A DNA stretch of 64,000 nt. Source: Flavobacterium sp. UBA6721. Its GTDB lineage: Bacteria > Bacteroidota > Bacteroidia > Flavobacteriales > Flavobacteriaceae. Positions within the stretch are counted from its first letter, which is position 1; each line of letters opens with the position of its first letter. The notes under the pieces were generated by a model that did not search any database, was not told where the DNA came from, and saw nothing but the letters and a program-made list of their open reading frames with translations. Made by a program: the position numbers and the translations under genes. The DNA lies in contig DKIJ01000026.1 of assembly GCA_002454195.1 (NCBI GenBank), positions 1-64,000 on the forward strand, given 5' to 3'. This document shows positions 1 through 64,000 of the stretch, in pieces.

Positions 1-48
1 CCAACTATTTTTGACCACATTACCATAATAATAGTACATATAACACAC

Positions 49-99
49 AACCGCTGATTAGCAAATTAATTCTCAATTCTGTTAATGAGCGGTTTTTAT
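49..99 (+). terminator. Terminator-like hairpin of an upstream plus-strand gene
   Basis: AACCGCTGATTA (49-60) can pair with TTAATGAGCGGTT (82-94) with one mismatch. The right arm runs into a T-rich tail on the plus strand. It probably ends a gene lying left of the window. The tail is absent on the minus strand, so it is less likely to serve the TM2 gene. Confidence 0.5.
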
Positions 100-119
100 T
101 TTACAGTTAATCTTAATTC

Positions 120-401
120 TTAAAACCAAGGTTTTCGACCTATTTGATAGGTTTTTATAAATTCTTCATCTGATTTAGTCAAATAAATGATGCCTTCTAT
201 AAGTCCTAATAAGCCTGTTAGTGTAGCAAAACTAATCAAACTTAGAAATAGCCAAATTATACCTTCTTTGGTATAACCTAATAAAAATTTATGGATACCA
301 AAAGGTCCTAAAATAATGGCTAATATGCCAGCGGCAATTCTTTTATTGTCTTCTTCAAATGCTTGCGGTTGATTCCAGTGTTCATATTTTGAATTTTCCA
401 T
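120..401 (-). CDS. TM2 domain-containing membrane protein
   Basis: This 93-residue protein has a short hydrophilic N-terminus (residues 1-19) and then two hydrophobic segments at about 22-44 and 48-72. The segment ILGPFGIHKFLLGYTKEGIIW is the typical TM2 signature: a glycine-rich first helix, a G-x-H-K/R-F-Y/L-L-G turn and a second helix. TM2 proteins are small inner-membrane proteins of unknown biochemical role. The gene stands alone, about 90 bp downstream of the dehydrogenase gene on the same strand. The family assignment is firm and the function is unknown. Confidence 0.85.
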   Translation of the reverse strand: MENSKYEHWNQPQAFEEDNKRIAAGILAIILGPFGIHKFLLGYTKEGIIWLFLSLISFATLTGLLGLIEGIIYLTKSDEEFIKTYQIGRKPWF

Positions 402-494
402 AACCCTATAATTTAGTGATTATCAATAAATAAATTTATGAAATTATTTTGTAAATCGAAAATATAAATTCCTTAAATACAGTGTGTTTCTGTT

Positions 495-1442
495 TTATTT
501 GGAATACAAAGCTTTGATTTTATCAACTATTGTTTGTGCTAGTCGTTCATGACTTTCAAATGTCCATCCCGCTACATGGGGAGATAATAATACATTATCG
601 GCTTCTAATAAATACTGAAAGGCTTCGGGTGTATTTTTATCTTGAAATAATGTTTCGAAGGAAAGTTTCTCATATTCTAAAACATCTAGTCCTGCTCCTA
701 ATATCCTCTTGGATTGAAGGGCTGTCACTAAGTCGGCTGTAACGATGTTTTTTCCTCTTGAGGTATTAAGTATCCAGAATGCTTTTGCAAAAGCATTAAT
801 AAAGGCAGTATTGACCATTTTATCAGTTTCTGGAGTCCAAGGAAGGTGCAAACTTAAAACGTCTGTTTTTTGTTGTAATTCGGTTAATGAAACCTGTTTG
901 GCGTTTTCATCACCCACATTATCTTTGATGTCATAACAAAGTACTTCAACATCAAAACCTCTCAATTTCTTAGCAAACCATTTTCCCATGTTACCATAAC
1001 CAATAATTCCAACCGTTTTTCCATCTAATTCATGTCCGCGGTTGCTTTCTCGGTTCCAATGTCCTGCGCGAATTTCTCGATCGGCACGATTCAAATTATT
1101 AAATAGCGATAATAGCATACCTAGAGAATGTTCAGCAACTGCATTGCGATTCCCTTCAGGAGCCGCAATCAAGGCTATGTTTTTTGAAGAAGCATAATCA
1201 CAGTCAATACTTTCTAAACCAGCTCCTACACGAGCAATAAATTGCAAATTTGTAGCTTTGTCAATGAAGTTTTTGTCAATCTTAAAACGACTTCGAATAA
1301 CTATGCCGTGGTAATCCTTTATCTTGGCTTCGATAGCTTCTTTTGATGATTTGAAATCTTCATGGTTTTCATAACCGGCTTCCTGTAATTGTTGAAGTAA
1401 AACAGGATGGTTGCTATCGATGTGAAGTATTTTGATGCTCAT
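495..1442 (-). CDS. D-isomer 2-hydroxyacid dehydrogenase (phosphoglycerate dehydrogenase-like)
   Basis: A 315-residue NAD-dependent dehydrogenase of the D-2-hydroxyacid family. The nucleotide-binding loop GYGNMG is at 148-153, followed by an Asp (D171) at the end of the second strand, which indicates a preference for NAD over NADP. The expected catalytic residues are present: Arg229 in NTSRG, a Glu at 256 or 258 in LEYEKL, and His289 in SPHVAGW. There is no ACT domain, so it is not a regulated long SerA. Short forms like this occur in flavobacteria and are usually called phosphoglycerate dehydrogenase or hydroxypyruvate/glyoxylate reductase. No serC neighbour is present, so the substrate is uncertain. 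Confidence 0.85.
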   Translation of the reverse strand: MSIKILHIDSNHPVLLQQLQEAGYENHEDFKSSKEAIEAKIKDYHGIVIRSRFKIDKNFIDKATNLQFIARVGAGLESIDCDYASSKNIALIAAPEGNRNAVAEHSLGMLLSLFNNLNRADREIRAGHWNRESNRGHELDGKTVGIIGYGNMGKWFAKKLRGFDVEVLCYDIKDNVGDENAKQVSLTELQQKTDVLSLHLPWTPETDKMVNTAFINAFAKAFWILNTSRGKNIVTADLVTALQSKRILGAGLDVLEYEKLSFETLFQDKNTPEAFQYLLEADNVLLSPHVAGWTFESHERLAQTIVDKIKALYSK

Positions 1443-1478
1443 AATTCCTTTTCTATTGAGGAATCAAAAATAACAAAA

Positions 1479-1516
1479 AAACCATTTCTGATTTTAAACA
1501 AAATCAGAAATGGTTT
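1479..1516 (-). terminator. Strong intrinsic terminator (17-bp perfect stem)
   Basis: The arms at 1479-1495 and 1500-1516 are perfectly complementary around a 4-nt loop. On the minus strand the stem is followed by a run of T residues. It lies downstream of the 25-codon ORF at 1589-1666 and immediately upstream of the dehydrogenase start, so it should end the small-ORF transcript rather than the dehydrogenase transcript. Confidence 0.8.
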
Positions 1517-1588
1517 TCTGTTGAATTAATCAAAAACCTAAAAGTAATTTTTTACATAAGCTGCGGTTTTTTTATTTCTGGTATTGGT

Positions 1589-1666
1589 TTAATATCTCAC
1601 CATAGTTTCGTCTCCGAATAAAAAGCGTGAGATTTTGTCGTAAAACATGTTGAATAACTTTTTCAT
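1589..1666 (-). CDS. Putative 25-residue small protein
   Basis: ATG at 1664-1666 and TAA at 1589-1591 enclose 25 codons, beginning MKKLFNMFYDKISRFLFGDE. An in-frame stop lies a few codons upstream, so it is a closed ORF. The peptide is basic and amphipathic, with Phe/Leu/Ile on one face, as in small membrane-associated peptides. It has a TAnnTTTG promoter element about 55 bp upstream (1719-1726) and a strong terminator about 75 bp downstream (1479-1516), giving a free-standing transcript of roughly 230 nt. I do not recognise a family. The transcript could instead be a small RNA in which the ORF is incidental. Confidence 0.45.
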   Translation of the reverse strand: MKKLFNMFYDKISRFLFGDETMVRY

Positions 1667-1718
1667 AATAATGCTTATTTAGTGTTAGTAACTCCAGTAA
1701 ACCATTAAATAGAAAAGT

Positions 1719-1748
1719 CAAAAGTAGATTGGGCTCTCTTTGTTATAA
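1719..1748 (-). promoter_or_regulatory. Candidate Bacteroidota promoter of the small-ORF transcript
   Basis: On the minus strand the -7 element TACTTTTG (1719-1726) matches TAnnTTTG exactly. At the correct 19-bp spacing there is TTA (1746-1748) in place of the consensus TTG. The predicted transcript start is near 1714, about 48 nt before the ATG at 1666. Confidence 0.5.
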
Positions 1749-2001
1749 AATTACAGTATTTTTTAGTTTTATAAAAGGAACTTTTAGGGTTTTCGATATC
1801 GTGCTTTTTTAATCGATAAAATACATGATTATCAATAATTTGCATTACTATTTTTACATTTTAAATAAGTCTAAAAAAAGCTTTTTTTGTTAATTTTTAA
1901 ATTTTCAAAAAATGAAACATTAAATACATTATATTTACAATCTTTTTAATAAATGTAAATATTACATTTAAAATTATTGTTTCGCTTTTTAGAAGATTAT
2001 T

Positions 2002-3057
2002 ATGAATTTATCTTTACAATTTTTACGTATTTGTGTAGTTTTTAGTTTTATTATTTTGGGAATAAATAGCTATGCTCAAAAACTTAAAAAGAACCAATTT
2101 GAGAATCCTATAGCTGTGCAGCGTGCCGATCCTTTTGTGACATAAACACCAGAGGGGATTTATTATTTTATTGCAACTGCTCCTGAATATGACCGAATTG
2201 AAATTCGAAGTTCAAAAACGATTAATGGTATTAAACAAGCAAAACCGGTAGTTGTATGGCGTAAACACAATTCAGGTCCTATGGGTCATCATATTTGGGC
2301 TCCTGAGTTGCATCGTATTGAGGGTAAATGGTATATATATTTTGCTGCGGGTTCAGCCGAAGATATATGGAAAATACGTATGTATGCTTTGTCTAATCCT
2401 TCTGAAGATCCAACAAAAGGAGAGTGGAAAGAAGAAGGTCAATTGAAAACCAATAAAGATATTTTTGCATTAGATGCTACCACTTTTGTACTAAAAGGGC
2501 AACGTTACTTGGTTTGGGTGGATAGAGGTCCTGGAAATGTAGTAAATACTAGTTTATACATTGCCAAAATGACAAGCCCAACAACGGTTGATGAAAAACA
2601 AGTGGTTATTAGCCAGCCTGATTAAGATTGGGAAATGCATACTTATAAAGTGAATGAAGGACCGGCGGTATTGGTGGAAAACGGCAAAGTATTTATGACT
2701 TTTTCAGCTAGTGCTACTGATGCGACCTATTGTCTAGGTTTGCTTTGGGCAAATGAAGGCGCCGACTTATTAGATCCTGCTTCTTGGCACAAATTAGGCC
2801 AACCTGTTTTCTTTACCAATGAAAAATTTAAACGTTACTGACCAGGGCATAATTGTTTTACTTTAAGTGAAGATGGGAAAACAGATATTATGATTTATCA
2901 TGCCCGCGATTATGAAAAGATACAAGGAGATGCTTTGTCTGATCCTAATCGTCATACTCGTGCTAGAGTGTTGAGATGGACAAAGGACGGTATGCCTGAT
3001 TTTGGTCAGGATATAGATGATAACAATATGGCTTTGAAAGCCAAGAGGAAAGAATAG
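2002..3057 (+). pseudogene. Glycoside hydrolase family 43 enzyme, broken by three in-frame stop codons
   Basis: Read in one frame from ATG 2002 to TAG 3057 (352 codons), this is a complete GH43 five-bladed beta-propeller hydrolase (arabinofuranosidase/xylosidase type) with a clear signal peptide ending near residue 26 (INSYAQ). The reading is interrupted by TAA at 2143, TAA at 2623 and TGA at 2839. All are in frame, with no indel anywhere. Expected catalytic carboxylates remain: Asp43 in ADPF, Asp158 in LDATTF and Glu219 in NEGP. By family comparison the stops replace a variable residue after DPFVT, a Tyr in the PxYDWE motif and the Gly of GPGHN. It should yield no full-length enzyme. The lack of other damage suggests recent inactivation. 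Confidence 0.85.
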
Positions 3058-3077
3058 TTGTTTTTTTATATTAGTGG

Positions 3078-3114
3078 AAAGGGCCTCTCATTTTTTTTGG
3101 GAGGCCTTTTTTTA
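3078..3114 (+). terminator. Terminator after the GH43 pseudogene
   Basis: A GC-rich stem forms between about 3078-3088 (AAAGGGCCTCT) and 3101-3111 (GAGGCCTTTTT), with two wobble pairs. A T-tract follows on the plus strand. It lies between the convergent GH43 remnant and proC and may act in both directions. Confidence 0.75.
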
Positions 3115-3124
3115 AACTAAAATT

Positions 3125-3904
3125 TTAAAGATCCTTAATTTTCTTAACGGCTGCTTTAATTCCGCGGATGATAGACGAACTGAAGCCATGTGATTCCATT
3201 TCGCTTAATCCTGTAATTGTACAACCTTGAGGTGTTGTAACTCGATCGATTAATTGTTCTGGATGCATTTGTTCTTCCATTACCATTTCGGCAGCGCCTT
3301 TTACAGTTTGTGCTGAAATTGCTAATGCTGTTTTCCAGTCAAAACCAATCTCGATTCCTGCCTGCATAGAAGCTCTAATATAACGCAAGGCAAAAGCGGT
3401 TCCACTAGCAGCTAAAACTGTGGCAGCATCCATTAATTTTTCGTCAATAACAGGTGCTGTTCCTAATGATTCAAAAATGGTAACTAGTTTTTGTCCTTCG
3501 GCTGCATGTTTTTCATCAAAGGCAATACAGGTTGCTGATGCTGCATATTGAGCCGCAATATTAGGCATAATACGAACTGCTTGATGGTTTGGTCCAATTT
3601 TCTTCTGCAAAGCTTCAGTTGATAATCCTGTTACAGCCGAAGCAATCGTTTTATTAGATATCACCGGAAGGATTTCTTTTAAAACCGTTTCCACCTGATA
3701 AGGTTTTATCGTTAAGATGATAACATCAGCCTCCTGGATGTTGTGTTTGTTGTCGGTAGTAACCGTAACGCCTAATTTTTCTAAATAAAGGATGCTAGCG
3801 GTATTTCTTCTTGTAACTGTAATTTGGTGTTCACTAGTCGTTTTTGCCATTCCTAATGCAATGGCCGAACCTAGATTACCTCCTCCTATTATGTGTACTT
3901 TCAT
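3125..3904 (-). CDS. proC: Pyrroline-5-carboxylate reductase
   Basis: This 259-residue protein catalyses the last step of proline synthesis, the NAD(P)H-dependent reduction of 1-pyrroline-5-carboxylate. The N-terminal dinucleotide-binding motif GGGNLG is at residues 7-12. The C-terminal dimerisation and substrate region carries the family signatures AASGTAFALRYIRA and TTPQGCTITGL, the latter equivalent to the usual TPGGTTIAGL. The length is normal for the family (about 260-270). It lies about 50 bp downstream of mgtE on the same strand and may be cotranscribed with it. No other proline genes are nearby. Confidence 0.93.
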   Translation of the reverse strand: MKVHIIGGGNLGSAIALGMAKTTSEHQITVTRRNTASILYLEKLGVTVTTDNKHNIQEADVIILTIKPYQVETVLKEILPVISNKTIASAVTGLSTEALQKKIGPNHQAVRIMPNIAAQYAASATCIAFDEKHAAEGQKLVTIFESLGTAPVIDEKLMDAATVLAASGTAFALRYIRASMQAGIEIGFDWKTALAISAQTVKGAAEMVMEEQMHPEQLIDRVTTPQGCTITGLSEMESHGFSSSIIRGIKAAVKKIKDL

Positions 3905-3957
3905 TTTCTAAAATTTATAAATTCGATATTAAAAAGTGATTTTGGTATTGTAAATAT

Positions 3958-5310
3958 TTAAAATCCTAAAATCAATTTTGCAATTGAAAAATAGATTAAG
4001 ATTCCGCAAATGTCATTACTCGTTGTGATAAATGGTCCTGTTGCGAGAGCAGGGTCAATTCCAAATTTATCCAGTAATAATGGTACAAATGTACCGATTA
4101 AAGATGCAATTATAATTACTGAAATCAAGGCAGTACAAATTACAAATCCAATGATTACAGGTTCGTTTAAAATAAGATAACTTCCAACAAATAATATGAA
4201 TGCTAATATGGAACCACTTAACAAACTTTGTGAAATTTCTTTTATCAATCTATTAAATAGGGAGCCACTCAAAGTATCATTGGCTAAACCCTGAACGATG
4301 ATAGCTGAGGATTGTACACCAACATTCCCCGCCATTGCAGCAATTAAGGGTGTAAAAAAGAATAATTTACCGTGTTCGGCCATAGCGCTTTCAAACAATC
4401 CCAGTACCCTTACTGTTATGAATCCTCCTAAAAGTGCTAAAACTAACCAAGGTAATCGTGCTTTAGTCAATTCAAGAATGCTATCATCGGCTTCTACGTC
4501 TTGAGAGATACCCGCTGCTAATTGGTAATCTTTATCAGCTTCTTCACGGATTACGTCAATAATATCATCAATGGTAATTCGACCCACTAATCGACCCATG
4601 GCATCAATTACTGGAATAGCCTCCAAATCGTATTTTTGCATGATTCTTGCTACTTCCACATCTTCGGCATCAACACTTACAGAGGTAACGTTTTTGATGT
4701 AAATTTCAGAGATTTGTGCTTTTGTGGATGTGGTTAATAAATCTTTGAGTGATAATCGTCCTTTTAATCGATTTTGATCATCAACTACATAAATAGAATG
4801 TACTCTAGAAACATTTTCTGCTTGAGCACGCATTTCTTTAACACAGGTTAGTACGTTCCAGTTTTCATTGACTTTTACTAACTCTTTCCCCATCAAACCC
4901 CCTGCGGTATCTTCATCATAGCGCAATAAGTCGATGATGTCTTTAGCGTGTTCTAAGTCTTCTAACTCTGAGATTACCTCTTCTTTTTTGGATTGGGAAA
5001 GCTCGGCAATGATATCTGCGGCATCATCGGTGTCGAGCTCGTCTAATTCCTCGGCAATTTCTTTGGCCGAAAGGCGACTCAAGATATTTTCACGCAAATC
5101 ATCTTCTAATTCTAGAAGAATTTCTGCTGTTTTTTCGGAATCTAGAACTTTAAAAATATAGGTGGCTTCATCAAAATCAAGCTCGTCTAAAATCTCGGCA
5201 ATATCAGCATGGTGCATGTCATTCAGTAAGGATTCTAATTCCTTGTCCTGATGATTCGCAATGTGCTGTTTGAGTTCGAGAATTAAGTCTTTGCTGATTT
5301 TAAATTCCAT
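3958..5310 (-). CDS. mgtE: Magnesium transporter MgtE
   Basis: A 450-residue MgtE-family Mg2+ channel. The acidic N-terminal MgtE_N superhelix spans residues 1 to about 130 (many Asp/Glu-Leu repeats). Two CBS domains follow at about 140-260 ([10 protein letters not shown], then [27 protein letters not shown]). A C-terminal membrane domain with five helices spans about 285-450 and includes the pore sequence [17 protein letters not shown]. Acidic residues in the cytosolic part are expected to sense Mg2+ and gate the pore. Its start overlaps the 3' end of rsmA by 11 bp (5300-5310), so the two are translationally linked. Confidence 0.95.
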
Positions 5311-6079
5311 CGGCTTCTATTTTTTGAGTAAGTTCGATAAATTGTGCAACGTCCAATTGCTCCGGACGGAGGTCAAAGATACTATCTTCTCTTAAATTAT
5401 CCGATAAATCGAGTGTTTTTAAACTGTTACGTAAAGTTTTGCGTCGTTGTTGAAAAGCGGTTTTTACCACTGTAAAGAATAATTTTTCGCCACATGGCAA
5501 GCTATAATCTTCTTTTCTACGCATTCGCATCACTCCTGATTTTACTTTTGGAGGTGGGTTAAATACGTTTTCATCAACTGTAAAAAGATATTCGGTATCG
5601 TAAAAAGCCTGAGCTAATACCGATAAAATTCCGTAAGCCTTGCTGCCTTTTTTTTCACAAATGCGTTCGGCTACTTCTTTTTGAAACATACCTGAAAATT
5701 CAGGAATTTGCGCTTTGAATTCTAATACTCTAAAAACGATTTGGGTAGAAATGTTATAAGGGAAGTTTCCTATGATAGCAAATGGTTTGTTGCTAAAAAC
5801 TTCGTTGATATTGTATTTTAGAAAATCCTGAGAAATAATTTTGCCGTGTAATTTTGGATAATGCGCATTTAAATAATCCACCGATTCCGTATCAATTTCA
5901 ATTACATAGGTAGTAATGGGTTTGTCCAAAAGGTATTTGGTTAGAACACCCATTCCTGGTCCTATTTCCAGTACGTCTTCATATCCTTGTAAACTTAATG
6001 TGTCGGCAATAGCTGCAGCGATACTTTCGTCTTTTAAGAAATGTTGTCCAAGGTGTTTTTTTGCTTTTACTTTATCCAT
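5300..6079 (-). CDS. rsmA: 16S rRNA (adenine1518-N6/adenine1519-N6)-dimethyltransferase
   Basis: A 259-residue RsmA/KsgA methyltransferase, which dimethylates two adjacent adenines in helix 45 of 16S rRNA during 30S maturation. Residues 7-16 ([10 protein letters not shown]) are the family N-terminal signature. The S-adenosylmethionine motif EIGPGMG is at about 38-44. The catalytic motif IV appears as NFPYNIST, where most families have NLPYNISS. The C-terminal RNA-binding helices end the protein at normal length. It is the first gene of an rsmA-mgtE overlap pair. Confidence 0.95.
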
Positions 6080-6133
6080 GATTTTTTTGCTTTTGTTTTC
6101 AACGAATTAAAATCCGTTGCTACAATATGATTC

Positions 6134-6206
6134 GTTCCTACGGAACTTTACTAATTTCAAAGAGCCATCGGCTCGACATATTTTGTAAGGCTGGACTTTA
6201 GTCCAG
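6134..6206. repeat. Cluster of three short hairpins (dispersed intergenic repeat)
   Basis: Three perfect mini-hairpins follow one another: GTTCC-TAC-GGAAC (6134-6146), GAGCC-ATC-GGCTC (6162-6174) and CTGGACT-TT-AGTCCAG (6191-6206). They are preceded by the phrase AAATCCGTTGCTACAATATG. Phrases of this kind are widespread between genes in flavobacterial chromosomes, in my recollection. Here they fill the gap between the DUF4286 gene and rsmA. Confidence 0.6.
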
Positions 6207-6212
6207 TTATCT

Positions 6213-6524
6213 CTAATGTTCCGAAATCACTTGTAATTCCGTACGGAAAGTAAGCATTTTTTCTCCAAAAAGCTTTTGACCTTCTGCTTGAAATACAGCC
6301 TCATTTTCCTGATAGAATTTTTCTAAGGTTACTAAACTATCGGTTGTAAATTGAGCTGAGTAAGTCACTCCGCCCATTTCTTCTTCTACTAAAACACGAA
6401 CTAATTTGGCATTTGTAAATTTTCCGGTTGCTAACATTTCAGGGATGTGTTTGTGTTGCATCCAAATCATCCATTGGTCGTGAACACTTTCGTGAATATT
6501 TGTAGTAACGTTGTATATAATCAT
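6213..6524 (-). CDS. DUF4286 family protein
   Basis: A 103-residue soluble protein beginning MIIYNVTTNIHESVHDQW. The N-terminal MIIYNVTxNI strand and the HIPEMLATGKFTNAKLVRVL segment match DUF4286, a small ferredoxin-like alpha/beta domain common in Bacteroidota. Its overall shape resembles dimeric alpha-beta barrel or monooxygenase-like folds, but no catalytic residues can be assigned. It lies 49 bp downstream of the TPR gene on the same strand and may be in its operon. The function is unknown. Confidence 0.8.
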   Translation of the reverse strand: MIIYNVTTNIHESVHDQWMIWMQHKHIPEMLATGKFTNAKLVRVLVEEEMGGVTYSAQFTTDSLVTLEKFYQENEAVFQAEGQKLFGEKMLTFRTELQVISEH

Positions 6525-6573
6525 TTGTTTGTTTATTTGGTTAACCGAATCAACGACTAACCGATTAACATTT

Positions 6574-8382
6574 TTATAAATTTTTGTCTCCTCTTAACTC
6601 TCTAAATCGCTTTCGGGCTTCTACAAAGTAGATACTGTCCTGATGATTAAAGATAATCTTTTCAAACAGCGACTTGGCTTTTTCAGCATCGTTTATTTTT
6701 TTACTGTAAATTTCTCCCGAAAAAAAGAGCGCTTCGTCTATATAAATTCCATCGCTATGATGGTCTATAATCGCTTGATATTGGCTTAAAGCCAAGTTGT
6801 ATTCGCCGGTTTTTTCATAAAGTTGGCCCAGTCGTAATTGGGTTACAGCTTCGATTTGCTTCGCCTGTTCGGGCATAGCCCTCGAGTCTTGCCCTTTGAA
6901 ATTTTTTAAAATCAATTGAAACTGTGTAATGGCTTCTTGATTTCTGTTTTGATAGATTAAATAATCGCCTTTGGCAAATTCCTTTAAGGCTGTTTGTGTC
7001 GAATCGGCAACGGTGTTGTCATTAATCAATAAGAAATATTCCAGCGCATCATTGGCAATTAACTGCGTATTTGCGGCTTTCAATTCTTTAAATTGTTTTA
7101 ATGCCCAAGGAAAATCACCTTTAAAATAGCTGGTTTTAGCGGCTTTTAAACTGGCCTCATGCGCTACTGCATCGTTTTTTAAATCGTTTTCAATTTGCGA
7201 ATAATACAATAAAGCCTGATTGAATTTTTCTTCGAAAAGGAAAATGTCGGCCAATTTCATTTTAGCTTGTGCTACTTCGTACTTGTTTAATTGCAATTCC
7301 AAAGCTCTTTTGATGATGTCCTTTCCTTGCTCTGGTTTCTTTAAATTAAAGGTTACAAAGTTGGCCTGAACGAGCTGCAAAGATAGGGTAAAAGGGCTTA
7401 TTTCAAATTCTTTGAGTAGGGCTTCTATTTCGGTGTTAATAGTCGCGTATTCTTTTTCAGTAGCTTTTTTGATTTTTAAGTTAATTAAATAACTATGGGC
7501 TTGAACTAGTAAATCTAAATCTTTGGTGTTTAAAATAACAAAATCTAAAATCTCTTTGGCTACTTCTTGGTCTTCTTCCTCAATGGCTAAATTGGCTAGA
7601 TTTAATATCGACGAGAGGGATTCGGGATTGCGTTTGTAAATGGCTTTTTCTTGAATAAAGGCTTTTCCAAATTCTTTTTGTTGTACATAAAACCAACTTA
7701 AATAGCGATTCCAAAACAAATCCTGATTCTTTTGAACTTTTAGGATTAAAGCTTTTCTAAGAGCGTCACTAAAGGAATTATCAGCTTCTTCGGTTATAAA
7801 TCGTGAAAATTGATTTTGAATTACAATTGAATTTTGAGGATTTGTATAGGCTTCTTCTAAAAATGTAGTAATCATTTTGTCAAAATCACCCAGTTGACCA
7901 TAGAGCAATCCTTGTTGGTAATTAAAATTAAAATTAGGTTGGATTTCAGTAGCTGTTTGGTAGGCTTTTAAGGCGTATTCTAATTGTACTTTTTTTTCAA
8001 AAGCATTGGCTATGCCGTACACTTCATTGGGGTTTTTACGTATCCGATCAATTGCTTGTTCGTAATAGATTTTGGCTTTTTCGTCGTTTTTTTGTAATTG
8101 AAAGTTATAACCTAATTCGACTAAAAGGCTAGTTAAGTTGTATTTAGTAAATCGGTTTTGGATGGCTTTTTCAGCGATGTCAAATTGTTTTAATTGCTGA
8201 TAACAATCAATTGTTCTTAGAAAATATTGATTGTTTTGAGGAATATTAGCAAGTAATTCTTCAAAACTTACTTTGGCTTTTTCAAAATCTCCTTTGTCGT
8301 AATAATACTGTGCTAATTGTTCGTTTTGACCAATAGCAAACAGCGAGAATAACAAAGTGATATAAAGAAAGAGCTTTTTCAT
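6574..8382 (-). CDS. Exported tetratricopeptide repeat protein
   Basis: A 602-residue protein with an N-terminal signal peptide (MKKLFLYITLLFSLFAIGQ) and repeated TPR helical pairs along most of its length. Examples are QLAQYYYDKGDFEKAKVSFEEL near residue 22, YEKTGEYNLALSQYQAII near 510 and GEIYSKKINDAEKAKSLFEKII near 560. TPR solenoids mediate protein-protein contacts, and in this export context the protein is probably periplasmic or outer-membrane associated. It has no catalytic domain. It lies between serS and the DUF4286 gene on the same strand. The partner is unknown. Confidence 0.85.
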   Translation of the reverse strand: MKKLFLYITLLFSLFAIGQNEQLAQYYYDKGDFEKAKVSFEELLANIPQNNQYFLRTIDCYQQLKQFDIAEKAIQNRFTKYNLTSLLVELGYNFQLQKNDEKAKIYYEQAIDRIRKNPNEVYGIANAFEKKVQLEYALKAYQTATEIQPNFNFNYQQGLLYGQLGDFDKMITTFLEEAYTNPQNSIVIQNQFSRFITEEADNSFSDALRKALILKVQKNQDLFWNRYLSWFYVQQKEFGKAFIQEKAIYKRNPESLSSILNLANLAIEEEDQEVAKEILDFVILNTKDLDLLVQAHSYLINLKIKKATEKEYATINTEIEALLKEFEISPFTLSLQLVQANFVTFNLKKPEQGKDIIKRALELQLNKYEVAQAKMKLADIFLFEEKFNQALLYYSQIENDLKNDAVAHEASLKAAKTSYFKGDFPWALKQFKELKAANTQLIANDALEYFLLINDNTVADSTQTALKEFAKGDYLIYQNRNQEAITQFQLILKNFKGQDSRAMPEQAKQIEAVTQLRLGQLYEKTGEYNLALSQYQAIIDHHSDGIYIDEALFFSGEIYSKKINDAEKAKSLFEKIIFNHQDSIYFVEARKRFRELRGDKNL

Positions 8383-8430
8383 AACCAGATAAGGTTTGAA
8401 ATTAAATTTGAAAAATTTCTTTTTTCTTTA

Positions 8431-8486
8431 AACCATTAAGAAATTAAGACTATATAAGCTTAATGGTTCTTAATTTCTTAATGGTT
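8431..8486 (-). repeat. 19-bp perfect inverted repeat downstream of serS
   Basis: Arms 8431-8449 and 8468-8486 are perfect reverse complements (AACCATTAAGAAATTAAGA and its complement), separated by 18 nt. The sequence is AT-rich and lies between serS and the TPR gene. It could be a terminator or mRNA-stabilising hairpin, but a clean U-tract is lacking. Confidence 0.5.
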
Positions 8487-8492
8487 ATTAAG

Positions 8493-8520
8493 AATTAATT
8501 CTGTTCAAACAGAATTAATT
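8493..8520 (-). terminator. Hairpin containing the serS stop codon
   Basis: Arms 8493-8505 and 8508-8520 are perfectly complementary with a 2-nt loop. The serS stop codon (8515-8517) lies inside the stem. It may protect the mRNA end or assist termination together with the repeat at 8431-8486. Confidence 0.45.
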
Positions 8521-9786
8521 GATGATATCAAATCCGCAGTAAGGACGTAAAACCTCTGGGATTACAATTCCTTCTGGAGTTTGGTAATTTTCAATAATAC
8601 CGGCTAATACACGTGGTAAAGCCAATGAGCTTCCATTGAGGGTGTGTGCCAATTGGTTTTTTCCGTCTTTGTCTTTAAAACGCAATTTCAAACGATTAGC
8701 TTGGAATGTTTCAAAGTTAGAAACGGATGAAATTTCTAACCAACGGTCTTGAGCGGTTGAGAATACTTCGAAATCATAAGTTAAGGCTGAGGTGAATCCC
8801 ATGTCGCCACCACAAAGACGTAAAATACGGTAAGGTAATTTCAATTCGTCCAAAATTGCTTTTACATGCTCTACCATTCCGTCTAAAGCTTCGTATGATT
8901 TCTCAGGGTGCTCAATACGTACAATTTCGACCTTGTCAAATTGGTGTAAACGGTTTAATCCTCTTACGTGTGCTCCGTAAGAACCTGCTTCACGACGGAA
9001 ACATGGTGTGTAAGCCGTTGTTAAGATTGGTAATTCGCTTTCGTTTAAAATCACATCTCTGAACAAGTTAGTTACCGGTACTTCAGCCGTAGGGATTAAA
9101 TATAAATTGTCAACGCCTGCATGATACATTTGTCCTTCTTTGTCAGGTAATTGACCCGTTCCGTAACCTGAAGCTTCGTTTACTAAGTGAGGTACTTGCA
9201 CTTCGTTATAACCTGCAGCAGTATTTTTGTCTAAGAAATAATTGATTAAGGCACGTTGTAAACGAGCACCTTTTCCTTTGTAAACTGGGAATCCAGCTCC
9301 AGTGATTTTATTTCCTAATTCGAAATCAATGATGTCGTATTTTTTAACTAATTCCCAGTGTGGTTGTGCTCCTTCGTGTAAAACTGGGATTTCACCTGCT
9401 TGAAACACATTTAGGTTGTCATCGGCTGATTTTCCTTCAGGAACAATGTTAGCTGGTAAATTAGGTAATGTGTATAGTTTTTCGGTTAGTTCAGCGGCAA
9501 TTGCATCAGCAGTTTTAGCAAGTGCTTTGCTTTTTTCTTTGTTACTAACCGTTTTTTCTTTCAAGATAGTCGCTTTAGCTTTTTCTCCCGCTTTCATTAG
9601 CTCTCCTATGTCTTTGGACAATTTATTAGATTCAGCTAGGATGTTGTCTAATTCTACTTGCGTAGCACGACGACGCTCATCAAGTTCTACTACTTCTTCC
9701 ACCACTGTTTTGGCGTCCAGATTTCTTTTGGCCAAAGCTTGGATTACTTTTTCTTGATTCTCTCTAATAAATGCAATTTGTAACAT
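8515..9786 (-). CDS. serS: Seryl-tRNA synthetase
   Basis: A class II aminoacyl-tRNA synthetase of 423 residues from the ATG at 9786 (MLQIAFIRENQEKVIQALAKR). Residues 1 to about 110 form the tRNA-binding coiled-coil arm. The catalytic core follows with TAEVPVTNLFRD, motif 2 (FRREAGSYGAHVRGLNRLHQF) and motif 3 (GSSLALPRVLAGIIENYQ). A 14-codon upstream extension beginning with TTG at 9828 is rejected. That TTG is the end of a perfect -7 promoter element (TAAATTTG, 9826-9833), so it would lie at or upstream of the transcript start. The enzyme charges tRNA-Ser and tRNA-Sec. Confidence 0.96.
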   Translation of the reverse strand: MLQIAFIRENQEKVIQALAKRNLDAKTVVEEVVELDERRRATQVELDNILAESNKLSKDIGELMKAGEKAKATILKEKTVSNKEKSKALAKTADAIAAELTEKLYTLPNLPANIVPEGKSADDNLNVFQAGEIPVLHEGAQPHWELVKKYDIIDFELGNKITGAGFPVYKGKGARLQRALINYFLDKNTAAGYNEVQVPHLVNEASGYGTGQLPDKEGQMYHAGVDNLYLIPTAEVPVTNLFRDVILNESELPILTTAYTPCFRREAGSYGAHVRGLNRLHQFDKVEIVRIEHPEKSYEALDGMVEHVKAILDELKLPYRILRLCGGDMGFTSALTYDFEVFSTAQDRWLEISSVSNFETFQANRLKLRFKDKDGKNQLAHTLNGSSLALPRVLAGIIENYQTPEGIVIPEVLRPYCGFDIIN

Positions 9787-9825
9787 AGTTGAATTTTTAT
9801 AACTATAAATTTTTAATAACGGTAG

Positions 9826-9833
9826 CAAATTTA
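9826..9833 (-). promoter_or_regulatory. -7 promoter element of serS
   Basis: TAAATTTG on the minus strand matches TAnnTTTG exactly. The predicted transcript start near 9821 gives a leader of about 35 nt before the ATG at 9786. No TTG is found at the ideal 19-bp spacing. Confidence 0.5.
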
Positions 9834-9875
9834 AGGAAATGTTTGAGATTTATGAGACAAAGTTTTGAGGAAAAA

Positions 9876-9960
9876 ACTATTTCGCAAAGTCGTGCAAAGT
9901 TTTCACGGAGATTCGCAAAGTTTAATTTAAAAATAGTTGGGTTGCTTTGTGTAATAAAAG
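9876..9960. repeat. Intergenic repeat of the CGCAAAG family
   Basis: The segment contains several short copies of the phrase CGCAAAG or GCAAAG (TTTCGCAAAGTC, TGCAAAGTTTTCACGG, TTCGCAAAGTTT) and has no ORF. Similar material recurs near 17808, 20468 and 51345. It lies between the histidine kinase remnant and serS. Confidence 0.45.
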
Positions 9961-9978
9961 CTATTTGAAAGTCAGGAA

Positions 9979-11369
9979 TTAAAGATTGTCGGGAATTGTA
10001 AATTTGAAAATGCTTCCTTTAGCTATTTCGCTTTCCACCCAAATTTTCCCACCATGTTTTTCAACAAAATCTTTGCAAAGCATCAATCCTAAACCGGTAC
10101 CGGATTCATTATTAGTTCCCGAAGTTGTTTTTCTTTTATTGATGGCAAATAAACTGGTGATTTTTTCCGGAGCAATTCCTATTCCGCTGTCTTTTACTGA
10201 AAAGATAACCTGATGGCTTTCTCTTTTCATTGAAAGGGTAATTTCACCATTATTTTCAGTGAATTTTATAGCATTAGAAATTAAGTTTCTAAAAATGGTT
10301 TCCAGCATATTGCTATCGGCAGTTACAAATTGATTTTTCTCAATTTCTGAATGGATCGAAATGTTTTTGTTTTTGGCAATATTAGTTAACAAGTGTACTG
10401 TTTTGCAGACAATAGCACTTAAATCTGTTTTTTTAGGATTGAATGTTAGACTGCCTGTTTGTGATTGAGCCCAGCTAAGTAAATTTTCCAAGAGGGAAAA
10501 AGTATTTTTAGAAGATTGATGAATGAGTTCAATAAATTCATTCGCTTCTTCATTGTTCAAATCATTGTCTTTTTCGAGCAAAAGTTCTGATAATCCTATA
10601 ATACCATTAAAAGGACCTTTCAAATCATGGGCAATAATGGAGAAAAATGGTTTTTATCCTCTAAAAGTTTTTTTACCTGAATTTCTTTTTCTTCTTGTAA
10701 TAAAAGTAAATAACCTACTCCACTGATGGTCATCATTAGAAATATAATCAAAAACATTGTTCTTTGAGTAGTTTCGACAGAGTAGAGGCTGGTTGAAGTG
10801 TTAAACAAAGGATATATCATTCTAAAAGCTAAAGCTGATAGTAAAATGATATAGTTAAGTCCAAGGATTTTTCTAAATAAACTGCCATTTATTTCTGTTA
10901 AAAAAAGTAAAGTTGGAACCAAAAGAAGCAAAAAAATGTTCAAAGAGGCCAATGATACACGGATATTGTTTGGGGCTTGTAAGCCAACGGCAATGTAGAA
11001 ACTTAAAAGTGTAAAAATAAAAAGGATGGATTGTCTTTGAAAGGTTCTTTTGGTGCTGCTTTTTACAATCATCAACATAGCAACAGATTCCAGAAAATAG
11101 CCTGAAAAAACCAAGGTATTCGTTATGATAAATTTAATGGAATCATAAGAAACAGTATCTGTTCGCAGGAAAAATGCCAACCAGGCAAAGGATAATAAAA
11201 TCTTAGAAAAACCAAAGACTAATAATTGTTTTTGCGATTCTTTACTAAAAATGGTATAGCGAAAAGTAAAAACGAGAATCGCCAGAGTGAAGCTTCCCCA
11301 AAACAGAATCCCCATTGTATTACGAATATCTAATGAAAATAATTTCGAAAATTGCTGTAGGATTTCCAT
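9979..11369 (-). pseudogene. Membrane sensor histidine kinase, split by a 1-bp frameshift at the H-box
   Basis: Two adjacent frames (10620-11369 and 9979-10623) together form one sensor kinase. The first 249 codons encode about seven hydrophobic helices and a linker ending in KKLLEDKNHF. The second frame begins KGPFNGIIGLSELL and continues through the N-box (NLISNAIKFTENNG), G1 (DSGIGIAP) and G2 (GTGLGLMLCKDFVEKHGG). Adding one base to the five-A run at 10643-10647 (T run on the coding strand) restores FFSIIAHDLKGPFNG, the phosphoacceptor H-box. As given, the membrane sensor and kinase core are uncoupled and the phosphoacceptor His is lost. This may be a true mutation, homopolymer slippage or a sequencing error. 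No response regulator gene is adjacent. Confidence 0.85.
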
Positions 11370-11489
11370 AAACTAGTTGTCGTAATTTTTAGAATGACTT
11401 AATGCGAATAATACTTACAAAAGTAAAATTATTTTGAAAGTTTTCTAAAAAATGAGTAACTAATTTTGGTGATTTTAAGGTGAATTTTA

Positions 11490-12029
11490 CTAATTTCTTT
11501 TGATTTCTCGTTCCAAATAATCCTCCAGAAGTTCAAAAATGGCATCAACAGGAAGGATTTGAGTGTCAGGATGATTTTTTAAGAAAGCGGCATTTAATTC
11601 GACAAGGTTTTCATCTATTTCAAAGAAAATGTTGCTGTTTATGGCATCGCGGATTGGATTGACGCCTTCTAATTTTCCTTTTAAGAATTTGCCCAATTTT
11701 ACGCTGCTCATTAAACGCGTTTTACGGCATTGTTCTTTGAAAAATTCCAAATGTTTTGGAGCACCGATAATTTCTAAACCTTCTTCGATTAATTCGTTGA
11801 GTTCTTTGTTCCAACCTGAATTGTACACAAACTGAGCAAAATTCCCCTGAGTAATTTGTGCGGTATAAAAATCCAGATAATAACTCATTAAGGCGTCGGT
11901 GTGAATGTCTTCATCGTCTATTTTTTCTTCACGCATCAGGTTTACAATCGAAATGTTAGAGTTGATTACATCTTGAGGATTTTCGCTGTTGGCTGCGCTT
12001 TCTGAGATTAAGATACTTCCGAATTCCAT
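11490..12029 (-). CDS. DMP19/DUF4375 family protein
   Basis: A 179-residue soluble acidic protein from the ATG at 12029 (MEFGSILISESAANS). A TTG nine codons upstream is possible but less likely. The segment YYLDFYTAQITQGNFAQFVYNSGW (about residues 50-73) matches the conserved core of the DMP19/DUF4375 family. The founding Neisseria protein is a DNA mimic that binds a transcription factor, but most homologues are uncharacterised. It lies alone between the broken kinase and the SHOCT operon, with an intergenic repeat on its upstream side. The family assignment is moderately sure and the function is not. Confidence 0.7.
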   Translation of the reverse strand: MEFGSILISESAANSENPQDVINSNISIVNLMREEKIDDEDIHTDALMSYYLDFYTAQITQGNFAQFVYNSGWNKELNELIEEGLEIIGAPKHLEFFKEQCRKTRLMSSVKLGKFLKGKLEGVNPIRDAINSNIFFEIDENLVELNAAFLKNHPDTQILPVDAIFELLEDYLEREIKRN

Positions 12030-12060
12030 GAGTTTGCTTTTATAAATGGACTGCAAATTT

Positions 12061-12188
12061 CGGTTTTTTTTACCACCGATTACACGGATTATTACTGAAT
12101 TTTTTTAGCTGCTATATTGTTTAACCGCAAATTACGCAGATTAACACAAATTTTCGAGTAAGTCATTGCGAGGTACGAAGCAATCGCA
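12061..12188. repeat. Composite intergenic repeat
   Basis: Tandem fragments of common dispersed phrases are present: ACCGATTACACGGATTATTAC, AACCGCAAATTACGCAGATTAAC, and then GTCATTGCGAGGTACGAAGC with ATTGC/GCAAT arms at 12165-12169 and 12180-12184. The last phrase resembles a repeat seen in many unrelated bacterial genomes. No ORF is present. It marks the downstream edge of the SHOCT operon. Confidence 0.5.
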
Positions 12189-12252
12189 TAAAGAGAGTAA
12201 CTAGAAATATTGTATCAATTGCTCAAATGATGAAAACCCTAGCTTAACATTT

Positions 12253-12828
12253 CTATTGAATCTCTTTTAATTCCAAAGGAAAGATGTTTTCCACTTTTAC
12301 AACGAGATTATTTTCAGAATTTCTTTGAACTCTATACTGTATTAAGCTTTCATATTTTTTATTTTTAACCATCGGAACTGAAATAGTGTCAAGTGCTTTG
12401 TCAATAAGATCCTTCTTTTTACTATAATTTGGATCTAATTTTAGCATTTCTATTAAGCCTAGTCCTGAAAGAAATTCCGGTTCAACTTCTGAAATCGACA
12501 ATTTTGCTTCACAACCACAACTTTTTAATTCAGAATCTTTATTTGAAGTCATTATCTCTGTTATTTTTATATTTTCAGAATTAATTACATTATCAGGATA
12601 GAACGATAAGGGATTGCCTCCTAATACATCTCCAATGTTTTTCTTGTTTTCTTTAATGATTTCATAAATAGTCTTGAAAACATCAGATTCATCACATTTG
12701 GGAGTGTTATCTTGACTTATGAATTTAGATATTGACGAAATAATAGAACTAGATTCATCCCCTTTTGAAGTTTTGTTTTGACAAGAAATTGTAACTACAA
12801 ATAGTAATAATAATAAAGTTTTTTTCAT
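12253..12828 (-). CDS. Putative lipoprotein, last gene of the SHOCT operon
   Basis: A 191-residue protein with a lipoprotein signal (MKKTLLLLLFVVTISC), the lipobox Cys being residue 16. The mature part is hydrophilic and rich in Lys/Glu/Asp, with Cys at about 43 and a CGC pair near 103-105 that could form disulfides. I do not recognise a domain, and it carries no SHOCT segment. It follows the Imm-like gene by 12 bp on the same strand and is almost certainly cotranscribed with the four SHOCT genes. If the operon forms an envelope complex, this would be its lipid-anchored periplasmic member. That role is inference from position only. Confidence 0.7.
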   Translation of the reverse strand: MKKTLLLLLFVVTISCQNKTSKGDESSSIISSISKFISQDNTPKCDESDVFKTIYEIIKENKKNIGDVLGGNPLSFYPDNVINSENIKITEIMTSNKDSELKSCGCEAKLSISEVEPEFLSGLGLIEMLKLDPNYSKKKDLIDKALDTISVPMVKNKKYESLIQYRVQRNSENNLVVKVENIFPLELKEIQ

Positions 12829-12840
12829 AATATCGTATTT

Positions 12841-13170
12841 TTAGGGGTTTAATATTTTTCTCTTTTGATTTTCAAATTCATCAGTAGTTATTATTTTTTT
12901 CTCTAATAATTCATTTAATTTTTCTAATTGTTCATAATTTATATCTTTCTTTTCCTCCATTACAATAATCTGCTGAGGCTCATCATTTTTAGTCAAAGCC
13001 CAAATCAATGCAATAATCCAACAAATCACTGACCAGCCTAAAAAAACATTTAGTAAGATTATCAAAAGTTTACTATCGTTTTTCCTCTCTACAGCTATTA
13101 TTGATGGTAGCAGATAAATAATTGATATAACTATCAAAACAATTATTAATCCTGTAGTATATTTGTCCAT
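12841..13170 (-). CDS. Superinfection immunity (T4 Imm-like) membrane domain fused to SHOCT
   Basis: A 109-residue protein with an N-terminal hydrophobic helix (7-22), the motif LPSIIAVER (21-29) and the segment LNVFLGWSVICWIIALIWAL (40-59). This layout (LPxIIAxxR, about ten residues, LLNxFLGWxxxxWxxALIWA) matches the superinfection immunity protein family related to phage T4 Imm, which blocks entry of DNA from later phages. Residues 80-107 (YEQLEKLNELLEKKIITTDE and onward) form a C-terminal SHOCT module. Its start overlaps the previous gene's stop by 1 bp. Many bacterial family members are uncharacterised, so an anti-phage role is only a hypothesis. Confidence 0.78.
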   Translation of the reverse strand: MDKYTTGLIIVLIVISIIYLLPSIIAVERKNDSKLLIILLNVFLGWSVICWIIALIWALTKNDEPQQIIVMEEKKDINYEQLEKLNELLEKKIITTDEFENQKRKILNP

Positions 13171-13682
13171 TAATATTGATTTAAATTCTTAATATATTTG
13201 GTTTCAAAATCCTCAATTACCTCTTTATGTATTTTTTCATAAATAAAGTCGCCAATAAAACCAAGAAAAAAACGACCAATTATTCCACCTAAACCAACAA
13301 TTCCAATGATGTATACATAAGGAACAATCATAGATACTATAATAAATGGAAATGCATAAATCGCCCACACTCTGAGATTGTAAGTAAATGGAGGGTCTAA
13401 TTTATATGTTATTTTACTACTCTTCTTTCGAAGTCTTATTTCAACTCCTCTATACTCAACATACTGAATTGGAAATTTTTCAAGCTCCACGATTTTATTA
13501 ATGATTACATCATGGGCCGAATTATCTATCGATGTTTTAAATGTTGAATTAGCCAGATTTTCATTATTCTCAACAAGCTTAAGCAATTCTGCTTTCTTAG
13601 CTGTATATTCTTGTTCAGTAATTATTCCTTGTACAAACAATTCGTGCCACTCTTGAATATTTTGATATGTATAGTTTTCCAT
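13170..13682 (-). CDS. Membrane protein with N-terminal SHOCT-like module
   Basis: A 170-residue protein. Residues 5-35 (TYQNIQEWHELFVQGIITEQ and onward) resemble a SHOCT module, unusually placed at the N-terminus. A hydrophilic linker follows, then a basic strand-rich segment at about 60-98 (YVEYRGVEIRLRKKS). Two adjacent hydrophobic helices at about 106-145 are followed by a charged C-terminal tail. The N-terminus is closely similar to that of the protein encoded at 13801-14655, so the two share a recent common module. It overlaps the next gene by 1 bp. The function is unknown. Confidence 0.7.
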   Translation of the reverse strand: MENYTYQNIQEWHELFVQGIITEQEYTAKKAELLKLVENNENLANSTFKTSIDNSAHDVIINKIVELEKFPIQYVEYRGVEIRLRKKSSKITYKLDPPFTYNLRVWAIYAFPFIIVSMIVPYVYIIGIVGLGGIIGRFFLGFIGDFIYEKIHKEVIEDFETKYIKNLNQY

Positions 13683-13800
13683 TTAATTTACTTTATGTAA
13701 AATTGATTTTCTTTTTTATCAGTTAGTTACATCTTTAAAAAACAATTATAATCTTTAGAAAGCTGTATAACACCTGATTTACCACAAGTAGTTTCGCATC

Positions 13801-14655
13801 TTAATCGATATTTTTAACATTCGTTAATTCTAAACTCTTGTTTTCTAAATTATACTCAAATAGACCTGTATAGCAAGGGTGTTCACTTTGACAATTTTCT
13901 GTAGTGATATTAAATGTTCCTTTTAGTATTTTATCATCCAAACTTTGATAATCTAATCCATTAATAAATTGTTCTTTTTCAACTTTTTCAAATCCAGATG
14001 TGCCTAAATTTTCGTTTACCAAATCAATAAATTTGGTTTTAAAATCGTTTGTCAAATCCTCATTTACTATTAATGAGTTATTGTCTGATGTTACTATAAA
14101 CATATTTGAAAGATAATTCTGCATTCCATTTCCTTGCCAACAATTTCCAGCAGTATAATAGACAACGTAATCTTCTATTCCATCATCATTAATGTCAGAA
14201 TGAATTTTGTTTATTCCATCCCCAATTAATGAATACCTGTAAATTTCCGTATCATAATAATTTATGTTCTCCTGAGAATCGTTACATTCGGTTTCAGTAA
14301 TAATTTGAACTTTAGATTGACTTAAATCATTGATATAATCCATTGAAACTTCATCAATGTCTTTTTCTTTACTCATAAAAACAATAGTCGAACCAATCAG
14401 AGCTAAGCCTAAAAAACTTAAAATCCATAATTTGTTTTGTCGAAACCATAAAAATGGCTCATCCTTAATTCTATTTTGAAATTGTTCATCAACTATTTGA
14501 AGAGATGTGACTTCTTCTTTTGTTATAGCCGTTTCATTACTTTCTCCATTTATTAATAATTCTGTTTTCCTTTCTGTAAATTCTTTTTCTGTAATTATTC
14601 CTTGTTCTAACAATTTGTGCCATTCGCGGATATTTTTATATGTATTATTTTCCAT
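13801..14655 (-). CDS. Single-pass membrane protein with N-terminal SHOCT-like module
   Basis: This 284-residue protein has an N-terminal SHOCT-like segment at 5-35 (TYKNIREWHKLLEQGIITEK and onward), a charged linker, and one transmembrane helix at about 77-95 (WILSFLGLALIGSTIVFMS). A C-terminal domain of about 190 residues is predicted to be outside the cytoplasm. That domain contains DINDDGIEDYVV (154-165), an EF-hand or FG-GAP-like Asp-rich calcium-loop pattern. It also has Cys residues (CNDS, GNCWQGNG, NCQSEHPC) suited to disulfides. Its stop is immediately followed by the upstream gene boundary (14655/14656). A 118-bp gap separates it from the next operon gene. No known family was recognised for the C-terminal domain. 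Confidence 0.68.
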   Translation of the reverse strand: MENNTYKNIREWHKLLEQGIITEKEFTERKTELLINGESNETAITKEEVTSLQIVDEQFQNRIKDEPFLWFRQNKLWILSFLGLALIGSTIVFMSKEKDIDEVSMDYINDLSQSKVQIITETECNDSQENINYYDTEIYRYSLIGDGINKIHSDINDDGIEDYVVYYTAGNCWQGNGMQNYLSNMFIVTSDNNSLIVNEDLTNDFKTKFIDLVNENLGTSGFEKVEKEQFINGLDYQSLDDKILKGTFNITTENCQSEHPCYTGLFEYNLENKSLELTNVKNID

Positions 14656-15216
14656 TTAATTCGCAAGTACTTTTGTTTTTTCACTTTCAAATTCTTCTTG
14701 TGTAAAAATCCCTTTATCAAGTAATTCTTTCAGTTCCTTTAATTGGTTTATTTTGTCTTGGTGGGTCATACCATTTACCGTTTTTTTTGTATGTTCCCTT
14801 TCTGCATTTTCTTTCGTTTTCCCTTTTGATTTTTCCTTGCTTTGAATTGTGATTTCTTTAGGGGCAACACCATATTTATTATCTTCCTGATTTCCTTTTG
14901 TACATGCTAATATTAAACCATAAATAGGAATTATGGAAAACCAACCACTTTTCCCAATATCATGCATCCTTCTAACTCCAACCGCAATCGAAGGAATTAA
15001 TATAGCAAGTTGAAAAATTCTAGAAAATAAGTATAATTTTGATAGTGTTTCAGCATTATCTATCACCGATTCAATATCTCTTGAAAGGGAAAAACTAACA
15101 AGGCCAAACCCAGACATTATTATCATATTAAATAAGAAAAAACTCCAATATTCTCTTCTTCCTGATCGACCACTAAATTTTGCATAATCCTGTAATGCTT
15201 TTAGATAATAATTCAT
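14656..15216 (-). CDS. DUF805 membrane protein with C-terminal SHOCT module
   Basis: A 186-residue protein and the first gene of the SHOCT operon. Residues 1 to about 115 are a DUF805 domain: the SGRSGRREYWSFFLFN start, helices at about 24-44, 62-80 and 93-105, and the hallmark RRMHDIGKSGW at 82-92. A Lys-rich linker leads to a C-terminal SHOCT module at 153-184 (KINQLKELKELLDKGIFTQE and onward). DUF805 proteins are small inner-membrane proteins of unknown role and are known to occur fused to SHOCT. A perfect Bacteroidota promoter lies about 50 bp upstream. Confidence 0.85.
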   Translation of the reverse strand: MNYYLKALQDYAKFSGRSGRREYWSFFLFNMIIMSGFGLVSFSLSRDIESVIDNAETLSKLYLFSRIFQLAILIPSIAVGVRRMHDIGKSGWFSIIPIYGLILACTKGNQEDNKYGVAPKEITIQSKEKSKGKTKENAEREHTKKTVNGMTHQDKINQLKELKELLDKGIFTQEEFESEKTKVLAN

Positions 15217-15268
15217 AATTTTTGTTTTTTAATTGTTTATTTAGATGATTTCCTAAAGTATTTTTTCA

Positions 15269-15298
15269 CAAAAATAAAATTATTTCGGTTAAAAACAA
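15269..15298 (-). promoter_or_regulatory. Perfect promoter of the SHOCT operon
   Basis: On the minus strand TTG (15296-15298) is separated by exactly 19 bp from TATTTTTG (15269-15276), a full match to the Bacteroidota housekeeping promoter. The predicted start near 15264 leaves a leader of about 48 nt. A small CGGTT/AACCG inverted repeat (15286-15301) overlaps the spacer and -33 element and could be an operator half-site. Confidence 0.8.
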
Positions 15299-15306
15299 CC
15301 GATTAT

Positions 15307-15336
15307 TTGTAATCACTTATAAAAAATCGATTACAA
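15307..15336. promoter_or_regulatory. Inverted repeat between divergent genes (possible operator)
   Basis: TTGTAATC (15307-15314) and GATTACAA (15329-15336) are perfect inverted copies 14 bp apart. They lie between the SHOCT operon promoter and the XRE gene, where a repressor could control both directions. Confidence 0.4.
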
Positions 15337-15339
15337 GTA

Positions 15340-15367
15340 TTTTCGTTGTATGTGTGCACAACGAAAA
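15340..15367 (+). promoter_or_regulatory. 10-bp-arm inverted repeat spanning the XRE gene start codon
   Basis: TTTTCGTTGT (15340-15349) and ACAACGAAAA (15358-15367) are perfect inverted copies around an 8-nt spacer that begins with the ATG at 15350. The left arm also overlaps a near-consensus -7 element (TATTTTCG, 15338-15345). The dyad could be a binding site for the XRE protein itself or an mRNA hairpin over the start codon. Confidence 0.55.
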
Positions 15368-15583
15368 AAAGAAATTCCGCAAATCGTTATTCTGGTTGGA
15401 AACAGAATAAACGCAATCATAAAAGAAAAAAAACTAAAACAACGTGATGTTGCTCATGACGCAGGTTTGGATGTTGAAAACTTGAGAAAGTATATAAAAG
15501 GTAAACAAGAAATGAAAATTAGCACAATGTTGAAAATTGTTAATTCCCTGGATATTAAAATAAGTGATTTGTTTGAAGAATAG
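15350..15583 (+). CDS. XRE-family helix-turn-helix regulator
   Basis: A 77-residue Cro/C1-type DNA-binding protein. The HTH spans about residues 28-55 (LKQRDVAHDAGLDVENLRKYIKGKQEM), and the C-terminal helix ends ISDLFEE as in many small XRE proteins. It has no sensor or peptidase domain. It is transcribed divergently from the SHOCT operon, with 133 bp between the two start codons, and is the natural candidate to regulate that operon and itself. ATG 15350 is the only Met before residue about 56, so this start is chosen. A -7-like element ending at 15345 implies an almost leaderless transcript. Confidence 0.85.
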   Translation: MCAQRKKEIPQIVILVGNRINAIIKEKKLKQRDVAHDAGLDVENLRKYIKGKQEMKISTMLKIVNSLDIKISDLFEE

Positions 15584-15708
15584 AAAATTACATAAAAACC
15601 AACAACTTTTTTAACATCTTTTAACTTAAAGAAAACTTTGATGGGATTCCTCCTTCATCGGAATTGACAAGATTGTGAGTAAAATGCTCCAAATAAAATT
15701 GGATTCCT

Positions 15709-15716
15709 TATTTTTG
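15709..15716 (+). promoter_or_regulatory. -7 promoter element of metG
   Basis: TATTTTTG matches TAnnTTTG. The predicted start near 15721 gives a leader of about 15 nt before the ATG at 15736. No TTG lies at the 19-bp position. Confidence 0.5.
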
Positions 15717-15735
15717 CGCTCAATAAAATTGAATT

Positions 15736-17799
15736 ATGTTACAAAATCCAGAAAGATATACGATTACAGCGGCTTTGCCATATACTAACGGGCCTATTCA
15801 TATTGGGCATTTAGCGGGGGTTTATGTTCCTGCTGATATTTATTCGCGTTATTTGCGTTTGCAAAATCGTGATGTTTTGTTTGTGTGCGGAAGCGACGAA
15901 CACGGAGTTGCGATTTCGATGAAAGCCAAAAAAGAAGGGATTACACCTCAGGAAGTAATTGATAAATACGACGGAATTATCCGTAAATCATTCGCTAATT
16001 TTGGAATTGCATTCGATAATTATTCGAGAACTTCGTTGCCTGTTCACCACGAAACAGCTTCGGATTTCTTTAAAAAGCTATATGATAATGGCGATTTTAT
16101 CGAAGAAGTAACGGAACAATTGTATGATGCTAAGGCTAATCAGTTTTTGGCAGATCGTTTTGTAACGGGAACTTGCCCTAAATGTGGTAACGAAGAAGCT
16201 TATGGGGATCAATGCGAGAAATGCGGTTCGACTTTGAACGCTACCGATTTGATTAATCCAAAATCGACTATTACCGGTGAAACTCCGGTTTTGAAATCAA
16301 CAAAACACTGGTTTTTGCCATTGGATCGTTATGATGCTTTCCTGAGAGAATGGATTTTGGAAGGTCATAAAAACGACTGGAAACCGAATGTGTACGGACA
16401 AGTAAAATCATGGATTGACGGAGGTTTGGAACCACGTGCCGTAACCCGTGACTTAGACTGGGGAATTGATGTTCCGGTTGAAGGCGCCGAAGGTAAAAAG
16501 TTATATGTATGGTTTGATGCGCCTATCGGATATATTTCGTCAACCAAAGAATGGGCAGCGAGAGAAGGAAAAGAGTGGGAGCCTTATTGGAAAAATGAAA
16601 ATACCAAGTTGGTTCACTTTATCGGAAAAGATAATATCGTTTTCCACTGCGTGATTTTTCCAGCGATGTTAAAAGCAGAAGGAAGCTATATTTTACCCGA
16701 AAATGTACCGGCAAATGAGTTCCTGAATTTAGAAGGGAACAAATTATCAACTTCTAAAAACTGGGCGGTTTGGCTGCACGAATATTTAGAAGAATTCCCA
16801 GATCAGCAGGATGTTTTGCGTTATGCTTTGACTTCGAATGCACCGGAAACTAAAGACAACGACTTTACTTGGAAAGATTTTCAGGCTAGAAATAACAATG
16901 AGTTGGTAGCTATTTTTGGTAATTTCATCAACCGTGTTGTGGTATTAACTAACAAATACTACAACGGAATTGTGCCAACTCCAAACGAATTAACAGAAGT
17001 TGACGAGCAAACTTTAGCGGAATTACAAGCCTATCCGGCGGTAATTTCGAGTTCACTTGAGCGTTATAGATTCAGAGAAGCTTTAGGCGAGATGATGAAT
17101 GCAGCTCGTTTAGGGAATAAATATTTGGCAGATGAAGAACCTTGGAAAGTAATTAAAGATAATCCGGAGCGTGTACAAACGCAAATGTATGTGGCATTGC
17201 AAATTGCAGCGGCTTTGAGTTCGCTTTGTGAGCCTTTCTTGCCATTTACTGCGGCTAAATTGAAACTTATTTTAAACTTAGACGATGTAAAAATCGATTG
17301 GAATACAATAACTGATACTGCTGATGTAATGCCTGCTGGTCACCAAATTGGTCAGACAGAATTACTTTTTTCAAAAATTGAAGACGAAGCAATACAAAAA
17401 CAAATAGATAAATTGGAAGCAACTAAAACAGCTAATTTGGCTGAAAATAAAAAGGCAGAACCACAAAAAGATTTAATTCAGTTTGAAGATTTTGCTAAAA
17501 TGGATTTACGTGTTGGAACTATTTTAGAAGCGGAAAAAATGCCAAAAGCGAACAAACTATTGATTTTAAAAGTAGATACCGGAATTGATGTTCGTACTAT
17601 TGTTTCTGGAATTGCCGAAAGTTTCAAACCAGAGGATATCATCGGAAAACGAGTTACTGTTTTAGTCAACTTGGCACCAAGAGCTTTACGTGGTGTAGAA
17701 AGCCAAGGAATGATTTTGATGACGAATAATGCCGAAGGCAAATTAGTTTTCGTAAATCCGGATGCTGATGGAGTAGGGAATGGAGAGACGATTAATTAA
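15736..17799 (+). CDS. metG: Methionyl-tRNA synthetase
   Basis: A 687-residue class I aminoacyl-tRNA synthetase charging tRNA-Met. The HIGH motif is in [14 protein letters not shown] near residue 20. A zinc knuckle has Cys147, Cys150, Cys160 and Cys163. The KMSKS loop is present as KLSTS (336-340), the usual form in this enzyme. The anticodon-binding helical domain follows. From about residue 580 there is a C-terminal tRNA-binding OB domain ([20 protein letters not shown]) of the type that makes the enzyme a dimer. The length is typical of the long bacterial form. A hairpin at 17808-17852 follows the stop codon. Confidence 0.97.
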
Positions 17800-17807
17800 T
17801 ATTATTA

Positions 17808-17852
17808 CCGCAAATTCGCAAATTATTTAAAATACAATTTGCGAATTTTCGG
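17808..17852 (+). repeat. Hairpin repeat after metG (CGCAAA family)
   Basis: Arms 17808-17824 (CCGCAAATTCGCAAATT) and 17836-17852 pair at 16 of 17 positions. The sequence belongs to the same CCGCAAA-type intergenic repeat material as 20468-20578. It may also help end metG transcription, although no T-tract follows. Confidence 0.5.
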
Positions 17853-17927
17853 TTACAAATAACTTCATAGCTTTTGCTTTTTAAAAGGAAAATCAAGAAT
17901 TGCTAAGCAAAATTATTTTTCAAATAA

Positions 17928-18800
17928 ATGAAAATTAACAAACCCAAATTAGCCTTAGCAATTGGAATACTATGTATTTCTATCTTTCCTATTTTGGTTC
18001 GCTTGCATTTAACTGATGGTTTGATTTCTGCTTTTTACCGTATGTTTATTGCTGCGGTTTTTTTATTACCTTATGTTTTTATTAGCAAACGGTTTCAGCT
18101 GCCAGAAGGTCGTTATTTGTTGCTTTCAGTTATTTGCGGAATTATATTCGCTTCTGATATTTCGGTTTGGAATTTTGCGATACAACATTCTAGTGCTACT
18201 CAGGCTACTTTACTGGCAAATTTAACGCCTGTTTGGGTGGGTATTGGGTCTTTCTTTTTTTTTAAAAACAAACCTAGTACAAATTTTTGGCTTGGAACTA
18301 TTGTGGCACTTTTTGGTATGTTTGTTTTAGTAGGATTTGAAACCTTTCTCCAGTTTAAAATAGATCTAGCCTTTGTTTTGGCAGTTATTTCAGGAATGCT
18401 TTATGCTTCTTATATTTTAATCAGTAAAATTGTTTTAGAAAAACTAGATGTACTTTCATTTATGAGTATTGTTTTGTTTTCCTCCAGTTTGTTTTTGGCT
18501 TTAATTTGTTGGGTTTCTGGTGAAAATTTTACAGGTTTTTCCACAGCAGCTTGGTTGGTTTTGTTAATACAAGGAATGATTTGTCAACTGTTGGCTTGGT
18601 TAATGATTAGTTATTCTACTCAACATTTGAAGGCTACTAGAGTGTCTTTGAGTTTGTTAGCCCAAGCCGTTTTAACTACATTTTTAGCCTGGATTTTTTT
18701 AGAAGAAAAAATGAGTTGGGATAGGATTCTTGGTGCTGTTTTTTTACTTTTAGGAATAGGAATTACCTTTTATAATAAACCATTGTCAATAAAAAAATAA
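17928..18800 (+). CDS. EamA/DMT-family transporter
   Basis: A 290-residue inner-membrane protein with about ten hydrophobic helices arranged as two EamA repeats (about residues 7-138 and 148-283). The first repeat has the typical ALAIGILCISIFPILVR start and the SSATQATLLANLTPVWVG segment. The second has the WLMISYSTQHLKATRVSLSL segment, then a final helix and a short basic tail. Drug/metabolite transporters of this type export amino acids, nucleosides or other metabolites. The substrate cannot be deduced. The gene is followed after 4 bp by the HAD hydrolase gene, so the two are probably an operon. Confidence 0.88.
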   Translation: MKINKPKLALAIGILCISIFPILVRLHLTDGLISAFYRMFIAAVFLLPYVFISKRFQLPEGRYLLLSVICGIIFASDISVWNFAIQHSSATQATLLANLTPVWVGIGSFFFFKNKPSTNFWLGTIVALFGMFVLVGFETFLQFKIDLAFVLAVISGMLYASYILISKIVLEKLDVLSFMSIVLFSSSLFLALICWVSGENFTGFSTAAWLVLLIQGMICQLLAWLMISYSTQHLKATRVSLSLLAQAVLTTFLAWIFLEEKMSWDRILGAVFLLLGIGITFYNKPLSIKK

Positions 18801-18804
18801 AACT

Positions 18805-19491
18805 ATGTCTTTTAAAGTAATTGCATTTGATGCTGATGATACGTTGTTTGTAAATGAAACCTATTTTTTAGAAACAGAGGAAAAATTCTGTGCTTTAATG
18901 AGTGATTACCTTTCGCATCAAGGGCTTTCGCAGGAGCTTTTTAGAATTGAAATCAAAAATTTATCCATATACGGTTATGGAATTAAAGCTTATATACTTT
19001 CGATGATTGAAGCCGCGATGACCATATCAAATAATACGATTCCTGTTGAAGTAGTTGGTAAAATTATTGAATACGGTAAGGAATTATTAGTGAAGCCAAT
19101 TGTGCTTTTGGATGGGGTAGAAGAGACTTTGGCTGCTTTGTATGGTAAATACAAACTGGTTGTGGCTACCAAAGGGGATTTGCTGGATCAACGACGTAAA
19201 TTGCACAATTCAGGTTTGGGGAAATATTTTCACCATATCGAAGTGATGTCGGACAAACAAGAACAGGACTATCTGGATTTGATAAAACGTTTAGAAATTG
19301 AACCATCTGAATTTTATATGATTGGGAATTCACTTAAATCGGATGTTTTGCCGGTTTTGAGTATCGGAGGGTACGCTGCACACATTCCATTTCATACCAC
19401 CTGGGCGCATGAGAAGATTGATCATGAAGTGAGGCATGAAAATTTTAGATCTTTTGAAAAAATTACCGAAATATTGGAGTTGTTGAGATAA
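18805..19491 (+). CDS. HAD-superfamily hydrolase
   Basis: A 228-residue phosphatase-like protein. Motif I is FDADDTLF with the nucleophile Asp9 and acid/base Asp11. The cap is the long helical C1 insertion between motifs I and II. Motif II is VVATKGD near residue 120, and motif IV is MIGNSLKSDVLPVLSIGG near 172-188, with the Mg-binding Asp. Overall it is most like the YjjG/phosphoglycolate phosphatase-type subgroup. The substrate is unknown. It lies 4 bp after the EamA transporter gene. Confidence 0.87.
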   Translation: MSFKVIAFDADDTLFVNETYFLETEEKFCALMSDYLSHQGLSQELFRIEIKNLSIYGYGIKAYILSMIEAAMTISNNTIPVEVVGKIIEYGKELLVKPIVLLDGVEETLAALYGKYKLVVATKGDLLDQRRKLHNSGLGKYFHHIEVMSDKQEQDYLDLIKRLEIEPSEFYMIGNSLKSDVLPVLSIGGYAAHIPFHTTWAHEKIDHEVRHENFRSFEKITEILELLR

Positions 19492-19564
19492 AAAACTTCA
19501 TCTTTTATTTCGTTAAATAAAATCCAAAATGGATGTAGACCTTATATTTTAATCCGTTTTTTAC

Positions 19565-19580
19565 TAACTTTACGTAAAGT
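19565..19580 (+). promoter_or_regulatory. Palindrome over the ferritin promoter region
   Basis: ACTTTACGTAAAGT (19567-19580) is a perfect 14-bp palindrome that overlaps TAACTTTA (19565-19572), a one-mismatch -7 element. It lies 23 bp upstream of the ferritin start, so it is well placed to be an operator. It is not an obvious Fur box. Confidence 0.45.
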
Positions 19581-19602
19581 ATAATAATAAAAACCCAATT
19601 GT

Positions 19603-20121
19603 ATGTTATTAAAAAATATAGAAAACGCATTAAATAAACAAATTCGCATTGAAGCTGAATCTTCTCAAACTTATTTATCAATGGCTTGTTGGGCTGAGGT
19701 TCATGGTTTAGAAGGGATTGCACAATTTATGTATGCCCAGTCTGACGAAGAACGTGCTCATATGCTTAAATTGATTAAATATGTAAATGAACGAGGCGGT
19801 CATGCTCAGGTCACCGACTTGAAAGCGCCTAAAACAACTTATACTACTTTCAAAGAAATGTTTGAAGAATTATACAAACATGAGGTTTTTGTTTCTGATT
19901 CGATTAACGAATTGGTTCATATTACTTTTTCGGAGAAAGATTATGCAACGCATAATTTCTTGCAATGGTATGTTTCTGAGCAAATCGAAGAAGAAGCTAC
20001 TGCTAAGAATATTTTGGATAAAATTAACCTTATTGGTGACGATAAAGGAGGTTTGTATTTGTTTGATCGCGACATTCAACAGTTGGCAGTTACCAATTCA
20101 ACAACGAATAGTCTCAAATAA
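19603..20121 (+). CDS. ftnA: Non-heme bacterial ferritin
   Basis: A 172-residue ferritin that oxidises Fe2+ and stores iron in a 24-subunit shell. All ferroxidase residues of E. coli FtnA occur at identical positions: Glu17, Tyr24, Glu50, His53, Glu94, Gln127 and Glu130. The four-helix bundle pattern is complete, and the C-terminus is short and polar. It lacks the heme-ligand Met of bacterioferritin. The gene is monocistronic as far as can be seen, with a 14-bp palindrome over its probable promoter. Confidence 0.95.
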   Translation: MLLKNIENALNKQIRIEAESSQTYLSMACWAEVHGLEGIAQFMYAQSDEERAHMLKLIKYVNERGGHAQVTDLKAPKTTYTTFKEMFEELYKHEVFVSDSINELVHITFSEKDYATHNFLQWYVSEQIEEEATAKNILDKINLIGDDKGGLYLFDRDIQQLAVTNSTTNSLK

Positions 20122-20169
20122 AAAACGTTAAAGTTTATTTAGAATATATAAAAATAACATTTTTTGATT

Positions 20170-20177
20170 TATATTTG
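20170..20177 (+). promoter_or_regulatory. -7 promoter element of the Lys/Cys-rich gene
   Basis: TATATTTG matches TAnnTTTG and lies 24 bp before the ATG at 20202. No TTG is seen 19 bp upstream, so this is a partial promoter match. Confidence 0.4.
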
Positions 20178-20201
20178 CTTCAGTTTTAAACTGATAGTGA
20201 G

Positions 20202-20387
20202 ATGGGCAAAAAAGAAAAAGAGAAAGACAGCAAAAAAAAGAAGAAAGACAAAAAGAAAAAAGAAGCTCTTGTTGTGATCAAAAAAGTGGAAAACTGTAAA
20301 TCTTCCTGTTGTGAAAAGTTCAAAAAATCAGAAAGCAAACGTTGCAAACGCTGCCCTATGTATGATTTGATTAAAAAAGTAGCCTAA
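20202..20387 (+). CDS. Small Lys-rich, Cys-rich protein of unknown function
   Basis: This 61-residue protein is split into two parts. Residues 1-21 are almost entirely Lys with some Asp/Glu, as in a nucleic-acid-binding or disordered tail. Residues 30-55 contain five cysteines in the order CKSSCC, CKRC, with Pro-Met-Tyr after the last one. The Cys spacing C-x3-CC-x11-C-x2-C suggests metal binding. I believe short proteins with the CKRCP ending recur in flavobacteria, but I know no function. Its own -7 element and a strong terminator (20399-20428) frame it as a single-gene unit next to ferritin. Confidence 0.7.
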   Translation: MGKKEKEKDSKKKKKDKKKKEALVVIKKVENCKSSCCEKFKKSESKRCKRCPMYDLIKKVA

Positions 20388-20398
20388 ATTTATATATA

Positions 20399-20428
20399 AA
20401 AACCCATTCGTAGCAGCGAATGGGTTTT
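20399..20428 (+). terminator. Terminator after the Lys/Cys-rich gene
   Basis: Perfect 12-bp arms (20399-20410 and 20417-20428) flank a 6-nt loop, with the T-rich end TTTTCT on the plus strand. It lies between convergent genes and could also serve ssb. Confidence 0.8.
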
Positions 20429-20467
20429 CTATTTAATGACATTGCTGGTTTAACCGGAAAGTTTTTT

Positions 20468-20578
20468 TACCGCAAAGGTTACAAAGGATTCGCAAAGTTT
20501 TAATAAGTAATAGCGAAGCTTAAACAATTTAAAAAATCATTGCATTCTTAGCGTAAAATCTTTGTGAATTTAGCGGTA
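20468..20578. repeat. Intergenic CCGCAAAG repeat with terminal inverted ends
   Basis: The element starts TACCGC (20468-20473) and ends GCGGTA (20573-20578). Inside are ACAAAGGATTCGCAAAG and GCGTAAAATCTTTGTG phrases that can pair with each other. It has no ORF. Related sequence is at 51345-51438 and, in shorter form, at 17808-17852 and 9876-9960. Confidence 0.55.
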
Positions 20579-20583
20579 GAAAA

Positions 20584-20919
20584 TTATGGTTTTCCTAATA
20601 AAAGTAAATCAGAAACTACTACTTCAGTCACATAACGTTTTTCACCGTTTTTATCGTCATAACTGCGGTGTGTTAATTTGCCTTCAATAGCAATTTCTTT
20701 ACCTTTAGTCACGTATTTTTCAATAATTTCGGCAGTTTTGCCCCAAGCTACTAAACGATGCCATTGGGTTTCTTCTATTTTTTCACCTTTTTCATTTTTA
20801 TAACTTTCATTAGTAGCCAAAGTAAAATTGGCTAATTTTTTACCTCCATCAAAATTTTTGATTTCTGGATCGTTTCCTAAGTGACCGATTAACTGTACTT
20901 TGTTTCTTAATGCATTCAT
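20584..20919 (-). CDS. ssb: Single-stranded DNA-binding protein, short form without acidic tail
   Basis: A 111-residue OB-fold SSB. The NALRNKVQLIGHLGNDPEIK start, the FTLATNESYKN segment and the WHRLVAWGKTAEIIEKYVTKG motif are typical of bacterial SSB and put the ssDNA-binding core at about residues 1-105. The protein ends at LLLLGKP and has no Gly/Pro-rich linker and no acidic DIPF-like tip, the part that recruits repair and replication proteins. It is therefore probably a second, specialised SSB, with a full-length copy elsewhere in the genome. Confidence 0.9.
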   Translation of the reverse strand: MNALRNKVQLIGHLGNDPEIKNFDGGKKLANFTLATNESYKNEKGEKIEETQWHRLVAWGKTAEIIEKYVTKGKEIAIEGKLTHRSYDDKNGEKRYVTEVVVSDLLLLGKP

Positions 20920-21139
20920 GGCGTATAAAATTTAATTGTTAATATTATTTTTTTAAGTCTTTATTGATATTGTTATTGTCATTGAAATTAACATTGTTTT
21001 TGTTTCATTTCAACGAGACAAAGTTGCAACAACAGCCAGCAGTTAGTCGGTAGTTAGTTGTTTACTTTCGGTTGTAAATATTTGTAAGCGTTTGTAAACG
21101 GATATTATTTTTTGTATATTGCAGAAAATCAATGAGTTT

Positions 21140-22669
21140 ATGCAGGCAGAAATCAATAAAGTCGAACTTAGAAATTTAAAAATTCAAGACTATAAAGAAT
21201 TAAAAAATTCCATGATTGAATCCTATCCCGAAATGATAGATGATTATTGGAGGGAATCGGATATTAAAAAATTACTTAAAATATTTCCAGAAGGACAACT
21301 GGTTATATTAGTAGACGATATTGTGGTGGGGGCAGCACTCTCACTGATAGTTGATGAAGATTTGGTCGAAAAGAATCATGATTATGCTAAAATTACGGGT
21401 GATTATACCTTTTCTACCCATAATCCTAATGGAGAAGTGCTTTACGGAATTGATGTTTTTGTGGTTCCTAAATATAGAGGATTGCGTTTGGGGCGAAGAT
21501 TGTATGATGCCCGAAAAGAAATTTGCGAACAATTGAATTTGAAATCGATTGTATTTGCAGGACGGATACCAAATTACGGTAATTATGCCCATGAATTAAC
21601 TCCTAAGGCATATATCGATAAGGTAAAAAGAAAAGAAATTCATGATCCCGTATTGTCTTTTCAGTTGAGTAACGAATTTCACGTAATGCGTGTAATGCGA
21701 AATTATCTGGAAGGCGATCGTAAATCGAAGCAATTTGCCGTTTTGTTAGAATGGAACAATATCTATTATGATGAAAGTCCGCAAATAATTAATACTACAA
21801 AAAGTGTTATTCGATTGGGTTTAATTCAATGGCAAATGAGACCTTTAAGAGATTTGGATGCCTTAATTGAACAGGCTGAATTTTTTATTGATGCCGTATC
21901 GGGTTATGGAAGTGATTTTGCTGTTTTTCCAGAGCTGTTTATTGCGCCTTTAATGGCAGATTATAATCATTTATCAGAAGCAGATGCTATTCGGGAACTA
22001 GCTAAATATTCAGAACCCATTCGCAAAAGATTTCAAGAACTAGCGATTTCTTATAATATCAACATCATTACAGGTAGTATGCCTACTTTGATAGATGGTG
22101 TTTTGTACAATAGTGGTTTTTTGTGCAAAAGAGACGGAACGTATGAAACCTATACCAAAATTCATATCACGCCAAATGAAGTTTTTCATTGGGGGATAAC
22201 AGGAGGAAACACTATTAAAACCTTCGATACCGATTGTGGCAAAATAGGAATCATGATTTGTTATGATGTAGAGTTCCCAGAACTGTCCCGATTAATGGCC
22301 GATGAAGGCATGAATATCTTGTTTGTGCCATTTCTGACCGATACTCAAAATGGTTATACACGTGTGAAACATTGCGCACAAGCCAGAGCCATAGAAAACG
22401 AATGTTATGTAGCCATTGCCGGTTGTGTGGGGAATTTGCCAAAGGTGAATAATATGGATATTCAATACGCGCAAACAGCAGTTTTTACCCCTTCCGATTT
22501 TGCTTTTCCAAGTAATGGGATTAAAGCCGAAACGACTCCCAATACCGAAATGACTTTGATTGTTGATGTCGATTTGGACTTACTCAAAGAGTTACATGAA
22601 CACGGAAGTGTCAATATTTTAAAAGACCGCCGTCACGATTTGTACCGAATTAAAAAGCTAAAAAGTTAG
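21140..22669 (+). CDS. Fusion of GNAT acetyltransferase and nitrilase-type carbon-nitrogen hydrolase
   Basis: A 509-residue two-domain protein from ATG 21140. An upstream TTG at 21119 is less likely. Residues 1 to about 210 form a GNAT fold, with the acetyl-CoA loop near GLRLGRRLYDAR. Residues from about 225 are a nitrilase-superfamily hydrolase with the complete triad: Glu265 in FPELF, Lys340 in YTKIH and Cys374 in MICYDVEFPE. The same fused architecture is, to my knowledge, conserved in Bacteroidota, but its substrate is unknown. It is followed after 3 bp by the zinc-ribbon gene, so the two are cotranscribed. Confidence 0.9.
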   Translation: MQAEINKVELRNLKIQDYKELKNSMIESYPEMIDDYWRESDIKKLLKIFPEGQLVILVDDIVVGAALSLIVDEDLVEKNHDYAKITGDYTFSTHNPNGEVLYGIDVFVVPKYRGLRLGRRLYDARKEICEQLNLKSIVFAGRIPNYGNYAHELTPKAYIDKVKRKEIHDPVLSFQLSNEFHVMRVMRNYLEGDRKSKQFAVLLEWNNIYYDESPQIINTTKSVIRLGLIQWQMRPLRDLDALIEQAEFFIDAVSGYGSDFAVFPELFIAPLMADYNHLSEADAIRELAKYSEPIRKRFQELAISYNINIITGSMPTLIDGVLYNSGFLCKRDGTYETYTKIHITPNEVFHWGITGGNTIKTFDTDCGKIGIMICYDVEFPELSRLMADEGMNILFVPFLTDTQNGYTRVKHCAQARAIENECYVAIAGCVGNLPKVNNMDIQYAQTAVFTPSDFAFPSNGIKAETTPNTEMTLIVDVDLDLLKELHEHGSVNILKDRRHDLYRIKKLKS

Positions 22670-22672
22670 CCT

Positions 22673-23020
22673 ATGAAAAACTGTTTAGAATGCGGTGAAA
22701 AAATTATAGGCCGTGAAGACAAGAAATTTTGCAGCGATGGTTGCAGAAACGCCTATAATAATAAGATGAATAAGGATAGCAATAATTTCATGCGCAATAT
22801 TAATAACAAATTACGCAAAAACTATCGCATTCTTAATGAACTCAATACGGATGGAAAATCAAAAGTTTCCAAAACAAAGTTGCTTAGTAAAGGTTTTGAT
22901 TTTGATTTTTTTACCAATATTTTAAAAACAAAAACAGGAAATACATACTATTTCTTGTATGATCAGGGTTATATGTTATTAGAAAATGATATGTATATCC
23001 TTGTCAAAAAGGATAATTAA
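22673..23020 (+). CDS. Small zinc-ribbon protein of unknown function
   Basis: A 115-residue protein starting with a treble-clef zinc ribbon, CLECGEKIIGREDKKFCSDGC, whose four Cys are at residues 4, 7, 21 and 25. The next helix (RNAYNNKMNKDSNNFMRNINNKLRKN) is basic and Asn-rich. The C-terminal half (about 60-112) is a small alpha/beta segment ending in MYILVKKDN. I recognise it only as a conserved flavobacterial hypothetical protein. Its place 3 bp after the GNAT-hydrolase gene and 22 bp before the peptidase gene suggests one transcript. DNA or RNA binding is possible but unproven. Confidence 0.78.
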   Translation: MKNCLECGEKIIGREDKKFCSDGCRNAYNNKMNKDSNNFMRNINNKLRKNYRILNELNTDGKSKVSKTKLLSKGFDFDFFTNILKTKTGNTYYFLYDQGYMLLENDMYILVKKDN

Positions 23021-23042
23021 AAAATACCCAATCTACCTAAAA

Positions 23043-25442
23043 ATGAAAAAAGATTTATCCTCAATCGTAGCAATGCTGTTTTTTACAGGGATAATTGCTT
23101 GTTTATACCTAAGCCTTATGCCCAGGTGGACAAACAATGATGAAAAACCTTTGGACGAATTTTCGACCAAAAGAGCTATTGTTCATGTTAGTACAATGAG
23201 TCAAAAACCACATTATGTAGGTGCTGATTATCACAATCACGTGGCCGAATATTTGAAGTTTGAATTAACAAAGTTAGGTTTGCAACCACAATCTCAAGAA
23301 GGATATACCTTAACCGAATGGGGAAATCTTACTCAATCGCGTAATATTATTGCTAGAATAGAAGGGACTGGAAACGGCAAAGCCTTGTTGCTGCTTTCGC
23401 ATTATGATAGCGCACCACATTCGGAATCAAAAGGAGCTAGTGATAATGCTGTAGGTGTTGCTACGATTTTAGAAAGTGTTCGGGCCTTTTTACAAACTAA
23501 AACAGCACCTAAAAATGATATTATTATTTTGTTTACTGATGCCGAAGAATTAGGTTTGAATGGCGCTGCTCTTTTTGTAACCCAACACAAGTGGGCTAAG
23601 GAAGTAGGTTTGGCATTAAATTTAGAAGCCAGAGGAACGTCAGGCCCTAGTTATATGTTAATGGAAACTAACGAGGGCAATGCAGGAATGGTTAAACAAT
23701 TTGATGAAGCTAGTCCAAGTTTTGCAGTTTCTAATTCGTTAATGTATAGCATCTATAAAATGCTGCCTAATGATACGGATTTGACCGTTTTTAGAGAACA
23801 AGGACAAATTCAAGGGTTTAATTTTGCTTTTATTGATGGTCATTACAATTATCATACAGCCCAAGATGATGTGAAGCACCTAGATAGGAATTCGCTAGCG
23901 CATCAAGGTTCTTATTTAATGCCTCTATTGCACTATTTTTCCAATAGTAATTTAAATGAGCTTCAATCAGCAGAAGATGAAGTCTATTTTACCATTCCTT
24001 TTAGTTTTATCAGTTATCCTTTTAGTTGGGTAGTTCCTATGTTGATTGTAGCTACTGTATTGCTGTTGTTTTTTATCTTTTTAGGGATAGCCAAAAGAAT
24101 TTTGACCGTTCCCAAAATGCTTTCGGGTTTTGTTCCGTTTTTAGGAACGATGTTTACAGCCGCTTTGCTCACTTTTTTAGGATGGCAAATTTTGCTACAA
24201 GTTTATCCACAATACAATGATTTACTCAATGGATTTACCTACAACGGTCACGATTATATTGCTGCTTTTGTATTTTTAAGTGTCGCAATCGCTTTTGCTT
24301 TTTATCATTTTTTTGCCCCAAATAAAATTACAGCCAATCATTTTGTGGCTCCATTATTTATTTGGTTATTTCTTAATGGCGCCATTGCTTTTGGTTTGCA
24401 AGGCGCTGGTTTTTTAATCATTCCTCTTTATTTTGGGATTTTTACCTTTGGGTTTTATATTCTTACTCAAAAATACAATCCAATCTTAAATCTAGTACTT
24501 TGTATTCCGGTTTTATGGATTGTGGTGCCTTTTATCCAAATGTTTCCAATAGGTTTAGGATTGAAAATACTATATGTAAGCGCAATACTCACTGCACTTT
24601 GTTTTGGTTTGCTTTTAGCTGTTTTGGGAAATTTTGTTCAAAAAAGAACTTGGTCGGTACTTTTTCTTTTGGTTTCTATAGGCTTTTTTGCGAAAGCGCA
24701 CACCGAATCCGAATATGAAAAAGGCAAAGCCAAATCAAACAGCTTAGTTTACCTTTATGATGCCGATACGAATTATGCCCAATGGCTTACTTATGATAAA
24801 AATTTAGATTCCTGGACTAAAAGTTATCTGGGTGAAAATCCACAAGAGCCAAAAGGGCTAGAATCTATTCCGCTTTTTAGCAAATATGATACACAATTCA
24901 CCTATTCAAATTCAGCGCCAATACAAAAACTTGCCGAACCTACCATCGAATTTTTGAGAGACAGTATTGCCGATAGTCGACGTTATTTGAAAATTAGAAT
25001 TTCGCCCAATCGGAAAGTGAATCGCTATGATATTTTTGCCAATGAAAAAATGGATTTGTATAATATAAGGGCTAATGGTGTGGCACATTTGGAACAAAAA
25101 GGGAAAATTTATAAAAGGGAAGGGAAACGATTGTTGAGTTACTATGTAGTGAATAATGCGCCCTTAGACTTGGAATTTAATATCAATGTGAAAACAGTTA
25201 TGGATATGCAATTAGTAGAAAGTTCCTTTGATTTGATGCAACATACAATGTTTAACATTCATAAACGCGCTGATTGGATGATGCCAACGCCTTTTGTACT
25301 TACAGATGCTATTGCGATTAAAAAATCTATTCGTCCAAGCGGAAGAGTAATTCAGGATACGGTGCCTGTTATTGTGTCTAAGATGAAATATAGGAAACCA
25401 ATTAGAGTTGAACAAGTCTCGGTAGTTGATAGTATTAATTGA
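23043..25442 (+). CDS. M28-family zinc peptidase with a large membrane domain
   Basis: A 799-residue protein from ATG 23043. A longer frame overlapping the zinc-ribbon gene is rejected. After an N-terminal membrane anchor (about 7-25), residues 60-310 form an M28 peptidase with the zinc ligands visible as His120-x-Asp122 (HYDSAPHS), Asp134 (GASDNAVGVA) and Glu168-Glu169 (FTDAEELG). From about residue 335 there are eight or so hydrophobic helices, and then a C-terminal extracytoplasmic domain of about 230 residues. The layout is like ER metallopeptidase 1/Fxna and its bacterial relatives. It probably trims peptides at the cell envelope. Confidence 0.9.
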   Translation: MKKDLSSIVAMLFFTGIIACLYLSLMPRWTNNDEKPLDEFSTKRAIVHVSTMSQKPHYVGADYHNHVAEYLKFELTKLGLQPQSQEGYTLTEWGNLTQSRNIIARIEGTGNGKALLLLSHYDSAPHSESKGASDNAVGVATILESVRAFLQTKTAPKNDIIILFTDAEELGLNGAALFVTQHKWAKEVGLALNLEARGTSGPSYMLMETNEGNAGMVKQFDEASPSFAVSNSLMYSIYKMLPNDTDLTVFREQGQIQGFNFAFIDGHYNYHTAQDDVKHLDRNSLAHQGSYLMPLLHYFSNSNLNELQSAEDEVYFTIPFSFISYPFSWVVPMLIVATVLLLFFIFLGIAKRILTVPKMLSGFVPFLGTMFTAALLTFLGWQILLQVYPQYNDLLNGFTYNGHDYIAAFVFLSVAIAFAFYHFFAPNKITANHFVAPLFIWLFLNGAIAFGLQGAGFLIIPLYFGIFTFGFYILTQKYNPILNLVLCIPVLWIVVPFIQMFPIGLGLKILYVSAILTALCFGLLLAVLGNFVQKRTWSVLFLLVSIGFFAKAHTESEYEKGKAKSNSLVYLYDADTNYAQWLTYDKNLDSWTKSYLGENPQEPKGLESIPLFSKYDTQFTYSNSAPIQKLAEPTIEFLRDSIADSRRYLKIRISPNRKVNRYDIFANEKMDLYNIRANGVAHLEQKGKIYKREGKRLLSYYVVNNAPLDLEFNINVKTVMDMQLVESSFDLMQHTMFNIHKRADWMMPTPFVLTDAIAIKKSIRPSGRVIQDTVPVIVSKMKYRKPIRVEQVSVVDSIN

Positions 25443-25453
25443 ATAAGATAGTG

Positions 25454-25495
25454 AAACAAAACCAGACAATATCTCAAGATTGTCTGGTTTTGTTT
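25454..25495 (+). terminator. Strong bidirectional terminator
   Basis: 17-bp arms (25454-25470 and 25479-25495) flank an 8-nt loop with T-rich sequence at the plus-strand end. The complementary A-rich start provides a T-tract on the minus strand. It separates the M28 gene from convergent radA. Confidence 0.85.
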
Positions 25496-25515
25496 TTTAT
25501 GAAAACAAATGTTTT

Positions 25516-26877
25516 TTATCCAAAAAGCATACTTGCCACATCTTCAATTTTAGCGACTAATTCGATTTTGATGCCTGTGTTTTTTAAGGCTATTTTATTG
25601 TATTTAGAAACAAAAATGGTAGAGAATCCCAATTTTTCAGCTTCCTGAATGCGTTGGTCTACGCGGTTTACGGGTCTAATTTCGCCTGAAAGACCTACTT
25701 CACCCGCAAAACAGAAACCTTTATCCACCGGAATATCCTCATTCGAAGATAAAATAGCGGCTACAACAGCCAAATCAATAGCCGGATCATCTACGGTAAT
25801 TCCTCCTGTGATGTTTAGGAAAACGTCTTTGGCACCTAAACGGAATCCAGCTCTTTTTTCCAAAACCGCCAGAATCATATTCAGACGTTTAGCATTATAA
25901 CCTGTGGTGCTGCGTTGTGGCGTTCCATAAACAGCGGTACTTACTAAGGATTGGATTTCAATCATCAGTGGGCGCATGCCTTCGAGTGTGGTAGCAATAG
26001 CAGTTCCTGATAATTCTTCGTCTTTGTGCGAAATCAATATTTCCGATGGATTGGAGACTTCTCTTAATCCGCTGCCTAGCATTTCGTAAATTCCAATTTC
26101 AGAAGTAGAACCAAAACGGTTTTTTAGGGAACGAAGTATGCGATAAATGTGATTTCTGTCGCCTTCAAATTGTAAAACCGTATCGACCATGTGTTCTAAT
26201 ATTTTGGGTCCAGCGATGTTACCGTCTTTGGTTATGTGACCAATTAAGATTACGGGAATATTGCTTTCTTTGGCAAACTTAATAAGTTCGGCAGTGGTTT
26301 CTCTAATTTGCGAAATACTGCCCGCCGTCGACTCGATATAATCGGTATGCAGGGTTTGAATCGAATCGATAATGACGATTTCAGGTTCAATGGCTTCAAT
26401 TTGTTTGAAGATGTTTTGCGTTTTAGTTTCAGTCAAGATGTAGCAATTGTCGCTGGAAGGAGTAATTCTTTCCGCACGCATTTTGATTTGCTTCTGACTT
26501 TCTTCGCCCGAAACATACAACGTTTTATAAGGTAGTTTTAATGAAATTTGGAGTAAAAGCGTACTCTTTCCAATTCCAGGTTCACCGCCTAACAGCGTTA
26601 AAGAACCGGGTACGATTCCGCCACCCAATACGCGATTCAATTCGGCATCAGTTGTGTCCATTCGGATTTCCTGAGTCGAATCAATTTCAGTTATTTTTAA
26701 AGGTTTGGGTGCTCTATTGCTTGGAGTTGGTTCACTTTTCCAGGCAACCTTATCTTGTTTTTGAATGATTTCTTCGGCAATGGTATTCCATTCTTTGCAG
26801 GCGTTGCATTGGCCTTGCCATTTAGCATAGGAAGTACCGCAACTCTGACAGAAAAAAGAGGTTTTAACTTTTGACAT
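25516..26877 (-). CDS. radA: DNA repair protein RadA (Sms)
   Basis: A 453-residue DnaB-like branch-migration ATPase that helps RecA during recombination. In order it has an N-terminal zinc finger (FFCQSCG, then CNACKEW), Walker A GGEPGIGKSTLL near residue 95, the RadA-specific KNRFG motif (SLKNRFGS near 250) and a C-terminal Lon-like domain (NITGGITVDDPAIDLAVVAA). The length is normal. Its ATG overlaps the upstream gene's stop by one base (TAATG at 26877), so the esterase-like gene and radA are translationally coupled. Confidence 0.96.
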   Translation of the reverse strand: MSKVKTSFFCQSCGTSYAKWQGQCNACKEWNTIAEEIIQKQDKVAWKSEPTPSNRAPKPLKITEIDSTQEIRMDTTDAELNRVLGGGIVPGSLTLLGGEPGIGKSTLLLQISLKLPYKTLYVSGEESQKQIKMRAERITPSSDNCYILTETKTQNIFKQIEAIEPEIVIIDSIQTLHTDYIESTAGSISQIRETTAELIKFAKESNIPVILIGHITKDGNIAGPKILEHMVDTVLQFEGDRNHIYRILRSLKNRFGSTSEIGIYEMLGSGLREVSNPSEILISHKDEELSGTAIATTLEGMRPLMIEIQSLVSTAVYGTPQRSTTGYNAKRLNMILAVLEKRAGFRLGAKDVFLNITGGITVDDPAIDLAVVAAILSSNEDIPVDKGFCFAGEVGLSGEIRPVNRVDQRIQEAEKLGFSTIFVSKYNKIALKNTGIKIELVAKIEDVASMLFG

Positions 26878-28025
26878 TATTTTTTTACACTTAAACTTTT
26901 CAAATCTTCATACTTATTGTACATCATTTCCTTGGTCAAATCGCCAATTTCTTCTAATTGGGAAGCACGTTGGTATTTGTTAGCTGCTTTTTTGTTATCG
27001 CCTAGTTTTTCAAACATAAGGCCCAATTCATAGTCGGCAAGCATTGATTTAGGATAGTTTTTATTGGCTAATTGCGATAATTTTTCTAATTCTTCGTAGG
27101 CTTTGTTTTTTAAAATGGCGGCTTCGATTGCTTTGAAATCATTTATGCGAATGGGATTGTTTAGTCCTAGTTTTTGTTCCGAATTTTCATATTTCTTGAT
27201 AAGGTAATCTACATAACCTGATGGTAGAATTACAATTTTTTCTGAGAATTCGGTAGAAGAAATAGGTTTGTAGCTATCAAAAATTTGGTACAAGGCATTA
27301 GGAATAGAATATAAAACTAATGAATAGTGCGAGGCATTATTGAATTTGTCGTATTGGTAATTGACTAAAGGATTTTGAATGGCCATTGCTTTGATATTAG
27401 CGTCTAATTCTTCTATAGGTTGTCGCAGTTGCTTGATATCCCCATCGGCAGAAGACTGATAGTAAAAAATATTTTTTTTAGTATTGTTTAATGTGGTAGG
27501 AACTTGACTTACCATATCTGAAGATAATTCAGGGCTTAAGGAGATATAGGCGTTAAAATAAGAGTTTTCGCGATACAAGAAGAAGTTTAGAAATCCAGCC
27601 GTAACGTCGTGACCTGCAATTATTCGAAAAGGTGCTAAACGATATTTTTTTTCTGCAAAAGGCATCATTTCTTCTACTATAAAGTTATAGAAAGCAGCCG
27701 ATCTTTTAGTAGGGGTTCCTTGCGCCTCATCGAAAGCACAATCACTCACTCGGCTGTTTTTTTGATGGATGCCTATAATAATGGTTTCTGGTAAATCATC
27801 CCAATATTCGCCATAATGCAAGGCGCCTTGAAAAGGGTCAAATAAATAATCGCCATCTAGAAGTACTAAAACGGGGTATCTTTTCGTGGGGTTACTTTCG
27901 TAGGAACTGGGAAGATTTATGGATATTTCTCGGGTTTCTCCCAAATGGTTTGATTTGATTAATTCGGTTTTTTTTTGCGAAAATGCTACAATCGAAAAGA
28001 AAAATAATAGTAGTGCTTGTTTCAT
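26877..28025 (-). CDS. Exported esterase-like alpha/beta-hydrolase with Asp at the nucleophile position, plus TPR tail
   Basis: A 382-residue protein with a signal peptide (MKQALLLFFFSIVAFSQ). Residues 25 to about 245 resemble the putative-esterase family of Fes/IroE and esterase D types: RYPVLVLLDGDYLF, the oxyanion strand and the elbow RIIAGHDVTAG. In that elbow Asp140 occupies the position of the usual catalytic Ser (GHSxGG), with a possible catalytic His in NASHYS. Residues from about 300 form a TPR-like helical pair (ADYELGLMFEKLGDNKKAANKYQRA). It is coupled to radA by 1 bp. It is either inactive, scaffold-like, or a hydrolase using an Asp nucleophile. Confidence 0.8.
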   Translation of the reverse strand: MKQALLLFFFSIVAFSQKKTELIKSNHLGETREISINLPSSYESNPTKRYPVLVLLDGDYLFDPFQGALHYGEYWDDLPETIIIGIHQKNSRVSDCAFDEAQGTPTKRSAAFYNFIVEEMMPFAEKKYRLAPFRIIAGHDVTAGFLNFFLYRENSYFNAYISLSPELSSDMVSQVPTTLNNTKKNIFYYQSSADGDIKQLRQPIEELDANIKAMAIQNPLVNYQYDKFNNASHYSLVLYSIPNALYQIFDSYKPISSTEFSEKIVILPSGYVDYLIKKYENSEQKLGLNNPIRINDFKAIEAAILKNKAYEELEKLSQLANKNYPKSMLADYELGLMFEKLGDNKKAANKYQRASQLEEIGDLTKEMMYNKYEDLKSLSVKK

Positions 28026-28108
28026 GATTTGGGGAAGTTTTTAGATGAACATTCAGAACGACAAAGCAAGATACTAAAATTTAGTGAAAGTAAAATTTAT
28101 ACTATAAA

Positions 28109-28137
28109 AACAAAAAGCGCTTCTAAAGAAACGCTTT
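28109..28137 (-). terminator. Terminator of panC-panD
   Basis: On the minus strand AAAGCG (28132-28137) pairs with CGCTTT (28114-28119) across a 12-nt loop. The stem is followed by a T-rich run. It lies 23 bp after the panD stop codon. Confidence 0.55.
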
Positions 28138-28159
28138 CTGTCAATTTTTTAACCTTTAC

Positions 28160-28510
28160 TTATGTTAGTGAATTGTCTTTTTCGTTTGGAAAAATAATCC
28201 AAGGCTGGAAAGTTTTGGCTTCTTCAAAGTCCATGGTTGCATACGATATGATAATGATGATATCGTCTTTTTGTACTTTTCTAGCTGCTGGACCATTCAG
28301 TGTTATTTCGCCTGAATTTCGCTCTCCTTTTATGGCATAAGTGTCAAAACGTTCTCCATTATTGATGTTAACAATAGAAACTTTTTCTCCTTCAATAATA
28401 TTAGATGCTTCTAATAAGGTTTCATCGATGGTAATACTACCAATATAATTTAAATCGGCGCCAGTTACTTTTACCCGATGAATTTTTGATTTTAAAACTT
28501 GAATTTGCAT
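28160..28510 (-). CDS. panD: Aspartate 1-decarboxylase
   Basis: A 116-residue pyruvoyl enzyme that converts aspartate to beta-alanine for pantothenate. The self-cleavage site Gly24-Ser25 is present in YIGSITID, where Ser25 becomes the pyruvoyl group. The start [20 protein letters not shown] and the [19 protein letters not shown] motif are family signatures. The length is standard. It lies 14 bp downstream of panC, whose enzyme uses its product, so the two form an operon. Confidence 0.96.
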
Positions 28511-28524
28511 GGCACAAAAGTAAA

Positions 28525-29373
28525 TTATTTTAGTGAAATGGTATCAATCAATCGAATATTATTCACAAAAACGGCAATAAATGCACGATAATTTTTATCT
28601 TTTAAAATGGTTGAACAAGGAATAAGCGTTTCTTCGTCAGCGATTTCAAAATATTCCAAATCAAACATTGTATTCGGGTCAAAAACCGATTTGACCCATT
28701 GTTTTACTTCTTCACAACTTAGGGTTTTAAATTGTTCTTTGGCTTCTAATAAGGTTTTGTAAATAATAGAAGCTTTGTCTCTTTCTTGGGTTGTTAATCG
28801 TTCGTTTCGGGAACTCATAGCAAGTCCATTAGCTTCTCTGAAAATAGGACAACCAATGATTTTTACGTCTAAATGGTTTTTGCTAACCATTTTTTTAACA
28901 ATTTGTAATTGTTGGAAATCTTTTTCGCCAAAGTACGCATTTGTAGGTTTTACAATTTCGAAAAGACGTTTTACAATGGTTCCTACTCCATTAAAATGAC
29001 CAGGTCTGAATTTGCCTTCCATTTGATTTTCGAGTCCGTCGTAATCAAAATTTTGAGACACCACATTTCCTTCGTAGATGTCATCTACTGAAGGTGCGTA
29101 TACAATAATCGATGGGTCTAAAGAAGCAATTTTTTTAGTGTCTTCTTCTAGGGTTCTAGGGTATTTTTCTAAATCCTCGGAATTATTAAATTGGGTAGGA
29201 TTAACAAAGATACTAACCACAGTATGCTGGTTTTCTGCTAGAGATTGTTGCATTAGGGAAAGATGACCTTGGTGGAGCGCACCCATTGTTGGAACAAAAC
29301 CAATAGGGGATTTAGAGGCGTTAACTGAATTTAAAAACGCTGCTAAAGCTACTTTTCCATAGAAAACAGGCAT
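28525..29373 (-). CDS. panC: Pantothenate synthetase
   Basis: A 282-residue enzyme from ATG 29373 ([13 protein letters not shown]), joining pantoate and beta-alanine with ATP. The nucleotidyltransferase HxGH motif is in [14 protein letters not shown]. The pantoate-binding segment is [16 protein letters not shown], and the KMSKS-like motif is [10 protein letters not shown] longer start at 29403 is disfavoured because a perfect -7 element (TATGTTTG, 29397-29404) covers it. Paired with panD. Confidence 0.95.
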
Positions 29374-29396
29374 GGTAATTTTATTAAAATTGAGTG

Positions 29397-29404
29397 CAAA
29401 CATA
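29397..29404 (-). promoter_or_regulatory. -7 promoter element of panC-panD
   Basis: TATGTTTG on the minus strand matches TAnnTTTG. The predicted start near 29392 gives a leader of about 19 nt before ATG 29373. No TTG lies at the ideal upstream spacing. Confidence 0.45.
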
Positions 29405-29413
29405 ATATATTAG

Positions 29414-29443
29414 TTAATAACTGCATAAAATTTTGTAATTTTG
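29414..29443 (+). promoter_or_regulatory. Promoter of the GT5-like, DUF4270, glmS operon
   Basis: TTA (29414-29416), 19 bp, then TAATTTTG (29436-29443). The -7 element is a full match and the -33 element is one base off TTG. The predicted start near 29448 precedes ATG 29483 by about 35 nt. It lies back to back with the panC promoter. Confidence 0.6.
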
Positions 29444-29482
29444 CGTGGTTTTTATTACCAACATAACTAACTAAAATACAAT

Positions 29483-30286
29483 ATGAAAGATAAGAGGATA
29501 TTATATGTATCATCTGAAGTGGTGCCGTATTTGGCTGAAAATGAGGTTTCTTTAATGTCTTATGATGTTCCTAAGATGGTAAATGACCAGGGAGGACAGA
29601 TAAGAATTTTTATGCCTAGGTATGGTAATATCAACGAGAGAAGGCACCAATTACATGAAGTTATTCGTCTTTCAGGAATGAATTTGGTAGTAAATGACTT
29701 AGATATGCCTCTAATTATCAAAGTGGCATCAATTCCAAAAGAAAGAATTCAAGTATATTTTATCGATAATGATGAATATTTTAAAAGAAAAGCCACATTT
29801 GCCGATGAGGATGGGAAATTATACCCTGATAATGATGAGCGTGCTATCTTTTTTGCTAAAGGAGTTGTCGAGACAGTTAAAAAATTAAATTGGGTACCAG
29901 ATATTATACATGTTCACGGTTGGATGGCTGCCATGTTGCCGGTGTACATGAAGCATTTTTATAAAAATGAAGCCTTGTTTTCTGACACTAAGATTGTTAC
30001 TTCTGTTTATGGGCAATCATTTGATGGTACTTTAGATGTTGAAATGATCAACAAAGTAAAATTAGATGGAGTTCCGCAAGAGTCGGTTGATATGTTATCA
30101 ACACCTGATTATGAGAATATTATTAAAGCAACTGTAATGCATTCGGATGGTGTTATTATTGCTTCTTCGAATCTTAGTTCAAGTTTAACAAAATTTATTG
30201 AAACTTCAGGGAAACCTTTTTTACCTTTCGTCCCTAAAGATGCTTTTGCTGAGGCATATAATAATTTTTATAAAGAAATGCTTTAA
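29483..30286 (+). CDS. Glycogen/starch synthase-like protein, GT5 N-terminal domain only
   Basis: A 267-residue protein matching the N-terminal Rossmann domain of GT5 glycogen synthases (ILYVSSEVVPYLAENEVS, then MVNDQGGQIRIFMPRYG, then PDIIHVHGWMAAMLPVYMK). The second (GT1) domain is missing. The ADP-glucose-binding KxGGL motif is replaced by ENEVS at about residues 18-22. Stand-alone forms like this recur in Bacteroidota, often before a DUF4270 gene. It is unlikely to be a glycogen synthase on its own and may be a regulatory or sugar-nucleotide-binding protein. It is probably cotranscribed with the DUF4270 and glmS genes. Confidence 0.85.
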   Translation: MKDKRILYVSSEVVPYLAENEVSLMSYDVPKMVNDQGGQIRIFMPRYGNINERRHQLHEVIRLSGMNLVVNDLDMPLIIKVASIPKERIQVYFIDNDEYFKRKATFADEDGKLYPDNDERAIFFAKGVVETVKKLNWVPDIIHVHGWMAAMLPVYMKHFYKNEALFSDTKIVTSVYGQSFDGTLDVEMINKVKLDGVPQESVDMLSTPDYENIIKATVMHSDGVIIASSNLSSSLTKFIETSGKPFLPFVPKDAFAEAYNNFYKEML

Positions 30287-30308
30287 ATCCAACTTTTTAT
30301 TATTTAAT

Positions 30309-31994
30309 ATGCGTAATAATTCTATTATAAAGATATTTTTTCTTGCAATCACTGTTGTTTTTTTTACTTCCTGTGATAAAGATTTTAACACCATAGGAGG
30401 AGACTTAATTGGTGATGAACATTTTGGATTAGTACATGATAGTATTAATGTTCTTTCTTATAATCAAAATATTGGTCCAGTTCAATCTAATAATTTGCCT
30501 GTAAATCCTTTGGGGATTTATGAGGATGATGTTTTTGGGACTACCGAAGCAAGTTTTGCAACACAGGTTGTTTTGGCTTCTGTAAATCCTACTATTGGCA
30601 ATAATGTTGAGATTGATAGTGTGACTTTGTCGATTCCTTATTTTAGTCATATAGAATCTACTAATGCAACAACTGGAAATAGTACTTATGTTTTAGATTC
30701 TATTTATGGTTCAGCCGATGAGAATAAAAGAGCTATTAAATTAAGTGTTTATGAAAGCGGTTATTTTATGAGGGATTTAGATCCTGTAACCGGTTTTTTG
30801 GAATCACAAAAATATTATACAAACCAAGGTAGTGATTTTGATGCTTTAAAAGGTGGTATAAGGTTAAATGATGGTGTTGTTGCTCAAAATGATGCTTTTT
30901 TCTTTGATAAAAGTGAAATTAAAAATACAACGACTACTACAACTGATGGTAAAGAAGTTAAAACAACTACAAAGACTGCTCCGGCTATGCGTTTGGCTTT
31001 GAATAAAACTTATTTTAAAACCAAAATTATTGATGCAGCAGCCTCTGGGAAATTAATAACTAATGATGTTTTTAAAAATTATTTCAGAGGACTTTATTTT
31101 ATAGTCGAAAAATCCGGTGCTAGTCCAGGTCAATTAGCGATGATGAATTTTAAAGCAGGAACGGTTACTATAAATTACAAGGAAGATTTAGTTACTACAG
31201 CAAACGGTCAGTCTACAACGACAAGAGTAGCTAAATCTATCGTGCTTAATATGACTGGAAATACTGTTAGTTTGGTTAAAAATACTAAGAAAACACTTTA
31301 CGAGGATGCGATCACCACTAACGTTAATAAAACAGCAGGGGATAGTCGATTGTATGTAAAAGGTGGTGAAGGTGCAATGTCTGTTTTAGAACTTTTTGAT
31401 AATACAGATGTTTTAGGTTATGATGCTAGTGGAAATGTTTCGAACGTTCCTAATAATATTCCTGATGAATTGGATGAATTAAGACGTATTGATCCTCTTA
31501 CTAAAAGAACTAAAATGATCAATGAGGCTAGTTTAGTTTTTCATGTAGACAAGGCAGCTATGGGAACTACTAAATTACCTAATCGTATTTATTTGTATGA
31601 TTTATCGAATAGTACGGTTTTATTAGATTATTTGTATGATTCTTCAACGGGAACTAATGCAAAAAATGGTCAGCTTATTTTTGGAGGGCAATTGCAAAAA
31701 AGTACTGATGGGGAGTATTATTATAAATTTAGAATTACAGAACACATTCGAAATTTAGTTAAAAATCTTTCTTCAAAAAATGTAAAGTTAGGTGTTGTAG
31801 TTACTGAAGATATTCGAAATACGACTATGAATGCTTTGTTTTCAAAGTTTACTTTGAACGATCAAAATGAAATTTTTAAAATCCCACAGGCATCAGTATT
31901 AAATCCACTTGGTGTGGTGCTTTACGGAGGAGCGGCATCTGTTCCAGACGCAAAAAGATTGAAGTTGAAAATTTATTACACAAAACCTAATTAA
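30309..31994 (+). CDS. DUF4270 family outer-membrane lipoprotein
   Basis: A 561-residue protein from ATG 30309 (MRNNSIIKIFFLAITVVFFTSC), with a lipobox Cys at residue 22. The following CDKDFNTIGGDLIG is the family opening. The remainder is beta-rich, with Asp/Asn/Thr-rich stretches and a central Thr-rich segment (NTTTTTTDGKEVKTTTKTA). DUF4270 lipoproteins are characteristic of Bacteroidota and their function is unknown. An upstream extension overlapping the GT5-like gene is not used because the signal peptide begins at 30309. It lies 22 bp after the GT5-like gene and 9 bp before glmS, pointing to one operon. Confidence 0.88.
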   Translation: MRNNSIIKIFFLAITVVFFTSCDKDFNTIGGDLIGDEHFGLVHDSINVLSYNQNIGPVQSNNLPVNPLGIYEDDVFGTTEASFATQVVLASVNPTIGNNVEIDSVTLSIPYFSHIESTNATTGNSTYVLDSIYGSADENKRAIKLSVYESGYFMRDLDPVTGFLESQKYYTNQGSDFDALKGGIRLNDGVVAQNDAFFFDKSEIKNTTTTTTDGKEVKTTTKTAPAMRLALNKTYFKTKIIDAAASGKLITNDVFKNYFRGLYFIVEKSGASPGQLAMMNFKAGTVTINYKEDLVTTANGQSTTTRVAKSIVLNMTGNTVSLVKNTKKTLYEDAITTNVNKTAGDSRLYVKGGEGAMSVLELFDNTDVLGYDASGNVSNVPNNIPDELDELRRIDPLTKRTKMINEASLVFHVDKAAMGTTKLPNRIYLYDLSNSTVLLDYLYDSSTGTNAKNGQLIFGGQLQKSTDGEYYYKFRITEHIRNLVKNLSSKNVKLGVVVTEDIRNTTMNALFSKFTLNDQNEIFKIPQASVLNPLGVVLYGGAASVPDAKRLKLKIYYTKPN

Positions 31995-32003
31995 TAGAAA
32001 TTT

Positions 32004-33848
32004 ATGTGTGGAATAGTTGGTTATATAGGTCACAGAGAAGCTTATCCTATTGTTATAAAAGGTTTAAAAAGGCTGGAATATCGTGGTTATGATAGTGCTG
32101 GTGTAATGGTTTATGATGGGACTATTAAAGTTTGTAAAACAAAAGGTAAGGTAGTTGCTTTAGAGGAGCGTGCTTTGAAAGAAATAAGTACGAATGGATC
32201 TATTGGGATTGGTCATACGCGTTGGGCTACACATGGTGTGCCGAATGATGTGAATTCGCATCCGCATCTTTCAAATTCAGGTGAGTTGGCAATAGTGCAT
32301 AATGGAATTATTGAAAATTACGCTCCGTTAAAAGAAGAGTTAATAAAGCGTGGTTACGTCTTTCATTCAGATACTGATACAGAAGTATTAGTTAATTTAA
32401 TTGAAGAAGTTCAAAAGAATGAAAAAATCAAGTTAGGCAAAGCGGTTCAGTTAGCGCTTAATCAAGTAGTGGGTGCATATGCAATTGCTGTTTTTGACAC
32501 AAAGAATCCAAGTGAAATTGTTGCTGCTCGTTTAGGAAGTCCTTTGGCAATTGGTGTTGGAGAAGGAGAGTATTTTATTGCTTCTGATGCTTCACCTTTT
32601 ATTGAATATACTTCTAATGCTGTTTATCTTGAAGATGGCGAGATGGCTAATATTAGTTTGAAAAAACCAATCAAGATTAGAAAGATTAAAGATGATAGTT
32701 TGGTAGATCCTTATATTCAAGAGCTTCAAATGAATTTAGAGCAAATTGAAAAAGGAGGTTTTGATCATTTCATGTTGAAAGAAATCTATGAGCAACCAAA
32801 TGTTATCAAAGATACTTATAGAGGAAGATTGCATGCAGATAGGGGTATTGTTCAAATGTCGGGAATTGAAGATAATTTAGAGAAATTCCTTAATGCAGAA
32901 AGAATAATTATCGTAGCTTGTGGGACTTCATGGCATGCAGGTTTAGTTGCTGAATATATTATTGAAGAATTCGCTCGTATTTCTGTAGAAGTAGAGTATG
33001 CTTCGGAATTTAGATATAGAAATCCAATTATTAAGCCTACAGATGTTGTTATAGCTATTTCTCAATCAGGTGAAACGGCCGATACAATGGCAGCTATTAA
33101 ATTAGCTAAAGAACATGGTGCTTTTGTTTTTGGAGTTTGTAATGTGGTAGGTTCTTCTATTTCAAGAGAATCTCACGCAGGAGCTTACACGCATGCTGGA
33201 CCAGAAATTGGTGTAGCATCTACAAAAGCGTTTACAACTCAAATTACTGTATTGACAATGCTAGCTTTGCGTTTAGCTAAAGCAAAAGGGACTTTGTCGC
33301 ATTCTGATTTCCATAGGTATTTATTGGAATTAGAATTAATACCAGAAAAAGTAAAAGAAGTATTAGAAACCGCCGAGAAAACAAAAGAAATTGCTGCAGC
33401 TTTCAAAGATGCGCCTAACTGTTTGTATTTAGGTCGTGGTTATAATTTCCCAGTAGCATTAGAGGGTGCCTTGAAGCTTAAAGAAATATCATATATTCAC
33501 GCTGAGGGTTATCCAGCAGCCGAAATGAAACATGGTCCAATCGCATTGATTGATGAGCAAATGCCAGTTATTATCATTGCGCCTAAACAAGGACACTATG
33601 ATAAGATTGTAAGTAATATTCAAGAAATAAAATCACGAAGCGGTAAAATTATTGCAGTAGTGACAAAAGGAGATACTCAGGTTAGAGAATTAGCTGATTA
33701 TGTAATTGAAATTCCTGAAACTTCAGATGCATTATCCCCTTTGATTACAACAATACCATTACAGTTGTTGTCTTACTATATCGCTGTATTTAGAGGTTGT
33801 AATGTGGATCAGCCACGTAACTTAGCTAAATCAGTTACAGTAGAATAA
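32004..33848 (+). CDS. glmS: Glutamine-fructose-6-phosphate aminotransferase (isomerizing)
   Basis: A 614-residue enzyme making glucosamine-6-phosphate, the entry point to peptidoglycan and lipopolysaccharide amino sugars. The N-terminal glutaminase domain starts MCGIVGYIGHREAY, where Cys2 is the nucleophile. Two SIS domains follow, with IIVACGTSWHAG, AISQSGETADT, CNVVGSSISRESHAG and a final segment ending in LAKSVTVE, the usual C-terminus. A terminator follows at 33868-33896. No ribozyme-like leader was seen, as expected outside Gram-positives. Confidence 0.97.
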   Translation: MCGIVGYIGHREAYPIVIKGLKRLEYRGYDSAGVMVYDGTIKVCKTKGKVVALEERALKEISTNGSIGIGHTRWATHGVPNDVNSHPHLSNSGELAIVHNGIIENYAPLKEELIKRGYVFHSDTDTEVLVNLIEEVQKNEKIKLGKAVQLALNQVVGAYAIAVFDTKNPSEIVAARLGSPLAIGVGEGEYFIASDASPFIEYTSNAVYLEDGEMANISLKKPIKIRKIKDDSLVDPYIQELQMNLEQIEKGGFDHFMLKEIYEQPNVIKDTYRGRLHADRGIVQMSGIEDNLEKFLNAERIIIVACGTSWHAGLVAEYIIEEFARISVEVEYASEFRYRNPIIKPTDVVIAISQSGETADTMAAIKLAKEHGAFVFGVCNVVGSSISRESHAGAYTHAGPEIGVASTKAFTTQITVLTMLALRLAKAKGTLSHSDFHRYLLELELIPEKVKEVLETAEKTKEIAAAFKDAPNCLYLGRGYNFPVALEGALKLKEISYIHAEGYPAAEMKHGPIALIDEQMPVIIIAPKQGHYDKIVSNIQEIKSRSGKIIAVVTKGDTQVRELADYVIEIPETSDALSPLITTIPLQLLSYYIAVFRGCNVDQPRNLAKSVTVE

Positions 33849-33867
33849 ATTTTGTAATTACTATACC

Positions 33868-33896
33868 AAAGGCGAGATGAAAATCTCGCCTTTTTT
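33868..33896 (+). terminator. Terminator after glmS
   Basis: AAAGGCGAGAT (33868-33878), loop GAAA, ATCTCGCCTTT (33883-33893), then more T. This is a classic stem with a GNRA-type tetraloop and T-tract. Confidence 0.9.
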
Positions 33897-34038
33897 ATTT
33901 CTGGTGAATTGATTTTTTGTGAATTTGTTAAAATTTTGAAATCATGGTTAATTATTGATAAAATAGTTTTGTGTATTTTGTGATTGTATCAGGATTTATT
34001 ATTATTTTAGTAGTACCAATACTTAAAAACTTAACCCT

Positions 34039-36900
34039 ATGAAATCCTGCTTCCTTTTTTTATTGATCCTTGTGTGTGGCGTAAATTTCGCTCAAAATAC
34101 CATTGAAGGTTCTATTGTTGATAAGAATAAAATGCCTGTTATGGGTGCTAATATTGTTGTTATTGGAAAAACAATCTCAACAGTATCGGATAGTGATGGT
34201 AAATTTATATTAGAGGCTTTGCGTTTTCCATTTGAAATCGAATTAAGTTGTGTGGGCTTTCAAACCATGAAAATTGTCGTTGATTCAAAACAACAATTGC
34301 TCGGAATTGTTTTAAGTGAAGAGCAAAATGTACTTGATGAGATTGTTATTTCGGCATCCAGAACACCTGAAAGAGTTTTTGAATCGCCAGTTACCATTGA
34401 AAGGATGGGTGTAGCTGATGTGAAAAAAACGGCATCTGCTACTTTTTACGATGGATTAGAAAATTTAAAAGAAGTTCAAATGAATACCAGTAGTTTGACT
34501 TTTAAATCCATTAATACTCGTGGTTTTGCAACTGTAGCCAATACGCGTTTTATGCAATTAGTGGATGGGATGGACAATTCTTCTCCTTTATTGAATTTTG
34601 TATTAGGAAATATGGTGGGTATTTCTGAAATCGATATGCAAAGTGTTGAGTTATTACCTGGAGCTTCTTCGGCTTTGTATGGTGCTAATGCTTTTAATGG
34701 AATTTTATTTATGAATTCGAAAAGTCCGTTTAATTACCAAGGCATAACAACCTATGTGAAATACGGTCAAACTAGTCAAAAGGCCGCTGGAGTTAATGAT
34801 TTTGTTGATTATGGTATTCGAATGGCGCATGCCTTTGATGAACATTTTGCTGCCAAAGCGAATTTTACGTATATGCGTGGTACTGATTGGTATGCGACAG
34901 ATTATAGAGATAGATTTGTGGTTGGAAGAGATAGAACGAATCCTAATTATGATGGTGTTAATGTATATGGAGATGAAGTAAGCACTAATATTTATAATGT
35001 AGGACAAAAAATGATAGCCAGTGGTGCTTGGGCAGCTGCAGGTTTGCCATCGAGTTTTGCTTCACTTTTGCCTAAGGAAAATGTTTCAAGAACAGGTTAT
35101 AATGAAACTGATTTGACCGATAATAAAGCAAGTAATACTAAAATTGATTTGTCTTTTCATTTTAGACCTTTTGGAGATGAACGATTGGAAGTAATTTGGT
35201 TAAGTAAATTTGGTTTTGGTAATGCGGTGTATCAAGGTGCTAATCGCTACTATTTGAATAACTTTTTTATGCAACAACATAAATTAGAATTTAAAGGCAA
35301 GAATTTTTTTTTGAGAGGATATACTACAACTGAAGACGGTGGTCAATCTTATGATATGCTTTTTACTGCTATTAATGTAAATAGAGCTTGGAAATCAGAT
35401 GAAACATGGTTTGGTACTTATGCGGCTAATTATGCTGGTGCTGTTGGAAATCCTCAAAGTCCATTGTATAACAATTCGGTAGGTGCACATGCTTATGCTA
35501 GGGCTCAGGCAGATGTGGGTAGATTGATGCCTGGGACATCCGCTTTTAAATCGGCATTTAATAGTGTTATCGCTGAGCCTGATGTGCTTTCGGGATCTAA
35601 ATTGGTCGATAATTCAAAGATTTATCATTCGGATGCCAATTATAATTTTAAAGATGTAATACAATTTGCAGAAATACAAGTTGGTGGTTCTTTTAGAGAG
35701 TATCAATTGAATTCCAATGGAAGGATTTATACAGATGCAAATGGTCCTATCCACTATAATGAATATGGAATTTATACACAATTGATGAAAAAGTTTGTAG
35801 ATGAAAGATTGAAGTTTACAGGATCTATTCGATATGATAAATCACAAAATTTTAAAGGAAGTTACTCTCCTCGATTGTCTTTAGTGTATGCAGCAGGTGA
35901 AAATAAGCACCATAACATTAGAGCCTCATTTCAAACCGGTTTTAGAAATCCTACTACGCAAGATCAATATATAGGTTTTAATGTAGGGAATGCAGTTTTG
36001 ATTGGTTCGGCACCTGATAATTTGACAAGATATTCAGAGATATTGCCAGTGAATACTGTTGTTGGTCAGTCTTTGAATGGCGGCACTACTAAGGTCATGA
36101 CTGGTTTAAATGCGTATGGGAATTCGTATATAGCGTCAACGGTTCAGGCATTTGCGGCTTTAGCGCCATCAAATCCTGTTGCAGCTTCTGCATTGTTAAG
36201 AAAAGCAAATGTGAATTATGTGAAACCAGAACGAGTAAAGGCTTTTGAGTTAGGATACCGATCGTATGTAAATAAAATGTCTGTAGATGTTAGTGGTTAC
36301 TACAATATTTATAATGATTTCATTGGTAATTTAACTGTGATTTCTCCTTATTATGGTATCGTACAAGATGCGCCAAATCCTTTAGCAGGACCAACTGATC
36401 CCGGTGCGCAAACATTGCATGCATTGCAAAATGATAATTTTAGAGCGTATCAATTGTATACGAATACTGATGTCGAAATCAAATCTTTTGGTTTTGGATT
36501 GGGACTCTCCAGAAAAGTGTACAAGGATTATGAAATAGGTGTAAATTATAATTATGCTGAATTTAGTTTTGATCAATCAAAGGATCCAAGCTTTGAGGCA
36601 GGATTTAATACGCCTAAGCACAGAGTGAAAGCTTCAATTGGGAATGAAAAGTTGTTTAAAAATTTCGGATTTAATGTTAGTGGAAGATGGAATACATCTT
36701 ATAAATGGGAATCTGCAATGGTAGATGGCATGGTGCAATCGGCTACAGTAATTGATGCGCAAATGAATTATAGTATTCCTACGCTTAAATCAACTTTTAA
36801 GGTGGCTGTAGCTAATATTGGAGGAAAAGAATACATGCAAGTATTAGGTGCTGGATTAATAGGGCAGCAGTATTTTGTTTCTTGGGTAATCAATCCATAA
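34039..36900 (+). CDS. TonB-dependent receptor with N-terminal carboxypeptidase-like domain
   Basis: A 953-residue outer-membrane receptor. A signal peptide (residues 1-19) is followed by a CarboxypepD_reg-like beta-sandwich at about 20-110 (TIEGSIVDKNKMPVMGANIVV) and a plug domain at about 110-240 (LDEIVISASRTPERVFESPVTIERM, and LPGASSALYGANAFNGILFM). A 22-strand barrel runs to the C-terminus (QQYFVSWVINP). No SusD partner follows, so it is not a classical polysaccharide-utilisation pair. The ligand is unknown. The gene is free-standing between glmS and atpD. Confidence 0.93.
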   Translation: MKSCFLFLLILVCGVNFAQNTIEGSIVDKNKMPVMGANIVVIGKTISTVSDSDGKFILEALRFPFEIELSCVGFQTMKIVVDSKQQLLGIVLSEEQNVLDEIVISASRTPERVFESPVTIERMGVADVKKTASATFYDGLENLKEVQMNTSSLTFKSINTRGFATVANTRFMQLVDGMDNSSPLLNFVLGNMVGISEIDMQSVELLPGASSALYGANAFNGILFMNSKSPFNYQGITTYVKYGQTSQKAAGVNDFVDYGIRMAHAFDEHFAAKANFTYMRGTDWYATDYRDRFVVGRDRTNPNYDGVNVYGDEVSTNIYNVGQKMIASGAWAAAGLPSSFASLLPKENVSRTGYNETDLTDNKASNTKIDLSFHFRPFGDERLEVIWLSKFGFGNAVYQGANRYYLNNFFMQQHKLEFKGKNFFLRGYTTTEDGGQSYDMLFTAINVNRAWKSDETWFGTYAANYAGAVGNPQSPLYNNSVGAHAYARAQADVGRLMPGTSAFKSAFNSVIAEPDVLSGSKLVDNSKIYHSDANYNFKDVIQFAEIQVGGSFREYQLNSNGRIYTDANGPIHYNEYGIYTQLMKKFVDERLKFTGSIRYDKSQNFKGSYSPRLSLVYAAGENKHHNIRASFQTGFRNPTTQDQYIGFNVGNAVLIGSAPDNLTRYSEILPVNTVVGQSLNGGTTKVMTGLNAYGNSYIASTVQAFAALAPSNPVAASALLRKANVNYVKPERVKAFELGYRSYVNKMSVDVSGYYNIYNDFIGNLTVISPYYGIVQDAPNPLAGPTDPGAQTLHALQNDNFRAYQLYTNTDVEIKSFGFGLGLSRKVYKDYEIGVNYNYAEFSFDQSKDPSFEAGFNTPKHRVKASIGNEKLFKNFGFNVSGRWNTSYKWESAMVDGMVQSATVIDAQMNYSIPTLKSTFKVAVANIGGKEYMQVLGAGLIGQQYFVSWVINP

Positions 36901-37035
36901 TTAAGATTGGGTGTTTTTATAAAATATAATTTATATAATATAACGAAATGTTTGTGGTGAATAAATTTGTTGGAAGCGAGATTTATAGCGGTTTTTAACC
37001 CTTGTTTTATTTTTTAATGTTTTTAAATAAAAGTG

Positions 37036-37065
37036 TTGATTTTTTATTTTAAAAAATTATCTTTG
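37036..37065 (+). promoter_or_regulatory. Perfect promoter of atpD-atpC
   Basis: TTG (37036-37038), exactly 19 bp, TATCTTTG (37058-37065): a full match to the Bacteroidota housekeeping consensus. The predicted transcript start near 37070 leaves a leader of about 79 nt before ATG 37149. Confidence 0.85.
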
Positions 37066-37145
37066 CGCTCGGAAAAAACACCTAATCAGTCAAATTTGAT
37101 GGTGTCTATTTCATAAACCTAAATAGCTGTTTAATAAATACATAA

Positions 37146-38660
<1,515 letters not shown>

Positions 38661-38691
38661 TCAAGCATAGCTTGATAAACCTCAAAAAGTA

Positions 38692-38727
38692 AAAATTCCA
38701 AATTCCAAAATTGGGATTTGGAATTTT
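38692..38727 (+). repeat. 16-bp hairpin between atpD and atpC
   Basis: Arms 38692-38707 and 38712-38727 (AAAATTCCAAATTCCA and its complement, with one wobble) enclose the loop AAAT. A third partial copy (TTTGGAATTT) follows. There is no T-tract, so it is more likely an mRNA-processing or stability element than a full terminator. Confidence 0.5.
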
Positions 38728-38752
38728 ATAATTTGGAATTTAAAAAAAAGTT

Positions 38753-39034
38753 ATGATTTTAGAAATAGTATCACCAGAGGCATCTTTATTCAAAGGAGAA
38801 ATAACGTCAGTAACCTTACCGGGTGTTGATGGAAGTTTCCAAATTTTGAATAATCACGCTCCAATTGTTTCCTTGCTTCAAAAAGGAACTGTGAAAATTA
38901 CAGCGCCAAGTTTTAAGTTTAGCAAAGAATCAGCAAAGTTGTTTTCGAAAGTAAATGATCAAACCTATACCTTAGCTATTGAGTCAGGTACTATTGAAAT
39001 GAAAGACAATAAAGTAATTGTTTTAGCCGACTAA
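38753..39034 (+). CDS. atpC: F-type ATP synthase subunit epsilon (short form)
   Basis: A 93-residue subunit containing only the N-terminal beta-sandwich of epsilon (MILEIVSPEASLFKGEITSVTLPGVDGSFQILNNHAPIVSLL). The C-terminal two-helix domain that can inhibit ATP hydrolysis in other bacteria is absent. Short epsilon is usual in Bacteroidota. It connects F1 to the c-ring. It follows atpD with a 92-bp gap that contains a hairpin, and is followed by a strong terminator. Confidence 0.95.
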   Translation: MILEIVSPEASLFKGEITSVTLPGVDGSFQILNNHAPIVSLLQKGTVKITAPSFKFSKESAKLFSKVNDQTYTLAIESGTIEMKDNKVIVLAD

Positions 39035-39057
39035 GACAATTTAGATTTATAAAAATC

Positions 39058-39088
39058 AAAGCCGAAACGTAATTGTTTCGGCTTTTTT
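39058..39088 (+). terminator. Terminator after atpC
   Basis: AAAGCCGAAAC (39058-39068), a 6-nt loop and GTTTCGGCTTT (39075-39085) with further T residues. It lies between convergent atpC and the DoxX-like gene and can serve both. Confidence 0.88.
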
Positions 39089-39112
39089 TATACTCTTATT
39101 TTTAAATAAATT

Positions 39113-39580
39113 TTATTCAATAGTTGTTTTTAAGGTGGTATCAAGAGTTTTACTTTCATTGTATTTGCCTGCAATGACCAGTGCTCCTGAAATTAATACA
39201 AGATTTTTGATGATATATTGTCCTACTAAAGTTGGGCAATATGGGAAAGTTTCAAAACAAACCTTTTTTAGGATAAAAATCGGGAATAAGGTTACCAGCA
39301 TATGCATTAATAATAAAATGATGGTATAGGGAATACAGCGTTTGATGAGTAATCCCAAACCAATACTTATTTCGCAAATTCCGAGTAGAGGAACAAATAT
39401 TTCTGGTTTGAACCAATAAGCAGTCTGTTCTACCAGTTCGCCGGCCGGGCTCATACCGAATACTTTTAAGGCGCCAAACCAAATGTAAACCGTTGCAAGG
39501 GATATTTGCATTAAAATAATGCTATATCGATCCATTTTTCTGCTAAATTGAGCGTAGAGGTTATTAAAAGTATGTTTCAT
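39113..39580 (-). CDS. DoxX-like four-helix membrane protein
   Basis: A 155-residue inner-membrane protein with four hydrophobic helices at about 22-38, 62-80, 84-103 and 122-140. The WFGALKVFGMSPAGEL segment after helix 1 is typical of DoxX-like or DUF417-type proteins, some of which act in respiratory or detoxification systems. The loop KVCFETFPYCPTLVGQY contains two Cys. It lies downstream of the haloperoxidase-type gene on the same strand but with a 166-bp gap containing a hairpin, so cotranscription is doubtful. The exact family and function are uncertain. Confidence 0.7.
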   Translation of the reverse strand: MKHTFNNLYAQFSRKMDRYSIILMQISLATVYIWFGALKVFGMSPAGELVEQTAYWFKPEIFVPLLGICEISIGLGLLIKRCIPYTIILLLMHMLVTLFPIFILKKVCFETFPYCPTLVGQYIIKNLVLISGALVIAGKYNESKTLDTTLKTTIE

Positions 39581-39646
39581 GATTTTTATATTTATTTTGG
39601 TTCGTCGAATAGGATATCTTGCATTTAAGTAATTTGATTTAGTAAA

Positions 39647-39679
39647 TAACCTGACAGGTTTCCAACGCTTGTCAGGTTA
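39647..39679 (-). terminator. Hairpin downstream of the haloperoxidase gene
   Basis: TAACCTGACA (39647-39656) and TGTCAGGTTA (39670-39679) are perfect inverted copies around 13 nt. On the minus strand it follows the haloperoxidase stop codon and leads into an AT-rich tail, so it may be a terminator. The CCTGACAGG phrase is also a common intergenic repeat type. Confidence 0.5.
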
Positions 39680-39746
39680 CAGTTGATAACATATATAAAA
39701 ACCATTTGTAAACAAATTATCAACTTTAATTTTCTAATTATGGAGA

Positions 39747-41303
39747 TTATTCAGCCCCATCTGTAGTGGCTCTTGCTACGGCAATATTACCTACTTTTTC
39801 ACCTAATTGAAGTCCTTTTTCACAATCACTTCTGTAATGAATACAACCAAACATTCTCGAGTCGGATGCTTCTTTGGCCATTGCAATAAAACTTTGGCTT
39901 TTTGCAGGTAAAATATGGGATAAGACTACACTGGCTGCTCCACTAAAAGTAGAATGTCCTGAAACATAAGAAGGGAAATTAGGAGTTCCTGTCATCGTTT
40001 TTATAGATGGGTCAACTTGAGAGGGTCTTGGGTTGAAGTAAGTATATTTTGCATCCCAGCAACTGATAGCAGCGTCCATCATTGCAATATTCAATAATGC
40101 CATATTTCTGGCCCATCGTACTTCACTATAATTTTGTTCCACAAATAATTCTGCAGCTATGGCATTCCAGTGTCCTGGTGGAGTATAAGTCCCCACTCCA
40201 TCAGCCCAAAAGGTGACAATTTGCATGTGTTTTCGGGAGGTATTGGTACTATAGTTTTTTATCTCAGCCAATTCTTTTGCGAATTGGGCTGATTTTGTTG
40301 AAGGTGGTGCAGGTGGACGGTTGGCAACAACCATTTCGGGAGTCATTAAGAAGGACTTTACTTTTCCAAACAAAGGTAACATCGGTGGTCTGACAGGGAG
40401 TTCTAATGATTTCCAAGGCATTTCTCCTGCAGCAACAGTTTGGGTTTCTAATTGTGTCCAAAGTTCCTGGTTTCCTATTGCAGCTCCTGCACCATCACCA
40501 GCAGCGCGGGTAATGAATTTTGCAGCAATTTTTCTTCCTAAAATAATTCCGGCATCAACATCACTTCTAACATTGGCTCCACTAATGATTCGATACAGTT
40601 TTTGTTCCTCTGCTTTTTCTTGGATATAGGCAATTTCTGTTGGGAATAATAAATTTAATAATTCAACGGTAACCCCTGCTAAAACTCCGTCTTCTGAAGG
40701 ATAGGAAGGCAAGGTGCTTTTAGGAATCAACACCTGTATATTGGTATCTACAGTATAAGGAGCGGCTCTGTTATACAGTTTTTTATAATGCCAAGTTGCA
40801 ACCATTGCATCATATTGAGCAGCGCTTACATAAGCATAGGCCCGGGCGGCATAGGGTGGGTTCGAAAAAGGAAATTGCGGATTTGCAAAAGGATTTGCCG
40901 ATGATGGTGCTGGATAGGTTCCGTCTTCATTTTGATAAGGCGGGCGGTTATGTCTAGCTACCAAAGTTCTCATAATTTCATTCCAACGTAAAACACCTCC
41001 AGCGCTCCAATACTTTATAATTTCCTTCTGTTTTTCGGTTAAGTTGGCTTGGTAGCTTTTTATTTCATTGATTTCTCTGGTAAAGGCAGTCGAATTAGTC
41101 GCAATTGGTGCATCCAAAGGAAATTCATTAGGGGTAGTCAATAAAAAGGGTTTCCATGTTCCGGCTAATTCGTCGGTGTTAGTTGGATTTAACGCGTGAA
41201 ATTGTTCGTTTCGTTCTGTAATATCATCACTGCAAGAATAGGTGAAGGCAAGAAATAATGCGATTAGGCTAGTGTAGGCTTTTTTTTGTATTTTATTTTT
41301 CAT
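39747..41303 (-). CDS. Vanadium-dependent haloperoxidase / PAP2-type lipoprotein
   Basis: A 518-residue protein from ATG 41303 (MKNKIQKKAYTSLIALFLAF), with a lipobox Cys near residue 24. The C-terminal PAP2/haloperoxidase domain keeps the vanadate/phosphate-binding set: Lys419, Arg426 (K-x6-R-P), Ser448-Gly449-His450, Arg483 and His489. The K-to-R spacing of 7 and R-to-H spacing of 6 equal those in fungal chloroperoxidase. This supports vanadate or phosphate chemistry but cannot distinguish a haloperoxidase from an acid phosphatase. Its start overlaps the stop of the upstream barrel gene by 11 bp, so the two are coupled. Confidence 0.85.
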   Translation of the reverse strand: MKNKIQKKAYTSLIALFLAFTYSCSDDITERNEQFHALNPTNTDELAGTWKPFLLTTPNEFPLDAPIATNSTAFTREINEIKSYQANLTEKQKEIIKYWSAGGVLRWNEIMRTLVARHNRPPYQNEDGTYPAPSSANPFANPQFPFSNPPYAARAYAYVSAAQYDAMVATWHYKKLYNRAAPYTVDTNIQVLIPKSTLPSYPSEDGVLAGVTVELLNLLFPTEIAYIQEKAEEQKLYRIISGANVRSDVDAGIILGRKIAAKFITRAAGDGAGAAIGNQELWTQLETQTVAAGEMPWKSLELPVRPPMLPLFGKVKSFLMTPEMVVANRPPAPPSTKSAQFAKELAEIKNYSTNTSRKHMQIVTFWADGVGTYTPPGHWNAIAAELFVEQNYSEVRWARNMALLNIAMMDAAISCWDAKYTYFNPRPSQVDPSIKTMTGTPNFPSYVSGHSTFSGAASVVLSHILPAKSQSFIAMAKEASDSRMFGCIHYRSDCEKGLQLGEKVGNIAVARATTDGAE

Positions 41304-42216
41304 CTTGTTTACTTGTTTTATTAAAATCGACGATGTAGAATATGCCACCATAAAAAGTGTCTGATTTTCCAACATTTCTTCCTTCGGCAACATAGTTGTA
41401 GCCTCCTATAAGAGATAATTCTGGAATTTTTTTGAACGTGTATTTAGAGTTAACACCGTATTTTATTGCATTCATGGTGTTACTCGGGAAAGGCATGTTG
41501 TTTTTGGTAATGTCAAATCCCCCTGATTGTGTAACCCAATTGTCTATTACGAATTCAGCAATCAATCTGTTGGAGCGATATCCTGTTCTAAAATTTACTG
41601 AAACAGCATCAGGCATATCTACTTCATTGGTATAATGAATTTCATTAGTGAGGTAGGAATTTCTATCAATAGTAATATTGGCTCTTTTTATATAAGCCCC
41701 TGATACCGTTGTGAAAAAATTTCCTCTTTGAAAATCTCCCATTACTCTTAATGAAGCTGTTTTGCTTTGTAAGCCAATACTTAGTGGTAAATAGTCGGCA
41801 GTATAATCAGTGACCGGAGTCGAAAAGCTTCCTATGGCATATACGGAGTAGGTTGATTTACCAATCGTTTTTTCAATAGGCATATATTTTACAGTCAGTG
41901 ATAAATCCTGTATTTCTTTTTCTCCCTTCATAGTTCCTGCAGAAGCTTTTGTTGCTACATATGGAAGGTTAAAAAGGACGTTTAATTTGTCTGAAATACC
42001 ATAATTACCCATAATCCCTAAGGATTGTGTAGATACCGTTCCCAGATTTAGATTTTTTCTTTTAAAAGTTCCTTCCCAATACTCGTTCCAACTACTGTAT
42101 TGGTAGACTGTTCCAAAGCAAAAATTGTTTTTGCTCATCATAATGGCGTCAATGTCGGTTTGTGCTTGTATAAATAGGGGTAATATCAGCAGAAAACCCA
42201 GATAAATCTTTTTCAT
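41293..42216 (-). CDS. Outer-membrane beta-barrel protein coupled to the haloperoxidase gene
   Basis: A 307-residue protein with a signal peptide (MKKIYLGFLLILPLFIQAQ) and many alternating amphipathic strands (YGISDKLNVLFNLPYVATKAS, YSVYAIGSFSTPVTDYTADY, IPELSLIGGYNYVAEGRN), as in a 12- to 14-strand barrel. It has no plug or TonB box, so passive transport or a structural role is likely. It overlaps the haloperoxidase gene by 11 bp and may deliver substrate to that periplasmic or surface lipoprotein. The substrate is unknown. Confidence 0.75.
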   Translation of the reverse strand: MKKIYLGFLLILPLFIQAQTDIDAIMMSKNNFCFGTVYQYSSWNEYWEGTFKRKNLNLGTVSTQSLGIMGNYGISDKLNVLFNLPYVATKASAGTMKGEKEIQDLSLTVKYMPIEKTIGKSTYSVYAIGSFSTPVTDYTADYLPLSIGLQSKTASLRVMGDFQRGNFFTTVSGAYIKRANITIDRNSYLTNEIHYTNEVDMPDAVSVNFRTGYRSNRLIAEFVIDNWVTQSGGFDITKNNMPFPSNTMNAIKYGVNSKYTFKKIPELSLIGGYNYVAEGRNVGKSDTFYGGIFYIVDFNKTSKQDEK

Positions 42217-42285
42217 TAAAAATGGTTTTGGTTTAAAATTGTAATTTAATTGTTGAAATGAATCATTTTATAAAATAACATTTAT

Positions 42286-43413
42286 TTAAAATCGAGTTGT
42301 AATACCTACGTTAATGGTGTAATCTGCAAATGCTGCGTCACCCTGAACATGAGTACCTGTGGTTACAGAATTTTCTTTGTCAGTAACACTTTGAGTACGG
42401 TTACGAACTACTGCAAATGGTACTGATGCAAACAAGACTACTTTTTTGTATTCATAGTTTACAGAAGGCTCTACTGACCAGATATATCCCGGACGACGGA
42501 AATCGCCACTGCCACCCACAAGATCATGAACAGGAATACCTTCTAATCGGGCACCAGCTGCTACAGACAATCCTTTTACTTGATTCACAGAATAGTTAAA
42601 ACCTGCTCTAAACATATATTGATCAGGTACACTCATAATAGCTTCATTTGCCAATCTTGAACTTAAAGTTTCTCTATAAGTTCTTGTTCCGTTTTGTTCT
42701 CTTGGGTTACTCAAGTAATAGAAGTTACCATACATGCCAAAATTATCTTTGAATTTATAGAATGTATTTAGTTCCAGAGTTATTCCAGTACCTCCATCGC
42801 CTAATTGTATAGATTGATCAACAGTACGTAATTCATTGGTTCCGTCAGGTCCTACATTATGAAAATAGTCTTTATAATTGTAATCTCCAGTAGCAAGTTT
42901 AAGACCTAATCCTAACTGGATATTGATTTTTTCGTTTTTTAGAGGGTCTAATAACCATCTGTATACTGCAAATCGGATATCACCTATTCCAAATGAACTT
43001 GTAGTGTTTCTTTCTCTTTTGACATAGGTTCCATTTACTAGCCCATGTTCATATAATGAAGATCTTACATTGTTTATAATTGGAATGTCTACCATTGCTG
43101 ACCAACGATTATTAATTATTCTTGTTAATGAAAGATCTACTATAGTTGAATAATTAATAACTTCTGTTCCTAGACTTAATCTTTCTTCGTTTTCTGTTGT
43201 TCCTGAAAAATGTCTAAAAGATCTAAAATATCGACTACCCGCTGTGAATTGCCATTGAGAAACATTGGTGCTGTCAGTATGTACCATCATGCAGCTTGTT
43301 GCATTACCTTTTATGGCCACACAACCTTGTGCAGTAATTGTTTTTGAAGAAATTAAGGCAAGAAATAATATGATGATATTTACTAAAATATGGTTTTGTG
43401 ATTTTATTTTCAT
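42286..43413 (-). CDS. Outer-membrane beta-barrel protein of unknown substrate
   Basis: A 375-residue protein with a signal peptide ending near residue 29 (SSKTITAQ). The mature N-terminus has two Cys (GCVAIKGNATSCMM) that may form a disulfide. The rest is barrel-like with aromatic girdle strands (WQFTAGSRYFRSFRHF, WSAMVDIPIINNV, GLGLKLATGDYNYKDYF, VLFASVPFAVVRNRT). It lies 69 bp upstream of the second barrel gene on the same strand, and is probably in one transcript with it and the haloperoxidase gene. Confidence 0.75.
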   Translation of the reverse strand: MKIKSQNHILVNIIILFLALISSKTITAQGCVAIKGNATSCMMVHTDSTNVSQWQFTAGSRYFRSFRHFSGTTENEERLSLGTEVINYSTIVDLSLTRIINNRWSAMVDIPIINNVRSSLYEHGLVNGTYVKRERNTTSSFGIGDIRFAVYRWLLDPLKNEKINIQLGLGLKLATGDYNYKDYFHNVGPDGTNELRTVDQSIQLGDGGTGITLELNTFYKFKDNFGMYGNFYYLSNPREQNGTRTYRETLSSRLANEAIMSVPDQYMFRAGFNYSVNQVKGLSVAAGARLEGIPVHDLVGGSGDFRRPGYIWSVEPSVNYEYKKVVLFASVPFAVVRNRTQSVTDKENSVTTGTHVQGDAAFADYTINVGITTRF

Positions 43414-43543
43414 GTATATAGGATTAAATAGTCCATTCCATGGAAAATCTTTCTCATAGTTAATATATGAGAGGATTAGTGTGTTTCTAACTCATTGGTA
43501 CACTCTAGTTGTGTTTGTTGTTTTTTAACAACAACATTGTGTG

Positions 43544-43567
43544 CCAAAATGTTAAGAAACATTTTGG
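43544..43567. repeat. Hairpin in the gap upstream of the barrel operon
   Basis: CCAAAATGTT (43544-43553), loop AAGA, AACATTTTGG (43558-43567) is a perfect stem. A second small dyad (TTGTTGTT and AACAACAA, about 43515-43534) precedes it. The rest of the 282-bp gap between the two minus-strand genes shows no ORF or clear promoter. Confidence 0.4.
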
Positions 43568-43695
43568 AATGATCTTGTAAATTGATTGAAATAGCTCATT
43601 TTGATTATCAATAAACTTAATAATCAGGTGTTATATGTCATTTCTCCGATATTTTCATCGCAGAATTTAAACATATAAGCATGGTGCAAAGTGGA

Positions 43696-44235
43696 TTAAG
43701 CTATTATAGGAGGAGTGTAATGAATTGTTAAGAATCCATCAAGTAAAACATTATTAGGGTTTGAATGCGATCTTATACTGTATGTGGCTATTAACGGTTT
43801 TGTTTCTAGCTCGTAATAATCATTAGAGATATAATCTTTAATGAAAGATTTCATCATTTTTTTTAATGGGCTATTACTTTTAGAGGACTCATTAAACAAT
43901 TGACTTGCAATAATATTTTTTGCTTCATTGCTAATCACCTCATTATGTTTATTTCTTAAATAATATAAACTTAAGATATTGTTTTTAATCCTTTTTTTAA
44001 ATATGTGATAACTTTTGTTTTCAATGGTTATGTTTTCATTGACATATTCAAAATCAGTGTCTTCGATAAAAGAATATAAAGAAGCATTGAGATGGATTAC
44101 CTTAAATGCTGATGTATCATTTTTTTCCATAGAGGCTACCCATGCTTGCTCCTCTTGTTGGGCAAACATCAGATAATATCCAAGTACATTGTAAAATAAT
44201 GTAGCGATTAGAAAAAGTGATGCAATTCTTTTCAT
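43696..44235 (-). CDS. Exported protein of unknown function
   Basis: A 179-residue protein with a hydrophobic N-terminus (MKRIASLFLIATLFYNVLGYYLMF) that is either a signal peptide or a membrane anchor. A mixed alpha/beta region rich in Ser/Asn/Lys follows, with no cysteine. It ends with a strand-rich segment (LLDGFLTIHYTPPIIA). I do not recognise a family. It is the most upstream member of the minus-strand group that includes the barrels and haloperoxidase, but the 282-bp gap leaves cotranscription open. Confidence 0.6.
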   Translation of the reverse strand: MKRIASLFLIATLFYNVLGYYLMFAQQEEQAWVASMEKNDTSAFKVIHLNASLYSFIEDTDFEYVNENITIENKSYHIFKKRIKNNILSLYYLRNKHNEVISNEAKNIIASQLFNESSKSNSPLKKMMKSFIKDYISNDYYELETKPLIATYSIRSHSNPNNVLLDGFLTIHYTPPIIA

Positions 44236-44461
44236 AGATGTCTAAAATAGAAAACTAATTTTAAGTTAAATGATTTTGATATAAAAACAGCGTAAAATCA
44301 AGTCGAAAAGGTTTTCGAAAATTGTATTTCCTTGGTTTGTGATTCCTTTTTTTGATTTAAGTATGATATAATTGGTAAAAATGATTCTGAACTAGAAATC
44401 GAAATCCTTAGTTCAAAAACAGAAACAATAAACCGTCATATTTTATCCCAAAAAAGTTGCT

Positions 44462-44469
44462 TATTTTTG
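44462..44469 (+). promoter_or_regulatory. -7 promoter element of bioF
   Basis: TATTTTTG matches TAnnTTTG and ends only 5 bp before ATG 44475, so the mRNA would begin at or next to the start codon. No TTG is seen 19 bp upstream. Confidence 0.45.
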
Positions 44470-44474
44470 GTGCT

Positions 44475-45629
44475 ATGAAAAAAATTCCCAAAAATCTTTC
44501 TAAGAAGCTTGAAATCCGTATGCAAAACAATGCATTGAGACAGTTGCCTTCAGAGAAAAAAAATATTGATTTTGCGTCCAATGACTATCTCGGATTATCT
44601 CAATCAGAAGCTGTTTTTCATGCAACCCATCAGTATTTAATTGAAAAGAAGAGGACTCAAAACGGGGCAACGGGTTCCCGATTGCTTTCGGGGAATCATA
44701 ATTTATATAGTATAACAGAAGATTTTATTAGCAACTTTCATCAAGTTGAAAGTGCGTTGATTTTCAATTCGGGTTATGATGCCAATGTTGGTTTCTTTAG
44801 TTCCGTTCCTCAAAAAGGCGATTTGATTCTATATGATGAACTATGTCATGCTTCCATTCGCGACGGAATCCAATTGTCTTATGCTAAAGCCTATAAATTC
44901 AATCACAATGATTTTGAAGATTTAGAAAAATTTATAGTTAAATTCCAATCTTCCAAATCCCAAATTCCAACAAACATTTACATTGTTACTGAGAGTGTTT
45001 TTTCAATGGATGGCGATACACCAAATTTGGAAGAATTAGTTCATTTATCTGAAAAGCACAATTGCTATTTAGTACTTGACGAAGCCCATGCTTTAGGCGT
45101 TTTTGGTGTAAATGGGACAGGATTGGTTCAGCAGTTTGGCTTACAGCATAAGGTTTTCGCCCGAATTATGACCTTCGGAAAAGGATTGGGATGTCATGGT
45201 GCAGCAGTTTTAGGTTCTGAAGATTTGAAAGAATATTTAGTCAATTTTGCCCGAAGTTTTATTTATACTACAGGACTTTCACCTCATTCTGTAGCAACAA
45301 TTTTAATTGCTTATCAGCATTTGGAAATCGAAAAGGAGAATATGCATTTGTTGAGAGAAAATATCATTCATTTTAATCAGCAAAAGAATTTATTTGGTTT
45401 GAAACCCATCTTCGTTCGAAGTAAATCGGCAATACAATCGGCGATTATTCCCGGAAATGAGAAAGTGAAATGGATTGCTAAGCAAATTCAAGATAAAGGT
45501 TTTGATGTGAAAGCGATTCTTTCGCCTACTGTTCCCGAAGGTCAGGAAAGACTTCGTTTTTGTTTACATGCTTTTAATTCGAAGGAAGAAATAACCTCAG
45601 TAATCACTACTCTTTTAAATCTTCTGTAA
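44475..45629 (+). CDS. bioF: 8-amino-7-oxononanoate synthase
   Basis: A 384-residue PLP enzyme from ATG 44475, condensing pimeloyl-ACP/CoA with alanine in biotin synthesis. Visible signatures are DFASNDYLGLSQ, NGATGSRLLSGNH, VESALIFNSGYDANVG, TESVFSMDGDTPN, VLDEAHALGVFG and the PLP-lysine segment MTFGKGLGCHGAAV. It is closely related to 2-amino-3-ketobutyrate ligase, but the biotin genes bioD and bioA about 3 kb downstream favour BioF. A TTG start at 44457 overlaps the promoter element and is rejected. Confidence 0.92.
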   Translation: MKKIPKNLSKKLEIRMQNNALRQLPSEKKNIDFASNDYLGLSQSEAVFHATHQYLIEKKRTQNGATGSRLLSGNHNLYSITEDFISNFHQVESALIFNSGYDANVGFFSSVPQKGDLILYDELCHASIRDGIQLSYAKAYKFNHNDFEDLEKFIVKFQSSKSQIPTNIYIVTESVFSMDGDTPNLEELVHLSEKHNCYLVLDEAHALGVFGVNGTGLVQQFGLQHKVFARIMTFGKGLGCHGAAVLGSEDLKEYLVNFARSFIYTTGLSPHSVATILIAYQHLEIEKENMHLLRENIIHFNQQKNLFGLKPIFVRSKSAIQSAIIPGNEKVKWIAKQIQDKGFDVKAILSPTVPEGQERLRFCLHAFNSKEEITSVITTLLNLL

Positions 45630-45701
45630 AATTTTTTTGATTTTTTTGTAACGTTTTTTGTGTTTGGAATACTTATTAGGTGTAAACAAAAAATTATAAA
45701 A

Positions 45702-46556
45702 ATGAAGAATATTTTAAAATCAGCTTTAATAGCAAGTTTAGTTTTAGTTGTAAATGTTGGGTTTGCACAAACCAACAAAGTTGAAAACTCATTACTTTGG
45801 GAAATTTCAGGAAATGGACTAAAAAAACCTTCTTATTTATTTGGAACCATTCATATGATGTGTGAAAATGATTTTGTTATCAAAGAAAAAGTGACAAAAG
45901 CATTTGATAAAACAGAAGAATTAGCATTAGAATTGGATTTTGATGATCCAATAGAATTACAAAACATGCAAAAATTAGCCGTTGCATCCGTTCCATTGTC
46001 TCAAGCATTAACAAAGGAAGAATATTCAAAATTAGAAGCCTTACTCAAAAATACATTTTCATTGAATATTAAAGATTATGAAAATTATAATTTAATAGGC
46101 TTGATGAGTGTTGTTTTGATGAAGGAATTGAATTGTCCTCCAAAAATGTATGAATTTGAATTTCTGAAAATGGGAATGCAACGTAAAAGCATCATTCATG
46201 GGATGGAAAAAGTAGACGATCAAATTAAAGCCTTTGCTAATGCTTATGATAATAAGGAATTTATTGAACAGTTAGCATTATATGATAGTACTCCTTTTAA
46301 TGAACTGGTTGGTATTTATAAAAAAGAAGATCTAAACCAACTTTTTAGTTTGTCTACGGATAAAAAATATATGGATAAAGAAGAGCAAAATTTCATGTTA
46401 GATTCCAGAAATAAAAAATGGATTACTAAAATGCCTGAAATGATGCAACAGCATAGTGTTTTCTTTGCGGTGGGTGCTGCACACTTACCAGGTGATAATG
46501 GATTAATTAATTTATTGCGCCAAGCGGGATATACCGTAACCTCTATCAAAAATTAG
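45702..46556 (+). CDS. TraB/GumN family exported protein
   Basis: A 284-residue protein from ATG 45702, with a signal peptide (MKNILKSALIASLVLVVNVGFAQ). The TraB/GumN domain is marked by the N-terminal GLKKPSYLFGTIHMMCEND and the C-terminal FFAVGAAHLPGDNGLINLLRQAGYTVTSI, which bring the conserved histidines together. Relatives include eukaryotic TIKI proteases, but most bacterial members are of unknown function. It is followed after 5 bp by an ECF sigma gene, so the exported protein, sigma factor and membrane protein form one operon. Confidence 0.88.
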   Translation: MKNILKSALIASLVLVVNVGFAQTNKVENSLLWEISGNGLKKPSYLFGTIHMMCENDFVIKEKVTKAFDKTEELALELDFDDPIELQNMQKLAVASVPLSQALTKEEYSKLEALLKNTFSLNIKDYENYNLIGLMSVVLMKELNCPPKMYEFEFLKMGMQRKSIIHGMEKVDDQIKAFANAYDNKEFIEQLALYDSTPFNELVGIYKKEDLNQLFSLSTDKKYMDKEEQNFMLDSRNKKWITKMPEMMQQHSVFFAVGAAHLPGDNGLINLLRQAGYTVTSIKN

Positions 46557-46561
46557 TCGTT

Positions 46562-47065
46562 TTGAAAGTTAAAGAACAAGCATTTTTAGATCGGATAGAA
46601 CAGCATAAAGGAATTCTTTTTAAAGTTTCCAAAATGTACATGGATAATAAAGCCGATCAGGAGGATTTGTTTCAAGAAATTGTTTGTCAGTTGTGGAAAG
46701 CTTTTGATTCGTTTAAAGGTGATAGCCAATTTTCTACTTGGATGTATCGTGTTGCTATCAATACTGCAATCGTATTCTTAAAAAAGGAAAAACGGAAAGT
46801 GGATAAATATGAATTATCTTCTACCAATATTCGTGAGGATGAAAGCGATGTTGATGAAAAAGAAAAACAAATTGAACTTTTTTATAAAGCAGTTCAACAA
46901 CTCGAAAAAATTGATAAAGCCATTATTTTCTATCAACTGGAAGGGTTTTCCCATAGAGAGATTGGGGAAAGTTTAGGAATCTCCGAGGGGAATGCCAGAG
47001 TAAAATTAAATAGAGCAAAAGAAAAATTAAAAGAAATAATAAAAAATCAAGGATATGGATTTTAA
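46562..47065 (+). CDS. ECF-type RNA polymerase sigma factor
   Basis: A 167-residue group 4 sigma factor. Region 2 spans about residues 20-85, with DQEDLFQEIVCQLWKAFDSF and the -10-recognition segment FSTWMYRVAINTAIVFLKKEKRK. Region 4 spans about 115-160, with the HTH GFSHREIGESLGISEGNARVKLNRAKEKLK. A TTG at 46562 is used as the start because no ATG precedes region 2 in this frame. It overlaps the next gene, for a probable membrane anti-sigma protein, by 11 bp. Confidence 0.9.
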   Translation: MKVKEQAFLDRIEQHKGILFKVSKMYMDNKADQEDLFQEIVCQLWKAFDSFKGDSQFSTWMYRVAINTAIVFLKKEKRKVDKYELSSTNIREDESDVDEKEKQIELFYKAVQQLEKIDKAIIFYQLEGFSHREIGESLGISEGNARVKLNRAKEKLKEIIKNQGYGF

Positions 47066-47666
47066 CGATATACAAAATGCTTGGAATAATGATAAGAATG
47101 AAAATATCAAACTTCCAGAAAATTTAGAAAAAATTCAATCGGCTAATACACCTTTGGAAAAGATTCGAAAGAACTTGAAAAATGAGTTTTACATGCAGGT
47201 ACTTTCTATTGTGTTTGTTGGTTTTGTGCCATTCTTTGGAGGTCTTCCTCAGTCAATGGTTACTCCCTTTTATTTGTTGTTTAGTATGTTTGTAGCAGTG
47301 AGTATTTATTATCTGGTAAAATTGTTTTTGTTTTACAAAAGACTCAATAGGGTTACATTAAACACTAAGGATAGTTTGTATGAAACGTATTTTGACATTC
47401 GATTGAATATGGAATTGTATAAAACATTTGGGTTTGCATTAACGCCATTCTTGGTTTTATATTTATTAGGTTATTTCTATTTTGAAATGTCTAAACATCA
47501 AACAATAGTGTTTACTAATTTGCAAAATACTCATCTAATAGGAATGTTTATTGTTATTGCGTTTAGTATTTTGTTTATGGGTATAGTTTTAGAATGGTGG
47601 GTGCATTATTTCTATGGAAAATATGCTAAAGAAATTAGGAAAGTTTTAGATGAATTAAAAGAATAA
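47055..47666 (+). CDS. Four-helix membrane protein, probable anti-sigma partner
   Basis: A 203-residue protein. A cytosolic N-terminal segment of about 45 residues (MDFNDIQNAWNNDKNENIKL) is followed by four hydrophobic helices at about 48-64, 69-92, 120-143 and 158-182, and a charged C-terminus. No zinc-binding HxxxCxxC motif of classical anti-sigma factors is present. The 11-bp overlap with the ECF sigma gene and the membrane topology suggest that it holds the sigma factor at the membrane. This is inference, as the sequence matches no anti-sigma family I recognise. Confidence 0.7.
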   Translation: MDFNDIQNAWNNDKNENIKLPENLEKIQSANTPLEKIRKNLKNEFYMQVLSIVFVGFVPFFGGLPQSMVTPFYLLFSMFVAVSIYYLVKLFLFYKRLNRVTLNTKDSLYETYFDIRLNMELYKTFGFALTPFLVLYLLGYFYFEMSKHQTIVFTNLQNTHLIGMFIVIAFSILFMGIVLEWWVHYFYGKYAKEIRKVLDELKE

Positions 47667-47671
47667 AAATT

Positions 47672-47698
47672 AGCCCGTCAATCTTGATGGGCTTTTTC
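47672..47698 (+). terminator. Terminator after the sigma operon
   Basis: AGCCCGTCAA (47672-47681), loop TC, TTGATGGGCT (47684-47693) with one wobble, then a T-run on the plus strand. It closes the TraB, sigma and membrane protein operon. Confidence 0.85.
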
Positions 47699-47737
47699 AT
47701 TACTAAACATTATTTATTTAGTAATTTAGTGCCACTT

Positions 47738-48148
47738 ATGGAAGAAACAAAATTTAAAGAAATTGCCAACTATCAATATAGCTCGGAAGCTCTAATTTTT
47801 AAAGGGAAATTAGAGTCGGAAGGTATTGAGGTTTATTTAATAGATAATAATATTATTGATGCTAATCCTTTGTATAGTACCGCTGTGGGAGGGGTGAAGC
47901 TTCTGGTTTCTGAACAAGACTTTGCTAAAGCAAAGGAAATCCTTTCTCAGGTTTCTGAGTATTCTTTAGATGATCAAAATGAATTGATGAAATGCCCAAA
48001 ATGTGGAACTCCACAAATTAATATGGTCACTTCAATAAAAAGTTTTAAATCTTTATTCGTTTATGTTATATCAATTTTAATTGGATTTATCCCGTTTTAT
48101 TCGAAACATAAATACAAATGCAATAGCTGCAATTTTGAATTTGATTAA
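47738..48148 (+). CDS. DUF2007 domain protein with C-terminal zinc ribbon
   Basis: A 136-residue protein from ATG 47738; an earlier in-frame ATG lies in the preceding terminator region and is not used. Residues 6 to about 75 are a DUF2007 ferredoxin-like domain (FKGKLESEGIEVYLIDNN, then VGGVKLLVSEQDFAKAKEIL), similar to the signal-transducer domain family. The C-terminal part has two CxxC pairs (CPKCGTPQ and CNSCNFEFD) separated by a hydrophobic helix, so a membrane-anchored zinc ribbon is likely. It stands alone between two operons. The function is unknown. Confidence 0.78.
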   Translation: MEETKFKEIANYQYSSEALIFKGKLESEGIEVYLIDNNIIDANPLYSTAVGGVKLLVSEQDFAKAKEILSQVSEYSLDDQNELMKCPKCGTPQINMVTSIKSFKSLFVYVISILIGFIPFYSKHKYKCNSCNFEFD

Positions 48149-48175
48149 TTGAACTGTTGCCTAAAAGTTAATTTG

Positions 48176-48206
48176 TTGGGTACTTAAACTTTCTTTACGA
48201 CCTTTG
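48176..48206 (+). promoter_or_regulatory. Candidate promoter of bioD-bioA-ketoacyl synthase
   Basis: TTG (48176-48178), 20 bp, then GACCTTTG (48199-48206), which has one mismatch to TAnnTTTG. The predicted start near 48211 is 12 nt before ATG 48223. Confidence 0.4.
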
Positions 48207-48222
48207 TGCCCAAATATAAACT

Positions 48223-48843
48223 ATGAAATTATTTATTACTGGAATCGGTACTGATGTGGGTAAAACCATAGCTTCGGCAATTATAACAGAAGCTTTAGAG
48301 GCTGATTATTGGAAACCTATTCAGGCAGGCGATTTGGCCACTTCAGACAGTCATAAGATTAAAGCGTATTTATCGAATGAAAATACCGTAATTCACCCAA
48401 ACAGCTATGCTTTGAATACTCCGGCGAGTCCACATCTGGCTGCCGAATTGGATAATGTGCTTATTGATATTAATCAAATTATTGAGCCTGTAACAGAAAA
48501 TCATTTGGTGATAGAAGGAGCAGGAGGAATTTTTGTGCCCATAAATGATACAGAAACTATTGTTGATTTGATTCAGCCAGATTATAAAGTAATCGTGGTT
48601 TCCCGTCATTATTTAGGCAGTATCAATCATACTTTGTTGACTATCGAAGCTTTGCAAAGTCGAAAAATTACTATTGCGGGTATACTCTTTAACGGAAAGG
48701 AAAATCAAGCAACTGAATCTGTAATTTTGAAAAAAACAGGAATCAATTGCATTGGAAGAATCGAGGAAGAGCCTTATTTTGATCAAAATGTAATTCGTGA
48801 ATATGCCGATTTGTTTCGAGACGAGCTGTTGAAACTTCAATAG
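48223..48843 (+). CDS. bioD: Dethiobiotin synthetase
   Basis: A 206-residue ATP-dependent enzyme that closes the ureido ring to make dethiobiotin. The N-terminal P-loop FITGIGTDVGKT is at residues 4-15, followed by WKPIQAGD (substrate lysine and Gln). The second motif LVIEGAGGIFVPI near residue 98 gives the Mg-binding Glu. The length is slightly short but normal for flavobacteria. It lies 40 bp before bioA, whose product is its substrate. Confidence 0.94.
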   Translation: MKLFITGIGTDVGKTIASAIITEALEADYWKPIQAGDLATSDSHKIKAYLSNENTVIHPNSYALNTPASPHLAAELDNVLIDINQIIEPVTENHLVIEGAGGIFVPINDTETIVDLIQPDYKVIVVSRHYLGSINHTLLTIEALQSRKITIAGILFNGKENQATESVILKKTGINCIGRIEEEPYFDQNVIREYADLFRDELLKLQ

Positions 48844-48883
48844 CGATTTCAAAAATCAATAGCAATTTCAAATCTGAACTCAA

Positions 48884-50155
48884 ATGAACTTAACAGAAAA
48901 AGACAGCCAATATCTTTGGCATCCTTATACTCAACATAAAACAGCTCAATTACCGATTGCAATTACTAGAGGTGAAGGTGCTTTGCTTTGGGATGAAAAT
49001 AACAAGGAATATATTGATGCGATTGCATCTTGGTGGGTAAATCCATATGGTCATTCCAATCGTTTTATTGCCGATAAGATTTACAAGCAATTAACTACCT
49101 TAGAACACGTTCTTTTTGGAGGTTTTACACACGAACCTGCTATTCAGGTGGCAGAGCAATTGATGAAAATGTTGCTAAAGAATCAACAGAAAATTTTCTT
49201 TTCAGATAATGGTTCGACTTCGGTGGAAGTAGCAATAAAAGTGGCTTTACAGTATTTTTATAATAAAGGCGAGAAACGTACAACTGTTATTGCATTTGAA
49301 GATGCCTTTCATGGGGATACTTTTGCAGCGATGGCAGCTAGCGGAATTTCGTTTTATACTCAGGCTTTTCAAGGAATGTTTATCGATGTGGTTCGTATTC
49401 CGGTACCTGTGAAAGGGAAAGAACAAGTTAGTTTTGATACTTTAAAAAAAGTAATACAAGAAAAGCAATGTGCGGCATTTATTTTTGAGCCTTTGGTTCA
49501 AGGTGCTGCCGGAATGGTGATGTATGAGGCTGAAGCTTTGGATAAGTTAATTAAAATTTGTCAGGAAAATAAAGTGTTGACCATTGCCGATGAAGTAATG
49601 ACCGGTTTTGGAAAAACGGGTAAAACCTTTGCAATGGATTATGCTCAGGAAATGCCAGATATGATGTGTTTGTCAAAGGCTTTGACAGCGGGAACTATCC
49701 CAATGGCGATTACCACTTTTACTCAGGAAATATTTGATGCTTTTTATGATGACGATATCAATAAAGCCTTGTTTCACGGACATACTTTTACCGGAAATCC
49801 TACCGGTTGTGCAGCGGCTTTAGCCAGTTTTGAATTGTTGCAAACTCCAGAAATGCAGGAGAATATAATTCGAATAAATAAAAGACATTTGGCATTTCAG
49901 GAATATATTAAAAATCATCCTAAAGTAACCGCAACTCGCGTTTTAGGAACCATTTTTGCTTTAGATATAAAGAAAGAAAACGAGGAAACCTATTATGGTA
50001 CTATGCGAACCAAACTCTATAATTTCTTTATCGAAAACGGGGTGATTTTACGCCCAGTTGGGAATATCGTTTATATTTTACCACCTTATATCATGACCGA
50101 TGCCCAATTGCAAAAAGTATATGATGTAGTCGAAAAAGCATTGGAAATAGTTTAA
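48884..50155 (+). CDS. bioA: Adenosylmethionine-8-amino-7-oxononanoate aminotransferase
   Basis: A 423-residue class III PLP aminotransferase. It takes the product of BioF to 7,8-diaminononanoate using S-adenosylmethionine as amino donor. Signatures are LWHPYTQHKT near residue 12, the ASWWVNPYGHS motif, FFSDNGSTSVEVA, the PLP-Asp motif TIADEVMTGFGKTGK and the PLP-Lys in CLSKALTAGTIP. The length is typical. It lies between bioD and the ketoacyl synthase gene on one strand, and is probably cotranscribed with both. Confidence 0.95.
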   Translation: MNLTEKDSQYLWHPYTQHKTAQLPIAITRGEGALLWDENNKEYIDAIASWWVNPYGHSNRFIADKIYKQLTTLEHVLFGGFTHEPAIQVAEQLMKMLLKNQQKIFFSDNGSTSVEVAIKVALQYFYNKGEKRTTVIAFEDAFHGDTFAAMAASGISFYTQAFQGMFIDVVRIPVPVKGKEQVSFDTLKKVIQEKQCAAFIFEPLVQGAAGMVMYEAEALDKLIKICQENKVLTIADEVMTGFGKTGKTFAMDYAQEMPDMMCLSKALTAGTIPMAITTFTQEIFDAFYDDDINKALFHGHTFTGNPTGCAAALASFELLQTPEMQENIIRINKRHLAFQEYIKNHPKVTATRVLGTIFALDIKKENEETYYGTMRTKLYNFFIENGVILRPVGNIVYILPPYIMTDAQLQKVYDVVEKALEIV

Positions 50156-50182
50156 TTTTACAGCTCAATAAATATTTAGGAT

Positions 50183-51337
50183 TTGTCAACAACCATTTCA
50201 ATAACAGCCTTAGCTTCCATTTCTCCATTAGGTAATGATTTAAAAACCATTTGGAAAAATTACCTTTCACCGAATCATTGTTTTTCTAAAACATATTTAG
50301 ACAATCAAGAGACTTTAGTGGCTGCATTGGATCTAGATTCAAAAAAAGTTATTGAAGCTTTAAAAGAATCGGATGTTAAGTATAAAGCATTGGATAATTC
50401 TGTTTTGTATGCGATGGCAGCTTCACGCAAAGCTGTAGCTGACGCTGGTTGGAATTCGGATTCTGTTTTCGGAATTAATATTGGTTCTTCTCGTGGGGCA
50501 ACCGAGTTGTTTGAAAATCATTATAAAGAATATTTAGATACTGGAAAAGCGCATACTTTAGCTTCTCCCACAACGACTTTAGGAAATATTTCTTCCTGGG
50601 TGGGACATGATTTACAAAGTACAGGACCTGAAATTTCGCATTCAATAACTTGTTCTACGGCTTTGCATGCCCTTTTAAACGGTGTGGCTTGGTTGCGTTC
50701 AGGAATGGTCGATAAATTTCTTGTTGGAGGCAGTGAGGCGCCTTTAACCGATTTTACAATTGGGCAAATGCGTGCTTTAAAAATCTATTCGCATAGTGAA
50801 GAAGCTTTTCCTAATCAGGCATTGAATTTTGAGAAAAAATGGAATTCAATGATTTTGGGCGAAGGAGCTGCCGTTTGTTGTCTTGAAATAGGTAAAAAAG
50901 ATAATGCTTTGGCTTATATTGAAGGTGTAGGTTATGCAACGGAAATTTTGGAACATAATATTTCTATTTCGGCAGAAGCTACTTGTTTTCAAAAGTCAAT
51001 GAAAATGGCTTTAGAATATACTAATTTAGAAGATGTAGATGCGATTGTGATGCATGCGCCAGGAACTAAAGCTGGTGATTTAACCGAGTATAAAGCAATT
51101 CAGAAAATCTTTGTCGAAAAGCTACCTTTATTAACTACCAATAAATGGAAAATAGGACACACTTTTGGTGCTTCGGGTATTTTAAGTGTTGAATTGGCAA
51201 TCTTAATGATGCAACACAATCAGTTCATCGGAGTTCCTTTTGCGGAAGCGCAAACACAAACGAAACCAATTAAAAAAGTTTTGGTAAATGCCGTAGGTTT
51301 TGGTGGAAATGCGGTAAGTGTTTTGTTGAGTTTGTAA
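50183..51337 (+). CDS. Beta-ketoacyl synthase-like enzyme in the biotin operon
   Basis: A 384-residue KAS I/II-type condensing enzyme with the full C-H-H active site: Cys in SITCSTALH, His in MHAPGTKAGD and His in IGHTFGASG. TTG 50183 is taken as the start, because MSTTISITALASISPLGN matches the family N-terminus and no ATG is available. It lies 27 bp after bioA, so it should be cotranscribed with bioD-bioA. A dedicated condensing enzyme here suggests a role in making the pimeloyl chain or another biotin precursor. The alternative is a general fatty-acid KAS that is only positionally linked. Confidence 0.8.
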   Translation: MSTTISITALASISPLGNDLKTIWKNYLSPNHCFSKTYLDNQETLVAALDLDSKKVIEALKESDVKYKALDNSVLYAMAASRKAVADAGWNSDSVFGINIGSSRGATELFENHYKEYLDTGKAHTLASPTTTLGNISSWVGHDLQSTGPEISHSITCSTALHALLNGVAWLRSGMVDKFLVGGSEAPLTDFTIGQMRALKIYSHSEEAFPNQALNFEKKWNSMILGEGAAVCCLEIGKKDNALAYIEGVGYATEILEHNISISAEATCFQKSMKMALEYTNLEDVDAIVMHAPGTKAGDLTEYKAIQKIFVEKLPLLTTNKWKIGHTFGASGILSVELAILMMQHNQFIGVPFAEAQTQTKPIKKVLVNAVGFGGNAVSVLLSL

Positions 51338-51344
51338 TAGAGTT

Positions 51345-51438
51345 ATTATGCAAAGTTTCGCTAAGATTTCTTAAAGCTACGCTAATTATTATTTCATTTC
51401 AATCTTTGCGATAAAACTTTTTTACTTTGCGGTAGAAT
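51345..51438. repeat. Intergenic CGCAAAG-type repeat
   Basis: This region runs from TGCAAAGTTTCGCTAAG to TTTACTTTGCGGTAG, with internal AATCTTTGCG that can pair with CGC(A/T)AAG phrases. It has the same style and about the same length as the element at 20468-20578. It occupies most of the gap between the ketoacyl synthase gene and convergent recX. Confidence 0.5.
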
Positions 51439-51488
51439 AGTAATTGTGCTTTTCAGTTGAAAGTTATGTGACTGAAAACGGAGATTGC

Positions 51489-51965
51489 TCAATGCTCACT
51501 AGCCTCTAATTCTTTTACTTTCTCGTAAACTAAATTACTTTCGAAACCTCTGCGAAGCATATAATCACAGAATTTTTTTCTTTTTTTGAGCGAATTGGTT
51601 TCGTGAATCGATTCCCAATTTCTGTTTGCTAATGTTTCAAAAGTATCAAAATATTCTTCTGGGCTAATTTCTTTTAAAGCAATATTAATCAAAGTTTGAT
51701 TGATGCCTCTGAATTTTAATTCATTGGTAATTCGAATTTTTCCCCAATGTTTAATTCTATGTTTGCCTCTGGCAAAACTACAGGCAAAACGTTCCTCGTT
51801 AAGAAAGTTTTCATTGATAAGATGCGAAATGATTTCATCAATTTCTGCGGCACTCATTTTCATGCTGCGCAATTTCTGCTCCACCTCTTCGTGGCAACGG
51901 TCTTGATACGCACAATAATGTTCGATTTTTTGGATGGCTTCATTAACAGAAAAAAAATCTTTCAT
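51489..51965 (-). CDS. recX: Regulatory protein RecX
   Basis: A 158-residue RecX-family protein built of three tandem three-helix repeats. Repeats are visible as EAIQKIEHYCAYQDRCHEEVEQKL, NEERFACSFARGKHRIKHWGKIRI and KKRKKFCDYMLRRGFESNLVYEKV. RecX binds along the RecA filament and inhibits recombination and SOS activity. The length and repeat order are standard. recA is not adjacent here. The gene is monocistronic. Confidence 0.9.
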   Translation of the reverse strand: MKDFFSVNEAIQKIEHYCAYQDRCHEEVEQKLRSMKMSAAEIDEIISHLINENFLNEERFACSFARGKHRIKHWGKIRITNELKFRGINQTLINIALKEISPEEYFDTFETLANRNWESIHETNSLKKRKKFCDYMLRRGFESNLVYEKVKELEASEH

Positions 51966-52183
51966 GGTATCAATAAATTGGGTTTAAAAGAAAATGTAAA
52001 GGTATTTATTTCTGTTAAAAAGCGGATTTAATCCTGTTAAAAGATGTTTTTTCAGGTAAGTATGTATGTTGGCGACAAAAAATGCCTGTCATCGATTTTG
52101 TTTTACTATCTGATTCTTAATATCTTAATTTATTTCGTTGCTTAATTTTTAAGTCCATTTAGTTAATTGTTAATTGAAGGTTT

Positions 52184-55100
52184 ATGCGAATATTTCTACG
52201 CAAAGGTTTTTTTTTATTGAGTATTTTAATAGGGTTTAATTTATCAGCTCAATGTATAATTTCTAGTACTACAGACGCAAGTTCCTTAGGTTGTGGTAGT
52301 GGAGTTTTAAGTTCTTGTGGAGGGATAATAACTATTGGGAATGGAGTATCTCCAATTTCATTGAAAATGGATGCTGATTTAGATTTAACAAGTTGTGGAG
52401 TTGTACAATTTATTGTTGATAAAGCAATACTTGATTTTTCTGTTGCAAATAAAAGATTATATCTTGCTGAAGGCTCTTCTATTTCTTTTATAAATGGAGG
52501 AACTTTAAATCCTCCTGGGGGTACAGGCGGAGGATGTACTGGAAATGACAGATTGTATATTGGTGGGGTTTTGTTAGCAGCCTGTCAAGGGGGAGCTGGC
52601 ATCCTTGGGTTTGATGAAGTAATATCTTTTGGTGGGACAGGAAAAGCTACATCGAATTCTCCTGTTTGTCCAGGAAATACAATTAATTTAACAGCTACAG
52701 CACCACCTATAGGGACTTATACTTATTCCTGGTCTGGGCCTGGACTTGCAGCAACTGCTTATAGTAGCAGTCCTAATTATTCTTTTACGGCTTCAACTAC
52801 ACCTTCAAGTCCTGTATATACAGTTTCTATGAAACGAACGTCGGATAATAAAATAATTACAGCAAATACAACTGTAAAAATAGAAACACCAACAATTACA
52901 ACTCAACCTACAAATCAATTGGATTGTGAGGGGGCTTCCGTTAAATTTAAGGTTGTTGCAACGGGTACAAGTTTAAATTATACTTGGCAATATAAAAAAC
53001 CAACAGATTCTAGTTTCACATCAATTATAGGTTCAGTTGCAAATACTTCGAATAATTCGACTAATGAGATTACGATTGGAAATGTTGGAAGTGCTCAATA
53101 CCCTAAAGGTACTCAATTTCAGGTGATAGTTTCAAACGGGAGTTGTAGTGTGACCTCTAATGTTGTAACCCTTTCCGTAAACGAAATTTTAAACATTAAT
53201 CCAATTTCAACCAATGTAAAGCAATGTTATGGAACAAATTATTCTTATACCGTTACTACTTCATACCCGTCTAATGTAGTTTCTTATCAATGGAAAAAAT
53301 CAGTAACTACAGGTGTTTGGACAGTTTTGAATGATGGAGGTGCTTATTCTGGAGCAAACACAAATACTTTGACAATTACTGGAGGGACTCCAGCAGAATC
53401 AGCCGAATATCGTGTTTATATTACTTTTAATAATTCAACAACTCAATGTAATGTTGACAGTGCTTCTAGAACAAGAAAAATTACTTTCTTGCCTCAATTG
53501 ACTACACCTGTCACTACAATTACGCAACCCACTTGTTCAAATACGTTGGGAACTATTACTGTGGCCGTTCAAAGTGCCACGGATACCTATAGTTTTGATG
53601 GTGGACTAACCTATCAAGCTAGTAATGTGAAATCAGGATTAGCGGTAGGGACCTATGATGTGATAATAAAGAATGAGGCTGGTTGTACATCCTCAGTTAC
53701 AAGTTGTACCATTGTTAGTGATACATCATACTGGAATGGAAGTACTTGGGTAAACGGAATGCCAGATAGTACAAGAAAAGTAGTTTTTCAACAAAATTTT
53801 AATTCTACATCTGACATTGTGGCGTGTTCTTGCCAAGTAACTAATGGGGCGAATGTTTTTATTAACAGTTATCACACCTTAAAAGTAACTAATGAAGTGA
53901 ATGTGGCTAGTGGAAGCTTAACATTTGATAATACGGCTAGTTTAGTGCAATTGAACGATGCAGCAATTAATACGGGAGCTATTAATTATAAACGTTTTAC
54001 TACTCCTGTGAGGCGTTTTGATTTTACCTATTGGTCGTCTCCGGTTGCTGGTCAAACTTTAAAAGCCTTATCACCTAATACATTTTATGATAAGTATTAT
54101 GGGTATAATTCTAATACAGGGTGGGTAATTTATTACAATGGTTCTGAAATTATGAAACCAGGGAATGGTTATTCAATAAGAGCCCCACAATCATTTAGTG
54201 TGAATGACCCTCAAGTAGATGCTGATCCAGTTTTTGTAGGAGTGCCAAATAATGGTGAAATTCCTTTGACAATTGATGCAAATAAATTGTATTTACTTGG
54301 TAATCCCTATCCTTCGGCAATTGATGCTTATAAATTTTTGGAATTTAATGAAAACGTGCTAGAAGGGACACTATATTTTTGGACACACAATACAACGCCA
54401 ACTGTTTCAGGAGGAGCTGCTAAATACAACTATAATTCAAGTGATTATGCTACTTATAATCGCACGGGAACTGTAACTACCGCTACTCAAGCGGCAACAG
54501 GTGGTTATGTTCCTAGTGGGATGATAGCTGCAGGTCAAGGTTTTTTTGCGCCTGCAAGTACTACTGGTGGGAATTTAAAATTTAAAAATAGTATGCGTGT
54601 TGCAGGTGGTGCTTATGGGGTGAATAATGCTCAGTTTTTTAAAGTGAACACAAAAGACAAGCAAAGTCTAAATCATAAGGAAACGAATAGGGTTTGGTTA
54701 AATTTGACTAACACAGAAGGGATATCTAAACAAACATTGATAGGTTATTTAGAGGGGGCTACTAATGGTTATGATCCAGGGTTTGATGGGCAAATTTTGC
54801 CAATTCATCAAGAAATTGAGTTTTATAGTGTGAATCAAGGAAAGGCGTTGGCTATTCAGGGGCGTGCTTTGCCCTTTGTAGAGAAAGACAGCATTGCTTT
54901 AGCTTATAAAACAGATTATAGTGGAAATTTTCAAATTAGTATTCATAAAACGGATGGATTTTTAGATACTCAAGATGTTTTCTTGGAGGATAATTATTTG
55001 CATATAACTCACAATTTGAAAAAAACGCCCTATTTGTTTACAACGGAAAAAGGAGTGTTTGATAATCGATTTGAATTGCGTTATGTAGAGCAAAATAAAG

Positions 55101-55345
55101 TTGCTACCATTTCGAATCAAGAGGTTATGGTTTTGGTAAAGAATAAACAACTAAGAATTAAATCATCTTCAGATTCTATTCAAAAAGTAATTATTTATAA
55201 TTCGATAGGGCAAATTTTATATCAAAACAATCAAGTTAATCTCCATGATTATGTAGTTGAAAATTTGAATGTGGCTCATCAAGTAATAATCGTAAAAGTG
55301 GTATTAGGAAATGAGCAAACACAAACTGTTAAAATTGTTTTTTGA
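52184..55345 (+). CDS. Large T9SS-secreted surface protein (type C C-terminal sorting domain)
   Basis: A 1053-residue protein with a signal peptide (MRIFLRKGFFLLSILIGFNLSA). Residues 24-150 form an N-terminal domain shared with its neighbour (CSG-type strands with paired Cys). The middle (about 155-500) is made of Ig/PKD-like beta modules with one Cys pair each. Residues 520 to about 970 hold the region common to flavobacterial T9SS type C proteins (FDFTYWSSPVAGQTLKALSP, RAPQSFSVND, LYFWTHNT, then the ALAYKTDYSG and FTTEKGVFDNRF segments). A beta-sandwich sorting domain ends IVKVVLGNEQTQTVKIVF. The type IX system should export and attach it. An adhesive role is likely. Confidence 0.85.
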   Translation: MRIFLRKGFFLLSILIGFNLSAQCIISSTTDASSLGCGSGVLSSCGGIITIGNGVSPISLKMDADLDLTSCGVVQFIVDKAILDFSVANKRLYLAEGSSISFINGGTLNPPGGTGGGCTGNDRLYIGGVLLAACQGGAGILGFDEVISFGGTGKATSNSPVCPGNTINLTATAPPIGTYTYSWSGPGLAATAYSSSPNYSFTASTTPSSPVYTVSMKRTSDNKIITANTTVKIETPTITTQPTNQLDCEGASVKFKVVATGTSLNYTWQYKKPTDSSFTSIIGSVANTSNNSTNEITIGNVGSAQYPKGTQFQVIVSNGSCSVTSNVVTLSVNEILNINPISTNVKQCYGTNYSYTVTTSYPSNVVSYQWKKSVTTGVWTVLNDGGAYSGANTNTLTITGGTPAESAEYRVYITFNNSTTQCNVDSASRTRKITFLPQLTTPVTTITQPTCSNTLGTITVAVQSATDTYSFDGGLTYQASNVKSGLAVGTYDVIIKNEAGCTSSVTSCTIVSDTSYWNGSTWVNGMPDSTRKVVFQQNFNSTSDIVACSCQVTNGANVFINSYHTLKVTNEVNVASGSLTFDNTASLVQLNDAAINTGAINYKRFTTPVRRFDFTYWSSPVAGQTLKALSPNTFYDKYYGYNSNTGWVIYYNGSEIMKPGNGYSIRAPQSFSVNDPQVDADPVFVGVPNNGEIPLTIDANKLYLLGNPYPSAIDAYKFLEFNENVLEGTLYFWTHNTTPTVSGGAAKYNYNSSDYATYNRTGTVTTATQAATGGYVPSGMIAAGQGFFAPASTTGGNLKFKNSMRVAGGAYGVNNAQFFKVNTKDKQSLNHKETNRVWLNLTNTEGISKQTLIGYLEGATNGYDPGFDGQILPIHQEIEFYSVNQGKALAIQGRALPFVEKDSIALAYKTDYSGNFQISIHKTDGFLDTQDVFLEDNYLHITHNLKKTPYLFTTEKGVFDNRFELRYVEQNKVATISNQEVMVLVKNKQLRIKSSSDSIQKVIIYNSIGQILYQNNQVNLHDYVVENLNVAHQVIIVKVVLGNEQTQTVKIVF

Positions 55346-55581
55346 TGTTAGGATTATGGTAGGCGACTTAGGCGCTTGTTTTAAAGAGTGATTTTTTTAA
55401 AATCCCTTTAAACGTGGGGTTTAAGTGCGTAAAAAGATGCACATAAACGACTAAATAAGCACGTCATCGTTTTTAATTTATCTAGCGATTATTATGCAAT
55501 AATCTTGTATCGTGATTTAATTAGAAATAATTAATGATTATAGTTTTAAAGGCTTGCCCGGCCCCCAAATCTAAAAATGAT

Positions 55582-58500
55582 ATGAGACCTATTTATACTT
55601 TTAGAAATTTTATATTTCTTTTTGTTTTTTTATTTGCCTTTTTGAATGGATATTCTCAATGTTCCATAACTTCTTCTAGAAACACTACAGGATTAACTTG
55701 TGGTACATCTCCCTTAACAGTTTGTAATGGGGTTGTGACAATTGGGGATGGAATAAATGCAATGGTTTTGACTATGACTTCCAATGTTGATCTTTCTTGT
55801 TTAGGTCCAATAAGATTTGTAGTTAAAAAATATGCAAATGTTGATTTTTCAACTGGAAATTATAATTTACAATTAGCTGATGGTTCTTCTATTGAAGTAG
55901 AAACAGGTGGGCAAATTGGTGCACCAACAAATTGTAGTGCTTCAGATTTGATTAAAATTGGAGATGTAAAAGTAGCTTCATGTACCGGACAAAGTGCATT
56001 AATAAATTTTACTGATTTGGTTTCAAATGGAGGATATAGTTCAATTACAGCAACAGCAGATAATAGTTCAATTTGTACTTCTGGAAGTACAACATTAAGA
56101 GCTACTGCAAATCCTTCAACCGGAGCTACTTTTAAATGGTACGATGCTCAAAGTGGAGGAAATCTTCTTTATACAGGAGCTACTTATAATCCAGGACCAA
56201 TTAATACAACAACTACTTATTATGTTGAAGGTGTTTACAGTAAATATATTACCGTTAGAAAAGCAGTAACAGTAACCATTGTTAACTTGTCTCAACCAAC
56301 TTTAGGTACTGTAACACAACCAACATGTAGTGTTGCAACAGGAAGTTTTACAATTTCAAATTATAATTCTGCCTATACTTATACGGTATCTCCATCTACT
56401 GGAGTAACTGTTTCCGGAAATACGATTACAGCACCAACAGGCTCCTATACTGTAACTGCTGCATCAGGAAGTTGTTCTTCTGTAGCTTCTGCTAGTGTAG
56501 CTGTAAATGCTCAGCCAGCTATTCCTGCTCAACCAACCTTAGGTACGGTAACGCAACCAACTTGTAGTTCTTCAACTGGTAGTTTTGCTATTTCAAATTT
56601 CAATGCTGCCTATACCTATTCTGTATCACCATCAACAGGGGTTACTTTTTCAGGAAGTACTGTTGTTGCACCAGCGGGTACTTATACAGTTACTGCTATA
56701 TTGGGAAGTTGTTCTTCTGTAGCTTCTGCTAGTGTAACAGTAAATGCGCAACCTGCAACGCCAGTTCAGCCAACATTAAGTGCTGTAACACAACCTACAT
56801 GTAGTGTTCCAACCGGAAGTTTTATAATTACAAATTATAGTTCATCTTATACTTATACAGTGTCTCCATCAACTGGTGTGTCCAGAACAGGAGCAAATGT
56901 TACAGCTCCAGCTGGTAATTATACAGTTACTGCTACATTAGGTAGTTGTGTTTCTGTAGCTTCTGCCAGTGTTTCGGTAACTGCTCAACCATCAATACCT
57001 TCGACACCATCAGCAGGGACACCAACTAATCCAAGCTGTGCAGTACCTACAGGAAGTGTTCCTTTGAGTGGTTTACCAACATCAGGAACTATTGTTCAAA
57101 CGGGTACAAAAAATGAAACTTATACGATTTCAGGTGGAGGAACTCAAACAATAACAGGTCTTTTACCAGGTACTTATTATTTTGCGGTTTCAAATGGTGG
57201 TTGTTCTTCAGCAACGGTTAGTGTTGTAATTATTGCTCCGGAAACAAATACCTGGTCTTCTGGTTCTTGGTCTAATGGAACTCCAACAATCAATCAAAGA
57301 TTAGTTTTTGCTTCAGATTATACTAATGCTAATGATGTAGATTTAGTCGGTTGTTCATGTCAGGTGACTGGAACTTCAGCTGTTACTATCAAATCTGGGC
57401 GTACTATGAAAATAGAAAATGGTATTGAGGTAATGCCTAATGCTTCATTAACATTTGAAAATAATGCGAGTTTAGTTCAAATTAATGATGCAGCTGTAAA
57501 TTCAGGAAATATTAATTACAGACGTTACACGGCAGCTGTTAAGAGATACGACTTTACGTATTGGTCTTCACCAGTTGCTCCTCAAACTTTGAAGGATTTG
57601 TCACCAAATACGCTATACGATAAATATTATGGCTATAATAATGGTTGGCAAATCTATTATAATGGTGCGGCTACTATGGTTGCGGGAAAAGGTTATCTTG
57701 TTAGAGCACCTCAAACTTTTAGCATAACTGTAGCTTCTGTAGATACTAATCCAGTATTTGTGGGTAAACCTAATAATGGAGTCTATGATTTCGATATTGC
57801 AGGGAATCAAGTTCATCTTTTAGGGAATCCTTATCCGTCAGCAATAGATGCCAATGCTTTTTTGGATGCCAATGCTGCAACATTAGAGGGTACACTTTAT
57901 TTTTGGACGCATAATACTTCTCCAAGTAATACAATAGCTGGAGATGCAACTTATAATTACACCACAAATGATTATTTGGTTTATAATCGAGTAGGTGGTG
58001 TTGTTACTAACAATACTTCTAAGCCTTTTGATGGTAAAATAGCCGCAGGACAAGGTTTTTTTGCACCAGCTAAAGCATCAGGAAATGTGGTTTTTAATAA
58101 TAGTATGCGTGTAGAAGGGGGTGATTCTGGAGTGTATAACTCACAATTTTTTAAATTGAGTTCTACAACTAAAACAAGTGTTTCCACTGTAGAGAAAAGC
58201 CGTATTTGGTTGAATTTGTCAAATAAACAAGGCGCTTTCAAACAAATGTTAGTGGGTTATATTAAAGGTGCGACAAATGATTATGATTCAGGTTATGATG
58301 GTGTGACCTATGATGGGAATCAATATGTTGATTTTTACAGTGTAAATCAAGCAAGTAAATATGTGATTCAAGGTCGTGCATTACCATTTGTAAAACAAGA
58401 CACGGTTGTTTTAGGTTATAAATCAACTATAGTTGGAGAATTTCAAATCAGCATAGACCATGCAGATGGGGTTTTGGAAACACAAAATGTGTTTTTAGAA

Positions 58501-58905
58501 GATAAGACTTTGAATGTACTTCATAATCTTAAAAATGGGTCTTATACTTTTACAACTGAAAAAGGAGTATTTAACGATCGATTTGTATTGCGATATGTAG
58601 ATAAAAATGCAGTAGAAGAAGTAGCAGAAACACCTACACCAAATGACGGTGTTTCAAATGGTGGAAATGAAATTTCAAGTTCTATTGTGATTTATTCAAA
58701 AGATAAGCTTATTACGGTAAAATCTCCAGAAGTTGATGTGCAAAAAATTGTAGTTTATGATAGTACAGGTAAACTTCTTTATGCTAATGATAATGTAGCT
58801 GTAGCTCCATTTACAATTACAGAACAACTTGCAAGTGATCAGGTTTTATTAGTAGATGTTTTATTGACAAATGGAACTAAAGTAAGTAGAAAGGTGATTT
58901 ACTAG
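55582..58905 (+). CDS. Large T9SS-secreted surface protein with three 79-residue repeats
   Basis: An 1107-residue paralogue of the preceding protein, from ATG 55582 (MRPIYTFRNFIFLFVFLFAF, a signal peptide). The N-terminal Cys-paired domain and the last 560 residues, including the type C sorting region, match the neighbour closely. Between them sit three near-identical 79-residue beta repeats starting QPTLGTVTQPTCS (encoded at 56293-57003), then a fourth degenerate unit. The repeats are rich in Thr/Ser/Ala with one Cys pair each. They could make an extended stalk that changes length by recombination. A start at 55534 is possible but would add 16 non-signal residues. Confidence 0.85.
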   Translation: MRPIYTFRNFIFLFVFLFAFLNGYSQCSITSSRNTTGLTCGTSPLTVCNGVVTIGDGINAMVLTMTSNVDLSCLGPIRFVVKKYANVDFSTGNYNLQLADGSSIEVETGGQIGAPTNCSASDLIKIGDVKVASCTGQSALINFTDLVSNGGYSSITATADNSSICTSGSTTLRATANPSTGATFKWYDAQSGGNLLYTGATYNPGPINTTTTYYVEGVYSKYITVRKAVTVTIVNLSQPTLGTVTQPTCSVATGSFTISNYNSAYTYTVSPSTGVTVSGNTITAPTGSYTVTAASGSCSSVASASVAVNAQPAIPAQPTLGTVTQPTCSSSTGSFAISNFNAAYTYSVSPSTGVTFSGSTVVAPAGTYTVTAILGSCSSVASASVTVNAQPATPVQPTLSAVTQPTCSVPTGSFIITNYSSSYTYTVSPSTGVSRTGANVTAPAGNYTVTATLGSCVSVASASVSVTAQPSIPSTPSAGTPTNPSCAVPTGSVPLSGLPTSGTIVQTGTKNETYTISGGGTQTITGLLPGTYYFAVSNGGCSSATVSVVIIAPETNTWSSGSWSNGTPTINQRLVFASDYTNANDVDLVGCSCQVTGTSAVTIKSGRTMKIENGIEVMPNASLTFENNASLVQINDAAVNSGNINYRRYTAAVKRYDFTYWSSPVAPQTLKDLSPNTLYDKYYGYNNGWQIYYNGAATMVAGKGYLVRAPQTFSITVASVDTNPVFVGKPNNGVYDFDIAGNQVHLLGNPYPSAIDANAFLDANAATLEGTLYFWTHNTSPSNTIAGDATYNYTTNDYLVYNRVGGVVTNNTSKPFDGKIAAGQGFFAPAKASGNVVFNNSMRVEGGDSGVYNSQFFKLSSTTKTSVSTVEKSRIWLNLSNKQGAFKQMLVGYIKGATNDYDSGYDGVTYDGNQYVDFYSVNQASKYVIQGRALPFVKQDTVVLGYKSTIVGEFQISIDHADGVLETQNVFLEDKTLNVLHNLKNGSYTFTTEKGVFNDRFVLRYVDKNAVEEVAETPTPNDGVSNGGNEISSSIVIYSKDKLITVKSPEVDVQKIVVYDSTGKLLYANDNVAVAPFTITEQLASDQVLLVDVLLTNGTKVSRKVIY
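56293..57003 (+). repeat. Three tandem 237-bp coding repeats
   Basis: Units begin at 56293, 56530 and 56767, exactly 237 bp (79 codons) apart, and stay in frame. They encode the QPTLGTVTQPTC beta repeats of the surface protein. They are diverged by several per cent at DNA level and are not a CRISPR. Confidence 0.85.
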
Positions 58906-58940
58906 TTAAAAATGTGTAATTGCTTATAAATGCTACCAAC

Positions 58941-58986
58941 AACTAAAAATGCCCTAAAAAGTATCACTTTTTAGGGCATTTTAGTT
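58941..58986. terminator. Bidirectional terminator between the T9SS gene and bioB
   Basis: A 20-bp stem (58941-58962 with 58966-58986, one unpaired base) with loop ATC. Both ends are A/T-rich, so it provides T-tracts for both converging genes. Confidence 0.9.
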
Positions 58987-59003
58987 TGTGCAATTTATTC
59001 TAT

Positions 59004-60089
59004 TTATTTTCCTTTTATAGAAGCTTCAACATTTCTTTCTATCACGTGACCTGGACGAGACCATTTTGGCTTCTCATCAAGTGGAGCAAATTGAGAATCT
59101 TCTGCTTCAACTGTTTTTGGCTGAGATACTTTTGTGAATGGTTTTTGAGGAATCAGTCCTAACATTTCAAACATCTTCATATCTTCATTAACATCTGGGT
59201 TTGGAGTAGTTAAAAGTTTATCACCTGCAAAAATGGAATTGGCTCCCGCAAAGAAACACATAGCTTGTCCTTCACGACTCATGTTAGTTCTTCCTGCCGA
59301 AAGACGAACTTGAGTTTCTGGCATTACGATACGAGTCGTTGCAACCATGCGTATCATTTCCCAAATTTCAACTGGTTTTTCTTCTTCCATTGGTGTTCCT
59401 TCAACAGCAACTAATGCATTGATAGGTACTGATTCTGGTTGTGGGTTTAAAGTTGAAAGCGCTACTAGCATACCTGCGCGGTCTTCGATTCTTTCTCCCA
59501 TTCCAATAATACCTCCACTACAAACCGTTACATTCGTTTTACGAACATTGTCAATTGTTTCTAAACGATCTTCAAATCCTCTTGTCGAAATAACTTCTTT
59601 ATAATATTCCTCAGACGTATCTAAGTTGTGGTTGTATGCATATAATCCTGCTTCGGCCAAACGATGCGCTTGGTTTTCCGTTAGCATACCTAGTGTACAA
59701 CAAACTTCCATGTCCAATTTGTTAATGGTACGAACCATTTCTAGAACTTGATCAAATTCTGGTCCGTCTTTAACGTTTCTCCATGCAGCCCCCATACATA
59801 CACGTGAAGAACCTGATTCTTTAGCGCGCAAAGCTTGTGCTTTTACTTGATTAACAGACATTAAATCGTTTCCTTCAACACCTGTGTGATAGCGTGCTGC
59901 CTGTGGGCAATACCCGCAATCTTCTGGACAACCTCCTGTTTTAATAGATAATAAAGTAGATACCTGAACCACATTTGGGTCATGGTGTTCTCTATGGATA
60001 GAAGCTGCTTCGTAAAGCAAATCCATCATTGGTTTATTATATATCGCAATAATCTCTTCTTTTGTCCAATTGTGTTTTGTAATACTCAT
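59004..60089 (-). CDS. bioB: Biotin synthase
   Basis: A 361-residue radical-SAM enzyme inserting sulfur into dethiobiotin. The radical-SAM cluster Cys are Cys54, Cys58 and Cys61 (CPEDCGYC). The GGIIGMGE motif, the ALVAVEGTPMEEE segment and the C-terminal AGANSIFAGDKLLTT motif are all present, including residues for the second [2Fe-2S] cluster. The C-terminus is slightly extended (RPGHVIERNVEASIKGK). It has its own perfect promoter (60112-60141) and lies about 8 kb from bioD-bioA, so the pathway is split into at least three transcripts. Confidence 0.97.
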   Translation of the reverse strand: MSITKHNWTKEEIIAIYNKPMMDLLYEAASIHREHHDPNVVQVSTLLSIKTGGCPEDCGYCPQAARYHTGVEGNDLMSVNQVKAQALRAKESGSSRVCMGAAWRNVKDGPEFDQVLEMVRTINKLDMEVCCTLGMLTENQAHRLAEAGLYAYNHNLDTSEEYYKEVISTRGFEDRLETIDNVRKTNVTVCSGGIIGMGERIEDRAGMLVALSTLNPQPESVPINALVAVEGTPMEEEKPVEIWEMIRMVATTRIVMPETQVRLSAGRTNMSREGQAMCFFAGANSIFAGDKLLTTPNPDVNEDMKMFEMLGLIPQKPFTKVSQPKTVEAEDSQFAPLDEKPKWSRPGHVIERNVEASIKGK

Positions 60090-60111
60090 TGTATTGTGAT
60101 TTTTGATGGCT

Positions 60112-60141
60112 CAAAAGTAGTTAAAATGTTCAAAACGGCAA
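60112..60141 (-). promoter_or_regulatory. Perfect promoter of bioB
   Basis: On the minus strand TTG (60139-60141), exactly 19 bp, then TACTTTTG (60112-60119): a full consensus match. The predicted start near 60107 leaves an 18-nt leader before ATG 60089. No biotin-repressor-like dyad was noticed. Confidence 0.85.
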
Positions 60142-60180
60142 TGCAACAGCTGTAAAAACGATTGGACTTAAAAAAGAAGA

Positions 60181-60618
60181 TTAATCAGTTGAGAATTGAT
60201 TGTTCCAATAGAGCATTAATAACATGGTTACTATGACAGATGAGGCTAGTCCTTCAAAAAGGAGAGAAATCGAATAAGCATCTATTGAAGGATTTCCGCC
60301 AAAAAGGAAACTTTCTGATAGCGATTGAACAAATGTATCTCCTCCTCGTAAATTGCTATATATTACAAGAGCAATTATGCTTAGTACTACACCTATAATT
60401 GCGGTAAATAAAGCGGATACAGCATTGGAAACAAATTTTTTCTTTCCTTCGTCAAGGTTTATCTGGATTGTTCGATTTACACCATAAAAAACAAATAAGA
60501 TGTTTAGTATTCGTAAATAAAACAAATCAGATAGCTTAAGCATTTCCATCAGTATAAAATAGATTCCGATGGTTATAAAAATAATACATCCGTTAGTGAT
60601 TTCTTTTGTAGATTTCAT
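60181..60618 (-). CDS. Small four-helix membrane protein (tandem paralogue B)
   Basis: A 145-residue integral membrane protein with helices at about 8-25, 30-48, 66-88 and 115-137, and a basic linker near residues 50-60 (LDEGKKKF). It is about half identical to the protein encoded just upstream: NG-IIFI-IG-YF-LME, FYLR--NI-F-YGVNR, A-SALFT---GV-LSI and Y-ISLLFEG--S-VIVT are shared. No known family was recognised. The pair arose by tandem duplication and the genes are probably cotranscribed. Confidence 0.72.
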   Translation of the reverse strand: MKSTKEITNGCIIFITIGIYFILMEMLKLSDLFYLRILNILFVFYGVNRTIQINLDEGKKKFVSNAVSALFTAIIGVVLSIIALVIYSNLRGGDTFVQSLSESFLFGGNPSIDAYSISLLFEGLASSVIVTMLLMLYWNNQFSTD

Positions 60619-60684
60619 GATACTGTTTTTTATGGATGAATACTAAATAAAATAAAACCCAATCTACTTTAAATAGGGAACCGT

Positions 60685-61122
60685 TTAGTCCGATGGATAT
60701 TTCTTTTTCCAGAATAGTAAAAGTGAAAAAGTAACAATAACAGCAGAAACAATTCCTTCAAAGAGTAAAGAAATGTTATAAGTCATAACAGAAGGGCTTC
60801 CTACAAATAACAACGATTCAGAAAGTGTTTTGATATATTCATCTCCACCTTTTGCGTAGATATAAGCTACTAGTCCTGAAATACTTAAAAATACGCCAGT
60901 TAATGAAGTAAATAATGCGGAAATGGCATTGTCTGCAAGGTTCGTTTTTCCTTCAACAAAATTGGTCTTCAGGCTTCTATTTACACCATAGTAGATAAAA
61001 ATAATGTTGAATAGTCTTAGGTAGAAAAAATTGGAGAGGTGTAGCGCTTCCATCAACAAGAAATAAAGTGCAATACCAATAAAAATAATCACTCCATTAT
61101 AAAATTCTTTAGGTAGTTTCAT
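60685..61122 (-). CDS. Small four-helix membrane protein (tandem paralogue A)
   Basis: A 145-residue protein with the same length and helix layout as its downstream copy. Conserved features are the LME-x3-L-x-FFYLR segment after helix 1, the VNRSLKTN basic turn, ADNAISALFTSLTGVFLSISG and YNISLLFEGIVSAVIVTFS. There are no cysteines. It is the first gene of the pair and lies about 110 bp after ribF on the same strand. The function is unknown. Confidence 0.72.
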   Translation of the reverse strand: MKLPKEFYNGVIIFIGIALYFLLMEALHLSNFFYLRLFNIIFIYYGVNRSLKTNFVEGKTNLADNAISALFTSLTGVFLSISGLVAYIYAKGGDEYIKTLSESLLFVGSPSVMTYNISLLFEGIVSAVIVTFSLLLFWKKKYPSD

Positions 61123-61234
61123 ACGCTTAATTTTTTAGGGTTAAAAAATAAATGTTTGATAAACAAGGTATTGTCTATCGAATTTACGTAAAATATAGGA
61201 GTTAATTTAAAAAACGGCCTAGTTTTTTATTTAC

Positions 61235-62167
61235 TTATGAAAGCGCTTTGATGTACTCGAGCGTTTGAGTTTTGTCTTTTTCGATTTGCTCTTTCAAAAG
61301 TGTTAGTGAGTCAAATTTTTGCTCTGCACGAATATGTTTAAGAATGGAAACACTAATGTTTTGGTTATATAAATCGGCATCAAAATTTAAAAAATGTATT
61401 TCAACTGATAGATTTTCGCCTCCTACTGTTGGATTATGGCCTATATTCATCATTCCAAATACTTTTTGATTGTCGATTGTGCTTGACACAATATAAACCC
61501 CTTTTTGAGGAATAAGTTTGTAATCTTCTTCAATAGAAAGATTAGCAGTTGGGAAACCTATTGATTTTCCTAGTTGTTTGCCTTTTATTACGGTTCCAGA
61601 TAAAAAATAATCATAGCCTAGATATTTGTTAGCCAAAAACATATTTCCTTCATTCAAGGCGTTTCTGATTTTGGTGGAACTTACCGAAATGTCATTGATT
61701 TCTTGGGCAGAAATTTGTTCAACTTCAAAGTCGTATTTTTTACCAAATTCAATAAGGTTATTGATGTCGGCAGTTCTATTTCGTCCAAATCGATGGTCGT
61801 AACCAATAATAATTTTTTGAATTTTAAATTGCTCTACCAAAACTGTCTTAACAAATTCTTCGGCAGTTAATCTTGAAAAACTTTCGTCAAAAGGATGTAT
61901 GACTAAATTTTGAATCCCTAATTGTTCTAGCAAATCAATTTTTTCAGAAATAGTATTTAGTAATTTTATTTCTGAACGCTCCTGTAAAATCATTCTTGGA
62001 TGGGGAAAAAAAGTCAATACTAGACTTTCATAGTTAGTGTCAACCGTTTGTTGAATTAACCTTTCTAGTATTTTTTTGTGGCCAATATGAACCCCATCAA
62101 AAGTTCCCAAAGTAAGAATTGTTTTTTTTGTAGAACTGAAATCTTTTATAGTATGAAAAATCTTCAA
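61235..62167 (-). CDS. ribF: Bifunctional riboflavin kinase / FAD synthetase
   Basis: A 310-residue enzyme that phosphorylates riboflavin to FMN and adenylates it to FAD. The N-terminal nucleotidyltransferase domain has TLGTFDGVHIGHKKIL and IIGYDHRFGRNR. The C-terminal kinase domain has SIGFPTANL and GMMNIGHNPTVGGE. TTG 62167 is chosen as the start. The longer frame starts with a TTG at 62191 that is itself the end of a -7 element (TAAATTTG, 62189-62196), so it lies at or before the transcript start. Confidence 0.94.
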   Translation of the reverse strand: MKIFHTIKDFSSTKKTILTLGTFDGVHIGHKKILERLIQQTVDTNYESLVLTFFPHPRMILQERSEIKLLNTISEKIDLLEQLGIQNLVIHPFDESFSRLTAEEFVKTVLVEQFKIQKIIIGYDHRFGRNRTADINNLIEFGKKYDFEVEQISAQEINDISVSSTKIRNALNEGNMFLANKYLGYDYFLSGTVIKGKQLGKSIGFPTANLSIEEDYKLIPQKGVYIVSSTIDNQKVFGMMNIGHNPTVGGENLSVEIHFLNFDADLYNQNISVSILKHIRAEQKFDSLTLLKEQIEKDKTQTLEYIKALS

Positions 62168-62188
62168 AGTGATTATTTTATAGTAGTG

Positions 62189-62196
62189 CAAATTTA
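62189..62196 (-). promoter_or_regulatory. -7 promoter element of ribF
   Basis: TAAATTTG on the minus strand matches TAnnTTTG. The predicted start near 62184 leaves about 17 nt before TTG 62167. No TTG at -33 was found. Confidence 0.45.
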
Positions 62197-62374
62197 TACT
62201 ATCTAAATCATATTTTAGGCTTAGTGGTTTCTGTTTTTTTATTTGATTTTGGTAGAATTAGTAAAAAATGGATGTAATTGAGGTAATTGCATAGATATTC
62301 ATTTGTTAATTAACGATGCTGTTCAATATTTTTGATTGGAATCGCGTATTTTTGAAACATAAATTTAGCAGCTT

Positions 62375-64000
62375 ATGAAAATTAATACTCTATTCGTATT
62401 CTTTTTGTTATTTTTCTCCATTGTTAATGCACAAGATAAAAACCCTTGGAAGCGAGTTGATGCTTCTGCTGTTCAATCTATCGCTAGGCTTTTAGGTAAA
62501 GTTGAATCTTCAAACGCTGTTTTATTTCAATTGGATGAAGAACATATAAAATCCAAGCTACAAATTATTCATGATACAAAACAGTCTGCTGTAACTGTTA
62601 TCATTATTCCAAATGCCAAAGGAGAATTTGAAAAATTTTCTATACATGAGAATTCTAATTTTGAACCAGAATTGCAGGCTAAATATCCCGATATCCGCTC
62701 TTATTCAGGTGTGGGTATTTCTGATCCAACTGCAGTTTTGAATTTTAGTATGTCTTCTTTGGGTATCCAAACGATGATAAGTCGAAATGGAAATCAAATG
62801 GAGTTTATTGAAAAAGATTCAGAGAATAAAGGTATTTATGTTGTTTTTGATTCGGAAAAAAAGATAAAAGAACGTTTGCCTTTTAATTGTTCTACCGTAG
62901 ATAACTCTGTATCAACTAAGTCAAGTAAGCAAACATCAAAATTAGTTTCAAGTGATCAAAAATTTAGGACACTTAGATTAGCCTTGTCCTGCACAGGCGA
63001 ATATGCGGTTTATCATGGTGGAACAGTAAATGCTACTCTTGATGCAATGAATGCTACTATGACTCGTGTAAATGGGGTTTTTAGTAGAGATTTAGCAGTC
63101 AAACTTTTGCTAATTGCAAACAATGATCAAATTATTTATACTAATGCTTCAACTGATCCGTATTCTAATGCTACAACAGGGGTAGGAAACGAAGATGTTG
63201 CTGGTGCTTGGAGTGCTGAATTACAAAGTAATTTAAATACAGTAATTGGCAATTCAAATTATGACATAGGGCATTTGTTTGGAGCCACTGGTGGAGGAGG
63301 AAACGCTGGATGTATTGGCTGTGTGTGTAATTCAGGTAAAGGAAGCGCATATACGTCACCCTCAAATAATATACCCAAAGGAGATGCCTTTGATATCGAT
63401 TTTGTAGCACATGAAATGGGACATCAGTTAGGTGCTAATCATACATTTTCTTATGATATTGAAGGTACTTCAGCTAATGTTGAGCCTGGAAGTGGTTCTA
63501 CTATAATGGGTTATGCGGGAATTACAACTGATTATGATGTGGAATTGCGTTCTAGTGATTATTTTTCATTTGTAAGTATAAGTCAAATACAAACTAATTT
63601 AGCTACTAAAACTTGTCCAGTAATTTCAACAATAACGGCTGCGGCACCAACGGTAAATGCTGGTTCGGATTACACGATTCCTAAATCGACCCCATTTGTT
63701 TTAAAAGGCACTGCTAGAAATGTAGCTACGGATAGTTTTGTTTGGGAACAAAATGACCCAGCAACTTCTGCTAGTGGCGATTTAAGTTTGGCTGTTAGTA
63801 CTAAAACAAATGGTCCGCTTTTTAGATCTTTTCCGCCGGTGAGCACAGCTGTTCGTTATATGCCAAGCTTTGAAAATGTTTTGGCAGGTAGGTTGACTAG
63901 TAAATGGGAATCTGTTTCATCTGTTGGTCGTACATTACATTTTGTGTTAACAGCTAGAGATAATGCTGCTGAAGGATTGGCTCAAACAGTTTCTGATGAA
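62375..64000 (+). CDS. Secreted reprolysin-like zinc metallopeptidase (partial, runs off the window)
   Basis: ATG 62375 opens a frame without a stop for 542 codons to the window end. A signal peptide (MKINTLFVFFLLFFSIVNAQ) is followed by a propeptide-like region to about residue 200. The metzincin domain contains the zinc motif HEMGHQLGANH (about 346-356) and a Met-turn STIMGYAG. Cys pairs occur nearby (GCIGCVCNSG). After about residue 425 a beta-rich domain begins. Homologues in flavobacteria end in a T9SS sorting domain, so the missing 3' part probably carries one. Probably a secreted endopeptidase. Confidence 0.9.
   Translation, partial: MKINTLFVFFLLFFSIVNAQDKNPWKRVDASAVQSIARLLGKVESSNAVLFQLDEEHIKSKLQIIHDTKQSAVTVIIIPNAKGEFEKFSIHENSNFEPELQAKYPDIRSYSGVGISDPTAVLNFSMSSLGIQTMISRNGNQMEFIEKDSENKGIYVVFDSEKKIKERLPFNCSTVDNSVSTKSSKQTSKLVSSDQKFRTLRLALSCTGEYAVYHGGTVNATLDAMNATMTRVNGVFSRDLAVKLLLIANNDQIIYTNASTDPYSNATTGVGNEDVAGAWSAELQSNLNTVIGNSNYDIGHLFGATGGGGNAGCIGCVCNSGKGSAYTSPSNNIPKGDAFDIDFVAHEMGHQLGANHTFSYDIEGTSANVEPGSGSTIMGYAGITTDYDVELRSSDYFSFVSISQIQTNLATKTCPVISTITAAAPTVNAGSDYTIPKSTPFVLKGTARNVATDSFVWEQNDPATSASGDLSLAVSTKTNGPLFRSFPPVSTAVRYMPSFENVLAGRLTSKWESVSSVGRTLHFVLTARDNAAEGLAQTVSDE

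What the first reader, a model, noticed from the sequence alone, without database searches (positions are those of the whole stretch)
12253..15583. SHOCT operon: four proteins sharing SHOCT modules, one with a superinfection-immunity domain, beside a divergent XRE gene
Four consecutive genes encode SHOCT or SHOCT-like modules (C-terminal in two, N-terminal in two) attached to different membrane domains: DUF805, a single-pass protein with an Asp-rich exterior domain, a two-helix protein and a T4 Imm-like domain. A lipoprotein gene completes the operon. Genes are 0-13 bp apart except one gap, with a perfect promoter and a divergent small regulator. SHOCT is thought to mediate assembly, so four modules in one operon suggest one membrane complex. 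The Imm-like member raises the possibility of phage exclusion at DNA entry. No description of this arrangement is known to me.
Basis: partly seen in the sequence, partly recalled or inferred. Interest (0 to 1): 0.8.

Follow-up and report, generated by a model that had tools for sequence, protein, structure and literature searches.

The report
Four-SHOCT membrane operon with Imm subunit
A rare, probably mobile bacterial operon makes four membrane proteins carrying the same small tag-like SHOCT module, one of them a relative of phage proteins thought to keep other phages' DNA out, so it may be an unrecognised way of blocking phage entry, though this is untested.

Summary
Four adjacent genes carry SHOCT modules (C-, N-, N-, C-terminal) on a DUF805, a single-pass exported-domain, a two-helix and an Imm_superinfect body; a lipoprotein gene follows and an XRE gene diverges. 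The set is not conserved: g3 has no relative and g2 one among 5.8 billion proteins. The kind recurs: C-SHOCT then N-SHOCT genes lie beside type IIG restriction genes in F. taihuense and beside AbiE and a DNA methylase in another genome. The operon is AT-rich and fills the gap between metG and a DMP19 gene, neighbours in 4 of 7 relatives fetched. A palindrome conserved upstream of 12 of 21 XRE genes covers the operon's -33 box here, so XRE is probably its repressor. New lead: g4's Imm+SHOCT architecture is also a viral gene directly upstream of the tape-measure gene in 34 of 39 loci, against 5 of 40 for Imm alone (seeded sample), HK97 gp15's slot. Best reading: a repressed, horizontally acquired membrane cassette, possibly excluding phage DNA. 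One joint complex, and phage exclusion, are inferred.

The parts
15350..15583 (+). XRE/HTH_26 regulator, 77 aa, divergent
   Evidence: HTH_26 41.7 bits, HTH_3 29.7; relatives at E up to 1e-6 in 31 of 150 Flavobacterium genomes, window's included
15285..15302 (.). palindrome TCGGTT-N6-AACCGA, proposed XRE operator, 65 nt upstream of the XRE start
   Evidence: same site with at most 3 mismatches at -64 to -66 in 12 of 21 assessed XRE loci, window included; 3 more have a 3-mismatch site at -38, 6 have none (shuffles)
15307..15336 (.). second dyad TTGTAATC-N14-GATTACAA
   Evidence: its arms were not found upstream of the 18 other XRE genes printed there
15269..15298 (-). promoter-like TTG-N19-TATTTTTG for the operon; its TTG lies inside the palindrome
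14656..15216 (-). g1: DUF805 membrane domain + C-terminal SHOCT (14665-14745)
   Evidence: DUF805 91.3 bits, SHOCT 28.2 bits; SHOCT place
13801..14655 (-). g2: N-terminal SHOCT (14554-14631) + one TM + exported acidic domain with four cysteines kept in its one relative
   Evidence: SHOCT 22.8 bits, 27.7; one relative, P0003, 47% identical
13170..13682 (-). g3: N-terminal SHOCT (13581-13658) + two hydrophobic segments
   Evidence: SHOCT 29.6 bits; no relative beyond itself
12841..13170 (-). g4: Imm_superinfect domain (12994-13119) + C-terminal SHOCT (12850-12933)
   Evidence: 63.1 and 29.5 bits; phrog_1039 'immunity to superinfection' 86.4 bits
12253..12828 (-). g5: lipoprotein with conserved PKC and CxCE motifs
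   Evidence: no Pfam family over cut-off; 7 distant relatives (alignment); AlphaFold mean pLDDT 74

Best explanation
A horizontally acquired, XRE-repressed operon that makes a set of small inner-membrane proteins plus a lipoprotein. Shown by sequence: architectures, AT-rich composition, a place in a gap between genes that are neighbours in several relatives, and a conserved palindrome covering the operon promoter. Inferred: the XRE protein binds that palindrome and represses both ways; release of repression makes the five proteins, and the SHOCT modules bring at least some of them together at the inner membrane. Inferred more weakly: the Imm-SHOCT protein acts like phage Imm and HK97-type exclusion proteins, occupying or altering the site where a tailed phage passes its DNA through the inner membrane, while g2 and the lipoprotein present exported domains. 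Rough confidence by step: XRE/palindrome control 0.85; horizontally acquired cassette 0.8; SHOCT-mediated association of at least two of the proteins 0.5; phage exclusion as the main function 0.35.
For: GC 0.278 against 0.343 for the rest of the window. metG and the DMP19 gene lie together, 0.45-1.6 kb apart, in 4 of the 7 relatives fetched, against 3.7 kb holding the operon here. Palindrome at -64 to -66 in 12 of 21 XRE loci. g4 is 38% identical over 107 residues, SHOCT included, to viral proteins whose next gene is the tape measure; 34 of 39 viral Imm-SHOCT loci have that neighbour within 250 nt, 5 of 40 Imm-only loci do; by 70% clusters 7 of 11 and 4 of 33. HK97 gp15 lies in the same slot; [quoted passage not shown] C-SHOCT/N-SHOCT loci elsewhere lie beside type IIG RM and beside C5 methylase, resolvase and AbiE.
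Against: The five genes were not found together elsewhere. No PADLOC family at E 0.001 for the operon proteins. In 3 of the 7 relatives fetched the stretch beside DMP19 holds other genes and no metG. Imm without SHOCT is a chromosomal gene in many Bacteroidota (50 of 395 genomes have Imm, 43 of them in one family; 2 of 29 frames carry SHOCT). g4's tree place is with three other Flavobacterium proteins, apart from the 19 phage rows. The viral sample was seeded with a protein beside a tape measure, so adjacency among close relatives is inflated, and 5 of 39 Imm-SHOCT loci lack it. The RM and AbiE neighbours are two loci without a measured base rate. A SHOCT fusion stayed monomeric in the published test (PMC3581485). 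Positive residues of g4 lie in the loop between its two helices, which might put its SHOCT outside the cytoplasm, unlike g2's (charge counts); topology is unsettled.
Confidence: 0.4

Rival explanations
1. An envelope-stress or surface-sensing membrane complex: SHOCTs place disparate domains at the inner leaflet, the exported domains of g2 and g5 sense envelope ligands or damage, and the Imm domain is just a two-helix membrane anchor like DUF805 and TM2.
For: TM2 takes DUF805's place in the F. taihuense pair and zinc-ribbon membrane genes accompany SHOCT genes in G002; Imm genes without SHOCT are ordinary chromosomal genes in many genomes; SHOCT-like domains are tied to PSP envelope-stress operons in PMC11237479 (passages); XRE relatives face other exported-protein genes.
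Against: No PspA, PspC or Toastrack family over cut-off among the six proteins scanned (g4 has sub-threshold PspC rows of 11 bits in NCBIfam); the Imm-SHOCT to tape-measure linkage in viral contigs is unexplained by it.
Confidence: 0.3
2. An accessory cassette whose SHOCT tags have no role in joining the proteins to each other (for example a general membrane-targeting or partner-binding tag); the cluster arose by duplication and shuffling of the tag onto unrelated bodies.
For: The N-terminal modules of g2 and g3 look like duplicates (first 150 nt 68% identical) on unrelated bodies; g2 and the F. taihuense protein share only their first 50 residues; the SHOCT fusion did not multimerise in PMC3581485.
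Against: SHOCT genes sit together in 6 of 150 genomes against about 0.03 expected, with differing bodies; a C-terminal SHOCT gene directly followed by an N-terminal SHOCT gene recurs in three unrelated loci, though the second SHOCT in G002 scores only 15.1 bits.
Confidence: 0.2
3. A decaying or orphan insertion without selected function.
For: Near-orphan proteins, AT-rich composition, assembly 74% complete.
Against: All five frames are open, palindrome and promoter are in place, and g2 keeps 47% identity to a distant relative over 99% of its length.
Confidence: 0.05

Closest known systems
T4 Imm / Imm_superinfect (PF14373)
   Same: g4 residues 18-59 match the family at 63 bits and T4-like phage Imm at 51% over 49 residues
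   Different: g4 has a C-terminal SHOCT, lies in a bacterial operon, and is not shown to block phages
Viral Imm-SHOCT genes beside the tape-measure gene (found here; no description met in the searches named)
   Same: same two-domain order and similar length, 33-39% identity to g4
   Different: no phage genes adjoin g4; g4 groups with three Flavobacterium chromosomal proteins
HK97 gp15 superinfection exclusion protein
   Same: small moron product in the slot just upstream of the tape-measure gene, like viral Imm-SHOCT
   Different: gp15 matches YebO (PF13974), not Imm or SHOCT; the window operon has no tape measure
SHOCT / SHOCT-like modules in PSP-linked membrane operons (PMC11237479, passages)
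   Same: short bihelical module at either end of proteins in membrane-linked operons
   Different: no PSP component over cut-off among the six proteins scanned; four SHOCTs on four bodies in one operon
F. taihuense TM2-SHOCT + N-SHOCT gene pair (L187)
   Same: C-SHOCT gene, then N-SHOCT single-pass protein, with the same WH-type N-SHOCT
   Different: TM2 in place of DUF805, only two genes, beside type IIG restriction genes, exported domain without detectable similarity

Membership tests
SHOCT (PF09851) | profile match over the curated cut-off in g1, g3, g4 | tested here: met
   28.2, 29.6, 29.5 bits against 27
SHOCT (PF09851) | profile match over the curated cut-off in g2 | tested here: inconclusive
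   22.8 bits in hmmscan, 27.7 in the genome search
SHOCT (PF09851) | mediates oligomerisation (proposed function) | not testable with these tools
   PMC3581485 reports a monomeric test fusion
DUF805 (PF05656) | profile match over the cut-off in g1 | tested here: met
   91.3 bits against 25.7
Imm_superinfect (PF14373) | profile match over the cut-off in g4 | tested here: met
   63.1 bits against 27.9
T4 Imm-type superinfection exclusion | blocks DNA injection of a second phage | not testable with these tools
Phage tail-operon moron beside the tape-measure gene | tape-measure gene directly downstream | tested here: not met
   g4 is followed by the lipoprotein gene g5 and the DMP19 gene
HK97 gp15 / YebO | YebO profile match | tested here: not met
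   no YebO row for g4; HK97 gp15 itself matches YebO
Known anti-phage defence system (PADLOC-DB 2.0) | profile match of an operon protein | tested here: not met
   no family at E 0.001 for g1-g5 (g4 has one row at E 0.074); the XRE protein has HTH-type rows such as PDC-M64C at 32 bits
PSP envelope-stress system | PspA, PspC or Toastrack component in the operon | tested here: not met
   no such Pfam row over cut-off in the six proteins; PspC rows for g4 in NCBIfam at 11 bits against cut-offs of 104 and 136

The most novel reading that the evidence does not exclude
A chromosomal, repressor-controlled exclusion machine in which SHOCT is the coupling part: an Imm-SHOCT entry blocker, of the same stock as viral genes that hold the slot beside the tape-measure gene, is joined through SHOCT contacts to exported sensor domains, giving the cell a multi-subunit version of phage superinfection exclusion.
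Probability: 0.18. Interest if true: 0.85.

Novelty: new variant of a known kind. Interest (0 to 1): 0.55.

Why it matters
SHOCT is widespread and, as far as the papers seen here go, has no proven function, and how Imm works is unsettled (recalled). An operon that puts four SHOCTs and an Imm domain together, and a recurrent viral Imm-SHOCT gene beside the tape-measure gene, make both questions testable: does SHOCT join membrane proteins, and does Imm-SHOCT act on the tape-measure or injection site? If so, bacteria would carry a multi-part form of superinfection exclusion that the PADLOC catalogue used here does not list.

Tried and rejected
Relatives of the whole operon: g3 searched in 150 Flavobacterium genomes (only G030's N-SHOCT besides the window) and in 5.8 billion proteins (nothing beyond itself); g2 found one relative, P0003, on a short contig that I could not fetch; none in genome contigs, viral contigs, plasmids or phages; a second genome-contig scan for the WH-type N-SHOCT gave only F. 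taihuense. Lipoprotein g5: 3 of 150 genomes, window included; G047 has it on the same contig as a C-SHOCT gene 6 kb away, not an operon like this one. XRE and lipoprotein scans of viral contigs gave no relative; g4 alone gave no viral pattern match, an alignment of four Imm-SHOCT proteins did.

Idea that the Imm domain by itself means defence: dropped, since most Bacteroidota matches are genes without SHOCT in one family. In one search my ORF caller lost many Imm frames; one search repeated the look and found the frame in 29 of 30 loci, 2 of them (L147, L149, Flavobacterium) with SHOCT, and no other SHOCT frame in those roughly 3 kb loci. Idea that the XRE gene is specific to SHOCT operons: dropped, since its relatives face lipoprotein, secreted and cytosolic genes. 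Idea that g4 is a recent pick-up from the sampled phages: not supported by the tree (long branches).

Counts and drops: one search had 82 loci (L186, L188-L268); three were dropped as too short downstream (L191, L236, L251; L191 and L251 are one contig), leaving 79. One search found 104 relatives and kept the best 80. SHOCT was scored with a home-made profile of 15 segments, cut at 15 bits, that included L186's and the window's own segments; tape measures by phmmer with seven queries from the same loci. Several loci are near-copies, hence the 70% clusters; 23 loci given, two dropped because my ORF caller lost the XRE gene, 21 counted; L110/L113 and L122/L125 are near-copies; 25 loci, two of them (L065, L092) the same place; 9 had 0-2 mismatches with shuffle p of 0.005 or less, 11 had 3 mismatches with p 0.03-0.115, 5 had none; 23 rows chosen by me from the loci. 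DMP19 synteny: 13 of 40 genomes had the gene, window included; I fetched 7 of the other 12 and 4 showed metG in the fetched stretch.

Not in print: searches (SHOCT domain, 11 papers; SHOCT with superinfection immunity, 0; DUF805, 8; two of SHOCT, operon, zinc ribbon; 15 of 100 listed) gave no description of this arrangement in the titles and abstract starts listed; most subscription papers are not held.
Full report
What is there. Five minus-strand genes run from 15216 to 12253 with gaps of 0, 118, -1 and 12 nt. g1 is DUF805 plus a C-terminal SHOCT, g2 an N-terminal SHOCT, one membrane helix and an acidic exported domain, g3 an N-terminal SHOCT and two hydrophobic segments, g4 an Imm_superinfect domain plus a C-terminal SHOCT, g5 a lipoprotein without a family over cut-off. 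Three of the four SHOCTs pass Pfam's cut-off in hmmscan; g2's is at 22.8 bits there and 27.7 in the six-frame search. A 77-aa XRE gene faces them. The genome, an unnamed assembly 74% complete whose genus-mates include Flavobacterium taihuense, has five SHOCT places and four are these.

Not a conserved set, but a recurrent kind. g3 has no relative in 5.8 billion proteins, g2 has one (47% over 99%), and neither was found in the genome, viral, phage or plasmid collections searched apart from the shared N-terminal module (g3 was not run against phages and plasmids). In 150 genomes of the genus SHOCT is found at E up to 0.01 in 66, window's included. Same-strand SHOCT genes within about 1.5 kb occur in six of them (G000, G002, G028, G029, G030, G146), G002 and G028 being near-copies; about 0.03 would be expected by a simple formula. 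In three unrelated loci a C-terminal SHOCT gene is directly followed by an N-terminal SHOCT gene: the window, F. taihuense NAS39 (TM2-SHOCT then N-SHOCT) and G002/G028 (C-SHOCT at 28.1 bits, then N-SHOCT genes at 15.1, under the cut-off, and 27.6 bits, all after two zinc-ribbon membrane genes). Between g2, g3 and the F. taihuense protein only the first 40-50 residues are alike: one module, different bodies.

Where such loci sit. The F. taihuense pair follows, 400 nt downstream, a type IIG restriction-modification gene and its specificity gene (PADLOC 527 and 169 bits). The G002 operon lies between a C5 methylase with a resolvase and an AbiE pair (AbiEii 442 bits, AbiEi 272 bits). G029's lies after a tyrosine recombinase. 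The window operon has none of these: PADLOC has no match at E 0.001 for g1-g5, and of the two upstream neighbours given, the DMP19 protein matched nothing and the 9979-10623 histidine-kinase-like frame matched PDC-M43B weakly (35 bits); its other neighbours were not given to PADLOC. No base rate for such neighbours was measured.

Acquired cassette. The stretch has GC 0.278 against 0.343 for the rest of the window. Of seven relatives fetched, four have metG and the DMP19 gene as neighbours, 0.45 to 1.6 kb apart, in three of them with a 56-aa gene between; in the other three the stretch beside DMP19 holds other genes and no metG. Here 3.7 kb hold the operon, and the 56-aa gene was not found in the incomplete genome (where an empty answer shows little). 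In one relative (G007) the same gap holds two small genes, one hydrophobic and one with a weak zinc-ribbon match.

Control. Upstream of the XRE gene lies TCGGTT-N6-AACCGA at 15285-15302. The same site, with at most three mismatches, lies 64-66 nt upstream of the XRE start in 12 of 21 loci assessed, window included; three more have a three-mismatch site at -38 and six have none. Sites with 0-2 mismatches (9 of 25 loci) had shuffle p of 0.005 or less, those with three 0.03-0.115. In the window the palindrome covers the TTG of TTG-N19-TATTTTTG (15298-15269), the likely operon promoter. The XRE family is found in 31 of 150 genomes and faces varied cargo: lipoproteins, secreted-looking proteins, a 110-aa protein, and in G011 a secreted-looking protein followed by a two-helix C-SHOCT gene. 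So the SHOCT operon is one cargo of a common regulator type. Binding and repression are inferred.

The Imm-SHOCT lead. g4 matches T4-like Imm proteins at 51% over 49 residues and, over its full length with the SHOCT, viral proteins at 38% (E 1e-21). In MT836303.1 and IMG/VR contigs this Imm-SHOCT gene lies in the tail operon just before the tape-measure gene. From that protein 104 viral relatives were found and 80 kept. In 79 assessable loci the tape measure lies within 250 nt downstream in 34 of 39 Imm-SHOCT loci and 5 of 40 Imm-only loci (two more within 1.5 kb); by 70%-identity clusters 7 of 11 and 4 of 33. The seed lay beside a tape measure, so near relatives inflate the figure; the cluster counts are the fairer ones. 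Another Imm gene in that slot has a sub-threshold zinc ribbon instead of SHOCT (YMC11/02/R656). HK97 gp15, an exclusion protein of another family (YebO), occupies the same slot; [quoted passage not shown] This makes exclusion at DNA entry a fair hypothesis for Imm-SHOCT proteins, g4 included, but g4 itself groups with three Flavobacterium chromosomal proteins rather than with the 19 phage rows (97/95 support, long branches).

What speaks against. Imm domains without SHOCT are chromosomal genes in many Bacteroidota: 50 of 395 genomes have Imm, 43 of them in one family, and of 29 Imm frames found in 30 loci only two, both Flavobacterium, carry SHOCT, with no other SHOCT frame nearby (G647's, outside those 30, has one). 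The only direct SHOCT test in print that I saw found a monomer (PMC3581485, parts 1 and 2 of 4 and passages). Charge counts leave g4's topology open, and by the positive-inside rule (recalled) its SHOCT might face the periplasm while g2's faces the cytoplasm, which would spoil a single SHOCT-joined complex.

Verdict. Real, rare and unusual; control and acquisition are well supported, joint assembly is plausible, and phage exclusion is a one-in-three hypothesis that now has a concrete comparative basis and a direct test.

Noticed in passing
L186, L188-L190, L192-L221 (viral contigs): A recurrent Imm-SHOCT gene sits 0-60 nt upstream of the tape-measure gene in 34 viral loci, the slot of HK97 gp15; a possible general exclusion moron of long-tailed phages.
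   Followed up: partly
L232, L233, L246, L260, L267 and L270:4501-5088: Other viral Imm proteins end in a CxxC...CxxC zinc-ribbon-like tail where SHOCT would be (seen by eye; sub-threshold Zn_ribbon_3 match in L270), suggesting that the two tails are interchangeable.
   Followed up: no
window 15285-15302 and XRE loci L092, L106, L108-L113, L117, L122, L125: A small XRE family has a conserved palindrome 64-66 nt upstream of its start and faces varying exported-protein genes across the genus.
   Followed up: partly
L108, L109, L115-L119: A similar-looking 107-128 aa protein, ending near 'LLPxxEMELLDD', is the gene facing several of these XRE regulators (by eye); not identified.
   Followed up: no
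L038, L122: A resolvase and a 332-aa C5 DNA methylase that look alike accompany both the G002 SHOCT operon and an XRE-lipoprotein locus, as if one kind of mobile element carries them (by eye).
   Followed up: no
L097:5310-6123 (G007): The metG-DMP19 gap of another genome of the genus holds two other small genes, one hydrophobic and one with a weak zinc-ribbon match, so this gap may be an insertion spot.
   Followed up: no
places with 63-100 aa frames: In Flavobacteriaceae many SHOCT matches are in 63-100 aa frames, repeatedly as two copies 10-30 kb apart on opposite strands or about 240 bp apart; nature unknown.
   Followed up: no
window 9979-11369: A histidine-kinase-like gene appears as two adjoining frames (10620-11369 and 9979-10623) where relative L093 has one 463-aa frame; could be an assembly error or a broken gene.
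   Followed up: no
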